45,503 nt of DNA from an uncultured Clostridia bacterium (lineage in GTDB: Bacteria; Bacillota; Clostridia; RUG12999), in contig CAMNSU010000013.1 of NCBI GenBank assembly GCA_946555455.1, positions 1 through 45,503 on the forward strand, given 5' to 3'. Of this stretch, positions 1 to 45,503 are shown piece by piece; position 1 is the stretch's first letter; each line of letters opens with the position of its first letter. The position numbers and the translations under genes were made by a program. Under the pieces are notes generated by a model, which ran no database searches, had not been told where the DNA came from, and saw nothing but the letters and a program-made list of their open reading frames with translations.

Positions 1-1128
1 CACCATCTCATAGATTTCATTCTTTACACCAAAATTATAGAGCATCATGCCTTCTTTGCTATACCCATAATCCAAAAAAGCCGCCGCCGCTTCCACATCA
101 CGGCATACCGGCGTAATTGCTGCTGCACCATATGCATAATAAGACCAATCTTTTCTGCCAAAAGAAGATTTTCGTCCCGGAACCAATGACGGATAGGTCG
201 CCGGGACTAAATCGAATCCATTTTTGCCCGCCGCAACCCATTTTCCCATGTTGCCGCCCGCTGTACCAAACGTTGCGCCGGATCGCCCTGACAGCATATT
301 GATTTCCACGCCTTCTCTGTCTGTTGCGCCAAAAAACGGATCAATCAGCCCTTCCGCATACCACTTTGCCATTTCCTCCAAAAACGCTTTATATCCGGCT
401 CTTGCAGGGCCATATACCGGCTGTCCGTCCACTTGATAATAGTCCATGGTTTCGCCCCATGCACCGACAAACGCCCCGTTGACCAACGCATCAAGGTGCA
501 GCGTCAAAGGCGCGGCACAGCCATAGCGCTGACGAAACGCTGTTAATACAGCGTACCACTCATTTATGGTCTCCGGCACTTCCAAATTGCATTGTTCCAG
601 CCAGTCGCCGCGCAGCATTAAACCGGAGGGGTAACAAAGTTCTTCTGCACCGCGGATAAAAGGAAATACATAGTAGTTTCCGGTGTCTGTCCGAACCATT
701 TTATCTATTTCGGTATTTTGCTGCAAAAACGCTTTCAGGTTGGGTGCATTGCGCGCAATGATTTCGTTCAGCGGCAGAATATACCCTTCCCGTATTGCAC
801 TTTCCGGCCCGCCCGGCACAGTATACCAACCAAATTCCACAATATCAGGATAACTCCCTGCCATTTTCAGCAAAGTAAGTTCCTGAAACGCATTATTCAG
901 TTCCCGCGGGTGAATATATTCCACTTTCACACCGGTATCTTTTTCCAATTGCTGCGCTAACTGCGTCTGTCCGAAATTATCCGCTACCGTTTTCATTCTG
1001 GCATCTACCAGCATCCAATATTTCAGGGAGGAACCGGCAGTTTCACGCTGCGACTTGCTTCCGCAGCCGCCAAGCAGCCCTACCATCGCTATTATGACTA
1101 TTGTCAGCCAAACCATGCCGCGTTTCAT
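1..1128 (-). CDS. Extracellular solute-binding lipoprotein (ABC sugar transporter), 3' end cut by the window
   Basis: Reading leftward from an ATG at 1128, the frame stays open for 376 codons to the window edge, so the C-terminus is missing. A GGAGG lies just upstream of the start. The N-terminus (MKRG, hydrophobic stretch, then LLGGC) is a lipoprotein signal peptide with a lipobox Cys near residue 23, so the mature protein should be tethered outside the membrane. The body resembles family-1 sugar-binding proteins of LplA type: KYW start, TGVKVEYIHP, and PDIVEFGWY followed by GGPESAI. It is clearly paralogous to the lipoprotein at 12042-13388. It follows the giant lyase after 21 nt, so it should be in the same operon and capture the lyase products or related sugars. 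The permease genes are not in view and may lie beyond the left edge. Confidence 0.85.
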   Translation of the reverse strand, partial: MKRGMVWLTIVIIAMVGLLGGCGSKSQRETAGSSLKYWMLVDARMKTVADNFGQTQLAQQLEKDTGVKVEYIHPRELNNAFQELTLLKMAGSYPDIVEFGWYTVPGGPESAIREGYILPLNEIIARNAPNLKAFLQQNTEIDKMVRTDTGNYYVFPFIRGAEELCYPSGLMLRGDWLEQCNLEVPETINEWYAVLTAFRQRYGCAAPLTLHLDALVNGAFVGAWGETMDYYQVDGQPVYGPARAGYKAFLEEMAKWYAEGLIDPFFGATDREGVEINMLSGRSGATFGTAGGNMGKWVAAGKNGFDLVPATYPSLVPGRKSSFGRKDWSYYAYGAAAITPVCRDVEAAAAFLDYGYSKEGMMLYNFGVKNEIYEMV

Positions 1129-1149
1129 GCCCGTTCCTCCCTTTCTTTT

Positions 1150-4100
1150 TTATGCTTCTGTTTTTTTCAAATATCGCCAAATCATCACAGCGCCTTGCGC
1201 CCGTGTTGCATTTTCCTGCGGCGCAAACAATCCGTTTTCCATGCCGCGAATCAGTTCCAAATAATCTGCTGCATCAATATAGGGTGCATACCAGCTTTCG
1301 CGGTCTACATCTGCATAATCCGCTTGATATCCCTCCGGCACAGACAGTCCTTTTCGCAAACAGGTTTCTGTCAACAGTTTCGCCATTTCCGCACGCGTGA
1401 TGTTATCATTTGGTCGGAATTGTTCTGCCTTGGCAACAATACCGCTGGAGATACCAAACTGTACCGCGCCCGCATACCAATCCTGCGCGCTAACGTCTGT
1501 GAAAGTTCCTGTATAGGATTCCTCTGTCGCTCCGGTCGCCCTTTGCAGCAATGCCAAAAATTCTGCGCGTGTGATGTTGTCGTCCGGCAGGAACAGACCT
1601 TCCGCACTTCCTTTAACAATATTTTGTTTCGCCAAATCTTCAATTTCCGTCTTTGCCCAGTGCTGCTGCACATCTATAAATCCACTTTGATGCGCCCCGC
1701 CTGACGGCGTTGGCGTTGGTGTACCGGTCGGCATATCAGTTGGCGTTACAGGGTTTGTCGGCGTCGTATTTCCGCCGCTTGTTCCGCCACTGCCTGCTCC
1801 GCCGCCCGGCGGAACAATGCCGCCTTGCGTCTTATCGCTGTTTTCATTGCCGCCGCCTTTTCCATATGGCACAAGATATCCTTCCTTGCTGCCAAACGAA
1901 ACAGCAGCGCCGTTGACCTCCATTTTTTTCACCGTTCCATTTTCGGCAATAAGCGTTTCCGGAAGCGGTTCCCGCTCTACCTGACCGGTAATTCCACCGT
2001 CTTTTTGTACGGTTCCTATCACAAGTTTGCTGCCAACCCGCTCCAGCGTGACCGTTCCTCGCCGCGCCAAACGCACGATGTCTTTCCCGTCAGCCGCAGT
2101 GCGAATATAGGTGCCGTTTTGCAGCACTGCCATTTTAACAGTTCCTGCATTATCCGTCTCCACATATGCCATTTGCGCATCTGTTGCAAAACCGCCAAAC
2201 TGTGCCGCAGAAGGGCTCTGGTTGTCTGTCTGATAATACCATCCTGTTTTTTCTGCATTTTTAAGATGCATATGAATTTCCAGCGCAGTCGCGTCTGCCG
2301 CGCAGGGAAGTTTGTTCACCGTAACTGTCGCATTCGGGTCATTCTCCGTTGGAACCAATACAGTATCAAATGTTACGGCTCCTGTCACATTTTCTTTTTG
2401 GAAATATCCGTATTTCGCCGGCACCACTTCCCCATAACTCTTATCATACCACCCTTGCTCCTCTTTTGCAAGTGCTTCTTTATCCGCACTCGCCACAATG
2501 ATATTGGCGCCGCTGGTATAATTGGAACGCAAAACATTGTTTTCGCTGTCCACCGTCAAATTTGCGCCGGGCAGCATATGCCAATTTTGTTTATATTCAT
2601 TTTCCATATATCCTGCTTCCGGCGTGATTTTATCAGATACAATCCAGAAGGACGGTTTGATAAAAGTAATCTTGCGGTTATGGGCGTATCCCGCTGTGGC
2701 AGTTGTTGTCTGACTCAGATAATTATAATTACCGCCCACCGTCCATTGATTGATTTCTCCGGTATCTTTGCCTTGCCGCTGATCTTGACCGTTGATAACC
2801 ACGGTGTTATGTCCCGTAGAAGATTTTCCCCAAATACGGTACGGGTCTGTAGCCGTATAGGTAAAGATTCCGCCGTCGTTGAGTAATATCCTGCCATATG
2901 CCGCTACGGTAATATGGTTCGCGTCGTCATGCCCGTGTTGCCCGCCGCCGCGCACATTCGTAAACAAATAAAGCGCCTTTTTGCCCCAATCGGAACGCAT
3001 AATAGAAATTTTGCTGTCCGGAAATTGCGTACTCGTCCATTCCGGCGCAATTCCCTGTGTGCCAAGCGTATCAATATAAAGCAATTCTTTATCGCCGAAC
3101 CATTGCGCGACATCGGTATAATGCGGCGACCACTGCGAATATGGTTCATCGCCATATTGAATGGATTTTCCGTCCGGCGCGAACAGTAATGCATTATAGT
3201 ATGCGCCTTTGCGGAGCCGTTCATTATATTCCGGACTCACCTCTACCCCATTCTCCCGCATAGTCGATTTAAAGCCGCGGAAACTGCCATATGCACCAAC
3301 GTTATAACTGCCTGTCGCTTCCACATATGACCCGTCCGGCAAAATATTTTCATAAATCAGCGGTTCCAAAACTGCCGTTGCCGTCTCAAACCAATTGCCG
3401 TCACCTTTCTTTGCATCCATAAATTCAGGAAACAGCAGCGATGTTTGCAGCATACTCATATATTCTGTCTGCTGCCAGTTCCCGCTGGCGGCATGGTGAT
3501 ATTTCAAACAATCCGCCATATCATAGATTGCCTTTAAAATTGCCGTATTCAACTCCGGCGTCATATACGGACTGTCCACAAACGAATCATAGCTGCGTTC
3601 CCAATTCTGCAACCGGATTGCCGAATCCAAACTGCGCATATATCCGCCGCGTTTGGCAGGTGTGGCGCTGGTTGTCCAGCCGCCGACATCCCGAATGAAA
3701 TCCGCCATGATTTGCAATGCGCCATATGCATATTTTTCATCATTTGTCAGCTTATATTCCAGCGCAACGGGAATCCAAGCCGAAAACCGTACCATTTGAT
3801 ACAGATATTCCACATCTGCATTTTCAGGGCTTCCCCAGTCGTTTTTTTCCGGCAGTCCGTTAAAGGAATAAATATATCCCGGAAAGGTATTCCAAACAGC
3901 TTCCTCCGACCACAGGGTTGTTGGTTCTTGTTGTATCATAATACGTTTTTCGCCGGCAAACGCCGGGTCTGCCTTTGCCGTGAGTACCAACCGCGCCTCT
4001 GTAATGCTGTCGGTTTCGCGCAGACTGCTGAAATCAAATTTCAGCATTGCTTTATAGGTTTCATTGCCCAAAAAGTCTCCATAAGTTTTAACCTTTAGGA

Positions 4101-7100
4101 TTTCTTCCCCGCCATAATTTGTGTTTTTATATTCTCCTGCGCGGATAGTCACATCGTCCACCGCTTCAAATGTCTGCATTTTGCCGTTGACTTTCACTTC
4201 CATGCGCGGACGCTTGTTTGGGTCGGCACAGTTCTGACTGTAAATCTGAAGTTCGCTCGCCTCATTATACCACGCAGTCAATGCATATGTCACCGGCGCG
4301 CCCGGCGTAATATCCGCCGGTTTCACTGCCGCGGACACAGTTTTGAATTCACTAGCCGCAACAAATTCACCTTGATAGAACTCACTGCTGCGCAAATGGT
4401 AAAAATCATCTATTATCATGTTAGACCAGTTGGTATCGCGGCTTCCCAGCCCAATAGAATATTTGTTTTCTTTGTCGCGCATGTAGTCCAGCAATCGTTG
4501 TTTTGCCAGCGGTAAATCGCCCGCTTTGACGGCTTCGCCGACCGCTTCCAATTTTTCATGAAACGTATAATCCAGTTTTCCCTGCACCGTCCAAGTGTTT
4601 GCCTCGCTGTCCCATACGCCGAAAAATGTGCTGTCGTCCATATGCTGCGGGTCTGTAAATACCTCGTCCGCCAAAACGGTAAATGTGAACTGTTTTTCTT
4701 GCACAGCACCGCCGTTTGATACGCGCGCCGTCACCTGAACCGTTCTATCCGGCTCTCCCGCTTTGGGGCGAATCACTCTGCCGCTTTTTCCAATCGTCTC
4801 ATGGTCGGAGGACGACCAAATAATCTCACTGCCATATGGTCCCTCTCCGGCAAAATTCAAACTCATTTTAATTTTTTCACTGTTTTCCGGTGAAATCCTG
4901 CTGAGCGTCAACAGCCCTAAATCTGCCGCCACACGTTCCTGCGGGTCGGAAAGGTTCCGTTTGACATACACGGTAATTTGTTTTTGCCGCGTTTGTTCTC
5001 CTGCCCGAATTGTCGCTGTCAACGTCACCTGTGGGTCTTCTCCAAACGTTCCGTCCGGACAGTGAACACTGCCGTCTGCACCGATTAAATCTGTGTTAGA
5101 GGATTCCCAAGTGATATCGCTGCCATAATATCCTTTTTGCAGCAAATTCAAATTACTGTCAACCGTATTGGGGGTTAAAATGTGTGTTTCCCCTGTCAGC
5201 AATTTATCCAGCGTCAGCCATTGTTCGTCCGCTGTCACCCTGTCCTCCTGCAACAGACAGCTTCGATATAATTTGATGTTGTCTATGCTGACTGTAGCGA
5301 AATTGCCTTGCTCCAGCCATGTTTTAATCAATTGAACGCCCCGCGCTTTCTTGCCGCGCGCATAGACGTTGTGCAGCAGCATTTTGTTATTCACCCACAG
5401 ACTGTAGGTTCCCTCTTCCGTATTGAAAAGCAAATTAAATTTCGCACTCAGTCCCGGCGCCTGCGCAACGTTATACCACGCCTCGGCAGAATCAGCACTG
5501 ACATTATAGTTCACCCGAATGGTTCCTGCGCCCAGCCAATTGAGTGCAAAATAGTCATAACCTGACGTTACACGAAGCTGCAAGTCTTTCGCCGCCGATT
5601 TGCGCAACGTAAATTCCAGTCCCAAAATTCCGTTATATTCCGTCTGTTCTGCGCTGAAATAGCGTGTGGCAATTGTTGAATCTTTGTTTTCATAACGCGT
5701 AATTTCTACCGAACCAAACCGCTGTTCCACCGTGCCGCCGCCTTGCACAAACTCCCACCCTGCGGCAGGTTCTGTGCCGCTGCAATCGTCCGACATTATC
5801 AGTTCGCCTATTTCCGGCATTTCATCGTCCTGCACGGCGACTACTTTTAAATCAAAGGTTTTCACTTTTGTTTCTTCGCCTGCCGCCATGGCAGCGGTCA
5901 GCCGCACCTCTTTGCTGCCGGACGCCGGACGCGTTACCGTCCCGTCCGCGGACACGGTATCCGCCGCGGAAGATTCCCAGCGTATGCTGCTGCCGAACAT
6001 TCCGGTTTGCGGAAGCGGCAAATCTTCAAACACATAGGATGCGTCCTGCCACGTCAAATGTTCCCATGTCAAATAGGTATCGTCCAACAGAATTTTATCG
6101 GCGTCTGGAATAATGGGACGATAGAATGAAATATCCTGTGTCTGTACCGCCGACATGGATTGTACCGTAAAATGATCCACATTGCTGATTTGTTCCGCCG
6201 TGAACACTGCGTCCGCCGCTTTTTCTCCGTTTATCCAAACACTGCATTTGTTCGCACGCGTGGACACCAAAACATGAATTTGTACAGGCTTCGTTATGTC
6301 CACGCCGCTTTGATAAATCTGCCATTGCGCTGCTGTGCCGAGTGCGGCGCGGGACAGCAGCCGCAAATTCCCGTTATCCAATTGCAGTTCCAGTGCACTT
6401 TGTGCGCCGCTTTTCAGCGCCACTGTCGTATTTGCCGCCAAATCCGGATGCACCAGAGTAAATTGTAGTGCATATTCGCCAGAAAACGGCGCCCTATTTG
6501 CGCTGAAATAATAGCTTTGGAGCATGCTCTGCTCTCCCATATGCACGTATATCGGCGTACCGTCTACTTGTGGAACCGTCCCGGGACGGCTTTTTTTCAA
6601 CACCTGCACGTCAAACTGTTTTTCTGCCGTTTTTGTTCCGCTTTTGATTTGTGCCGTCAGCGTCACCTGATGGGCCGTATCCTCAGAACGTGTCACGGTT
6701 CCGTCCGGCGCCACCACAGCTGGGTTCGACGACGTCCAGACAATACTGCTGCCATATTTACCTGTCTGCGGCAAAGGCAGATTCATTGTCACTGCTGAAA
6801 GCGGCTGGAATGTCACTTGTTCCGCCGTCAGCCAGCGTTCGTCATAGCCAACCTTTTCCAAATCAGGGATTTCCGGTTCATAGACCGCAAAATCATCCAC
6901 ATAATATGTATATGCATTGGCGCGCTGCACCCATGTGAGCAACTGCGCCGGTCCATCTGCCTCACTGGCACGCGTCCCGCCGTTTTCCACTACCCGCTCC
7001 CCATCAATCCACATGGAATATAAGTTATATATTGTGTTAATCAATATGGTGATTTTATGCGGGCCTTTATCGGACAGTCCGGTTTTCACCGTTTTGTTTG

Positions 7101-9273
7101 TCCCGCCAATATAGCTGGTTACGCTGCCATTTGCCAGCCACGTTGCCGCCACATAGTCCTTATCGCCCGCACCGCGGACACGGAACAACACTTCTTTATC
7201 CGCCTCGGATTTTTCCAAAGTGAATTCCAGTGCAACCACGTCTTTGCTGATTCCGGTATGGTCTTCTTTGAAATAGTACCGGAAACCGTCAGATGTTTCC
7301 TGTGCCGTACTGGTGCGCGTCACCCCAATGCGTCCGCCGCTCTGCCGGAGCGTGCCGTCTGCACCATATTTCACGATGCGCGAATCCATCTGCTCTCCCT
7401 CAAACGAATCCTGCACCAAATATCCCTCTTTCGGTACCGGCAATTCTAACACCTCTCCCGCCGGAACAACAAATGCAAACTCTTTTTGTTGCGTATAGGC
7501 GCCACTGGTGATAGCAGCCGTCATGTTAACCGGCGTATTCTCTTTTGGAATTGTTACTTGTCCTGTAGGAGAAAGAATCGACGGCGCACTGGACGTCCAA
7601 GAAATGTCACTGCCATATTCCCCTTGCTGCGGCAGCGTCAAATTTTGTGTCACTGCGTCCGCGCTTTCCTGTGTTAACATCTCCTGTTTCAGCCATACTT
7701 TGTCATACAGCGTCTTTTCCTCGTCCGGCACCATACTTTCATATACTTTTAAATCATCAAAATAGGCGGTATATGCATTTGCTTTTTGCATGTATGCATA
7801 AAACTGCGAAATGCCGCCCTGCGGCGCATACCGCAGCGCCCAGTTCGTCACCAATTTATTACCGTCCATCCACAGCGAATAGCTGTTTTGATTCGCATTG
7901 ATTAGTATTTGAAATGTGTGCGGCCCTGTCCCGCTCACGCCCGTTTTCACGTTTTTATTTGTTGTCCCCTGATAAGAGGATATTTGTCCCTCGCTCGTCC
8001 AGCAAATCGCTACTGCGTCCCGATTTTTCGGGTCTTGTATCTTAAACCAAATTTCCTGTCCGTCCACTTCCCTTTCCACGGTCACTTCTATCCCATACAC
8101 GCCCTGCGTCATGCCTGTTTTGTCCTCTTTGAAGTGATACCGGAATCCGTCAAAATTCTTCGCTCCCGTCGTATCTTTATATACGCGGGTCAGCGCCAGC
8201 TTTTCATTTTGAATCTCCAAGGTTCCTTGGTCTGTCAGCAGCGGCGCAATCCGCGTGTCTAAGGTTCCGCTGAAATCGTCCTGCACAATATAGTCTCCCA
8301 CCGGCGCCGGACCCACTACGGTCTGTGCATTCCCTTTGACCGTTAATGCAAACGTTTTTTCCTGTCTGCTTTCGCCTGACGTGATTGCCGCCGTCATGGT
8401 GACAGTCACATCGGCCCCATTTGGAACGTTCACCGTTCCATCCGGCGCAATCACATTTTCTGCACTGGACGCCCAAGAAATGTCACTGCCATATTCCCCT
8501 TGCTGCGGCAGCGTCAAATTTTGTGTCACTGCGTCCGCGCTTTCCTGTGTTAACATCTCCTGTTTCAGCCATACTTTGTCATACAGCGTCTTTTCCTCGT
8601 CCGGCACCATACTTTCATATACTTTTAAATCATCAAAATAGGCGGTATATGCATTTGCTTTTTGCATGTATGCATAAAACTGCGAAATGCCGCCCTGCGG
8701 CGCATACCGCAGCGCCCAGTTCGTCACCAATTTATTACCGTCCATCCACAGCGAATAGCTGTTTTGATTCGCATTGATTAGTATTTGAAATGTGTGCGGC
8801 CCTGTCCCGCTCACGCCCGTTTTCACGTTTTTATTTGTTGTCCCCTGATAAGAGGATATTTGTCCCTCGCTCGTCCAGCAAATCGCTACTGCGTCCCGAT
8901 TTTTCGGGTCTTGTATCTTAAACCAAATTTCCTGTCCGTCCACTTCCCTTTCCACGGTCACTTCTATCCCATACACGCCCTGCGTCATGCCTGTTTTGTC
9001 CTCTTTGAAGTGATACCGGAATCCGTCAAAATTCTTCGCTCCCGTCGTATCTTTATATACGCGGGTCAGCGCCAGCTTTTCATTTTGAATCTCCAAGGTT
9101 CCTTGGTCTGTCAGCAGCGGCGCAATCCGCGTGTCTAAGGTTCCGCTGAAATCGTCCTGCACAATATAGTCTCCCACCGGCAACAGTTGTACTGCTTGTG
9201 CGCTCACCGGACAGACCACTGCACTCAGTATCATTGTAGCCGCTGTCAGATAACTCCAAAATTTTTTACGCAT
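1150..9273 (-). CDS. Giant SLH-anchored modular polysaccharide lyase (heparinase II/III family)
   Basis: 2,707 residues from ATG 9273. This start is chosen over an upstream in-frame codon because GAGGAGG sits 7-12 nt before it and a signal peptide (MRKKFW, cleavage after AQA near 27) follows. Order: five jelly-roll-like sugar-binding modules (about 28-1440), most paired with an atrophied bacterial Ig-like domain (motif W-x-SS, then G-x-V, then LTA-x-I); a further Ig-like domain (1446-1533); an N-terminal lyase region; a DNRLRE/CBM96-like domain (1703-1803); a helical toroid (1810-2060); and a heparinase II/III beta-sandwich (2060-2380) with GQHGHDDANH near 2110 and STGHNTVV. A Gly/Pro/Thr-rich linker (2470-2525) leads to three SLH domains (2531-2707). 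Family knowledge: such enzymes cleave uronic-acid polysaccharides by beta-elimination. The exact substrate (glycosaminoglycan, alginate or pectic) cannot be read from sequence. Modules 1 and 2 are almost identical. Confidence 0.88.
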   Translation of the reverse strand: MRKKFWSYLTAATMILSAVVCPVSAQAVQLLPVGDYIVQDDFSGTLDTRIAPLLTDQGTLEIQNEKLALTRVYKDTTGAKNFDGFRYHFKEDKTGMTQGVYGIEVTVEREVDGQEIWFKIQDPKNRDAVAICWTSEGQISSYQGTTNKNVKTGVSGTGPHTFQILINANQNSYSLWMDGNKLVTNWALRYAPQGGISQFYAYMQKANAYTAYFDDLKVYESMVPDEEKTLYDKVWLKQEMLTQESADAVTQNLTLPQQGEYGSDISWASSAENVIAPDGTVNVPNGADVTVTMTAAITSGESRQEKTFALTVKGNAQTVVGPAPVGDYIVQDDFSGTLDTRIAPLLTDQGTLEIQNEKLALTRVYKDTTGAKNFDGFRYHFKEDKTGMTQGVYGIEVTVEREVDGQEIWFKIQDPKNRDAVAICWTSEGQISSYQGTTNKNVKTGVSGTGPHTFQILINANQNSYSLWMDGNKLVTNWALRYAPQGGISQFYAYMQKANAYTAYFDDLKVYESMVPDEEKTLYDKVWLKQEMLTQESADAVTQNLTLPQQGEYGSDISWTSSAPSILSPTGQVTIPKENTPVNMTAAITSGAYTQQKEFAFVVPAGEVLELPVPKEGYLVQDSFEGEQMDSRIVKYGADGTLRQSGGRIGVTRTSTAQETSDGFRYYFKEDHTGISKDVVALEFTLEKSEADKEVLFRVRGAGDKDYVAATWLANGSVTSYIGGTNKTVKTGLSDKGPHKITILINTIYNLYSMWIDGERVVENGGTRASEADGPAQLLTWVQRANAYTYYVDDFAVYEPEIPDLEKVGYDERWLTAEQVTFQPLSAVTMNLPLPQTGKYGSSIVWTSSNPAVVAPDGTVTRSEDTAHQVTLTAQIKSGTKTAEKQFDVQVLKKSRPGTVPQVDGTPIYVHMGEQSMLQSYYFSANRAPFSGEYALQFTLVHPDLAANTTVALKSGAQSALELQLDNGNLRLLSRAALGTAAQWQIYQSGVDITKPVQIHVLVSTRANKCSVWINGEKAADAVFTAEQISNVDHFTVQSMSAVQTQDISFYRPIIPDADKILLDDTYLTWEHLTWQDASYVFEDLPLPQTGMFGSSIRWESSAADTVSADGTVTRPASGSKEVRLTAAMAAGEETKVKTFDLKVVAVQDDEMPEIGELIMSDDCSGTEPAAGWEFVQGGGTVEQRFGSVEITRYENKDSTIATRYFSAEQTEYNGILGLEFTLRKSAAKDLQLRVTSGYDYFALNWLGAGTIRVNYNVSADSAEAWYNVAQAPGLSAKFNLLFNTEEGTYSLWVNNKMLLHNVYARGKKARGVQLIKTWLEQGNFATVSIDNIKLYRSCLLQEDRVTADEQWLTLDKLLTGETHILTPNTVDSNLNLLQKGYYGSDITWESSNTDLIGADGSVHCPDGTFGEDPQVTLTATIRAGEQTRQKQITVYVKRNLSDPQERVAADLGLLTLSRISPENSEKIKMSLNFAGEGPYGSEIIWSSSDHETIGKSGRVIRPKAGEPDRTVQVTARVSNGGAVQEKQFTFTVLADEVFTDPQHMDDSTFFGVWDSEANTWTVQGKLDYTFHEKLEAVGEAVKAGDLPLAKQRLLDYMRDKENKYSIGLGSRDTNWSNMIIDDFYHLRSSEFYQGEFVAASEFKTVSAAVKPADITPGAPVTYALTAWYNEASELQIYSQNCADPNKRPRMEVKVNGKMQTFEAVDDVTIRAGEYKNTNYGGEEILKVKTYGDFLGNETYKAMLKFDFSSLRETDSITEARLVLTAKADPAFAGEKRIMIQQEPTTLWSEEAVWNTFPGYIYSFNGLPEKNDWGSPENADVEYLYQMVRFSAWIPVALEYKLTNDEKYAYGALQIMADFIRDVGGWTTSATPAKRGGYMRSLDSAIRLQNWERSYDSFVDSPYMTPELNTAILKAIYDMADCLKYHHAASGNWQQTEYMSMLQTSLLFPEFMDAKKGDGNWFETATAVLEPLIYENILPDGSYVEATGSYNVGAYGSFRGFKSTMRENGVEVSPEYNERLRKGAYYNALLFAPDGKSIQYGDEPYSQWSPHYTDVAQWFGDKELLYIDTLGTQGIAPEWTSTQFPDSKISIMRSDWGKKALYLFTNVRGGGQHGHDDANHITVAAYGRILLNDGGIFTYTATDPYRIWGKSSTGHNTVVINGQDQRQGKDTGEINQWTVGGNYNYLSQTTTATAGYAHNRKITFIKPSFWIVSDKITPEAGYMENEYKQNWHMLPGANLTVDSENNVLRSNYTSGANIIVASADKEALAKEEQGWYDKSYGEVVPAKYGYFQKENVTGAVTFDTVLVPTENDPNATVTVNKLPCAADATALEIHMHLKNAEKTGWYYQTDNQSPSAAQFGGFATDAQMAYVETDNAGTVKMAVLQNGTYIRTAADGKDIVRLARRGTVTLERVGSKLVIGTVQKDGGITGQVEREPLPETLIAENGTVKKMEVNGAAVSFGSKEGYLVPYGKGGGNENSDKTQGGIVPPGGGAGSGGTSGGNTTPTNPVTPTDMPTGTPTPTPSGGAHQSGFIDVQQHWAKTEIEDLAKQNIVKGSAEGLFLPDDNITRAEFLALLQRATGATEESYTGTFTDVSAQDWYAGAVQFGISSGIVAKAEQFRPNDNITRAEMAKLLTETCLRKGLSVPEGYQADYADVDRESWYAPYIDAADYLELIRGMENGLFAPQENATRAQGAVMIWRYLKKTEA
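7586..8305 (-). repeat. Near-identical 720-bp direct repeat, copy in lyase module 2
   Basis: This segment matches 8462-9181 base for base at an offset of 876 bp. The only difference seen by eye is at 7596 versus 8472 (T versus C on the plus strand), which gives a Thr versus Ala change in the protein. It encodes one complete sugar-binding module plus the start of its Ig-like domain. Confidence 0.93.
8462..9181 (-). repeat. Near-identical 720-bp direct repeat, copy in lyase module 1
   Basis: Partner of 7586-8305. The match breaks exactly after 9181, where the signal-peptide region begins. It also breaks before 8462, inside the Ig-like domain, where the two copies diverge sharply in sequence. 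The unit period is 292 codons, so the frame is kept. Confidence 0.93.
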
Positions 9274-9286
9274 ACTTTCTCCCTCC

Positions 9287-11956
9287 TCAGTCCCTGATGA
9301 TAACGACCACCGAGGGGTCATTGTTTTTCACAAACATAAACACTTTAGACGCGCCTGTGCCCGCCGCTTCATATCCCAATATTTCATCGGTAGAGGAAAC
9401 ATAAATGTTGCCTTCCTTTCTGTCATAGAGATAGACTTGCGGGCCATCTTTGCGCACAATACTATATTGTATGCCTTGTCCGGTTCCATTTTCCTCCAAC
9501 ACCACTTCAAGTTCATCTACCATTTCATTGCGGATATTGGACAGACGGTTTAATCGAATGGATTTGACTATGCCAAAGATTTCCTCTTTGGGGCTGTTTT
9601 CATAAGCGCGGTAATAATCGTCGCCCAGTGCCGCAATGGAGGCAAGCACTTCAACATTGTCAATATGTCCATTGCTCTTTTCGTTATATCTGATTAAATC
9701 GCCTTTTTTCAAATTTGTTACCACCGCAAAATTTGCATCGCCGTCTTGACTGACTGCATATACTTCTTCTTTGTCTGTCAGCATTTGCACTTTGCAGGCA
9801 GCCGAACCGTCCTGCGCCGCACTGTGAATCACTTTCCCCACAATGGAAACTTTCACGGTATCACGAATTGGCCGCGGCGTTTTTGCGTCCATATTTGCCC
9901 ACAAAACCACTGCTTCCGCCACCTGTGTATCCTCGTCAATTTCAACAGGAAACGCTTTCACATTATCTTTATCTGTAATTTCTACATCTACCAAATAGTC
10001 CTCATCGCATGACGGCGTGTTTGGCGCCAAAATAATTTTCGTGCTTTCATCTGCCAGAAAGCCTTCATATGCCGTATATCCGCCAAAGGAAAGCAATTCT
10101 GCATTAAAATCATAGGGGTTTGGAACAGCCGGAAGTTTGTATAAATCTATTTCCTTCATTTTTCCCGCACTGTTCAGCCGATAGCGCACTGCATTGCCCG
10201 CCAGTCCTTTTTCCGCAAGCTGCGCCGCGGAAACCCGCGTTCCGTTTAATATAACGCTGTCCGCCGTATCCAACACACGCAGTTCTTGGTTTTGGAAGGT
10301 ATAGTAGATGGTCTCTACATTATCTTCCTTCTCTATTCTCTTCTGCCGGCTGCCGCAAGACGCTATTTTCAGTTGATAACCGCCCATGCCGCCCGCCATA
10401 CCCGCTTCCGCCACATAGCCATATCCATAAGCGGTCTCTTTCATGCCATTGGTTCCGACAATGGTATCTTGTGCGTCCAGTAAAAATGTTGTTTTTTCCT
10501 GAAGTTCCGGTATGTATCCATAGTTGCCGCTGCCATTTTGGTGCAGACGGTATGTCTTTCCGTCAATAGAAACTTCTCCGTCTTCTCCTAACTCTGTTAC
10601 CGTCCCTTCTACGTTTTTGCGGCTGACAACAGCCGTGCACTGCATTTCATCCAGACTAATCCGCAGCGATATCACATCGCCTGCCTGCAAGGATTCAAAT
10701 GCAATTGCGTTCCCCTCCGTATCCAACAGCCGTGTCTTGATTTCACTGTCGTCAAACCGGAACCGATAACCGTCTTTTCCGCGAAATGTATTTCCTGTTT
10801 TGAAATACACTGCGGTATTCACTTCCACAACGCGGTCAATGATAAAACTTTCCCATTCGCAAACAGATACCATGTCATATGTTCCTGTTCCGTCGCGGCT
10901 CACCAATGTGACGTCCCCTTGATAAATCGTCACCAGTTCGTCCTCCACTTCTGCTCGTGGAACCGTTTTCCCATTATAGAGAAATGTAGCATCCGGCGCT
11001 ATCTGAAACCGTTCCTGCGCATATTCCCCTTTTTCTGTCAAAATTTCTGTTTTGGCTGCGCTGCGGATTTTATCCGCCGCCAGCGTCACCGTCTCATTGC
11101 GGTTTCCATAAGGACGAATAGAAACAATGCATGGGTCATCTCCCTCTTCACTGCGGATATAGGCTTCTACATAATATCCTAAATATTCCTCTGCGCGGCT
11201 TGCACCCACACGGTAAATACTCCCGTCAATGTTCACGAATCCATCCGCAGACGGCGCATATCCTTCCAGCGCAGCCTGCTCCGTTGCGCTTAATACGCCG
11301 CGCACTTGCTGCAATTCTTCTCTGCTGCTAATCCGCTCATATAAAGTCTCTCCGCTCGCCTGATATTCTGCCCCTGTACCGACCGTTTTCTCCAGCAATT
11401 CAATATCCATGGCACGCTCTGCCAACAATGCAACCATGCCGCGTGTCAATTCTTGTCCCGCTACCCCTTGCGTACCGCGCAACAGTCCAATGGAAGCCGC
11501 CTGTGAAATGTATCCTGTCGGATATCCCCCTTGCTGCCACGCAAGCGGACCGTATCCCAACAATTCCACTAAAATTTTAATGGCTTCCTCATAGCGAACA
11601 GGTTCTTCCGGCGCAAAATTGCCGCCGCCGGTTCCCTGTATCAATCCCAACGCCGCTGCAGTTTCGATATCTCCCGCTGCCCAGTTATCCGCAGAGACGT
11701 CCGCAAACACATTTCCTGCCGGCGGTATATTGGAAATACCCAACATTCTAACCGCCACCACTGCCATTTCCGCTCGTGTTACAGGCGCTTCCGGTCGAAA
11801 TGTGCCATCTTCATACCCTTCCATTACACCAATAGATATCAGGCGAAACACCGATTTTTCATAAACCGTACCCGCTATATCGCTTTCTTGTGCGCCAATT
11901 GCTCCGGTAGAACACAATACACAACAAATCATTAAAAATCCAATCCATTTTTTCAT
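9287..11956 (-). CDS. SLH-domain surface protein of unknown function
   Basis: 889 residues from ATG 11956. An in-frame GTG three codons upstream abuts the GGAGGG Shine-Dalgarno, so the ATG with 9-nt spacing is preferred. A signal peptide covers about 1-22 (ends AIGA-QE). Three SLH domains follow at the N-terminus: about 30-75 (GYEDGTFRPEAPVTRAEM), 82-140 (FADVSADNWAAG) and a weaker third to about 190 (ELTRGMVALLAERAMD). The remaining 700 residues are beta-rich with no catalytic motif that I recognise, but with recurrent short strand patterns such as V-x-I-D-G-x-x-Y-x-L. It is anchored to secondary cell wall polymer through its SLH domains, like its neighbour. Its TGA overlaps the ribosome binding site of the giant lyase (13-nt gap), so translation is probably coupled. 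It may help display the lyase or hold glycan at the surface; this is inference. Confidence 0.8.
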   Translation of the reverse strand: MKKWIGFLMICCVLCSTGAIGAQESDIAGTVYEKSVFRLISIGVMEGYEDGTFRPEAPVTRAEMAVVAVRMLGISNIPPAGNVFADVSADNWAAGDIETAAALGLIQGTGGGNFAPEEPVRYEEAIKILVELLGYGPLAWQQGGYPTGYISQAASIGLLRGTQGVAGQELTRGMVALLAERAMDIELLEKTVGTGAEYQASGETLYERISSREELQQVRGVLSATEQAALEGYAPSADGFVNIDGSIYRVGASRAEEYLGYYVEAYIRSEEGDDPCIVSIRPYGNRNETVTLAADKIRSAAKTEILTEKGEYAQERFQIAPDATFLYNGKTVPRAEVEDELVTIYQGDVTLVSRDGTGTYDMVSVCEWESFIIDRVVEVNTAVYFKTGNTFRGKDGYRFRFDDSEIKTRLLDTEGNAIAFESLQAGDVISLRISLDEMQCTAVVSRKNVEGTVTELGEDGEVSIDGKTYRLHQNGSGNYGYIPELQEKTTFLLDAQDTIVGTNGMKETAYGYGYVAEAGMAGGMGGYQLKIASCGSRQKRIEKEDNVETIYYTFQNQELRVLDTADSVILNGTRVSAAQLAEKGLAGNAVRYRLNSAGKMKEIDLYKLPAVPNPYDFNAELLSFGGYTAYEGFLADESTKIILAPNTPSCDEDYLVDVEITDKDNVKAFPVEIDEDTQVAEAVVLWANMDAKTPRPIRDTVKVSIVGKVIHSAAQDGSAACKVQMLTDKEEVYAVSQDGDANFAVVTNLKKGDLIRYNEKSNGHIDNVEVLASIAALGDDYYRAYENSPKEEIFGIVKSIRLNRLSNIRNEMVDELEVVLEENGTGQGIQYSIVRKDGPQVYLYDRKEGNIYVSSTDEILGYEAAGTGASKVFMFVKNNDPSVVVIIRD

Positions 11957-12041
11957 TCTCGTCACCCTCCAATCTTATTTCCCGTTTTCATTCTCTTTCT
12001 TTTATTTTACGCCCAATTTTCAGGCAATTCAATAGTTTTTT

Positions 12042-13388
12042 TTACCAATCGTTTCTCCTGTTTCGGTAACGCTCATATGCCGCCTGCCGAATTTGCAGCG
12101 CCTTTTCTATTCCCATTTTTTGCAACGCCATGTGATACTGTTCCCACGCCTCCGTCATTTTGTTACCCATAATAAAATCTACCGTTTCCTGTCTGCACCA
12201 GGGTATCACTTCCTGCATAATTTTGTCATAATCCCGTTTTTCTTTTTCCGTCAGGTAAGTCAATGGTAACATCCCATTTTCCTGAAGCGTTTTTGCTCCC
12301 ACCGGAACCGCTTTTTGGAATCTCGCAAAAGTCTGTGTTGCTTCCTGCAACGTTTTTTCTGCTGCACCATATTCCTCTTCCAGCAACCGGCAGGCAAGCT
12401 GCGGCTGCCGGCACTGGACAGAAACTGCCGTACCATATGGCTGCACACCTGTTTTACTTTTTAATAGTTCTTTTATGCGCCCTTCCTGTAGTGGAACCGG
12501 AACAAATTCCGTTTCATGCCGTGTTTCCTGCACCCCCCTCTTCCACGTTTCTATTTCTTCCCCTGTTCCGACCGCTGCGCCTACGTTTCCTTCCGCTATC
12601 CAGTCAGCTGCCTGCTTTGTATCTGCCAAATATAGCAATCCACGCTGCTGCCAACGCTGCAAACACTGTATGAATTCTTTCCAGCGCGCTTGATATGGAC
12701 CAAACTTGACTGTTTCTTCTTCTAAATAAAAGGACGGTGCAAGGTCAAACATTGCCGCAAAATAGTCTAAGTCCCTGTTGGATTCCCCTATGCGCAAACA
12801 CAAGGGTATTTCTGTTCCCGATTGTTTCAATGTTTCCAGCGCTATTTCCCATTCCTCCGGCGTTTGCGGCAAACATTGGAGGAATTCTCCGCGGATACAA
12901 GCGCCGACAGCTTCACCCTTTTGTTCCGGCAATATCCATGGATACATATAATAATGACCGTTTGCCGTTTGCATTTCCGCAGCATATTCCTGTCGTTCGG
13001 CATACAGTTTCTTAAGATTCGGCAAATCTGTCTCCAAAAAATGGTTCAAACTTAAAATGATTTTACTGTCAATTGCTTTGTCCGGTCCACCACTGAAATG
13101 GTACCAGTCATATTCAATGAGGTCTGGAAGTTGATTGGATACTACCATCAGGCTAAATGCTTCCTGTTCCTGTCCTTCCGGCGGATGAATCCATTCTACC
13201 TGTACACCGGTTTCCTGTTCCAGTTTGGCGCTAATATTTTTTTCACCGGACACATTCTGACCGGCAGACCAATACCGCAGCGGTATCTGCTGTGCCCGGA
13301 TAGTTTTTCTCGTCGGTACAATAGCAGAACATGCCGTCAACCATACCGCAAGTAGTACAATACCTATCCAAACTGCTAATCGTTTCAT
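12042..13388 (-). CDS. Extracellular solute-binding lipoprotein (ABC sugar transporter)
   Basis: 448 residues. The signal peptide MKRLAVWIGIVLLAVWL is followed by the lipobox LTAC, with Cys about residue 20. The mature domain matches the divergent LplA-like family-1 solute-binding proteins: RYWSAGQ, TGVQVEWIHP, PDLIEYDWYHFSGGPDKAI and a Trp-rich C-terminal lobe. It is the first gene of the minus-strand cassette. A sigma-A-type promoter lies at 13444-13472 and the SLH protein follows after 85 nt. Family knowledge: such proteins bind oligosaccharides and hand them to an ABC permease. Paralogy with the protein at 1-1128 suggests two ligand classes, for example different sizes of the same product. 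No permease or ATPase gene is present in this window. Confidence 0.88.
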   Translation of the reverse strand: MKRLAVWIGIVLLAVWLTACSAIVPTRKTIRAQQIPLRYWSAGQNVSGEKNISAKLEQETGVQVEWIHPPEGQEQEAFSLMVVSNQLPDLIEYDWYHFSGGPDKAIDSKIILSLNHFLETDLPNLKKLYAERQEYAAEMQTANGHYYMYPWILPEQKGEAVGACIRGEFLQCLPQTPEEWEIALETLKQSGTEIPLCLRIGESNRDLDYFAAMFDLAPSFYLEEETVKFGPYQARWKEFIQCLQRWQQRGLLYLADTKQAADWIAEGNVGAAVGTGEEIETWKRGVQETRHETEFVPVPLQEGRIKELLKSKTGVQPYGTAVSVQCRQPQLACRLLEEEYGAAEKTLQEATQTFARFQKAVPVGAKTLQENGMLPLTYLTEKEKRDYDKIMQEVIPWCRQETVDFIMGNKMTEAWEQYHMALQKMGIEKALQIRQAAYERYRNRRNDW

Positions 13389-13443
13389 CTTTCTCCCCTC
13401 CTTTTCTTCTGACTATCATAGCTTTCTGCTTTTTTACAATTCT

Positions 13444-13472
13444 ATTATATCGCCGCGGCGTTTCCACCTCAA
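13444..13472 (-). promoter_or_regulatory. Promoter of the polysaccharide-use cassette
   Basis: On the minus strand TTGAGG (13472-13467), a 17-nt spacer and TATAAT (13449-13444). The leader to the ATG at 13388 is about 50 nt. It is the only good promoter seen ahead of the four co-directional genes. Confidence 0.55.
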
Positions 13473-13654
13473 GCCCCAACAATTCGGATAAAGTATCAAT
13501 TTTTCTGATTGCCTTCCCAATTGCATATGCAGCGTTTTTTCATTTTATATTATGTATATAAAAAGCACCCACATCAAGAAGAAATTGTCTGCAAAACAGC
13601 GTCCTGAAACCATAGCCTGTCCGCTGCACTAAAAGAAAAATTACTATCATTTAA

Positions 13655-13867
13655 GAGCCAAAACATCACGCAGAAATAGAATCATTTAAGCTGGAGGTAT
13701 CTGTCCTCAAAGATGAAAAAATAGATGAATATATGCTACATGTAAAAGATTTTGACGCAATGTCGCGTAAAGAAAAAAATATACATCGCAAAATGTATTG
13801 AAAAAATCACACTCAGTAAAAATGGAGACATAAAAATACAGACTACCTATCATAAAGTAGTCTGTAA
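13655..13867 (+). pseudogene. Frameshifted C-terminal remnant resembling a serine recombinase
   Basis: Two overlapping open frames read as one eroded coding segment. Frame A from 13655 gives EIESFKLEVSVLKDEKID, then DFDAMSRKEK. After a one-base shift, frame B continues IYIAKCIEKITLSKNGDIKI. The joined pattern (asp-x-leu/met-ser-x-x-glu-lys, then I-x-K-I-x-[IL]-S-x-[ND]-G-x-I-x-I) resembles the last segment of resolvase/serine-recombinase proteins. No start codon with a ribosome binding site and no catalytic domain remain, so it is dead. It ends against the 3' end of tRNA-Asn, which is a common integration target. The family call is from memory of the pattern and is tentative. Confidence 0.35.
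13828..13865 (-). terminator. Rho-independent terminator of tRNA-Asn
   Basis: Arms at 13838-13846 and 13857-13865 form a perfect 9-bp stem with a 10-nt loop. Read on the minus strand it is followed by TATTTTTATG. It begins five bases beyond the tRNA 3' CCA. Confidence 0.7.
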
Positions 13868-13870
13868 AGA

Positions 13871-13946
13871 TGGCTCCCCAAGTTGGACTCGAACCAACGA
13901 CCCTGCGGTTAACAGCCGCATGCTCTACCGACTGAGCTATTGAGGA
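13871..13946 (-). tRNA. tRNA-Asn (anticodon GUU)
   Basis: The 76-nt minus-strand gene folds into a full cloverleaf. The acceptor arms TCCTCAA and TTGGGGA pair with one T-G. The D-arm is GCTC/GAGC. The anticodon stem TGCGG/CCGCA holds the loop CTGTTAA with anticodon GTT. The T-arm is GTTGG/CCAAC with TTCGAGT. The CCA end is encoded. A promoter lies at 13965-13993 and a terminator just beyond, so it is a single-gene transcript. Confidence 0.97.
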
Positions 13947-13964
13947 TTATATACGATAGTATTT

Positions 13965-13993
13965 AGTATAGCATAAATGCTTTCCAAATGCAA
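13965..13993 (-). promoter_or_regulatory. Promoter of tRNA-Asn
   Basis: On the minus strand TTGCAT (13993-13988), 17 nt, TATACT (13970-13965). The predicted start is about 10 nt before the tRNA 5' end. Confidence 0.65.
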
Positions 13994-14002
13994 GTATTTT
14001 TA

Positions 14003-14308
14003 CTAAATTTTTAAATTTTGAAGCTGTCCACTCGGCGTTACCGCGTATGCCTGTGCCGTTACAACACTGCGAATACGCTGATATTCTTTCATCAAATAGC
14101 GGTATTTCGCCTCCACAGACTTCATCTTATAAATATAGAAATCTACCAAATCTTGGTTTGCCGTTTCTGCAAACCCATTTTGCGCGATAACATATTCTTC
14201 CGTTGCTTGGTTAATGCTGTCAATCAATTCCAGATAATATTTATTGGCATCCGCTTCCCGTTCCAATTTCGTTCGTCTGATTTTCTCGACCATTTCCTGT
14301 TTCAGCAT
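14003..14308 (-). CDS. DUF2508 (YaaL-like) family protein
   Basis: 101 residues, from an ATG preceded by AAGGAGG. It is highly charged and mostly helical, with no membrane segment or signal. The core pattern (E-x-I-A-Q-N-G-F, then DLVDFYIYKMKSVEAKYRYLMKE) matches the small DUF2508 family, in which an Asp-Leu-[VI]-Asp motif, then IY, then A-E-x-[KR]-Y-x-Y-L-x-K is characteristic. The function of the family is not known; in Bacilli the homologue yaaL sits near recR and bofA. Here it lies between tRNA-Asn and the AbrB regulator, 93 nt downstream of the latter, so it may be read from the same leader. The C-terminal tail (AQAYAVTPSGQLQNLKI) is longer than usual. Confidence 0.6.
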   Translation of the reverse strand: MLKQEMVEKIRRTKLEREADANKYYLELIDSINQATEEYVIAQNGFAETANQDLVDFYIYKMKSVEAKYRYLMKEYQRIRSVVTAQAYAVTPSGQLQNLKI

Positions 14309-14401
14309 TTCGTTTCCTCCTTATGTATATCAATGTTCTACTACCATTATATACATAAGCACGGACAAATATACCAGCCGTAACCAATTTCTTAGGACAA
14401 C

Positions 14402-14800
14402 TTATCCTTTCAATTCTTCCACACATTCCGGACAAATATTTTTTCCTTTAAACACAAACACATTTTTCGCGTTTCCGCAGAAAATACAAGCAGGTTCATA
14501 TTTTTTCAATACGATTTTGTTTTGGTCAACAAAAATCTCCAGTGAATCTTTTTCTTCGGCAATGTTCATATTGCGGCGCAATTCGATTGGCAACACAATT
14601 CTGCCAAGTTGGTCAACGCGGCGCACAATACCGGAAATCCCTTCAAATTCATCATATTTTTTTAATACAATTCGGTTATCTTCTACATAAATTTCTAAAG
14701 AATCTTCCACTTCTTTAATATTTAATGTTTTTCTAAGTTCCTTTGGCAGCACAACCCGCCCAAGCTGGTCTACTTTTCTAACGATTCCTGTAGATTTCAT
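14402..14800 (-). CDS. AbrB-type transition-state regulator with two tandem DNA-binding domains and a zinc ribbon
   Basis: 132 residues from an ATG with AGGAGG upstream. Residues 1-50 and 56-101 are two SpoVT/AbrB swapped-hairpin domains (STGIVRKVDQLGRVVLPKEL and SGIVRRVDQLGRIVLPIEL), each ending in I-V-L-K-K-Y. Residues 103-128 hold two CxxC pairs (ACIFCGN and ICPECVEEL), a zinc ribbon. Clostridial AbrB proteins normally have one N-terminal domain and then the ribbon, and act as dimers or tetramers. Here the N-terminal domain is duplicated in one chain, so a single polypeptide could supply a pseudo-dimer. Known relatives repress transition-state and stationary-phase genes. The gene is preceded by a strong promoter and about 200 nt of structured leader that may include its own binding site. 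Confidence 0.85.
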   Translation of the reverse strand: MKSTGIVRKVDQLGRVVLPKELRKTLNIKEVEDSLEIYVEDNRIVLKKYDEFEGISGIVRRVDQLGRIVLPIELRRNMNIAEEKDSLEIFVDQNKIVLKKYEPACIFCGNAKNVFVFKGKNICPECVEELKG

Positions 14801-14848
14801 TCTATTTCCTCCTGCTATTCAATCGTATCACTTTTTAAAGCGTTACTC

Positions 14849-14863
14849 ATTATATCATAAATG
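14849..14863. repeat. 15-bp direct repeat (copy 1) containing an extended -10 on the minus strand
   Basis: ATTATATCATAAATG is identical to 15015-15029. Read on the minus strand both copies contain TGATATAAT, an extended -10. This copy has no recognisable -35. Confidence 0.8.
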
Positions 14864-14981
14864 CGCAGCATTTTCGCTCTCGCGCACGAAGGTGGTTCCG
14901 GGTCATCTCCCGACGAGGTACCTCCTATTCCAATTGCACATCGCCGGTTCCGAACGTTAATGACGGAACACTTTGGCGGCG
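14862..14981 (-). ncRNA. Candidate structured RNA leader upstream of the AbrB gene
   Basis: Transcribed from the promoter at 15015-15043, this leader contains three hairpin units. H1 has stem 14947-14952 with 14964-14969 inside an outer stem 14942-14946 with 14977-14981. H2 has CGGG/CCCG at 14899-14912, flanked by a seven-position imperfect stem 14890-14896 with 14920-14926. H3 has TGCGC/GCGCA at 14862-14886. The GC content is far above the flanking AT-rich DNA. I do not recognise a known riboswitch, T-box or housekeeping RNA. It could be a cis-acting leader or a separate small RNA. Confidence 0.4.
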
Positions 14982-14993
14982 CTTTCTAATTCA

Positions 14994-15020
14994 TATAATA
15001 GTCGCTTTGCGGCTATTATA
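14994..15020. promoter_or_regulatory. Palindrome overlapping the -10 box of the AbrB promoter
   Basis: A 27-bp inverted repeat: arms TATAATAG and CTATTATA are perfect, and the inner CGC/GCG also pairs around TTT. It includes the minus-strand TATAAT. It is a plausible operator, possibly for AbrB autoregulation. As RNA it would form a hairpin at the start of the leader. Confidence 0.5.
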
Positions 15021-15043
15021 TCATAAATGACAAAATTAGTCAA
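15015..15043 (-). promoter_or_regulatory. Strong sigma-A promoter for the AbrB leader
   Basis: TTGACT (15043-15038), 17-nt spacer ending in TGA, TATAAT (15020-15015) on the minus strand: near-consensus with extended -10. The distance to the AbrB ATG is about 210 nt. Confidence 0.75.
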
Positions 15044-15207
15044 CTATCTCTCATAGATTCTTATTTGACGTCATCAAAATCAAAAATTAGCGAAATATTC
15101 CCTATTTCTTTTACATAAACTGAACTATAGGAACACCGGCAAACTTTCTTTCCATCTTAATATAGCCAGGATTGTCAGCCTTATTCCTTAAAATGAGGTG
15201 TAAAAAA

Positions 15208-15801
15208 ATGTTAAATATCATTTGGGCAGGTATGATTTTACTTTCTATCGTTATCGCCGTCTTTACAGGACGGCTGGAAGCTGTGGCGGCGGCAGCCGTC
15301 AGCGGTGCCACAGACGCAGTTACCCTTTCCATTGAGCTGCTTGGTATCATGTGCCTCTGGAATGGACTGATGACCATCGCCGAAAAAAGCAAACTGGTGG
15401 AAAAGTTTTCTGCTTGCCTGCGTCCGATATTCAAATTGCTTTTTCCAGGTCTTGACCCTAAAGGGAAATCCGCCGGTTGTATATTACTCAATATGACAGC
15501 AAATTTTTTAGGACTTGGCAATGCCGCAACACCGCTCGGGCTTCAAGCAATGCGCAGCTTACATAACGACAGCGGCGGCAGCAGCACTGCCACGCGGCAT
15601 ATGATTATGTTTGTCGTACTGAATACCGCTTCCTTTCAACTCATTCCCACCACCGTCATTTCCCTGCGCGCTGCAAACGGCTCTGCTGCTGCTTCCGAAA
15701 TCATTCTTCCCGTTTGGATTGCTTCTGCAATTGCCATTATTTTTGGCATTTGTGCCGTCAAACTGTTTGAAAAACCGGAAAGGAACGTGAGCAAACGTTG
15801 A
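15208..15801 (+). CDS. spmA: Spore maturation protein A
   Basis: 197 residues from ATG 15208, with GAGGTG 8 nt before. Upstream in-frame codons lack a ribosome binding site and a typical N-terminus. The sequence is a membrane protein of the nucleoside-recognition/Gate-domain family: MLNIIWAGMILLSIV, then the SpmA signature NMTANFLGLGNAATPLGLQA and NTASFQLIPTT. Family knowledge: in Bacillus, SpmA and SpmB are needed for full dehydration of the spore core, apparently as a membrane complex. spmB follows with a 4-nt overlap, so the two are translationally coupled. This supports a spore-forming ancestry, although spmAB also persist in some non-sporulating Firmicutes. Confidence 0.93.
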   Translation: MLNIIWAGMILLSIVIAVFTGRLEAVAAAAVSGATDAVTLSIELLGIMCLWNGLMTIAEKSKLVEKFSACLRPIFKLLFPGLDPKGKSAGCILLNMTANFLGLGNAATPLGLQAMRSLHNDSGGSSTATRHMIMFVVLNTASFQLIPTTVISLRAANGSAAASEIILPVWIASAIAIIFGICAVKLFEKPERNVSKR

Positions 15802-16331
15802 ATGTTCTTCAAATTATCTCTTCCTGTATTATTCCCGCAGCCATTTTTGGCATTCTTCTTTATGGGCTAACGCATATCAAAGATATTTTTGATGTATTTG
15901 CAGACGGCGCAAAATCCGGCGTAGAACTCACACTACAAATTCTCCCAACATTGGTGGGACTTATGGTTGCTATTTCCATGCTGCGTGCCTCCGGCGCCAT
16001 TGACCTACTGGCAAACTGGCTTTCTCCTGTTCTCACTTTGATTGGACTGCCCGCCGATGTGCTGCCGCTGACGCTTTTGCGTCCCATTTCCGGCAGTGCT
16101 TCTCTTGGCATTGTCACAGATATCATCAAAACGCATGGCCCTGACTCTTATGCAGGGCGGCTTGCTTCCATCATGATGGGTTCCACTGAGACTACCTTCT
16201 ATACGGTTGCAGTCTACTATGGCTGTATTGGTATCAAGGATATCCGTCACACTATTAAAGCTGCGCTCACCGCAGACGCCGCCGGTATGCTTGCCAGCAT
16301 TTTAGTATGCCGCTTTTATTTTGGTTATTAA
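15798..16331 (+). CDS. spmB: Spore maturation protein B
   Basis: 177 residues with a TTG start at 15798 that overlaps the spmA TGA (cgTTGA). A weak GTGAG 6 nt upstream plus translational coupling explains initiation. The only nearby ATG (15801) is out of frame. It has four or five hydrophobic segments. The Gate-domain signature RPISGSASLGIVTDIIKTHGPD and GSTETTFYTVAVYYG is typical of SpmB. It acts with SpmA in spore-core dehydration. The stop overlaps the mnmA stop by 4 nt tail to tail, with no room for a classical terminator. Confidence 0.93.
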   Translation: MNVLQIISSCIIPAAIFGILLYGLTHIKDIFDVFADGAKSGVELTLQILPTLVGLMVAISMLRASGAIDLLANWLSPVLTLIGLPADVLPLTLLRPISGSASLGIVTDIIKTHGPDSYAGRLASIMMGSTETTFYTVAVYYGCIGIKDIRHTIKAALTADAAGMLASILVCRFYFGY

Positions 16332-17386
16332 TCTCGCACGGCATGGCGAATCGTTCCGCCGCCCACCACCGTATCGCCCTGATAAAACACCACTGCTTGT
16401 CCCGGCGTAATTGCCCGCTGCGGCTGTTCAAATGTAACCAGCACAGCGCCCTCCGGCTGCTGCTCTATGGTTGCCGGCGCCGGACGGGAAGCATAGCGGA
16501 TTTTTGCCTGCACCTGCATAGGCGCTTCCAGCTTGTCCAACCACTGAAAAGATACTTCATCCGCTATGAGACGTTTTGCAAATAGAGCGTCCTCGCCGCT
16601 GAGAATCACGCGGTTTTGCACTGCGTCCAGTTCTTTGACATATAATTTTGTCTCAGAGGCGATTCCAAGTCCGCGCCGTTGCCCCAGCGTATAGCGCGAG
16701 ATCCCCTGATGTGTTCCCAAAACAGTTCCCTGTTCATCTACCACTTGCCCTGCCCGAAGCTGCGCCGGGTCATATTCCGCGATAAAATCCGCCAACGCGC
16801 GACCTTCCAGAAAACAAATATCCTGACTGTCCGCTTTTTCTGCTACAAACAATCCCTTCTCTCTTGCCATCTGCCGCACTTCTTCTTTGGTATAGTCCCC
16901 AAGCGGCATCTTGATATGGGCAAGCTGCTGCTGTGTCAAATGGTAAAGCATATAGGTCTGGTCTTTCTTTTGGTCGGAAGGCATTTTCAATAAATACCGC
17001 CCTTCCTCCTGCACCAGCCGGACATAGTGTCCGGTCGCCACATAATCTGCGCCAAGCCTTTTTGCTGCGCGGAATACTTCTCCAAACTTGATTTTACGGT
17101 TGCACATCACGCACGGATTCGGTGTGCGCGCTGCCGCATATTCTTTCAAAAAATAGTCAACTATCTCCTGCCGGAACAATTCTTTCCATTCCAGCACATG
17201 ATGTTCTATGCCAAGCTGCTGCGCTATTTTTCCCCCATCACGTACCGCTTCCGATTCTCCATCTTGTTTTCCGTTCCATAAATCCAAGGTAAATCCAATG
17301 ACTTCATATCCTTGTTCCTGCAACAACGCTGCTGCAACAGAACTATCCACGCCGCCGCTGAGCCCCACAAACACCTTTTCCTTCAT
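16328..17386 (-). CDS. mnmA: tRNA-specific 2-thiouridylase
   Basis: 352 residues, normal length. The N-terminal PP-loop ATP pyrophosphatase motif GLSGGVDSS lies at residues 8-16. The catalytic Cys is in PNPCVMCN (about 100) and the second Cys in DSQDICFLEG (about 195). The C-terminal beta-barrel carries LGQRRGLG and an AITPGQAVVFY motif near the end. The enzyme thiolates uridine-34 of tRNA-Glu, -Gln and -Lys using sulfur from a cysteine desulfurase relay. It lies 40 nt after tcdA, another tRNA-modification gene, and is probably co-transcribed with it. GGAG lies 9 nt before the ATG. Confidence 0.96.
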   Translation of the reverse strand: MKEKVFVGLSGGVDSSVAAALLQEQGYEVIGFTLDLWNGKQDGESEAVRDGGKIAQQLGIEHHVLEWKELFRQEIVDYFLKEYAAARTPNPCVMCNRKIKFGEVFRAAKRLGADYVATGHYVRLVQEEGRYLLKMPSDQKKDQTYMLYHLTQQQLAHIKMPLGDYTKEEVRQMAREKGLFVAEKADSQDICFLEGRALADFIAEYDPAQLRAGQVVDEQGTVLGTHQGISRYTLGQRRGLGIASETKLYVKELDAVQNRVILSGEDALFAKRLIADEVSFQWLDKLEAPMQVQAKIRYASRPAPATIEQQPEGAVLVTFEQPQRAITPGQAVVFYQGDTVVGGGTIRHAVRD

Positions 17387-17426
17387 TATTCATTTCTCCA
17401 TTCCGCCGCCGTATGCAGCGTTTCAT

Positions 17427-18137
17427 TTATTTTATCCCACTCAAGTCCCGCACCACTTCACCTGCTGCAATCAGTCCTGCAACGGACGGCACAAACGGTA
17501 CACTGCCTAGCATTTTTTGTCCCGGCGGCACAGATTCTTGCATATGCGGAATTTTGGCTTCTTCTGTGGAATAGACGACTTTAAGACGTTCTACACCCCT
17601 GCGCCGCAATTCCCGCCGCATCACTTTTGCAAGTGGACAAACCTTTGTTTGATAGATGTCCGTCACTTCAAATTTTGTCGGGTCTAGTTTATTGCCTGCG
17701 CCCATGCTGCTGATTTGCGGAATTCCCATCTGAAAACACCGCTGCGCCAACTCCAATTTGGCTGTTACCGTATCCATTGCATCCACAACATAATCCGTCT
17801 TTTGCAGTGGAAATTCTTCCGCATTTTCCGGTAGATAAAATGTTTGCCATTCCGTCACTTGCATGGCAGGATTAATTTGCAGCATACGCTGTTTCATTGC
17901 CTGCGTTTTGGGCTGACCTACCGTACTTTCCAGCGCCTCAATCTGGCGGTTCACATTGGACAAACTCACCACATCATGGTCTACCAGCCAAACATATCCC
18001 ACGCCCGCACGCGCCAACGCCTCTGCCACATAGGAACCGACTCCGCCCACGCCAAATATTGCAACTGTACTTTTGTGCAATCGTTCTATGCCATCAGCGC
18101 CTAATAGCAGCGCGCTTCTCTCAAACCGTTCGTCCAT
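17427..18137 (-). CDS. tcdA: tRNA threonylcarbamoyladenosine dehydratase (ThiF/E1-like)
   Basis: 236 residues from ATG 18137, chosen because AGGAGGGG precedes it and homologues begin with [MD]xRFxRxxxLLG. The Rossmann ATP-binding motif GVGGVGSYVAEALARAG is followed by the E1-family Asp/Arg motif DHDVVSLSNVNRQ and a substrate Asp in DAMDT. The CxLAKVMRRELR segment is typical of the TcdA/YgdL branch. It cyclises t6A37 in ANN-decoding tRNAs to ct6A using ATP. Bacterial versions often work with CsdA/CsdE; no such partners are adjacent here. It heads a two-gene operon with mnmA. Confidence 0.92.
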   Translation of the reverse strand: MDERFERSALLLGADGIERLHKSTVAIFGVGGVGSYVAEALARAGVGYVWLVDHDVVSLSNVNRQIEALESTVGQPKTQAMKQRMLQINPAMQVTEWQTFYLPENAEEFPLQKTDYVVDAMDTVTAKLELAQRCFQMGIPQISSMGAGNKLDPTKFEVTDIYQTKVCPLAKVMRRELRRRGVERLKVVYSTEEAKIPHMQESVPPGQKMLGSVPFVPSVAGLIAAGEVVRDLSGIK

Positions 18138-18515
18138 TTTCTGCCCCTCCTGCCCTGACCTTCCCACAATACATATTATTTTTTATTGATTTTATAATGG
18201 AAAATTTTCTTATATGTCCCTGTAAATATTTATAATATCATATAAGAATAGTTTAAAATCAAGATTTTTCCGCTCCTTCTTATTTACTTATACTGCGGCA
18301 TATTTGCATGTATCAACTAAAATCTTTTTTTTATTTCTTCTAACATAGAATTGGTATTCTTTAAATCGTCTATGAATATCACCCTTTTTAATTATTATGA
18401 TTCCGTAGTAAGCATAGGAAAAGGATACCCTTTCATAAAATCGCCTCATTTTCACTTATTGTGAATATCCAAAACTCTTTAGCAAATTAGGAACTATCTG
18501 TTCGTTGTTAATTCA
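18138..18515. other. AT-rich intergenic stretch without a recognisable gene
   Basis: About 380 bp between the divergent side of tcdA and the 3' end of the HAD gene. I see no open frame with a ribosome binding site, no strong hairpin and no clear promoter pair. Several TATAA-like words near 18190-18240 could serve tcdA. Confidence 0.4.
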
Positions 18516-19184
18516 TCAAATGATGTTTAAAATGTCTAAAGGTGCTTCAAGCTGCCTAAATTCATTCTTTCTCTTTGCAGGCTGATTTGTGTCGTCTTTT
18601 AAATACCACACAGCTTGTACGGCTTTCATGCCAATCATTTCTGCTGCTTCCAATTCGTTGCTTCCCCCATCACCAACATATAAACAATCTCTAGCTTGTA
18701 CATTTAATTTTTTTAAACACTTCTTAAATATAGAAGGATCTGGCTTTTGTAATCCTTCATCAAAGGATAAGCATACAGCATCAAAATAGGGATACAAAAT
18801 ACTTTTTTTAATAATCGTTGCCTCTTCAGAATAACAATTACTTATCAACCCAATTAGTACTCCCCGTTTCTTTAATTCTATTAACATTGGTATAATATCT
18901 TTATGTAAATGCTCAAATGCTGCTTCTCTACTCCGGATACGCTTTTGTATAATTAAATTCATTTTTGTTTCTGAATAGCAATCATTTGTTTTGAGAATCC
19001 TTTCCAAAATCTCCTCCAAAGTTATTTTTCCAATTGTTCTATCGACTTCTGCTGTACGCCATATCTCCTGAAATTTATCTTCTTTAATTCCTGCATCAAA
19101 TGCAATCTGTGTTCCAAAATATATTGGTTTTTCGCAAAGAGTTATCAGAGTCTCATACATATCAAATATTACTGCTTTTACCAT
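18516..19184 (-). CDS. HAD-superfamily hydrolase
   Basis: 222 residues from ATG 19184, where GGAG lies 9 nt upstream. Two further Met codons upstream lack spacing for the ribosome binding site. The HAD motifs are in order: I FDMYETL (nucleophile Asp about 8), II LISNCY, III K in LQKPDPS, and IV VGDGGSNELEAA. The second motif-I residue is Tyr rather than Asp, the DxYxT pattern found in 2-haloacid-dehalogenase-like members. A phosphatase or dehalogenase-like role is possible, and the substrate is unknown. It is a single gene, visibly more AT-rich than tcdA/mnmA or the downstream kinase, which suggests separate acquisition. Confidence 0.82.
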   Translation of the reverse strand: MVKAVIFDMYETLITLCEKPIYFGTQIAFDAGIKEDKFQEIWRTAEVDRTIGKITLEEILERILKTNDCYSETKMNLIIQKRIRSREAAFEHLHKDIIPMLIELKKRGVLIGLISNCYSEEATIIKKSILYPYFDAVCLSFDEGLQKPDPSIFKKCLKKLNVQARDCLYVGDGGSNELEAAEMIGMKAVQAVWYLKDDTNQPAKRKNEFRQLEAPLDILNII

Positions 19185-19232
19185 TAGCATCATCTCCATA
19201 AGCACCGATTTATCAGTAGCTGTACAATTAAA

Positions 19233-19240
19233 ATTATATC
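19233..19240 (-). promoter_or_regulatory. Extended -10 of the HAD hydrolase gene
   Basis: The minus strand reads GTGATATAATTTTAA, with TATAAT at 19238-19233 and TG one base before it. No good -35 is visible. It lies about 50 nt upstream of the chosen start. Confidence 0.4.
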
Positions 19241-19557
19241 ACTCAAGCATAAATTTTCTATCTTTTCCTGTACGCTTCTTCCCTAAACAATATAGTCTCC
19301 CATCCTCTTCAACAGTCGAAATAAACAACTTTTACCCGCCGCCCACAATGATGTCTGCTTTTTATTGTATCATAATTTTCTTTTTTTTTCAATATTGGTT
19401 TTTTTCTCCTTGTATAAGTTTTTGAAATTCACCGATACTAAATGCGATTTATGTAATATAAATCAACTTTTCCTCTTATCGAAGACCCACATGATGAAAA
19501 GCGATCATGTAAACACCTCTGAACCTCCAACTTTTTCATCTACCCACTTCTATCCAG

Positions 19558-19589
19558 CCGTGTTTCAGGTAAATTCACCTGAAACACGG
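19558..19589. repeat. Perfect 13-bp inverted repeat
   Basis: Arms 19558-19570 and 19577-19589 (CCGTGTTTCAGGT and its complement) with a 6-nt loop. No T-run follows on either strand, so it is an operator or RNA hairpin rather than a plain terminator. It lies 14 nt before a strong terminator. Confidence 0.7.
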
Positions 19590-19603
19590 TATCGGGAACA
19601 TTC

Positions 19604-19659
19604 GGCGCTGCGTCCCAGAATCGCCATTTGGACGCGGCGCCATTTTTTATATTTTTTTC
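19604..19659 (+). terminator. Strong rho-independent terminator with no gene ending at it
   Basis: A 12-bp GC-rich stem (19604-19615 with 19630-19641, one G-T pair) is followed by ATTTTTTATATTTTTTTC. No plus-strand gene lies between the HAD gene and this point. It therefore ends a short untranslated transcript or acts in a leader. Confidence 0.75.
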
Positions 19660-19688
19660 TTGATTATCACACATCTAACACAATTTTA

Positions 19689-19697
19689 TGGTATAAT
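19689..19697 (+). promoter_or_regulatory. Extended -10 promoter of the two-component operon
   Basis: TGGTATAAT (TG-N-TATAAT) at 19689-19697, about 42 nt before the response-regulator ATG. It lies immediately downstream of the orphan terminator. The -35 is weak. Confidence 0.55.
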
Positions 19698-19738
19698 AAT
19701 CTTATAAAATTAACGATTCATAGAAGGAGGAACATGGC

Positions 19739-20422
19739 ATGTATCACATATTGGTCGTGGACGATGAGGCAAAAATTCGCGAAGTCATTCGCGAATATGC
19801 AGAATTTGAAGGATATGAAGTGACAGAAGCAAAAGACGGTATGGAAGCGGTTGAATTATGCCGTCAGCACGATTATGATTTATGTATCATTGACATTATG
19901 ATGCCCAAATTGGACGGCTTTTCCACTTGCAAAGAAATCAAAAAATTAAAATCTATTCCTGTGCTCATGCTATCGGCGCGCGGTGAGGAATATGACAAAT
20001 TATTCGGCTTTGAACTGGGTATTGATGATTATGTGGTCAAGCCATTTTCACCAAAAGAACTGATGGCGCGCGTCCATGTCATCATCTCTCGAAATGAGAA
20101 AAACAACGCTCAGCAAAACAATCTCCTGACGTTCGGCGGGCTGGAAATTGACATGACGGCGCGGACAGTGTGTGTGGACGGCACGCGGGTTGATATGACC
20201 CCAAAAGAATATGATTTGTTGTTTTATTTGGTATTAAATCAAAACATTGCACTCTCGCGCGACAAAATTTTGACTGATGTTTGGGGATACCATTTCTATG
20301 GGGACGACCGCACCGTTGACACCCACATCAAAATGCTGCGCGGCAGCTTGGGACCTTACCGCGACTATATTGTAACGCTGCGTGGTCTTGGCTATAAATT
20401 TGAAGCTACAGAAAAGGAATGA
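19739..20422 (+). CDS. OmpR/PhoB-family response regulator
   Basis: 227 residues. The ATG at 19739 has GGAGG 8 nt upstream; another ATG at 19734 is out of frame. The receiver domain (1-120) has the acidic pair DDE at 8-10, phospho-acceptor Asp in CIIDIMMP (about 52), Ser in LSARGEE and Lys in VVKPFSP. The C-terminal winged helix (about 130-225) has LTPKEYDLL-type (DMTPKEYDLLFYLV), then DKILTDVWGYHFYGDDRTVDTHIKMLRGSLG and LRGLGYKFE. The cognate kinase starts 7 nt later. The signal sensed is unknown; it is distinct from the walR homologue at 26055-26771. Confidence 0.93.
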   Translation: MYHILVVDDEAKIREVIREYAEFEGYEVTEAKDGMEAVELCRQHDYDLCIIDIMMPKLDGFSTCKEIKKLKSIPVLMLSARGEEYDKLFGFELGIDDYVVKPFSPKELMARVHVIISRNEKNNAQQNNLLTFGGLEIDMTARTVCVDGTRVDMTPKEYDLLFYLVLNQNIALSRDKILTDVWGYHFYGDDRTVDTHIKMLRGSLGPYRDYIVTLRGLGYKFEATEKE

Positions 20423-20429
20423 TGTTTTC

Positions 20430-21878
20430 ATGAAACGACTTGCTTCCCACCGTTCTCTCAAAGTCAAACTCTGGTGTTATTTCGGCGCGTTCGCTCTATT
20501 GATTTTGGCTATCCTGTGGCTGCTGCAAATCTTTTTTCTCAATACATATTATGAGAATATGAAAGCGCACGAAATTGAAAAACTGGGCAGAAATTTGATA
20601 GCTGAATATGGTACGGAACATTTTGAGGACTCCGCTTCCCAACTCTCTTATAAAAACGGAATCATTGTCCAGCTCTTTGACCAGAATGGTAATATGCTGT
20701 TCCCGAATGAATCCTCCTCCGGTGGTATGCCGCCGATGCGTCCAAACCCACGCGATTTCCGCGCTTTTCTGCAAGAACTTGAAAACGGCAGCCAAATGGA
20801 CGGCGTTACCTATACGGTCAATCACGAACGTTTCAAAACGCATATGGTAGTCTTTGGTGCAAAACTGCAAAATGCGGAGGGCGGCGCAGAATATCTCTAT
20901 ATCAATTCTCCATTGGCGCCTATCGGCGCAACAACACAGGTGCTGCAAAACCAGCTTATCATCATTTCCATTCTCGCGCTCGTGATTGCTTTTATTCTGT
21001 CCTATTTTATTGCCACACGGATTGCCCGCCCCATTATCAACATTACCAAATCGGCTAATATTTTAGGGAAAGGTGACTATGACGTCACATTCCACGCAGA
21101 CGGTTATTCTGAAATTGCCCAACTGGCAGACGTCCTCAATCACACAACGCAGGAATTGTCTAAAACCGATGCGCTGCGCCGTGATTTAATTGCCAATGTG
21201 TCACACGACCTGCGCACCCCGCTGACTATCATTAAATCTTATGCGGAAATGATTCGCGACATTTCAGGCGGCAATCCGGAAAAGCGCATGGCGCATACAG
21301 GGGTTATTATTGACGAAACAGACCGTCTCTCCGCTCTGGTTACGGATATTTTGGATTTATCCAAAATTGAATCGGGTATGACGCCGCTGACATGCAGCCG
21401 GTTTTCGCTGTCGCTTGCCGCGCAGGATATTTTATACCGGTTCCATTTTTTGGTGGAACAAGAAGAATATGTGTTTGATGTCCATTTGGAGGAAGATACG
21501 TTTATCTATGCAGATGAAAACCGCATTGAACAGGTTTTATATAACTTAATCAGCAATGCTGTCAACTACACCGGCGACGACAAAACGGTTACGATTTCCG
21601 TCCGGCATACTGACGGCGACGTTGTCTGCATGGTGACAGATACCGGAAAAGGAATTGCGGAGGACGAAATTCCAAAAATTTGGCAGCGGTACTATAAAGC
21701 CAGCGAACGCGGGCACCGCACCAATCACGGCACCGGAATCGGTCTGTCCATTGTGCAGGGGATTTTAAACCAGCACCACGCCGTTTATGGTGTGGAGAGC
21801 GAAAAAGGCAGCGGCGCCACCTTCTGGTTCCGTCTTCCCTATGCCGCGCAGGAACCGCTTGACGAAACGCGCAACTAG
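20430..21878 (+). CDS. Membrane sensor histidine kinase
   Basis: 482 residues from ATG 20430 (AAGGA 11 nt upstream, within the end of the regulator gene). Transmembrane segments are at about 14-37 and 172-193, enclosing an extracytoplasmic domain of about 135 residues with no recognised fold. A HAMP linker (ATRIARPIINITK) follows, then the HisKA dimerisation domain with phospho-acceptor His259 in NVSHDLRTPL. The HATPase domain carries the N box (NLISNAVNYTG), G1 box (DTGKGIAEDE) and G2 box (HGTGIGLSIV). It presumably phosphorylates the regulator encoded just upstream. A bidirectional terminator lies 54 nt beyond the stop. Confidence 0.93.
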   Translation: MKRLASHRSLKVKLWCYFGAFALLILAILWLLQIFFLNTYYENMKAHEIEKLGRNLIAEYGTEHFEDSASQLSYKNGIIVQLFDQNGNMLFPNESSSGGMPPMRPNPRDFRAFLQELENGSQMDGVTYTVNHERFKTHMVVFGAKLQNAEGGAEYLYINSPLAPIGATTQVLQNQLIIISILALVIAFILSYFIATRIARPIINITKSANILGKGDYDVTFHADGYSEIAQLADVLNHTTQELSKTDALRRDLIANVSHDLRTPLTIIKSYAEMIRDISGGNPEKRMAHTGVIIDETDRLSALVTDILDLSKIESGMTPLTCSRFSLSLAAQDILYRFHFLVEQEEYVFDVHLEEDTFIYADENRIEQVLYNLISNAVNYTGDDKTVTISVRHTDGDVVCMVTDTGKGIAEDEIPKIWQRYYKASERGHRTNHGTGIGLSIVQGILNQHHAVYGVESEKGSGATFWFRLPYAAQEPLDETRN

Positions 21879-21932
21879 CCTGCATTTTCAATGCGCGCAC
21901 AGCAACAAAACAAAAAAACTTTCTAGGTACGC

Positions 21933-21979
21933 AAAAAGCCGTTCGGTGGCATCATACCACCGAACGGCTTTTTATTTTT
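21933..21979. terminator. Bidirectional terminator between kinase gene and lnpA
   Basis: A 17-bp inverted repeat (21933-21949 and 21957-21973) with a 7-nt loop, starting AAAAAGCCG and ending CGGCTTTTTATTTTT. It has T-runs on both strands and serves the two convergent genes. Confidence 0.92.
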
Positions 21980-21983
21980 CTAT

Positions 21984-24128
21984 TTATATATTCATCCATT
22001 TGCATTCCATTGGTTTAAGAACAACGGCAATTTCTTTGCCATTCACGTTGATATTTGCTTTCTGCACGTCTGTTGAGTTGTTCACTGCACAGAACCGTCC
22101 CGCTTCGGGATATGCATTACATTCTACTTCTTTATTATCGCTGTAGAACGCTTCCATCGCGTCTTCACGGCTTGCAGCCCAGAAAATCGCACGATAGAGC
22201 AGTCTTGCATTGGTTGCATTATATGGCATTCCTGCAAAATAGACACTTCTTCCTTTTCCGAATGTGTTCACCGCCATGTTGCAGCTTCTGTTTTGCACAT
22301 CCAGAATCTGTGCGCTGTCCTCACTGCGGTAGACCATGGTCATACTTTCGCCATAGTCCACTTCGCCTTCCAATTCTTTGGTGATGAAATGGTTGCGGTC
22401 TGCTTCAAATGCCGGTTTATTGTTGCTGGCAGTGAAACCGATTTCTTTCTGTACACCGAGAATATCCGACAACATGAAAAGTTCTCCGTCTTTCTCGCAA
22501 GCTGTCGGTTCACCGATACCAATGAACCCGCCGCCGTTATAGACCCATTCACGAATGGTTTCCACCACTTTGGGATCCGCCCAATTATCGCCGCCGCTCC
22601 ACGCGGTTCCGGCGTCGCCGGCATTGATAATGATACCTACATCTTCCGGAATGCCGTTTTCACGAATGGTATCGAAACAAATAAATTCCACATCCAACGG
22701 GAATCCTGCCAACGCTTCAATCGCGCCCAAATAGGAATAACAACGCTGGTTCCACAAGGAATGCGCTACCTGATGCGTCTGCCAAGAACGGATTTTGCCC
22801 CACGAGTTGAGTACTGCCACTTTAAACGGCGCCACATAGGGTTTTGTGCCTTTTCCTTCGCTCCAAATAGACTTGAACTGAGATGTAATTTCCGTTACAT
22901 GGTCTACAAATTCAGGGAATTTCAATGCCAGGCTCAAATATCCGCCATATCCCATGCGCGCCATTGGTTTTCTCATAATCGCGCGGCGGCATTTTGTCCA
23001 AATCGGCGTCGATTCCCCTACCGGGTCTCCGCCTTCATAAAATACATCCGGGAAGAAATAGGGATAGAACCGCGCTTCTGTTTCCGCCACAGGAATGTCC
23101 GCAATCATACGCGTGGTCACGCCGTCGCCTGCCGCGCCCACAACCGCGTCCAGACCAATCTGCTGGAAATACGGTCCATAGGGTTCTGTGCCTGCCCAAT
23201 GGTCTCCCAAAAACATAATCGCTTTCTTTTCATATTGGTGTACCAAGTCCACACATTTTTTCGCAAACTCGGACACAAACTTCATGGTGAAGTCCATCCA
23301 ATCCAAATATTTCTTGGTGGGATTCTTAAACGGCGTATTATACCGTTTGTTGTCAATAAAATCTTCCGGTGTCATTGCATAGCCATATTCTTTTTCAAAC
23401 TGCTCCAATGCCAACGGAGATACACATGCCAGATAGCCGAACCAGTTCACCATTTTTTCTTTGCCAAGCTGGTTATATACCAAGTCAAAGCAATAGAAAA
23501 ACGTTGTGAAACGAACAACGTCTGTTTTGGGATGCTCTTGCAGCCATTTTTCAAAAATCGTCAGAACATGTTCCTGCACTTCCGGATACCGAACGTCAAT
23601 CGGCATACGGTGTTCTTCCTTCCAGTCGTTCGTTAAATGGTTATACATGGAAACCGGTTCCCATAGCTGGTATGCCAGAAAATCCACACTGTATTTATGC
23701 CATTTTTTCGGATTTAAAATGACGACTTTTCCATCTTCATAAGTCCAGTCCTCGCCCGGAATGGCTTCTCCCAAAGTCCTGTCCATGACCTGCCAATATT
23801 TCTTTATATCAACATCACAGTTTGGTTCAAACTGGTCTGCAAATACCTTTTCCATAATATCAATCCGCAGCACATCTTCTGTTGCCACATAGCTTTCCGA
23901 AGTCAAAAACTCCTGCTGCAAATATTCTTTATGCGCCTTGGCAAACTCGTTGTCCATACGAACCAGACAAACGGTGGAATATACCTGAAGCCCCATATCA
24001 ATAATTTCCTGAGACAACTGCGTCCCGTCGCTGTCACGCACCGCGTCAACGCCCCATTTGCCAACCAATTCTTTGATTTCCTTTTCCATGCCTTGCTCGC
24101 CCGGTAAGGTAAATCTGCCTTTTTCCAT
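21984..24128 (-). CDS. lnpA: GH112 beta-1,3-galactosyl-N-acetylhexosamine phosphorylase
   Basis: 714 residues with AGGAGG before the ATG. It is colinear with bifidobacterial LnpA from RFTLPGEQG through MYNHLTNDW, DVVRFTTFFY, FLGDHWAGTEPYG, GDGVTTRMIADIP, RMGYGGYLSLA and GKGRSVYFAGMPY to a C-terminal beta domain. Asp309 in FLGDHW matches the known general acid. Val159 and Asn163 match residues tied to the N-acetylhexosamine site in LnpA (from memory), which favours lacto-N-biose/galacto-N-biose over galactosyl-rhamnose as substrate. It phosphorolyses Gal-beta-1,3-HexNAc to Gal-1-P and HexNAc in the cytosol, saving ATP. No transporter or galacto-mutase partners are adjacent, so substrate uptake is encoded elsewhere. 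A promoter appears to lie inside the 3' end of walK. Confidence 0.93.
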   Translation of the reverse strand: MEKGRFTLPGEQGMEKEIKELVGKWGVDAVRDSDGTQLSQEIIDMGLQVYSTVCLVRMDNEFAKAHKEYLQQEFLTSESYVATEDVLRIDIMEKVFADQFEPNCDVDIKKYWQVMDRTLGEAIPGEDWTYEDGKVVILNPKKWHKYSVDFLAYQLWEPVSMYNHLTNDWKEEHRMPIDVRYPEVQEHVLTIFEKWLQEHPKTDVVRFTTFFYCFDLVYNQLGKEKMVNWFGYLACVSPLALEQFEKEYGYAMTPEDFIDNKRYNTPFKNPTKKYLDWMDFTMKFVSEFAKKCVDLVHQYEKKAIMFLGDHWAGTEPYGPYFQQIGLDAVVGAAGDGVTTRMIADIPVAETEARFYPYFFPDVFYEGGDPVGESTPIWTKCRRAIMRKPMARMGYGGYLSLALKFPEFVDHVTEITSQFKSIWSEGKGTKPYVAPFKVAVLNSWGKIRSWQTHQVAHSLWNQRCYSYLGAIEALAGFPLDVEFICFDTIRENGIPEDVGIIINAGDAGTAWSGGDNWADPKVVETIREWVYNGGGFIGIGEPTACEKDGELFMLSDILGVQKEIGFTASNNKPAFEADRNHFITKELEGEVDYGESMTMVYRSEDSAQILDVQNRSCNMAVNTFGKGRSVYFAGMPYNATNARLLYRAIFWAASREDAMEAFYSDNKEVECNAYPEAGRFCAVNNSTDVQKANINVNGKEIAVVLKPMECKWMNI

Positions 24129-24204
24129 ATCTGTTCCTCCTAGTTCTTTTCATTTTTGACCTGCGTTTGGCAGATATGCCATTTCTATAAAAACAGTACA
24201 TTTT

Positions 24205-24233
24205 ATCTTATCATTCGGCTTTCTCTTTGTCAA
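24205..24233 (-). promoter_or_regulatory. Promoter for lnpA within the end of walK
   Basis: On the minus strand TTGACA (24233-24228), 17 nt ending in TGA, TAAGAT (24210-24205). The -35 is inside the last codons of walK and the spacer includes the walK stop. This allows independent lnpA expression. Confidence 0.5.
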
Positions 24234-26034
24234 GTGGTTTTTCACTTTCTTTTTTCACTTTTTTAATCGGGAATTGAATCAATACTTCCGACCCTTTTCC
24301 TTGCTGTGACGTGATAGAAATACTGCCGCCATGCTCTTCCACAATTTCTTTTGCAATCGCCAGTCCCAGCCCCGTGCCGCCTTCATTGCGGCTGCGCGCC
24401 CTATCCGTGCGATAGAACCGGTCGAACACATATGGCAGCGCCTTTTTGGCAATACCGATACCGGTATCCTGCACTTTCACATAAATATAGTCATATAAAT
24501 AGCCTGAAAATACATTGATTTCCCCATCTTCCGGCGTATATTTCACCGCATTGGAAATCACATTGGTCAGCACCTGCTCCATGCGGTCAGGATTTCCCAT
24601 AAACTTAGGCAGTTCCGAAATTTGCGTGTAGGTCAGTATTTGCCCCTTTTTCTTGTCAAATCCCAGCTTGTCAACCACTTCTGTAATCAACACTGCCAAG
24701 TCAAACGGCTGCGCCTTTTGATTGAGTTTATCGTTGTCCAAACTGGAGAGTGTGAGCAAATCGTGAATCAGCCGCGTCATACGGTCTGCTTCTTTTTCCA
24801 CAATCCCCAAAAACCGCTTTTGTACTTCCCGCGGCAAATCTTCTGTCTCTTTCACGGTTTCCGTATAACTTTTAATGGTAGTAATGGGTGTGCGCAGTTC
24901 ATGTGACACATTCGCCACAAATTCCCGCCGCGCCGCGTCCAGTTTTTGCTGCTGCGTCACGTCATGCAGCATGGTAATAACGCCGGTCGTCTTTTCCCCT
25001 TTGCTCATGCGTGCAAACAGCATTTCAATATGCCGACCGTCTTTTTCATAATACCGCCGCAGCACCGTTTCGCTTTTGAACACCAATTCTGCAATGGAAA
25101 TCTGAATGCCAATGGAATGAAAATATTCATCAAACTGTAGTTTTTCTTTTTCCAGTACCTCCAGCATTTTTGCCGCTGCACGGTTAATATGAATCAATTC
25201 TCCCGCCGCGTCAAATGCCATGACGCCGTCCGACATAAACGTTTGAATGGTTTCCAGTTTGTTTTTTTCTTCTTCAATATCGCTGATATTCGACTGTAAT
25301 TCCGCCGCCATCTGATCCAATGTCTGACTCAGCTTTCCGATATCATCGCGGGAGGATATTTTCACTTCTGCATCAAAATCGCCTTCCGCAATCTGTTTTG
25401 CTTTTTCCGTCAGCGACCGCACCGGTCTGGTAATCATGCGGACCACCAAAAGCCCCGCAATCAGTGCAATAACAACGCCCAGCAGACAGGCTTGTCCTAT
25501 CAGCCGCACGATTTTTTGCAGCATTTGCGCTAGTCCCTGCGGACTGTCGCAAAGATAGACAATTTCTTTCACATTGCCCGCCGCGTCAAAAACAGGCTGG
25601 GCATAATCAGCTTCCATGTTCAGCATGGAATAGCCGGTTCCTGTACGCCCCGCCGCCGCGGCTATGATATTCTCACTCAGCCCATACGGCAGCGTGTCCG
25701 GCTGCACGCCGTCTGTTTGAACCCCATTTTCATCATACCAAACGGTTCCGTTCGGGTAAAGTATGTATAATGTCTTTTTCTCCGCATTGCCGTGCCGCAC
25801 AAGTTCCTGATGTATCAATTCCCATGCGTTTGGCATTCCTTCCACCGGCGCCGCCGCATTTTGATTCAATTGTTCTGCCAGCGTACCTTGCAGCATCCGT
25901 TCCGCCTGTGCAGCAAACTCTTGCTTATAGTTCCATATCGCATGTACGCCAAAAAAAGCGCCTGTTAGAAGCACAACTATCACTGTCACCAAAACAATCA
26001 TGCATTCCAATTTCCACCGTATGCTTTTGAACAT
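24211..26034 (-). CDS. walK: Sensor histidine kinase WalK-like
   Basis: 607 residues. Transmembrane segments are at about 11-33 and 176-198 around a roughly 140-residue extracytoplasmic domain. A HAMP domain (200-252) is followed by a PAS domain (about 262-365, ending GVITMLHDVTQQQKL). HisKA carries His378 in EFVANVSHELRTPITTIKSY. The HATPase domain has NVISNAVKYTPE, DTGIGIAKK and EGGTGLGLAIAKEI. The PAS-HAMP-HisKA order, the VANVSHELRTP(I/L) motif and the adjacent WalR are typical of the WalK/VicK family, which monitors cell-wall synthesis and controls murein hydrolases. It starts 20 nt after walR. An M23 hydrolase gene diverges from walR, which fits a wall-homeostasis role. Confidence 0.9.
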   Translation of the reverse strand: MFKSIRWKLECMIVLVTVIVVLLTGAFFGVHAIWNYKQEFAAQAERMLQGTLAEQLNQNAAAPVEGMPNAWELIHQELVRHGNAEKKTLYILYPNGTVWYDENGVQTDGVQPDTLPYGLSENIIAAAAGRTGTGYSMLNMEADYAQPVFDAAGNVKEIVYLCDSPQGLAQMLQKIVRLIGQACLLGVVIALIAGLLVVRMITRPVRSLTEKAKQIAEGDFDAEVKISSRDDIGKLSQTLDQMAAELQSNISDIEEEKNKLETIQTFMSDGVMAFDAAGELIHINRAAAKMLEVLEKEKLQFDEYFHSIGIQISIAELVFKSETVLRRYYEKDGRHIEMLFARMSKGEKTTGVITMLHDVTQQQKLDAARREFVANVSHELRTPITTIKSYTETVKETEDLPREVQKRFLGIVEKEADRMTRLIHDLLTLSSLDNDKLNQKAQPFDLAVLITEVVDKLGFDKKKGQILTYTQISELPKFMGNPDRMEQVLTNVISNAVKYTPEDGEINVFSGYLYDYIYVKVQDTGIGIAKKALPYVFDRFYRTDRARSRNEGGTGLGLAIAKEIVEEHGGSISITSQQGKGSEVLIQFPIKKVKKESEKPLDKEKAE

Positions 26035-26054
26035 GTTTGTCAGACCATCCTAAC

Positions 26055-26771
26055 TTAGGAACCCATCTTCGAGTCCACATTAAAATAATAGCCAACGCCG
26101 CGTTTTGTCACCACATATTCCGGTTCTGCCGGATTGCGTTCCAATTTTTCGCGCAGTCTCCGAACGGTCACATCCACCGTCCTCACGTCGCCGATATATT
26201 CATAGCCCCATACTTTTTCCAGCAACACCTCGCGGGAAAACACCTTGTGCGGACTGGACGCCAAAAACCGAATCAATTCAAATTCCCGCAGCGTCAAATC
26301 AATCCGCTCTTCCCCGCGCCGTATTTCATATTGGTCGCAGTCAATTGTCAAATCTCCCGTCACTATCGTCTCGCCCGCCGCCGTTTCCGGCGTTTGCACC
26401 GTCGCCGACGGAAGCCGCCGCATATTGGCTTTGATGCGCGCCATCAACTCCCGCATACTAAACGGTTTTGTCATATAATCATCTGCACCGAGTTCCAGTC
26501 CCAAAATTTTATCCACTTCTTCCGTGCGCGCGGTGAGCATAATAATGGGCGCCTGCGAAAATGTGCGTATCATCTTGCACACTTCAAATCCGTCAATCAC
26601 CGGAATCATCACATCCAGCAAAATCAAATCCGGTTCCAGTTGTTTTGCCTTTGCAACCGCTTCTTCCCCATCCATAGCGGTCTGTGTCCGGTATCCCTCC
26701 CGCTCCAGATTAAACTGCAATATATCCAGAATGGATTGTTCGTCTTCTACAATTAATAATAAACCTTTCAT
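26055..26771 (-). CDS. walR: Response regulator WalR-like
   Basis: 238 residues. The receiver domain has EDE (9-11), phospho-acceptor Asp in LILLDVMIPVIDG (about 53), Thr in LTART and Lys in TKPFSMREL. The winged-helix domain carries LTLREFELIRFL, then SREVLLEKVWGYEYIGDVRTVDVTVRRLREKLE and YVVTKRGVGYYF, a strong WalR/VicR signature. It activates or represses cell-wall hydrolase genes in Firmicutes. Expression is likely from the promoter at 26814-26843. AAGGTGG about 10 nt before the ATG gives the start. Confidence 0.92.
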   Translation of the reverse strand: MKGLLLIVEDEQSILDILQFNLEREGYRTQTAMDGEEAVAKAKQLEPDLILLDVMIPVIDGFEVCKMIRTFSQAPIIMLTARTEEVDKILGLELGADDYMTKPFSMRELMARIKANMRRLPSATVQTPETAAGETIVTGDLTIDCDQYEIRRGEERIDLTLREFELIRFLASSPHKVFSREVLLEKVWGYEYIGDVRTVDVTVRRLREKLERNPAEPEYVVTKRGVGYYFNVDSKMGS

Positions 26772-26813
26772 GAAACGTCATCCACCTTCTTCCTACCATA
26801 TTCTTCATTTCTT

Positions 26814-26843
26814 ATTGTACCAGATTGTCCATAGAGATTGCAA
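26814..26843 (-). promoter_or_regulatory. Promoter of walRK
   Basis: On the minus strand TTGCAA (26843-26838), 18 nt ending in TGG, TACAAT (26819-26814): an extended -10 promoter about 40 nt before walR. Confidence 0.55.
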
Positions 26844-26945
26844 GTCTTTTTTCTAATTCTCCTCTTTTTTCTGCATCTAAATACAAAAATTGTATGTATT
26901 TTGTAAACAAATTGTAAATATTCATCCAAAATCACATAGATTCCA

Positions 26946-26974
26946 TTGACAACACATAAAATATGTATTATACT
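26946..26974 (+). promoter_or_regulatory. Consensus promoter of the M23 peptidase gene
   Basis: TTGACA (26946-26951), 17-nt spacer, TATACT (26969-26974) on the plus strand, about 26 nt before the start codon, so the leader is very short. Confidence 0.8.
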
Positions 26975-27006
26975 ATGGGAAGCATTTGGAAAAAAGTAGG
27001 TGAACC

Positions 27007-28734
27007 ATGATGGATGATGAACAGAAACTTTCTATGACAGCGCAATATCATGATATTCCTTGCTATACGCGGCGGTGCTGCATCACATCGGGTGAGCAAT
27101 CCACTGCGGCGCAGCAGGAACAGGAAATACTTTCTACAGTGCAGGCAGAACCGGCTTCGGTTTCTGAGGATAGTATCACAGAAGATATCACAAAAAACAA
27201 ACCGGTTTGGAAATTTGCATTCCAAAACTATCTCAGAACCTATTGGAAAAAAGCCATACGATTCTGCCGCAAAAAATTGCGCATAGTAGCTGCATTTGAT
27301 ATGAAATCAATCAAACTGCCCGCTTCGTTTCCTATTAAAATAGACGAAGGCAAATTGAAAATAGACATTGATAAACAAGCTGTGAAACAGTTTTTAAAAG
27401 AAGTGATATATTATAAAAGCAAAACTGCGGCAGCTTCCGTATTTGTCTCTTTGATATTGGTTGCGTTTTCTCTTATTTTGGCAGAATTTTTCTCTGCCGG
27501 CTATGACGCCTATATCAACGGAACTTATGTCGCTACGATTTCGGAAAAATCGGATTTGCAAACCGAAATCCGTCAGCTCAATCAACAGATTGTGGAGGCA
27601 ACAGGCGAAGCAGGCGATATTCCTGTGCAGGTGGATTATGTATTCAAATTTGTTCCCAAAGAAAAACTCTCGGATGACACAGAAATTAGCCGGAATCTGC
27701 TCGCATTTTCCAGCCGTCTCAAAGACGCTTTTGTTATCACGGTAGACAGCACGCCGGTGACAACAGTCGCTTCTCTTTCAGATGCTTCTGCTAGTTTGGA
27801 AGCAGTGAAAGAACAATATAAAAACGGTCAGGATGACGTCACTGTGGAAATACTCAATGAAATCAAGGTCGAATCCGGCATTGTGCCGACTGCCGATATT
27901 TCTTCTGTTTCCACCGCTGCCCAGTCACTCAACGCACAAAAATCTGTTGATGTGGACTATATTATTCAACCGGAGGATTCCCTCTGGAGTTTGGCGTCGG
28001 AAAACAATTTAACTGTTGAGGATATTCAGGCGCTCAATCCTGGTCTGGAGGAAACACTGGTAGACGGCAGCGTGATTCATTTAAAACAGCAGCAACCGCT
28101 TTTGAATATCAAAACCGTACAAAACGCTTCCTATCAGGAAACGGTTCCTGCACCGGTCAATGAAATTCAGGACAGTAACCTATATCAAGGGACTACGCAG
28201 GTTGTAGAACAGGGTACCGAAGGCTTGAAAATGGTCAGTGCCAAGATTGTGAAAATCAATGGACAGGAAGTAGACCGTATGGTGCTTTCAGAATCTGTTT
28301 TGTCTGCGCCAACCCCTTCTTCCGTGATTGTGGGAACGCGTCCTGTGCCGACCGGCATTGGCAGCGGACAGTTTTTGCGTCCCTATTCCGGCGTTATCAC
28401 CTCCCGTTTTGGCTCCCGCTGGGGCAGCGTGCATAAGGGAATTGATGTCGGCGGCTCGGTCGGCGACCCTGTGCTCAGCGCAGACGAAGGAAAGGTTGTT
28501 TTCGCCGGCTGGAACACTGGCGGGTATGGAAATCTCGTCATTTTAGACCACAGCAACGGTTATCAGACCTATTATGCGCATATGAATGAGATTCTGGTCA
28601 GCGACGGCGATGTGATTGAAAAGGGCTATCAACTTGGTACAGTTGGCAACACCGGACGTTCTACCGGTCCTCACCTGCACTTTGAAGTGCGCAAGGACGG
28701 AGAACCGCAAGACCCGCAAACGTATTGTTATTAA
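27007..28734 (+). CDS. Membrane-anchored LysM-G5-M23 peptidoglycan endopeptidase
   Basis: 575 residues. AGGTG lies 4 nt before ATG 27007 and 7 nt before the in-frame ATG 27010, so the second Met may be the real start. An N-terminal cytoplasmic region of about 138 residues is unusual. A single transmembrane helix (about 140-162, AAASVFVSLILVAFSLILAEF) follows, then an extracellular region with LysM (about 316-365, PEDSLWSLASENNLTVEDIQ), G5 (about 390-445) and M23 metallopeptidase (about 460-575). Zinc ligands are visible in HKGIDVGG and GPHLHFEV. Family knowledge: such enzymes cut peptide cross-links in cell wall, and in sporulating bacteria relatives act at the engulfing membranes. It is divergent from walR, a likely regulator. 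Confidence 0.88.
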   Translation: MMDDEQKLSMTAQYHDIPCYTRRCCITSGEQSTAAQQEQEILSTVQAEPASVSEDSITEDITKNKPVWKFAFQNYLRTYWKKAIRFCRKKLRIVAAFDMKSIKLPASFPIKIDEGKLKIDIDKQAVKQFLKEVIYYKSKTAAASVFVSLILVAFSLILAEFFSAGYDAYINGTYVATISEKSDLQTEIRQLNQQIVEATGEAGDIPVQVDYVFKFVPKEKLSDDTEISRNLLAFSSRLKDAFVITVDSTPVTTVASLSDASASLEAVKEQYKNGQDDVTVEILNEIKVESGIVPTADISSVSTAAQSLNAQKSVDVDYIIQPEDSLWSLASENNLTVEDIQALNPGLEETLVDGSVIHLKQQQPLLNIKTVQNASYQETVPAPVNEIQDSNLYQGTTQVVEQGTEGLKMVSAKIVKINGQEVDRMVLSESVLSAPTPSSVIVGTRPVPTGIGSGQFLRPYSGVITSRFGSRWGSVHKGIDVGGSVGDPVLSADEGKVVFAGWNTGGYGNLVILDHSNGYQTYYAHMNEILVSDGDVIEKGYQLGTVGNTGRSTGPHLHFEVRKDGEPQDPQTYCY

Positions 28735-28737
28735 ATA

Positions 28738-28780
28738 AAGGAACCGCAGAAACTTTTTGATTGGTTTCTTCTTTTTTTTA
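28738..28780 (+). terminator. Terminator after the M23 gene
   Basis: An 8-bp stem with one G-T pair (AAGGAACC at 28738-28745, GGTTTCTT at 28763-28770), 17-nt loop, followed by CTTTTTTT. Confidence 0.55.
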
Positions 28781-28841
28781 TACTATTCCTATCAATAAAA
28801 CGCCGGGTATATACTCAAATATCAAACCCATTTTCATAAAG

Positions 28842-28854
28842 GTATAGGTTTTGT
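28842..28854 (+). repeat. 13-bp direct repeat of the palindrome arm
   Basis: GTATAGGTTTTGT occurs here and again at 28972-28984 inside the perfect palindrome. It could be a half-site for the same DNA-binding protein. The stretch 28781-29085 otherwise holds no gene. Confidence 0.55.
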
Positions 28855-28967
28855 CACATGAAATTTTTATACACCCTGTCCATTTCTCATTTCACAATTC
28901 TACCATATTTCTTCTGTTTTATCTACATGTTTTCTGCTTTTTTCTGCTTTTCTGTTCTATAAGCGAC

Positions 28968-28999
28968 AAAAGTATAGGTTTTGTAAAACCTATACTTTT
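28968..28999. promoter_or_regulatory. Perfect 15-bp inverted repeat (operator or hairpin)
   Basis: Arms 28968-28982 and 28985-28999 (AAAAGTATAGGTTTT and its complement) separated by 2 bp. Read as RNA it gives an A-flanked, T-flanked hairpin that could terminate in both directions. As DNA it is a strong dyad. It lies about 90 bp before the secreted protein gene. Confidence 0.6.
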
Positions 29000-29085
29000 A
29001 GCAACTGCTTCCGGACAGTATCTAAAAATCCCCCATGTTCATTTTACTAAAAACACTCACTGATAAATTGGAGGAGGAATTAACA

Positions 29086-29853
29086 ATGAAAAAAGCAACG
29101 TCAATCAGAGTAACAGCGCTTGTAATTGCAGCCTGTATCAGCATTATGCATCTGCCGGTATTGGCGGCAGGGCAGCATTATATGTACAGTCGGTATGACG
29201 GCGCGGCAATTTTGGTGAACACCGGCGAAGAAGCGGCATTTGCACAAGGCTATGCCAATCCTGACGAAACCGTCACGGTTTTTAGCCGCGTAGACGGCGC
29301 ACGGGCTGTTATTTGGTCGTATGAAGTAGCAAAAAACCAATCGCATTATGCAACAGGTCAGCAAAATATCCGAATGTTCAGTAAATATGACGGCGCTATG
29401 ATACTGGTGCATTCTTATGAGGCGGCGGGATATTCTGCAAACTATTACGGTGAAAAGGCAACTGTAGTGGTTTATGATAAAAAGAGTGGTTTTGACTATA
29501 CTATCTGGGCGTCAGATTTAGCCTCCCATTTGAATAAAGGTTTCAGCACAACAAGACCTTATATTCCGGTGTATGGATATGCAGATTTTAAAAGTGTCCC
29601 ATCATTCGGAAGTATGATAGGCATGAAAGATGATCCGCTTTTTTCAGAAGAAATAATTACTTATCTCTATAAATTATCGCATAACAATGCGGTCAAGGCA
29701 GCAAAACGGTATTTCAAAGAACTGGAGCAATGGGGATATTGGTATTGCGGACAGGATAATAATGGTGTGGATCTCTATTATAACGGAACATCAGGTGTTG
29801 AAATAGGCTACAATTACTCCTCCAACACAGTTGTAATAGTCATTTGGGTATAA
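29086..29853 (+). CDS. Secreted protein with four internal repeats, function unknown
   Basis: 255 residues from ATG 29086, with GGAGGAGG 9-16 nt upstream. The signal peptide (MKKATSIRVTALVIAACIS, cleavage near VLAA-GQ) predicts export. Residues about 30-155 contain four repeats of about 31 residues: YMYSRYDGAAILV, TVFSRVDGARAVIWSYE, RMFSKYDGAMILVHSYE and VVVYDKKSGFDYTIWAS. They share the pattern [VM]-[FY]-[ST]-x-x-D-G-x-x-x-[IV]-x-[VW]. The C-terminal 90 residues are unrelated to the repeats and contain aromatic-rich GYWYCGQDNNGVDLYYNG. I do not recognise the family. It starts a short patch of small, poorly known genes and has a long upstream dyad. Confidence 0.72.
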   Translation: MKKATSIRVTALVIAACISIMHLPVLAAGQHYMYSRYDGAAILVNTGEEAAFAQGYANPDETVTVFSRVDGARAVIWSYEVAKNQSHYATGQQNIRMFSKYDGAMILVHSYEAAGYSANYYGEKATVVVYDKKSGFDYTIWASDLASHLNKGFSTTRPYIPVYGYADFKSVPSFGSMIGMKDDPLFSEEIITYLYKLSHNNAVKAAKRYFKELEQWGYWYCGQDNNGVDLYYNGTSGVEIGYNYSSNTVVIVIWV

Positions 29854-29912
29854 ACAGAAAGTCGTCTCTATAAAACATTCTATAATACTCTTGGGGGATA
29901 GGAGGCGCCATT

Positions 29913-30260
29913 ATGCTCCTTGTCATTGCATGTATTGTTTTGGCTGTATTGATATTCATAAGCATATGGTGGTTTGGGAAAACGAAATGTCCGGATTGCC
30001 GTAAACGCAAATGTGAAAATATTTTTAAAAAGAAATTAAAGACAGAAACAATATACTTCAAAGAAAAGGAAATCATCCAAAATTATAAAAACACTACCGG
30101 TCATTTCCCAACCCCCACGCAGCCGCCCAACACATTTTCTACCCGCATGGTTCTCATTCCCGGAGAAAGAATATGGTATCTGGTGAAATATAAATGCAAC
30201 AACTGCGGAAAAGTCTTTTTTCGTAAGGAATACATTGATAAAAGACCAATCATCAAATAG
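29913..30260 (+). CDS. Small membrane protein with zinc-ribbon cysteines
   Basis: 115 residues with AGGAGG 7 nt before the ATG. One N-terminal transmembrane helix (about 1-21, MLLVIACIVLAVLIFISIWWF) is followed by a basic cytoplasmic domain. The Cys pairs KCPDCRKRKC (about 25-33) and CNNCGKVFFRKEY (about 95-106) look like the two knuckles of a zinc ribbon split by a 60-residue insert. I do not recognise the family. The gene lies 59 nt after the secreted repeat protein and 22 nt before the broken repeat gene, so the three may share a transcript. Confidence 0.65.
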   Translation: MLLVIACIVLAVLIFISIWWFGKTKCPDCRKRKCENIFKKKLKTETIYFKEKEIIQNYKNTTGHFPTPTQPPNTFSTRMVLIPGERIWYLVKYKCNNCGKVFFRKEYIDKRPIIK

Positions 30261-30282
30261 CGGAAAGGAAGGAGAAAACTTT

Positions 30283-30489
30283 ATGGCAACACCTATTTAT
30301 TTTACACAAAACCGTTATGAAACAGGGACAACGAAAGTATTCATAACCCGAAACAAACTTGAGCCGGGAGCTGTGAAGGTTTGGGCTACGTAAAACAAGT
30401 TTGAGCGAAATTTAATAAAGGGGTTTATTGTCGATAAGCCAAACGAAGCACAAATGAAAATTTATCTATGCCAAAACAAATGGGAATGA
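30283..30489 (+). pseudogene. DUF6150-like repeat protein broken by one in-frame stop
   Basis: A 69-codon frame from ATG 30283, with AAGGAG upstream, to TGA 30489, interrupted by TAA at 30391-30393 (codon 37). The translated repeats are YFTQNRYETG, FITRNKLEPG, WAT(stop)NKFERN, a degenerate fourth unit, and YLCQNKWE. The stop falls exactly where Gln, Arg or Gln stands in the other units, so a single CAA-to-TAA change explains it. The intact pattern (aromatic-x-[TC]-x-N-[KR]-x-E) resembles the small DUF6150 family, whose function is unknown. Translation as seen gives a 36-residue peptide that may still be made. Confidence 0.6.
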
Positions 30490-30514
30490 GCCGGAATGAA
30501 GGTGATACAGAGGT

Positions 30515-31201
30515 ATGTCTATGAATCAATATGAAAAGCAAATTTTTGAACTATATAAAAATTTGAATATTGGAAAATCCAATGCTTGCACAGTATGCAA
30601 AAAGCAAAATCCTGATTTAACGATGCCCGTTTCTATCTGGCAGGTGGGCGATGCGTACTATGAAAGTTTCTACAAGGTTCTGTTTGTCGGAAAGGCTGCG
30701 CGCGGAACCATCGGAACCAGACGCGGCAGTTTCATGGACGCAACCGAAAGGGCAAACGTGCTGTATCACAGTGTCGGCTGGGCATATTGGAGTTATACAA
30801 AAGCGATTGCAGACGCACTATACCCTGAAAATGCATGGGAAAAAATTGCATTCACAAACATGGTGAAATGCAACAATTCTGAGACGATTGATACCGCCAC
30901 AAACTCCATGAAAGAGCACTGCATACCTATTCTCAAAGAAGAAATGAAGCTTCTTCAACCTAAGAATGTTGTGTTTTACACAAACCGCAGCTATGATAAC
31001 CAAATAGAAAAACTCTTTGATAAAATAACGGATTCCATATCTCAAGAGGTTGCCATAGGAAAAAAGCGCATGAACGCCTGGCGTTTTAAAGGCGTCATTG
31101 AAAACTGCCGGTGCCGCGCTATCAGAATCGGTCATCCCGAAAGGATGAATAAAACAGATTATGTGAAGTTTGTGACAGATTTCTTAAAAGACGTTCTGTA
31201 A
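30515..31201 (+). CDS. Uracil-DNA glycosylase superfamily protein, Fe-S type-like
   Basis: 228 residues; a second in-frame ATG at 30521 has GAGG 7 nt before it and may be the true start. The four cysteines match the spacing of the 4Fe-4S ligands in family 4/5 uracil-DNA glycosylases: Cys25-x2-Cys28, then Cys119 in FTNMVKC and Cys136 in EHCIPIL, followed by LKEEMKLLQPKNVVFY. The strand before motif A is VLFVGKAARG where canonical enzymes have G-E-x-P-G, and the C-terminal GHPER stands for the HPS/T loop. The fold assignment is fairly secure, but loss of the usual motif-A acidic residue makes glycosylase activity uncertain. It could be a derepressed repair or nucleic-acid-binding homologue. Confidence 0.65.
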   Translation: MSMNQYEKQIFELYKNLNIGKSNACTVCKKQNPDLTMPVSIWQVGDAYYESFYKVLFVGKAARGTIGTRRGSFMDATERANVLYHSVGWAYWSYTKAIADALYPENAWEKIAFTNMVKCNNSETIDTATNSMKEHCIPILKEEMKLLQPKNVVFYTNRSYDNQIEKLFDKITDSISQEVAIGKKRMNAWRFKGVIENCRCRAIRIGHPERMNKTDYVKFVTDFLKDVL

Positions 31202-31309
31202 ATGCTGAAAAAGCGAATGGATACAAGCTATTTTGCATGACATTTCAGGCATAGAAAATAACTTTTGTCGTTCAGACCGGAAATTCTGTTATATTGTTAT
31301 GAAATAAAA

Positions 31310-31354
31310 ATATCCCGCTATCGAACCTATTTTGGATAGCGGGATTTGTTTTTT
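31310..31354. terminator. Bidirectional terminator between the UDG-like and GNAT genes
   Basis: Arms ATCCCGCTATC and GATAGCGGGAT with a short A/T-rich loop (about 31312-31345), preceded by A-run and followed by TTGTTTTTTG. It serves both convergent genes. Confidence 0.85.
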
Positions 31355-31358
31355 GAAA

Positions 31359-31907
31359 TTAAAACTTTTTCATATATTGCCGGTATTCCTCTTTGGAAAC
31401 GGAAAAACAGAGATGATCCGCTGTTCTGCCGTCATAGAGTGTTTCCACCATGTGCAGACAGCCTTCATAGTTCATGCCGCATTTTTCTAAAACTTTTCGG
31501 GAACGTAAATTGGAAGGGTAGCAGTTTGCCGTTATCAGTTGCAGCCCCAGCGTTTCAAAGCCATATGCAATCACTGCTTTTGCCGCTTCTGTCATGATGC
31601 CTTTGCCCCAATAATGTTTCCCTATTGCATATCCAATCATGCGGACAGCTTCATGGCTGCGTTTATCATCTTGTATTAGCCCAATCGTGCCAATCAATTT
31701 CTCGGTTTCTTTCCAAACAATGCCCCAGACATCTTCCTTCCCGACAAACACTTCCTGCATGATTTGCCGCGTCTCTTCCAAACTTTCATGCGGTTTCCAG
31801 CCCGCATTACTGCCCACTTCCGGATGCTTGGAATACTCATAAATATCCTCCAAATCCGTGTATTCCACCGGACGCAAAACAAGGCGCTGTGTCTCTATTG
31901 TTTCCAT
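31359..31907 (-). CDS. GNAT N-acetyltransferase (RimJ/RimL-like)
   Basis: 182 residues from ATG 31907 with AAGGA 6 nt upstream. It begins METIETQRLVLRPVEYTDLEDIYEYSKHPEVG, the typical start of RimJ/RimL-like acetyltransferases. Acetyl-CoA binding is shown by IGYAIGKHYWGKGIMTEAAKAV (motif A, Q/R-x-x-G-x-G/A variant GKHYWGKG). The C-terminal motif NLRSRKVLEKCGMNYEG is standard. It transfers acetyl from acetyl-CoA to an amine, but the acceptor is unknown: ribosomal protein N-terminus, small amine or antibiotic. It follows the GLUG protein by 15 nt; being downstream of polyamine genes, a polyamine acceptor is conceivable but not shown. Confidence 0.88.
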   Translation of the reverse strand: METIETQRLVLRPVEYTDLEDIYEYSKHPEVGSNAGWKPHESLEETRQIMQEVFVGKEDVWGIVWKETEKLIGTIGLIQDDKRSHEAVRMIGYAIGKHYWGKGIMTEAAKAVIAYGFETLGLQLITANCYPSNLRSRKVLEKCGMNYEGCLHMVETLYDGRTADHLCFSVSKEEYRQYMKKF

Positions 31908-31922
31908 CAAAATTCCTTTCTG

Positions 31923-33407
31923 TTACTGATACAAATTGTTGTTTCTCAAATATGGCAGTCCGTCGTTCCGCTCTGCCGAAATATCCCATACGGACTGAAA
32001 ATCCCACGCTTCATAAGTGGATTTGTCCTGAAGCTGTGCAATTGTTTTCATTGGAATGATTTCTTCCAAATCCTGCGGCGTACAAAAATGACTATTCGTT
32101 GTTTTTAAATCTCTTGATGATGTTGGATATCTACGGTTATGTGGGTCAGCGTTGATTTCCGAATCCACATATTCCCGAATGGAATAACAGTTTTGATAGG
32201 TTCCATGGTTTAAATACGGTCCCTCATCTTCACCATAATATCTTACAAAAGTAAATCCTGCCCGAAAAGTTTGAGAACCGCCATCTTCTGACTGCTCATC
32301 CCGAAACGCAGAAATACCGGTTCCTGATGCATAACATTTTTCCAAATTTCCTCTATTGTCTCCTACCATCAATCCTGTCCGGCTAAACACATAACTTGGC
32401 ATTGCCGACATACGGGAATTCATTCCCTGACCATGCACATATGACAAGCCTAAGCCATATTTCGCCATAATAGAGCCGGAAGTGTAGCTATTGCATACGT
32501 TCCCTTCATTTTCCCCTATCAATCCGCCTGCATATATCTGAGAATCACCGCCATAGTCCGCCTCTGCAAATATAGAACCTGTTGCATAGCATTCTTCTAC
32601 GGTGCTGCCATTGATTCCTATCAGTCCGCCCGCATGACAGGAATATCCTGCGCCGGAACGGTACCGTTTTGAACTGACGGAGACCTCCTGAATCGCATAA
32701 CATCTGCTGACCGTCCCCTGCTCCGTTGCGCCAATCAATCCGCCGCCGCAGACCGGCAGCAGATGATATTGGTCGCAAGCATAGCAATAATAAAATCCTT
32801 CGTCCGCTAATCCATTTATCGTTACCGGACATTTTGACCCGCAGGACAGGACAGTGCAGTTTTTCGCATAGCCGCATATGCCGCCTGCATAACTGGTTTC
32901 TTTATCTTTTTTGGTGATATACTGAATGTTTATCGCCCCTGTCGCCACACAATTTTCAAAAAAACTGTCCTCCGCATATGCCGCAACAGCACCGGCATAG
33001 CGGCTGTTCGCCTTAATATCGGCGGCAACCGTTACGTTTTTGATGCACGCATTTTTCACTACGCCAAACAGACCAACATATCCATATCCCTGATCTTCTC
33101 CTATGGAAAACAAGATTCTATGTCCATTGCCGTCAAACGTACCTGTAAACGGTTGTTGTTCCCAGCCGATGGGATCCCACCTTCTATCTGGAACCCACTG
33201 TCCGTCTTTATAGCTGCCTGCATAAATTAAAATATCATTTTCCAGCCGATAGTTTCCGTTCGGCTGATATCTGATTTGGTCAAGCTGTTCTATTGTTGAA
33301 ATAAGCTGTGGCTGGCTTTCCGTCCCGCCGTTTTCCGCAAATGCCGCCCCTTGACACATGCCCATAAAAAGTAGTACCGCCAACACAAATTTGCAATATT
33401 TTTTCAT
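31923..33407 (-). CDS. Secreted GLUG-repeat protein
   Basis: 494 residues with an AAGGAAG ribosome binding site and a signal peptide (MKKYCKFVLAVLLFMGMCQG, cleavage after AFA near 25). The body is a right-handed beta-helix type series of GLUG-like repeats: YVGLFGVVKNACIKNV, YAGGICGYAKNCTVLSC, GGGLIGATEQGTVSRCYA, AGGLIGINGSTVEECYATG and AGGLIGENEGNVCNSYTSG, each with G-G-[LI]-x-G then N/C-x-Y. It opens with the common TPIQLD/LISTIEQLDQIRY segment. Family knowledge: GLUG proteins are surface or extracellular, often adhesins or peptidase-associated. No anchor domain is visible, so release is likely. It lies 48 nt after nspC, possibly on the polyamine transcript, but no metabolic link is evident. 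Confidence 0.8.
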   Translation of the reverse strand: MKKYCKFVLAVLLFMGMCQGAAFAENGGTESQPQLISTIEQLDQIRYQPNGNYRLENDILIYAGSYKDGQWVPDRRWDPIGWEQQPFTGTFDGNGHRILFSIGEDQGYGYVGLFGVVKNACIKNVTVAADIKANSRYAGAVAAYAEDSFFENCVATGAINIQYITKKDKETSYAGGICGYAKNCTVLSCGSKCPVTINGLADEGFYYCYACDQYHLLPVCGGGLIGATEQGTVSRCYAIQEVSVSSKRYRSGAGYSCHAGGLIGINGSTVEECYATGSIFAEADYGGDSQIYAGGLIGENEGNVCNSYTSGSIMAKYGLGLSYVHGQGMNSRMSAMPSYVFSRTGLMVGDNRGNLEKCYASGTGISAFRDEQSEDGGSQTFRAGFTFVRYYGEDEGPYLNHGTYQNCYSIREYVDSEINADPHNRRYPTSSRDLKTTNSHFCTPQDLEEIIPMKTIAQLQDKSTYEAWDFQSVWDISAERNDGLPYLRNNNLYQ

Positions 33408-33455
33408 ATTCGTACTTCCTTTCTATTTTTTTGCATCAATCATCTTTACTTTCCC

Positions 33456-34592
33456 CTACGACAGCCTTGTTTTAAAATCTTCATATCCGAATTGCCGCAC
33501 GATTTCGTCTGTTCCGTCCTCACGGCGCAGCACAATCGCCGGAAGCCCAATGCCGTTAAAGGTGTTGTTTTTCACCATGGTATAGTGCGCCATATCGCAA
33601 AACACCAGTCTGTCACCCGCGTTCAGCGGCTGTGCAAAGGAATAGTCGCCGATAATGTCGCCCGCCAGACAAGTCGGGCCACCCAGCCGATAGGTATAGG
33701 GCAGTTCACGCGGTTTTCCTGCGCCGACAATCTCCGGACGGTAGGGCATTTCCAGCACGTCCGGCATATGACATGCCGCAGAGGCATCCAAAATGGCAAG
33801 CTGCATACCGTTTTCCAGCGTATCCAGCACGGTTGACACCAAAAATCCTGTGTTCAGCGCCACCGCTTCCCCCGGCTCCAAATAGACCTGCACGCCATAT
33901 TTGTTCTGTATCCAATCAATACTTTTCAGCAATGTATCAATATCGTAATCGGGTCGGGTGATGTGATGTCCGCCGCCGAAATTGACCCATTTCATTTGCT
34001 TCAGATAGCAACCGAATTTTTCGTCCACCACCTGCACCGTGCGCCAAAGTGTGTCCGAATTCTGTTCGCACATGGTATGAAAATGCAGTCCGTCAATCCC
34101 CTCCAGTAAAGAGTCGTCAAACTGAGACAGCGTCGTGCCCAGTCTGGAACCTGTGAAACAAGGATTGTAAATATCCGTTTCAATCTCCGAATATTCCGGA
34201 TTGATGCGGATACCGCATGTGATGGCGCGTCCGCTCGCCTGAACGCGCGGCCTGAACTGCTGCCACTGCCGGAATGAATTGAACACAATATGGTCGCAGA
34301 TTGCAGCAATCTCGTCAAATTCCTCCGGTCGGTATGCCGGCGCATAAATATGCGTCTCGCCCTGCATTTCTTCTTTTCCCAGTTTCGCTTCATACAGTCC
34401 GCTGGCGGTGGTACCGTCTAAATATTCTCCAATCAGCGGATAGAGCCGAAACATGGAAAAACTTTTTTGTGCCAGCAAAATTTTGCAGCCGCTTTTCTGT
34501 TTCACGCGGCGCAAAATCTCCAAATTTCGTTTTAACAGTGTTTCCTCTACCACATAGCATGGCGTGGGCAGTCCGTCATAGTTTCTTTCCAT
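33456..34592 (-). CDS. nspC: Carboxynorspermidine/carboxyspermidine decarboxylase
   Basis: 378 residues, normal for the family. It is a PLP fold-type III (alanine-racemase-like) barrel: PTPCYVVEE start, Schiff-base Lys43 in LLAQKSFS, FHTMCEQN, FGGGHHIT, EPGEAVA, and DASAACHMPDVLEMPYRP near the C-terminal active-site Cys/Asp region. It decarboxylates carboxy(nor)spermidine to (nor)spermidine. The dehydrogenase gene that makes the substrate ends 10 nt upstream. With agmatinase and arginine decarboxylase in the same operon, the more likely product is spermidine from putrescine. Confidence 0.95.
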   Translation of the reverse strand: MERNYDGLPTPCYVVEETLLKRNLEILRRVKQKSGCKILLAQKSFSMFRLYPLIGEYLDGTTASGLYEAKLGKEEMQGETHIYAPAYRPEEFDEIAAICDHIVFNSFRQWQQFRPRVQASGRAITCGIRINPEYSEIETDIYNPCFTGSRLGTTLSQFDDSLLEGIDGLHFHTMCEQNSDTLWRTVQVVDEKFGCYLKQMKWVNFGGGHHITRPDYDIDTLLKSIDWIQNKYGVQVYLEPGEAVALNTGFLVSTVLDTLENGMQLAILDASAACHMPDVLEMPYRPEIVGAGKPRELPYTYRLGGPTCLAGDIIGDYSFAQPLNAGDRLVFCDMAHYTMVKNNTFNGIGLPAIVLRREDGTDEIVRQFGYEDFKTRLS

Positions 34593-34602
34593 GCCGCGCC
34601 CC

Positions 34603-35802
34603 CTAGTCTACCAAATCCGGCGCGAAACTTTCCTGCCACGGCAGACCGAATTTATTAAGTGCCTCCATGAAGGGATCAGGATCAAATTCTTCTACATTAT
34701 AAACGCCCGGCTTTTTCCATTTTCCGGTCATCACCATTGCCGCGCCAATCATTGCCGGCACGCCCGTTGTGTAGGACACTGCCTGAGAGCCTACCTCCGC
34801 ATAGCATTCTTCGTGGTCGCAGACATTATAGACATAGTATGACTTTTCTTTGCCGTCTTTCACGCCGGTGAAAATGCAGCCGATATTGGTCTTTCCTTTG
34901 GTGCGTGGCCCCAGCGACGCCGGATCAGGCAAAACCGCTTTCAAAAATTGCAGCGGCACAATTTGTTTGCCTTCAAAGTCAATGGGTTCAATGGACGTCA
35001 TACCCACGTTTTCCAACACGCGCAAATGCGTCAGATATTTTTCTGAGAACGTCATCCAAAACCGAATCCGCTTGATACCTTTGATGTTGAGCGCCAACGA
35101 TTCCATTTCTTCATGGTGCAGCAGGTACATATCTTTCTCCCCAATTTCAGGGAAATTATAGACCCGTTTGATGCTCATGGGTTCTGTCTCAATGAATTTT
35201 CCGTTTTCAAAATAACTGCCGTTTGCCGTCACTTCGCGAATATTGATTTCAGGATTGAAATTTGTTGCAAACGGATAACCATGGTCGCCTGCGTTGGCGT
35301 CCAAAATATCAATCGTATGGATTTCATCAAAATAGTGTTTTTGCGCATAAGCGCTGAACACACTTGTCACACCAGGGTCAAATCCACTGCCGAGCAGCGC
35401 GGTAATACCTGCTTTCTCAAATTTTTCGCGGTACGCCCACTGCCATTTATATTCAAATTTTGCTGTGTCCAGCGGTTCATAATTCGCCGTGTCCACATAG
35501 TCCACGCCCGTTTCCAGACACGCGTCCATAATCGTCAAATCCTGATAGGGCAGCGCCACATGAATCACGATATCCGGTTTTTCCTTTTTGATAAGCGCCA
35601 CCAATTCTTCGGTATGATCTGCATCCACCTGCGCCGCACTCACTTTTGTTTTGCCGCCTTGCAGCTTGTCCCGCAGCGCCTCGCATTTGGACAGCGTCCG
35701 GCTGGCGATACAAATTTCTTCAAAAACCTCCGGATTTTGGCAGCATTTATGCGCCACTACGCTGGCAACGCCGCCCGCTCCTATAATCAATGCTTTCCCC
35801 AT
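34603..35802 (-). CDS. Carboxynorspermidine/carboxyspermidine dehydrogenase (saccharopine dehydrogenase-like)
   Basis: 399 residues from an ATG with AAGGAGG. It has an N-terminal Rossmann fold with GAGGVASVVAHKC (8-20), then DVVIHVALPYQDL-like (DIVIHVALPYQDLTIMDACLETGVDYVDTANYE) and the catalytic middle region GSGFDPGVTSVF, DANAGDHGYPFATNFNPEINIREV. These match the Lys1-like CANSDH family. It condenses putrescine (or diaminopropane) with aspartate semialdehyde and reduces the imine with NADPH, giving carboxyspermidine or carboxynorspermidine. It sits between speB and nspC, spaced 15 and 10 nt, in one operon. Confidence 0.93.
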   Translation of the reverse strand: MGKALIIGAGGVASVVAHKCCQNPEVFEEICIASRTLSKCEALRDKLQGGKTKVSAAQVDADHTEELVALIKKEKPDIVIHVALPYQDLTIMDACLETGVDYVDTANYEPLDTAKFEYKWQWAYREKFEKAGITALLGSGFDPGVTSVFSAYAQKHYFDEIHTIDILDANAGDHGYPFATNFNPEINIREVTANGSYFENGKFIETEPMSIKRVYNFPEIGEKDMYLLHHEEMESLALNIKGIKRIRFWMTFSEKYLTHLRVLENVGMTSIEPIDFEGKQIVPLQFLKAVLPDPASLGPRTKGKTNIGCIFTGVKDGKEKSYYVYNVCDHEECYAEVGSQAVSYTTGVPAMIGAAMVMTGKWKKPGVYNVEEFDPDPFMEALNKFGLPWQESFAPDLVD

Positions 35803-35817
35803 TTTTGATTCCTCCTT

Positions 35818-36669
35818 CTATTTGTGCAAAGACAATAACATTTCCCGCAATATCTTACAGGCAACCGCTGTCGACGCGCCCGACTGGTCATAGATGGGCG
35901 ACAGTTCATTCATATCCGCCGCGACAACGTTGCAGTGTTTTCCAATAAGTTCAATGGCGCAGCGCAATTCTTCAAAGCTGACGCCGCCCGCTTCCGGCGT
36001 TCCCGTCCCTGGAAACACCGACGGGTCCAGCACGTCCAAGTCCACCGTTACATATATCGGTTTGTCTTTCAATTTTTGAATGGTTTCCTCCAAGGTGTCA
36101 AACGTGAATTTGCAGGTGGAAACATGCTCCGCGCCCCACACAAATTCGCTTTTGTCCCCGCTGCGGATACCAAACTGAAAAATCCTGCCGTTTCCGACCA
36201 GTTCCCAGCAGCGGTGCATAACCGTTGCATGGGACAGCATAACGCCCAAATACTCGTCACGCAAATCCGCATGTGCGTCAAAATGCAAAATATGCAAATC
36301 CGGATACGCTGCACTGGCGGCTCGCACTGCGCCAAGCGTCACCAAATGCTCGCCGCCAATCATCAGCGGCAGTTTTCCGTCCTGCAGCACTTTTTTCGTA
36401 TATGTTTCAATGTCCTCCAGCGCCTGCTGCGGACTGCCAAATGGCAATTCCAAGTCCCCGCCGTCATAGACCTGAATCTCCGTTAAATCGCGGTTCAGAT
36501 AGGGACTATAGGTTTCCAGCCCAAAACTCTCATTTCTTATCGCGCTGCTGGCAAACCGCGTGCCCGGGCGGTAGGACGTTGTGCTGTCAAATGGCGCACC
36601 AAACAGCACAATCGTACTTTCCTCATAGGCGTGGTCGCAGGCAATAAACGTGTGTATATTTTTCTCCAT
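35818..36669 (-). CDS. speB: Agmatinase
   Basis: 283 residues from an ATG whose A is shared with the speE stop (TGATG), so it is translationally coupled and has only a weak ribosome binding site. The ureohydrolase signatures with Mn ligands are complete: GGEHLVTLG, FDAHADLRDEYLG with ATVMHR, and VDLDVLDPSVFPGTGTPEAGG. It hydrolyses agmatine to putrescine and urea. SpeA two genes upstream supplies agmatine. The sequence lacks the features of arginase or formiminoglutamase, and context makes agmatinase the best call. Confidence 0.94.
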   Translation of the reverse strand: MEKNIHTFIACDHAYEESTIVLFGAPFDSTTSYRPGTRFASSAIRNESFGLETYSPYLNRDLTEIQVYDGGDLELPFGSPQQALEDIETYTKKVLQDGKLPLMIGGEHLVTLGAVRAASAAYPDLHILHFDAHADLRDEYLGVMLSHATVMHRCWELVGNGRIFQFGIRSGDKSEFVWGAEHVSTCKFTFDTLEETIQKLKDKPIYVTVDLDVLDPSVFPGTGTPEAGGVSFEELRCAIELIGKHCNVVAADMNELSPIYDQSGASTAVACKILREMLLSLHK

Positions 36670-37514
36670 CAATCATCCAGCAACTCCTTCACATAATTCG
36701 GAATGGCAAAAGAACCTTTGTGCAGTTCCGTATTATAATATTTTGTTTGCAGCCCCAGCGCATTCCACTCCTGCGCGCGCAAATCCGCTACAGGGTGATA
36801 CTTTTTGGAGGCAAACCCAAACAACCAATGTCCGGACGGATAGGTCGGTATGTGCAATTGATACACCATACTGATGGGAAACGCCGCGCGGATACGCTGA
36901 TGCGCGCGCCGCATGGCTTTCGCGTCCTCTGCATAATAGGGACTCTCATGCTGGTTAATTAAAATACCATCCTCTTTCAGCGCTTTATAGCAATTGCCGT
37001 AAAACTCTTTGGTAAACAGCCCTTCTCCCGGTCCGAACGGGTCGGTGGAGTCCACAATAATCAAATCATACGCGTCCTGCTGCGTCCTGACAAACTTCAG
37101 TCCGTCTTCAAAATACATATCCAGCCGCGCCTCGTCCAAACAGCACGCCGTCTGCGGCAAATACTCCCGGCAAACCTCCACCACTTCTTTATCAATCTCC
37201 ACCATATCAATATGTTCAATCGAATCATAACGCGTCAGTTCCCGAATGGTGCCGCCGTCTCCCGCGCCAATCACCAGCACTTTCCGCGCGCGCGGGTGCA
37301 CTGCCATCGGCACATGCGTTATCATTTCATGATAGATAAATTCGTCCTTTTGCGTCACCATCAAATAGCCGTCTAACGTTAATATTCTGCCAAATTCTTT
37401 GGATTCCAACACATCAATTCTCTGATAACGGCTTTTTTTCGAGACCAACTGCCGGTCTATTTTCATGGAAAACCTCACATCTTTCGTGTGATTTTCCGTA
37501 TACCACAATTCCAC
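36669..37514 (-). CDS. speE: Spermidine synthase
   Basis: 281 residues. The GTG start at 37514 directly follows the speA TAA, with GGAGGG 7 nt upstream, inside the end of speA. The SAM-like fold carries VIGAGDGGTIREL, then VEIDKEVVEVC and catalytic Asp in DSTDPFGPGEGLF; GYLMVTQKDEFIYHEM is the substrate-lid segment. It transfers aminopropyl from decarboxylated SAM (made by SpeD) to putrescine, giving spermidine and methylthioadenosine. The overlap with speB and abutment with speA show a tight operon. Confidence 0.95.
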   Translation of the reverse strand: MELWYTENHTKDVRFSMKIDRQLVSKKSRYQRIDVLESKEFGRILTLDGYLMVTQKDEFIYHEMITHVPMAVHPRARKVLVIGAGDGGTIRELTRYDSIEHIDMVEIDKEVVEVCREYLPQTACCLDEARLDMYFEDGLKFVRTQQDAYDLIIVDSTDPFGPGEGLFTKEFYGNCYKALKEDGILINQHESPYYAEDAKAMRRAHQRIRAAFPISMVYQLHIPTYPSGHWLFGFASKKYHPVADLRAQEWNALGLQTKYYNTELHKGSFAIPNYVKELLDD

Positions 37515-38969
37515 TTACAGTCCCTCCACAACACAAATCCGTTCAATTTCCAAATCCTGCGTCCCTGTCAGGAAACATCCTTTTTCTTTTGCGTAGGCGA
37601 TATAGCGCAGGATTTCGCCGGTAATGCGCTCGCCCGGCGCCAAAATCGGAATGCCCGGCGGGTAGCACATCACAAACTCGCCGCCCACTCTGCCTTCGCT
37701 CTGCTCAATTGGCAGAGATTCTTTTTCCGCATAAAACGCCTGCTGCGGCGGACACACAATTTCCGGATTGATATATTCATGGTCAAACAATCCCGCCGGG
37801 TCTTTGGCGTGCAGCCGTTTGATTTCATAGAGCGCGGCAATGAACCGCTCGATTTCCAGCGCTCTGTCGCCCGCCGACACAATCGCCAAAATATTGCCGA
37901 TATCGCCAAATTCAATTTGAATCTCATATTCGTCGCGCAAAAGGTCATAGACCTCAATCCCCGCCAGTCCGATTTCCCGCGTATGGACGGACAATTTCGT
38001 GGGGTCAAACGCAAATACTGCGTCTGTGTCAATGATTTCTTCTCCGAATGCCTGATAGCCGCCCAAACGGTTAATTTCCTCCCGCGCGTAGGACACAAAC
38101 TCCACCGTTTTTTCAAACATTTCTTTGCCGTGCAGACTGAGGTTGCGGCGCGCCAAATCCAGCGACGACAGCAACAGATAGGAGCCGCTGGTGGTCTGCG
38201 TCAGGTTCACCACCTGCCGCACATAATCGGCATTCACACGTTCCCCACAAAGCAAAATGGAACTTTGTGTCAGGGAGCCGCCTGTTTTATGCATACTGAT
38301 TGCCGCCATATCCGCTCCCGCCTGCATGGCGGAAACCGGCATATTCTCACCGAAATAGAAATGGGTGCCGTGTGCTTCGTCTGCCAGCACCAACATATTA
38401 TACCGGTGTGCCAACCGCACAATTTCTTTCAGATTGGAACACACGCCATAGTAAGTCGGATTGTTCACCAAAATCGCTTTGGCGTCCGGATTTTCCCGCA
38501 TTGCCGCTTCCACATCACACACGCGCATCCCCAGCGGAATACCAAGTTCTTTGTGCGTTCCCGGATTGACATAGACAGGAACAGCCCCGCACACCACCAG
38601 GGCGTTAATCGCACTCCGGTGCACATTGCGGGGCATAATTATTTTTTCGCCTGCTTTGCAGCAAGACATGATCATCGCCTGTACTGCGCTGGTCGTACCG
38701 TTCACCATGAAAAGCGCGTCCGCCGCGCCGAATGCTTCTGCCGCCAAATGCTGGGCGTCACGAATGACGGAAACAGGATGGCACAGATTATCCAGTGGTT
38801 TCATGGAATTCACATCTGCCGCCAAACAACTGCGTCCCAAAAACTCCCGCAGTTCTTTGTTGCCGCGCCCGCCTTTATGTCCCGGCACATCCAAATGAAC
38901 CATTCGGCTCTGCCGGTGTTCCTCCAGCGCTTCATAGAGCGGCGCGTCTTGTTGTGACAACGTTCTCAT
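37515..38969 (-). CDS. speA: Arginine decarboxylase, fold-I (Orn/Lys/Arg decarboxylase family)
   Basis: 484 residues from ATG 38969 with GGAGGGG 6 nt before it; an upstream in-frame codon overlaps the speD stop and lacks a site. PLP-dependent fold-I: HLDVPGHKGG at 25-34, GTTSAVQAMI, ADEAHGTH, and Schiff-base Lys228 in SMHKTGGSLTQSS. The C-terminal domain has YPPGIPILAPGE. It lacks the receiver-like wing domain of the E. coli acid-inducible enzymes, as usual in Firmicutes biosynthetic forms (Bacillus SpeA-like). The substrate could be Arg, Lys or Orn, but linked agmatinase makes arginine most likely. It makes agmatine for SpeB. Confidence 0.92.
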   Translation of the reverse strand: MRTLSQQDAPLYEALEEHRQSRMVHLDVPGHKGGRGNKELREFLGRSCLAADVNSMKPLDNLCHPVSVIRDAQHLAAEAFGAADALFMVNGTTSAVQAMIMSCCKAGEKIIMPRNVHRSAINALVVCGAVPVYVNPGTHKELGIPLGMRVCDVEAAMRENPDAKAILVNNPTYYGVCSNLKEIVRLAHRYNMLVLADEAHGTHFYFGENMPVSAMQAGADMAAISMHKTGGSLTQSSILLCGERVNADYVRQVVNLTQTTSGSYLLLSSLDLARRNLSLHGKEMFEKTVEFVSYAREEINRLGGYQAFGEEIIDTDAVFAFDPTKLSVHTREIGLAGIEVYDLLRDEYEIQIEFGDIGNILAIVSAGDRALEIERFIAALYEIKRLHAKDPAGLFDHEYINPEIVCPPQQAFYAEKESLPIEQSEGRVGGEFVMCYPPGIPILAPGERITGEILRYIAYAKEKGCFLTGTQDLEIERICVVEGL

Positions 38970-38985
38970 TCCACACCCCTCCGCT

Positions 38986-39798
38986 CTAGTAGATGTTTGC
39001 GCCGCTGAAAATTTCAATCATTTCCTTGCGCAGCCGATCTGTGATTTCCAGACGGCGTTTGGGCAGCAACTCATAAACATCTGTATTAAACAAATAGTTT
39101 TGCAGTTCGATTTCTTTAATCAGCATTTTCGTGTGGAAGATATTGGATTGATAAACGTTCACATCAATCGCGTCATATTTTTGTAGTGTTTCTCTGTCAA
39201 TATAATTTTGAATCGAGGTGATATCGTGGTCAATGAAACACTTTCTTCCTTTCATGTCCCGCGTGAATCCACGCACCCGATAGTCGATTGTCATAATATC
39301 CGAATCAAAGTTCCCAATCAAATAATTGAGGGCGTTCAGCGGCGATATTTCTCCGCAGGTGGACACGTCAATATCCACGCGAAACGTGGAAATCGCGTTG
39401 TCAGGATGGCTCTCCGGATAGGTATGCACCGTCACATGGCTTTTATCCAAATGTGCATGAATGGTATCGCGCATTGCCGCGGTATAACGTCCCTGATTGC
39501 AGGACTGGTCAATCTCCTGCGCGTGCAGATTCGCCTCCGCAATCATCAGGTTCACGGAAGCGCCCTGCGGCTCATAGTCCTGCTTGGAGATATTTAAAAT
39601 ATGCGCGCCAATCATATCCGTGACGTCGCACAAAATTTTCGTCAGACGTTCCGAATTATATTGTTCGTCAATATAAGCAATATAGTCCTTCTGTTCCCGC
39701 TCACTTTTCGCATAGCAAACATCATAAATGCTGAAGCTAAGTGTTTTTGTGAGGTTGTTGAAGCCATACAAAGTCAGCTTTCTTTCCAACCCTAACAT
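38986..39798 (-). CDS. speD: S-adenosylmethionine decarboxylase (pyruvoyl)
   Basis: 270 residues, the length of the E. coli-type (class 1A) enzyme, roughly twice the short Bacillus form. The self-cleavage site is Lys-Ser120 in [15 protein letters not shown], where Ser120 becomes the pyruvoyl cofactor. [14 protein letters not shown] and the [16 protein letters not shown] segment are also typical. It makes decarboxylated SAM for SpeE. It is the first gene of the polyamine operon, with a consensus promoter about 90 nt upstream. The gap to speA is 16 nt. Confidence 0.95.
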
Positions 39799-39887
39799 CC
39801 GCCCTTTCCTATCATCTATTCACAAGGATATATTTATCTTTTTTTACACTCAAAAAAAGACTTTCTATGTATCATATATAGAGCCTA

Positions 39888-39916
39888 ATTATATCATAGA
39901 AACCTGCTGCTGTCAA
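39888..39916 (-). promoter_or_regulatory. Consensus promoter of the polyamine operon
   Basis: On the minus strand TTGACA (39916-39911), 17 nt ending in TGA, TATAAT (39893-39888): a perfect sigma-A promoter with extended -10. The leader to speD is about 80 nt and AT-rich, with no recognised riboswitch. Confidence 0.85.
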
Positions 39917-39970
39917 TTCTTAAACCCATTATCTTTCCAACGTTTTTTCCGCCTCGTCTGATTTCAATCA

Positions 39971-40669
39971 TCACTTTTTCCTCTTGATTCTATGTTTTTG
40001 TGGCTGTAAAACAATCTCAGTCACGTTTAATCCCTGCCGCTGCTGCAAAATCCACAGAACCGCCTGCGCCACTTCTGTGGGGTCTAACCGGCAATCCGCT
40101 TCCTCCGCCTGCTCAAAATCTGCATTTCGATAGAACTGCGATGCCGTCATGTCAGGGTGAATCGCCGCTATCCGCACGCCGTATTTGCGTGCTTCCGCAA
40201 ACAAACTTGCTGAAAAACTGCTCAGTGCAGCTTTTGTTGCGCCATACGCACAGCCGTGCGGATTGTTTTGCTTTGCCGTGACTGATGAAATGTGAATCAC
40301 CGCGCCGCCGCACCGTTTCAAATCCCGCAGCAGCATTTGCGTCAGCACCATGGGAACCTCTACATTCACCGTCACCATCTCGTGTATCTTTTGCGGATTG
40401 AGTTCCTCATGCAGCCCAAAATATCCTACGCCCGCATTGTTCACCAGCAGACATATTTCATCTTTTTTGCGAATATCCTCCACTGTCTCCCGCACTCTAT
40501 GCAAATCCGTCAATTTGCAGACAACCGGCACAAACAATGTATTTTCCTGTTCTTTTTCTTTTGGAAAAGTTCTGCCAAATCCATAGACGCGCATTCCTTG
40601 TTCCATCAGCAACCTGCTGATTTCCCGCCCGATACCGGAGGACGCGCCTGTCACAATCGCGGCTTTCAT
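39971..40669 (-). CDS. Short-chain dehydrogenase/reductase
   Basis: 232 residues. The cofactor motif TGASSGIGREI is at 8-18, NNAG at about 77-80, catalytic Ser in HISSVTAKQ and YGATKAAL (Tyr-x3-Lys, where YxxxK is Y-G-A-T-K). These are classical SDR features; a small or absent dinucleotide specificity acid after beta-2 (YGFGRTF, with Arg) suggests NADPH. The substrate is unknown. GGGGGAGG within the last codons of the upstream radical SAM gene provides its ribosome binding site; the gap is 1 nt, so it is the last gene of the merR operon. Confidence 0.88.
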   Translation of the reverse strand: MKAAIVTGASSGIGREISRLLMEQGMRVYGFGRTFPKEKEQENTLFVPVVCKLTDLHRVRETVEDIRKKDEICLLVNNAGVGYFGLHEELNPQKIHEMVTVNVEVPMVLTQMLLRDLKRCGGAVIHISSVTAKQNNPHGCAYGATKAALSSFSASLFAEARKYGVRIAAIHPDMTASQFYRNADFEQAEEADCRLDPTEVAQAVLWILQQRQGLNVTEIVLQPQKHRIKRKK

Positions 40670-40670
40670 G

Positions 40671-41696
40671 CTATTCCTCCCCCTGCCATAAAAATATTTT
40701 TTCCGGCGGCAGATAGTTTTCTACCCACCGTTTTATTTGCCCCATCAGTTCCGCCGCACGTTCTCTGTCATATTGATAAACACCGTCCTGTAATTGGTAC
40801 GGATAGTGCAGCAGCGCGCTGTCCGGTCGGTTTTTACGCATTCGTTTCAACGCGTCTTTTGCCGCGCGGAACTGCCCGATACTGCAATCTAAAATCTCAC
40901 CGGGCGAAACAGTTTCAAACGTTTCTGTGATAAGCTGTTTATAGCTTTCCTGCCAATGTTTCTGCCACAAAACAGGGTCAAAACAAAGCCGTACATTCCA
41001 GCCGTCCGCCGCTGCCGCCCCCGCATTTTTCAGGCGCGCCGCGGTTGTCGCCGTCCCATGTTCATACCGCGCCATAGTCTCCTGCGGAGACAGTGTCCAC
41101 GCCAATATGACGTTATTAGAAGGCGTTAAATCTGCAATTTTCGCATAATTTGCGCTTTTGGTACGAATTTCTATGGTGAGATTTTCCCACTTTTTTGCAA
41201 ATGCAATCCAACGCCGCACATATCCTAACATGGATTCCAACGCCAACAAATCGGTATCATAGGAAATGCATAAATACAGCGGAAATTTTTGCAGCAATTC
41301 CTCCACCTGCCGGAAAGTTTCCTCCAAGTTTACAAACACCACCAAATTTGCCGACGGATACATGCCTTGCAAATAGCAATATTCGCAGTCATAGAAACAA
41401 TTCATCACACCGGACGCGTAGTAAAAATGCGTATGTCCAAAACTTTGACATGGTTTTGCGCCCTCATAAATGCAGGTATTTTCCCGCTTTGCCAAAATCA
41501 GTTTGGGACTTTGCTTTTGCAGTCCAAATTGCTGTCTGCTCCGGCAAAACACATCTTTATAGTGCGCAATGCGAATCTGCTTTGCCTGTGGAAACTTTTG
41601 CAAAATTTGCTCCGTCACAGGGTGGTACAATGCTTTTTCTTCTATATAAATATGGGAAAACGCCGGTTTAAAGGATATGTTGTCGAAGTTGTTCAA
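40671..41696 (-). CDS. Spore photoproduct lyase-like radical SAM protein
   Basis: 341 residues from TTG 41696, with AGGAGGGG 10 nt upstream; it overlaps the previous gene by 29 nt. The radical SAM motif Cys100-x3-Cys104-x2-Cys107 is CFYDCEYCYLQG, followed by LVVFVNLEE, the SPL-family arrangement. From memory, authentic SplB has a Cys (C141 in Bacillus subtilis) in a FEASCTSD-like segment that donates hydrogen to the repaired thymine. Here the corresponding segment reads CISYDTDLLALE, putting Tyr146 at that place and Cys143 three residues earlier. It may therefore be an SPL paralogue with a different reaction. The upstream nucleosidase gene could clear 5'-deoxyadenosine. Confidence 0.75.
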   Translation of the reverse strand: MNNFDNISFKPAFSHIYIEEKALYHPVTEQILQKFPQAKQIRIAHYKDVFCRSRQQFGLQKQSPKLILAKRENTCIYEGAKPCQSFGHTHFYYASGVMNCFYDCEYCYLQGMYPSANLVVFVNLEETFRQVEELLQKFPLYLCISYDTDLLALESMLGYVRRWIAFAKKWENLTIEIRTKSANYAKIADLTPSNNVILAWTLSPQETMARYEHGTATTAARLKNAGAAAADGWNVRLCFDPVLWQKHWQESYKQLITETFETVSPGEILDCSIGQFRAAKDALKRMRKNRPDSALLHYPYQLQDGVYQYDRERAAELMGQIKRWVENYLPPEKIFLWQGEE

Positions 41697-42483
41697 GATA
41701 TTGTTTCCCCTCCTGTTTGCCTGATTCCATGCGTTCCGGCAGTTCTTTCAGCAACGCGCCAATATCGCCCTGTTCCAACTTATCATAGCGCAAAAGCTGC
41801 TGCATTTGCCGCCGCTGTGTCAATGTCAACCCATGTTCCGCCGCAGCGGCTTCTATCGCTTTCTCTTCCTCCGGTGAGAACAGTTCCGCTTGCTGCCTTG
41901 CAAGGCACGCCTGCGCCTGTTTGCTCCACGCTATAATGGTTTCCGCATGTCGCTGCACAAGCTGTTCCACCTGCTGTTTTGACAGCCGTCTGCCGTCTGC
42001 CGCATCTGATACAATTTTTAAAAACGCCATTTGATGGGGCTGGAGAAACATTTGACCCGCCTGATAAATCCCTGCCGCTTCCATATCCAGCAGCGCAGTT
42101 TCGTTTGCGCCATCTCCAGCAACCACCGGACAAGTCATGGTCGCCGCTTCCTCAAACGGATGGCGCAGCAAGATATCCGGATAGAACGTTCTTCCTGTCG
42201 TCTGCTCCACAATTTTATTGCACAGATAACATGTTCCCAGCGGCTGCCGTTCGCTGCCACAAACGCCGACATTCACTAGTAAATCCTGCGCCTTTGGCGG
42301 ACGGCGTGCAAGCAAATACGCCACCGCCGCTGCCGCCTGCACCTCCCCCACACCTGTTATAACCAAGCAGGTTTCCTCGTTTTCAAAAATTTGTAGATGC
42401 GTTTCTTCCGCACGTTTTTTCAAGTTCATCTGCCAAATGAAAGGCTGTGCTTCAGGATAAAGCGCCATCGCATAATATATCAT
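41668..42483 (-). CDS. Purine nucleosidase/phosphorylase-superfamily protein (MTAN-like)
   Basis: 271 residues. The PNP/UDP-1 family signatures are ITGVGEVQAAAAVAYLL (residues 43-59), NVGVCGS and DMEAAGIYQA (133-142), with Asp/Glu positions as in MTA/SAH nucleosidases. The C-terminal 75 residues are an extra helical, Gln/Glu-rich tail not present in ordinary MTAN (about 230 residues). Family members split adenine from methylthioadenosine, SAH or 5'-deoxyadenosine; which of these is used cannot be told. ATGA overlaps the merR stop and the next gene overlaps by 29 nt. Pairing with a radical SAM protein suggests removal of inhibitory 5'-deoxyadenosine. Confidence 0.75.
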   Translation of the reverse strand: MIYYAMALYPEAQPFIWQMNLKKRAEETHLQIFENEETCLVITGVGEVQAAAAVAYLLARRPPKAQDLLVNVGVCGSERQPLGTCYLCNKIVEQTTGRTFYPDILLRHPFEEAATMTCPVVAGDGANETALLDMEAAGIYQAGQMFLQPHQMAFLKIVSDAADGRRLSKQQVEQLVQRHAETIIAWSKQAQACLARQQAELFSPEEEKAIEAAAAEHGLTLTQRRQMQQLLRYDKLEQGDIGALLKELPERMESGKQEGKQYLEQLRQHIL

Positions 42484-43322
42484 GATTTCATTTCTTCCTT
42501 CCCCAGCACTTGCACTGATAATTTCAACAGATATTCCTGTTCTTCCCGAATGGAAAGCTGATCCAGCAGCATTTCTTCAAAAATCCATTCTGCTAAACTG
42601 AGCCGGTGCGCCTCGGCATAGGCAAAAAGCTTTCGGTATGTCTCTCCCACCGTCTCAAACCCGCCGCGGTGGTATGCGACTAAATAACTTCCTGCTTCTT
42701 TGGTAATCTGCGGAATTTCCGACTGTTCTTCCAGCACCTTCACATAAAAACAAACATACTTTTCATACTGACCACGACGTATATCCTCGCTGCTTCGCAG
42801 ACTGCCCTGTGTATGATGTATGTGGAACCCCCGCTCTATACACTGATTCACCAACGCCGCGGCATTTTCTGCGAAACTTCTGTCATCTGTTTCCTGGAAA
42901 GCATCGGAACGCAAAAAAGTTTCTTGCTTTTCCCATTCTATTGTAACCGTTTCTTCATCTGCCTGGTATGCCCGCTGCGTAACCCCATATTTTTCCCGAA
43001 TTAACCGTTTCATTGCTTCCAGTTCCCGTAATTTTTCATCAATTGTGTTTTCTTGTTCACGCAGCAACCGCAACAACTTTTGCGGAGAGCGATTGTCCAT
43101 ATATGCCTTAATTTCCTCCAGCGGCATACCAAGTTCACGCAAAATGGCAATGACAGAAAATACCTCATATTGCGCCGGTGAATAGTACCGATATCCGTTT
43201 TCTCCCACAATCTCCGGCGAAAACACCCCTATTTTGTCATAGTGAAACAGCGTATGCTTTGTGACATGGCATAATTTTGCAAATTCTCCTGTCGAAAAAA
43301 ACGGATTCCTATTTTTACTCAT
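42480..43322 (-). CDS. MerR-family regulator with GyrI-like ligand-binding domain
   Basis: 280 residues from ATG 43322 with GAGGAG 9 nt before; another ATG three codons upstream is too close to the site. Winged helix-turn-helix: FSTGEFAKLCHVTKHTLFHYDKIGVFSPEIVGENGYRYYS (split here: FSTGEFAKLC, then TLFHYDKIGVFSP, then GYRYYSPAQYEVF). A coiled-coil dimer helix follows at about 75-115. The C-terminal GyrI/AraC-effector-like domain (about 125-275) includes SYLVAYHRGGFETVGETYRKL, as in BmrR-type multidrug sensors. It lies divergent to a MATE exporter with an overlapping MerR-type promoter, so it likely activates the exporter on drug binding. Confidence 0.88.
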   Translation of the reverse strand: MSKNRNPFFSTGEFAKLCHVTKHTLFHYDKIGVFSPEIVGENGYRYYSPAQYEVFSVIAILRELGMPLEEIKAYMDNRSPQKLLRLLREQENTIDEKLRELEAMKRLIREKYGVTQRAYQADEETVTIEWEKQETFLRSDAFQETDDRSFAENAAALVNQCIERGFHIHHTQGSLRSSEDIRRGQYEKYVCFYVKVLEEQSEIPQITKEAGSYLVAYHRGGFETVGETYRKLFAYAEAHRLSLAEWIFEEMLLDQLSIREEQEYLLKLSVQVLGKEEMKS

Positions 43323-43338
43323 TTTTTGCATTCTCCTC

Positions 43339-43369
43339 TTGACTGTCGGGTTACCCTATCCTTTATAAT
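43339..43369 (+). promoter_or_regulatory. MerR-type promoter of the MATE exporter
   Basis: TTGACT (43339-43344), 19-nt spacer (43345-43363) and TATAAT (43364-43369). The over-long 19-bp spacer with a dyad (CGGGTTACCC) between the boxes is the hallmark of promoters twisted open by MerR-family activators. It sits in the merR-MATE intergenic gap. Confidence 0.8.
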
Positions 43370-43492
43370 ACCAGATAGTGGACGAAAATGCAAGATGCCT
43401 ATCAAAATCTCTTTGGGCTTCCTGTTCTACCGACAGGGGCATTTTCATTCACGGACGATAAGCCGCGGCAGGGCGGCAGAATGGAGGAAACC

Positions 43493-44836
43493 ATGAACAA
43501 TGCAATTTCAAAAGATTTCGGGTTTGGCGGACTGCTGCGGTTCACGTTCCCCACGATTATTATGATGATTTTTATGTCTCTATACACCATTGTAGACGGC
43601 TTTTTTGTCGCGCGGTTTGTCAGCACAGACGCGCTTTCCGCAGTGAATCTGACCTACCCGCTCGCTGGTCTCACCACGGCAATCGGCATTATGTTTGCCA
43701 CAGGCGGAAGCGCTGTCGTTTCACGGCAATTTGGCGAAGGAAAACCACAAGAGGCAAAACAAAATTTCACGCTAATCGTCTGCGCCGCAACCGCACTCGG
43801 ATTTATCATTACACTCCTGACACTGCTCTTTTTGGAACCCCTTGTCATTTTAATGGGCGCCAGCGGTGCTCTGATTCCGCTCTGTCAGGACTATTTATGG
43901 ATTTTGACAGTGTTTACCCCCGCTTCTGTACTGCAAATGCTGTTCCAAAGTTTTTTTGTCACGGCAGGAAAACCCGGCCTTGGTTTGGCGCTGACCATCG
44001 CTGCAGGCGTGGCAAACATGCTGCTGGACTATGTGTTTGTCGCCGCGCTTGGCTGGGGCGTTCAAGGCGCAGCATGGGCAACTGTTATCGGATTTTGTAT
44101 CCCTGCCTTGGGTGGAATCCTGTTCTTTTTTGGAAATCGGAAAGGCTTGTGTTTCACACTGCCCAAACTGCGTTGGCGCATACTCGGTGAAAGCTGTTTC
44201 AATGGTTCTTCTGAAATGGTCACCAACATCTCAACCAGCGTGACAACGTTTCTGTTTAATATCTTAATGATGCGTTACCTTGGGTCGGACGGCGTTGCTG
44301 CAATTACCGTTATTCTGTATTGCCAATTTTTGATGACTTCACTTTATTTAGGATTTTCTATGGGCGTTGCCCCTGTGATTGGGTTTCAGTACGGCAGTCA
44401 AAACAGAGCAGGATTACAGCGAATTTTCCGTATTTGTATGCTGTTTATTGCACTGTCCTCTGTGCTGATATTTGGTCTTGCACTGCTTTGCGCAAAACCG
44501 ATTGCCGTGCTTTTCGCTGCCAAGGATTCCGCTGTTTACCCCTTGATTACCCGCGGACTTGGGCTGTTCTCCATCGGATTTTTGTTTGCAGGCATTAATA
44601 TTTTTGCCTCCGCACTGTTTACAGCCCTGTCCAATGGTAAAATATCCGCGCTGCTTTCCTTTTCCAGAACTTTCGTCTTTATTTTGCTTGGACTTTGGCT
44701 GCTTCCGCTCTGGCTTCAAGTGGACGGCATCTGGCTTGCCAATCCTTTTGCCGAACTGGTAACAGTAGCTGTCAGCTTTTTCTGTATCTGCCGGCAAAAC
44801 AGATATTATGGATTATATGAAAGGAAAAACAGATAA
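43493..44836 (+). CDS. MATE-family multidrug/sodium exporter
   Basis: 447 residues from ATG 43493 with GGAGG 5 nt before; an earlier in-frame ATG lacks a good site. Twelve hydrophobic segments in two homologous halves; MATE signatures are IVDGFFVARFVSTDALSAVNLTYP and GGSAVVSRQFGEGKPQEA in the N-lobe, and GVAPVIGFQYGSQNRAGL in the C-lobe. MATE carriers expel cationic drugs or metabolites using Na+ or H+. Control by the divergent MerR-family gene points to multidrug-type induction. A stem-loop follows the stop by 33 nt. Confidence 0.92.
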   Translation: MNNAISKDFGFGGLLRFTFPTIIMMIFMSLYTIVDGFFVARFVSTDALSAVNLTYPLAGLTTAIGIMFATGGSAVVSRQFGEGKPQEAKQNFTLIVCAATALGFIITLLTLLFLEPLVILMGASGALIPLCQDYLWILTVFTPASVLQMLFQSFFVTAGKPGLGLALTIAAGVANMLLDYVFVAALGWGVQGAAWATVIGFCIPALGGILFFFGNRKGLCFTLPKLRWRILGESCFNGSSEMVTNISTSVTTFLFNILMMRYLGSDGVAAITVILYCQFLMTSLYLGFSMGVAPVIGFQYGSQNRAGLQRIFRICMLFIALSSVLIFGLALLCAKPIAVLFAAKDSAVYPLITRGLGLFSIGFLFAGINIFASALFTALSNGKISALLSFSRTFVFILLGLWLLPLWLQVDGIWLANPFAELVTVAVSFFCICRQNRYYGLYERKNR

Positions 44837-44868
44837 TACTTTTCCTATTCATAGACTCCCGTTTTAAT

Positions 44869-44909
44869 AGTCCAGCGCCTGACAAGTTATCAGGCGCTGG
44901 ACTCATTTT
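44869..44909. terminator. Stem-loop between the MATE and DUF3892 genes
   Basis: A perfect 14-bp stem (44869-44882 with 44890-44903), 7-nt loop, followed by CATTTTG on the plus strand. The T-run is short, but the position between convergent genes supports termination. Confidence 0.65.
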
Positions 44910-44915
44910 GCGACT

Positions 44916-45191
44916 TTACTCACGCGGTAAGCGCAGTAGGTTATCTGTCCCAAATGCATTAGGTTCAGATTTCACATACTTTTCTCCAAACATGCTAACC
45001 GCCGGAATCAGAATCGGATATGGCCAGATATCAACTTGAATGCTTCCCGGATTTTTCTTTATGTACTCGTGCAATACCTCTTTGGAATAAAACCCCTCCT
45101 CGCTGGCACCTACCACATAAATCTGATCAATTTCCGTCAGATTGTTCGACGTCCCACATAATGGACGCATCTTGATTTTTTTCGCTTTCAT
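44916..45191 (-). CDS. DUF3892-like small protein
   Basis: 91 residues from ATG 45191 with GGAGTG 6 nt before it; an upstream in-frame codon lacks spacing. Basic N-terminus (MKAKKIKMRPLCG), then DQIYVVGASEEGFYSKEVLHEYIKKN and a C-terminal GEKYVKSEPNAFGTDNLLRLP. The end pattern Y-[VL]-[KR]-[ST]-x-P, then DNL-x-x-LP is that of the DUF3892 domain, a small family of unknown function often near mobile or phage-like genes. A terminator-like hairpin at 45235-45249 stands in its leader. Confidence 0.65.
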   Translation of the reverse strand: MKAKKIKMRPLCGTSNNLTEIDQIYVVGASEEGFYSKEVLHEYIKKNPGSIQVDIWPYPILIPAVSMFGEKYVKSEPNAFGTDNLLRLPRE

Positions 45192-45268
45192 GCGAATCAC
45201 TCCTTTAAAATATTTTTTAAAAGAGAAAGTACCCAAAGATTTTTATCTTATTAAGTCTCCTATAGCCA

Positions 45269-45297
45269 TTGACTTATCCTACTTATTGTGATATACT
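45269..45297 (+). promoter_or_regulatory. Strong promoter on the plus strand
   Basis: TTGACT (45269-45274), 17-nt spacer ending in TGA, TATACT (45292-45297). It is near-consensus with an extended -10, and no open reading frame follows closely. Confidence 0.75.
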
Positions 45298-45303
45298 ATA
45301 AGT

Positions 45304-45382
45304 GCTACGTTATAGTTTATCTTAAGATAAACAATTTTAGCCATCGACTCAAAGATTTCTATCTTTGGGTCTTTTCTCTTTT
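45304..45382 (+). ncRNA. Candidate small RNA of about 79 nt
   Basis: Starts about 7 nt after TATACT and ends in a terminator: stem 45346-45356 with 45361-45371 (one G-T pair), loop TTCT, tail TTTTCTCTTTT. Inside lies a perfect 18-bp palindrome (45315-45332, GTTTATCTTAAGATAAAC) that would form a hairpin in RNA or an operator in DNA. No coding frame is visible. No match to a known RNA family is recognised. Confidence 0.5.
45315..45332. promoter_or_regulatory. Perfect 18-bp palindrome just after the promoter
   Basis: GTTTATCTTAAGATAAAC, centred about 20 bp downstream of the predicted start, a typical place for a repressor site. The regulator is unknown. Confidence 0.55.
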
Positions 45383-45503
45383 ATGAAGATATAATATCAT
45401 ATTTATTTTGATTTGTCAACAAAAATTTTACCAAATATTTCATTTTCTGTTTTTACTTGTTCTAATACTTCTAATATGAAATTATTTTTAAATAATCAGC
45501 TTA
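45383..45503. other. AT-rich end of the window without a gene
   Basis: Very AT-rich sequence after the candidate small RNA. No open frame with a ribosome binding site and no hairpin is seen before the window ends. Confidence 0.4.

Follow-up and report, generated by a model that had tools for sequence, protein, structure and literature searches.

A candidate antisense RNA within a long inverted repeat in the predicted leader of a DUF3892 gene

The window analysed here is the whole of a 45,503-bp contig (G000:C13) from a 3.1 Mb genome assembly of 181 contigs that is 97.6% complete, and because it spans the entire contig the locus of interest lies only 120 bp from the contig end. A MATE transporter gene converges there with a gene for a DUF3892 protein (P0001, Table 1), which by its sequence appears to be a soluble protein of 91 amino acids; comparison of P0001 with PDB and NCBIfam gave nothing useful and no defence-system model matched it. 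A continuation of the locus beyond the contig end was sought in the G000 assembly by way of the kinase gene adjacent to it in G001, the same-genus genome used for comparison, and was not found. On the minus strand the segment 44745-45010 is among the window's most stable 168-nt folds relative to GC, and takes in a hairpin 3′ of the MATE gene (GTCCAGCGCCTGA...TCAGGCGCTGGAC).

Table 1. Features at the DUF3892 end of the window
Feature	Coordinates	Strand	Remarks
MATE transporter gene	43388-44836	+	convergent with the DUF3892 gene
DUF3892 protein gene P0001, 91 aa	44916-45191	-	Pfam PF13031, 27 bits against a cut-off of 22.3
Predicted DUF3892 mRNA leader	45192-45384	-	two exclusive folds
Alternative hairpin hiding the Shine-Dalgarno sequence AAAGGAG (45206-45200)	45200-45225	-	predicted, 11 bp, -8.4 kcal/mol
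5′-side counterpart of the 3′ arm end UUUCUCUUUUA			UAAAAGAGAAA
Alternative 3′-arm hairpin, terminator-like	45225-45259	-	predicted, weak, -5.6 kcal/mol, interrupted U tract
Imperfect inverted repeat, 166 bp	45218-45383		arms 45218-45300 and 45301-45383
Predicted antisense promoter, TTGACT-17-TATACT	45269-45297	+	from sequence; extended -10 (TG)
-10 block of the antisense promoter			TATACTATA; identical in the G001 unit, where the -35 differs
Predicted non-coding antisense RNA, 79 nt	45304-45382	+	promoter and terminator at its ends, no ATG/GTG, homologous unit in a G001 phage contig
Palindrome, 18 bp, GTTTATCTTAAGATAAAC	45315-45332		stem GTTTATC/GATAAAC; first hairpin of the predicted antisense RNA
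Predicted intrinsic terminator	45346-45382	+	hairpin 45346-45371, then TTTTCTCTTTT
Predicted DUF3892 promoter, TTGACA-17-TATTAT	45391-45419	-	extended -10 (TG); predicted TSS ~45384

Upstream of the DUF3892 gene and on the strand opposite to it, the sequence-only reading had described a near-consensus promoter, a perfect 18-bp palindrome and a good terminator within a 79-nt non-coding unit, and all of these are indeed present: the promoter carries an extended TG, and the unit contains neither ATG nor GTG and a single, late TTG. No Rfam family matched the unit above its gathering score, the sub-threshold matches being of the chance kind.

The unit lies within an inverted repeat that had been noticed before at a smaller size; it extends over 166 bp and runs continuously through its centre. 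Its outer arms (45218-45249 and 45352-45383) are complementary at 26 of 32 positions, and the minus-strand leader over the repeat is predicted to form one hairpin of ~165 nt with an energy of -54 to -60 kcal/mol and a z of -6.8 to -7.6 in two runs. Compared without gaps in 83-nt arms the repeat is the most palindromic place in the window by a marginal difference (39 matches vs 38 for the runner-up), and several other window segments match or exceed the hairpin in GC-corrected energy extremeness. These sequence elements and their overlap are directly observed. The DUF3892 mRNA is predicted to start one base beyond the repeat, at the point where the antisense terminator also ends; with this start at ~45384, the whole of the 79-nt plus-strand RNA would be antisense to the leader. 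The earlier figure of 25 of 31 complementary bases between the two transcripts was thus too low, and from these predicted ends the match would take in all 79 nt.

Promoters, transcript ends and folds are predicted, and in silico folding gives the leader two alternative states. In the growing transcript two local 5′ hairpins form first, and the long-range hairpin follows after the 3′ arm has been made. In the free leader, folded into the long hairpin, AAAGGAG is unpaired with a probability of 0.56, a value that drops to 0.007 when the 5′ arm is blocked and to 0.01 when it is shuffled; covering the first 81 nt, our stand-in for a bound antisense RNA, or just the first 39 nt leaves it at ~0.01 or less. 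The site is hidden in the blocked leader because the end of the 3′ arm, UCUCUUUUAAA, pairs with UUUAAAGGAG. Shuffling the 11-nt arm end gave equal sequestration in 1.5% of trials, and each of the 19 other ribosome sites in the window is more exposed; on these modelled folds the complementarity to the Shine-Dalgarno sequence is a specific property of the end of the repeat. Shuffling the A/T spacer alone gave equal sequestration in 28%, which counts against reading the leader as a switch.

We propose, with a confidence that falls somewhat short of even, that a cis-encoded antisense RNA controls the DUF3892 gene via its mRNA leader. Minus-strand transcription from ~45384 would yield a leader that on its own folds into one long hairpin, in which the 5′ arm would restrain the 3′ arm, whose end UUUCUCUUUUA is the putative anti-Shine-Dalgarno sequence, and the ribosome site would be accessible because the 3′ arm is held down in this way. 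The 79-nt plus-strand RNA, made inside the repeat and a perfect complement of the leader's first ~81 nt, would occupy the 5′ arm, and the freed 3′ arm would then pair with AAAGGAG in the 11-bp hairpin and block translation. The weaker terminator-like hairpin may additionally stop transcription, and the duplex of sense and antisense RNA would be a substrate for RNase III. Expression, binding and the direction and size of the effect are what we infer. Regulation of the DUF3892 gene by base pairing had been one of two earlier proposals and has become the better supported, given the complete overlap and the switch predicted at the leader's ribosome site. Two promoters of at least 10/12 with the extended TG lie on opposite strands within the 312 bp from 45192 to 45503, a quality reached by two promoters in 1 of 1000 dinucleotide shuffles, and two such opposed strong promoters in so short a stretch would argue for antisense control. 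Against it, the full arrangement occurs in one sequence only, and the long hairpin (-54 kcal/mol) may close before an antisense RNA can compete.

Alternatively, the long hairpin might have a role only in the DUF3892 mRNA, which it would stabilise at the 5′ end or open to RNase III processing, with the plus-strand promoter weak or silent. Hairpins at the 5′ terminus protect Gram-positive mRNAs, and the very stable leader hairpin begins at the predicted 5′ end, as such a role would have it. However, a strong plus-strand promoter followed by a good terminator is left unexplained, as is the conservation of the unit in G001 without an adjacent DUF3892 gene, and we consider this account quite improbable.

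The conserved unit in question is the one true relative that blastn and a sequence model recovered, at G001:C11:41038-41140. It stands alone between convergent lysis and repressor-side genes on a 42.5 kb contig with integrase, primase, portal, major head, endolysin and repressor genes, separate from the contig that holds G001's DUF3892 gene. Shared with the window are TATACTATA-N10-TATAGTTTATC, the GTTTATC/GATAAAC stem, the terminator and the tail TTTTCTCTTTTA. All 10 pairs of the terminator stem are kept, two of them changed on both sides (C-G to U-A and A-U to G-C), and two further pairs are changed on one side. The first stem is kept as well, with a loop of 8 instead of 4 nt. The 18-bp palindrome had been labelled an operator, a label that is disfavoured because the phage copy keeps the half-sites and alters their spacing from 4 to 8 nt; in this comparison of two copies a repressor-dimer palindrome was rejected, and the change of loop would better fit an RNA hairpin. 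For antisense control, a conserved promoter-hairpin-terminator unit with two compensatory pair changes would be a point in favour, and its lying alone on a phage contig away from the DUF3892 gene a point against.

That solitary position between phage genes, together with the compensatory changes in the hairpin, would also suit an autonomous phage-born small RNA gene, acting in trans or on the phage, whose place in the DUF3892 leader is incidental. We think this improbable, as the window copy lies wholly inside the predicted leader and has its end in common with the DUF3892 start site, and a second similar or complementary site was not found in G000 or G001. The left arm of the window repeat, in its minus-strand reading, also resembles the G001 unit (arm-to-arm identity 83%, arm-to-G001-unit identity 86% of aligned positions), and on this resemblance both arms are probably old copies of a single unit, set in inverse orientation. 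Such a phage-born RNA unit may have been duplicated in inverted orientation into the leader of a host gene, giving an antisense RNA and a palindromic riboregulator at once, with the terminator tail UUUCUCUUUUA reused as anti-Shine-Dalgarno sequence, a history we regard as unlikely.

Possible, if on balance doubtful, is that an insertion put the 166-bp palindrome between the DUF3892 promoter and the ribosome site. It would then be a mobile or phage-derived element, either MITE-like or composed of two inverted copies of the phage unit, and the promoter, the hairpins and the Shine-Dalgarno pairing would be by-products. MITEs and IS630-type repeats are short palindromes with terminal inverted repeats and a TA target, and the window palindrome resembles them in its long terminal inverted repeat (TAAAAGAGAAA...TTTCTCTTTTA) and a possible TA duplication. 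However, the TA at both ends is indistinguishable from the repeat itself, so that target duplication is not demonstrable, and the window repeat differs from such elements in not being multicopy and in that no parent transposase was identified. An insertion is also consistent with the sole relative lying in a temperate phage contig and with each arm being about as near to the phage unit as to the other arm, whereas the phage copy is without a second arm. The comparison of insertion status called for by the sequence-only reading gave a weak signal in the same direction: with the repeat excised in silico, alignment of the flanks to the G001 leader scores slightly higher than is usual for shuffles, 15 of 300 of which do at least as well. 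That the contig ends 120 bp beyond the repeat belongs on this side too.

Copy number stands against an element. The search for further copies found a single locus in G000 and, across the genus, one half-unit in G001 and none in G002; no convincing relatives by E-value appeared in 391 class genomes and 398 phylum genomes (~790) or in IMG/VR, and exact patterns over 85,000 genomes gave chance matches only. Diverged copies were possibly missed by these collection scans because they used exact patterns. The idea of a small mobile repeat, the second of the earlier proposals, is weakened by this absence of dispersed copies. IMG/VR sequences related to the phage repressor and to the HNH-like gene were without the unit. 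Several candidates were discarded: palindrome-pattern matches in IMG/VR were marine phage and other chance matches in unrelated contexts; weak model matches in other genera (L066-L069, L017) were either unrelated sequence or ordinary terminators such as those that follow phage wall hydrolases; Enterococcus phage blastn matches covered the AT-rich minus-promoter segment only; and a candidate in G003 was an ordinary terminator.

Relatives of the DUF3892 gene itself were found by genome search and tblastn, pattern scans having given none. The same locus in G001 carries a DUF3892 gene 36% identical to that of the window, with a different leader that is without the repeat, and in G002 a truncated DUF3892 gene only, both of which count against antisense control. 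The plasmid relatives are a further point against it, since many of them, indeed most, lie within operons or directly behind other genes and are without such a leader. In G241:C82 (L074, ~1255-1380), whose DUF3892 protein is 59% identical to the window's, a near-consensus opposite-strand promoter (TTGACG-17-TATAAT) and a terminator-like hairpin lie upstream of the DUF3892 gene and suggest another short antisense-side RNA; the DUF3892 leader of the MATE-DUF3892 locus in G001 (L076, G001:C37) has an opposite-strand consensus promoter, TTGACA-17-TATAAT. Both opposite-strand promoters are suggestive only.

The plasmid contexts are of interest in their own right. On Enterococcus casseliflavus pEGM182-1 (L079, 1682-3267) PADLOC models identify a type VI retron pair (HTH_VI and RT_VI), with the DUF3892 gene right after it. 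The arrangement on an E. durans plasmid (L097) is similar, and DUF3892 may be a retron-associated gene on these plasmids. On Pediococcus and Lactiplantibacillus plasmids (L102, 1475-3523, and L096) genes for an HTH protein, a SecB-like chaperone and DUF3892 follow one another beside toxin-antitoxin pairs, possibly as a SecB-assisted or regulatory module.

For the replication genes of plasmids, control of a leader fold by antisense RNA is a classical mechanism. If it holds for the window, the mechanism would extend to a plasmid-borne protein family that is still uncharacterised and would offer a first handle on the regulation of DUF3892 proteins, and inverted duplication of an RNA gene could be a simple route to such a switch.

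Among known systems, bsrG/SR4 shows an antisense RNA altering the fold around a Shine-Dalgarno site (PMC6562991), as is proposed for the window, and differs in that the two RNAs pair at their 3′ ends and a small toxic peptide is made; P0001, by its sequence and its DUF3892 domain, is not a small hydrophobic toxin, and assignment to type I toxin-antitoxin systems was rejected. The closer logic is that of plasmid rep leaders. In pT181, whose 87-nt RNAI acts on the rep (repC) leader (PMC5703833), and in pIP501, whose 136-nt RNAIII acts at the repR attenuator (PMC4981023), the antisense RNA removes a pre-emptor pairing and a downstream stem-loop forms (PMC5703833, PMC4981023). The window leader is likewise predicted in silico to have mutually exclusive folds, a pre-emptor arm against a start-site stem-loop. 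A translational effect would be likelier here than termination because the U tract that goes with the hairpin at the Shine-Dalgarno site is poor; the 3′ arm hairpin, as a transcription terminator, is also weak. The target differs from these plasmids: the DUF3892 gene lies beside a MATE transporter gene, and since no rep gene is involved the window leader is not a member of the pT181/pSK41 group by target. In pSK41, from the RepA_N staphylococcal plasmids, an RNAI of ~83 nt is complementary to the rep leader ~100 nt upstream of the start, and, once bound, it is proposed to bring about a stem-loop where translation starts, which is also the outcome with pT181 RNAI (PMC5703833). The window differs in having a DUF3892 target on a chromosome-type contig and a leader that is one 166-nt palindrome. 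It resembles pSK41, in logic and with no claim of sequence relation, in its predicted start-site stem-loop and in a short counter-transcribed RNA that, judging from promoters, terminator and overlap, is complementary to an untranslated leader, and by analogy the precedent of pT181 and pSK41 would favour antisense control of the DUF3892 gene.
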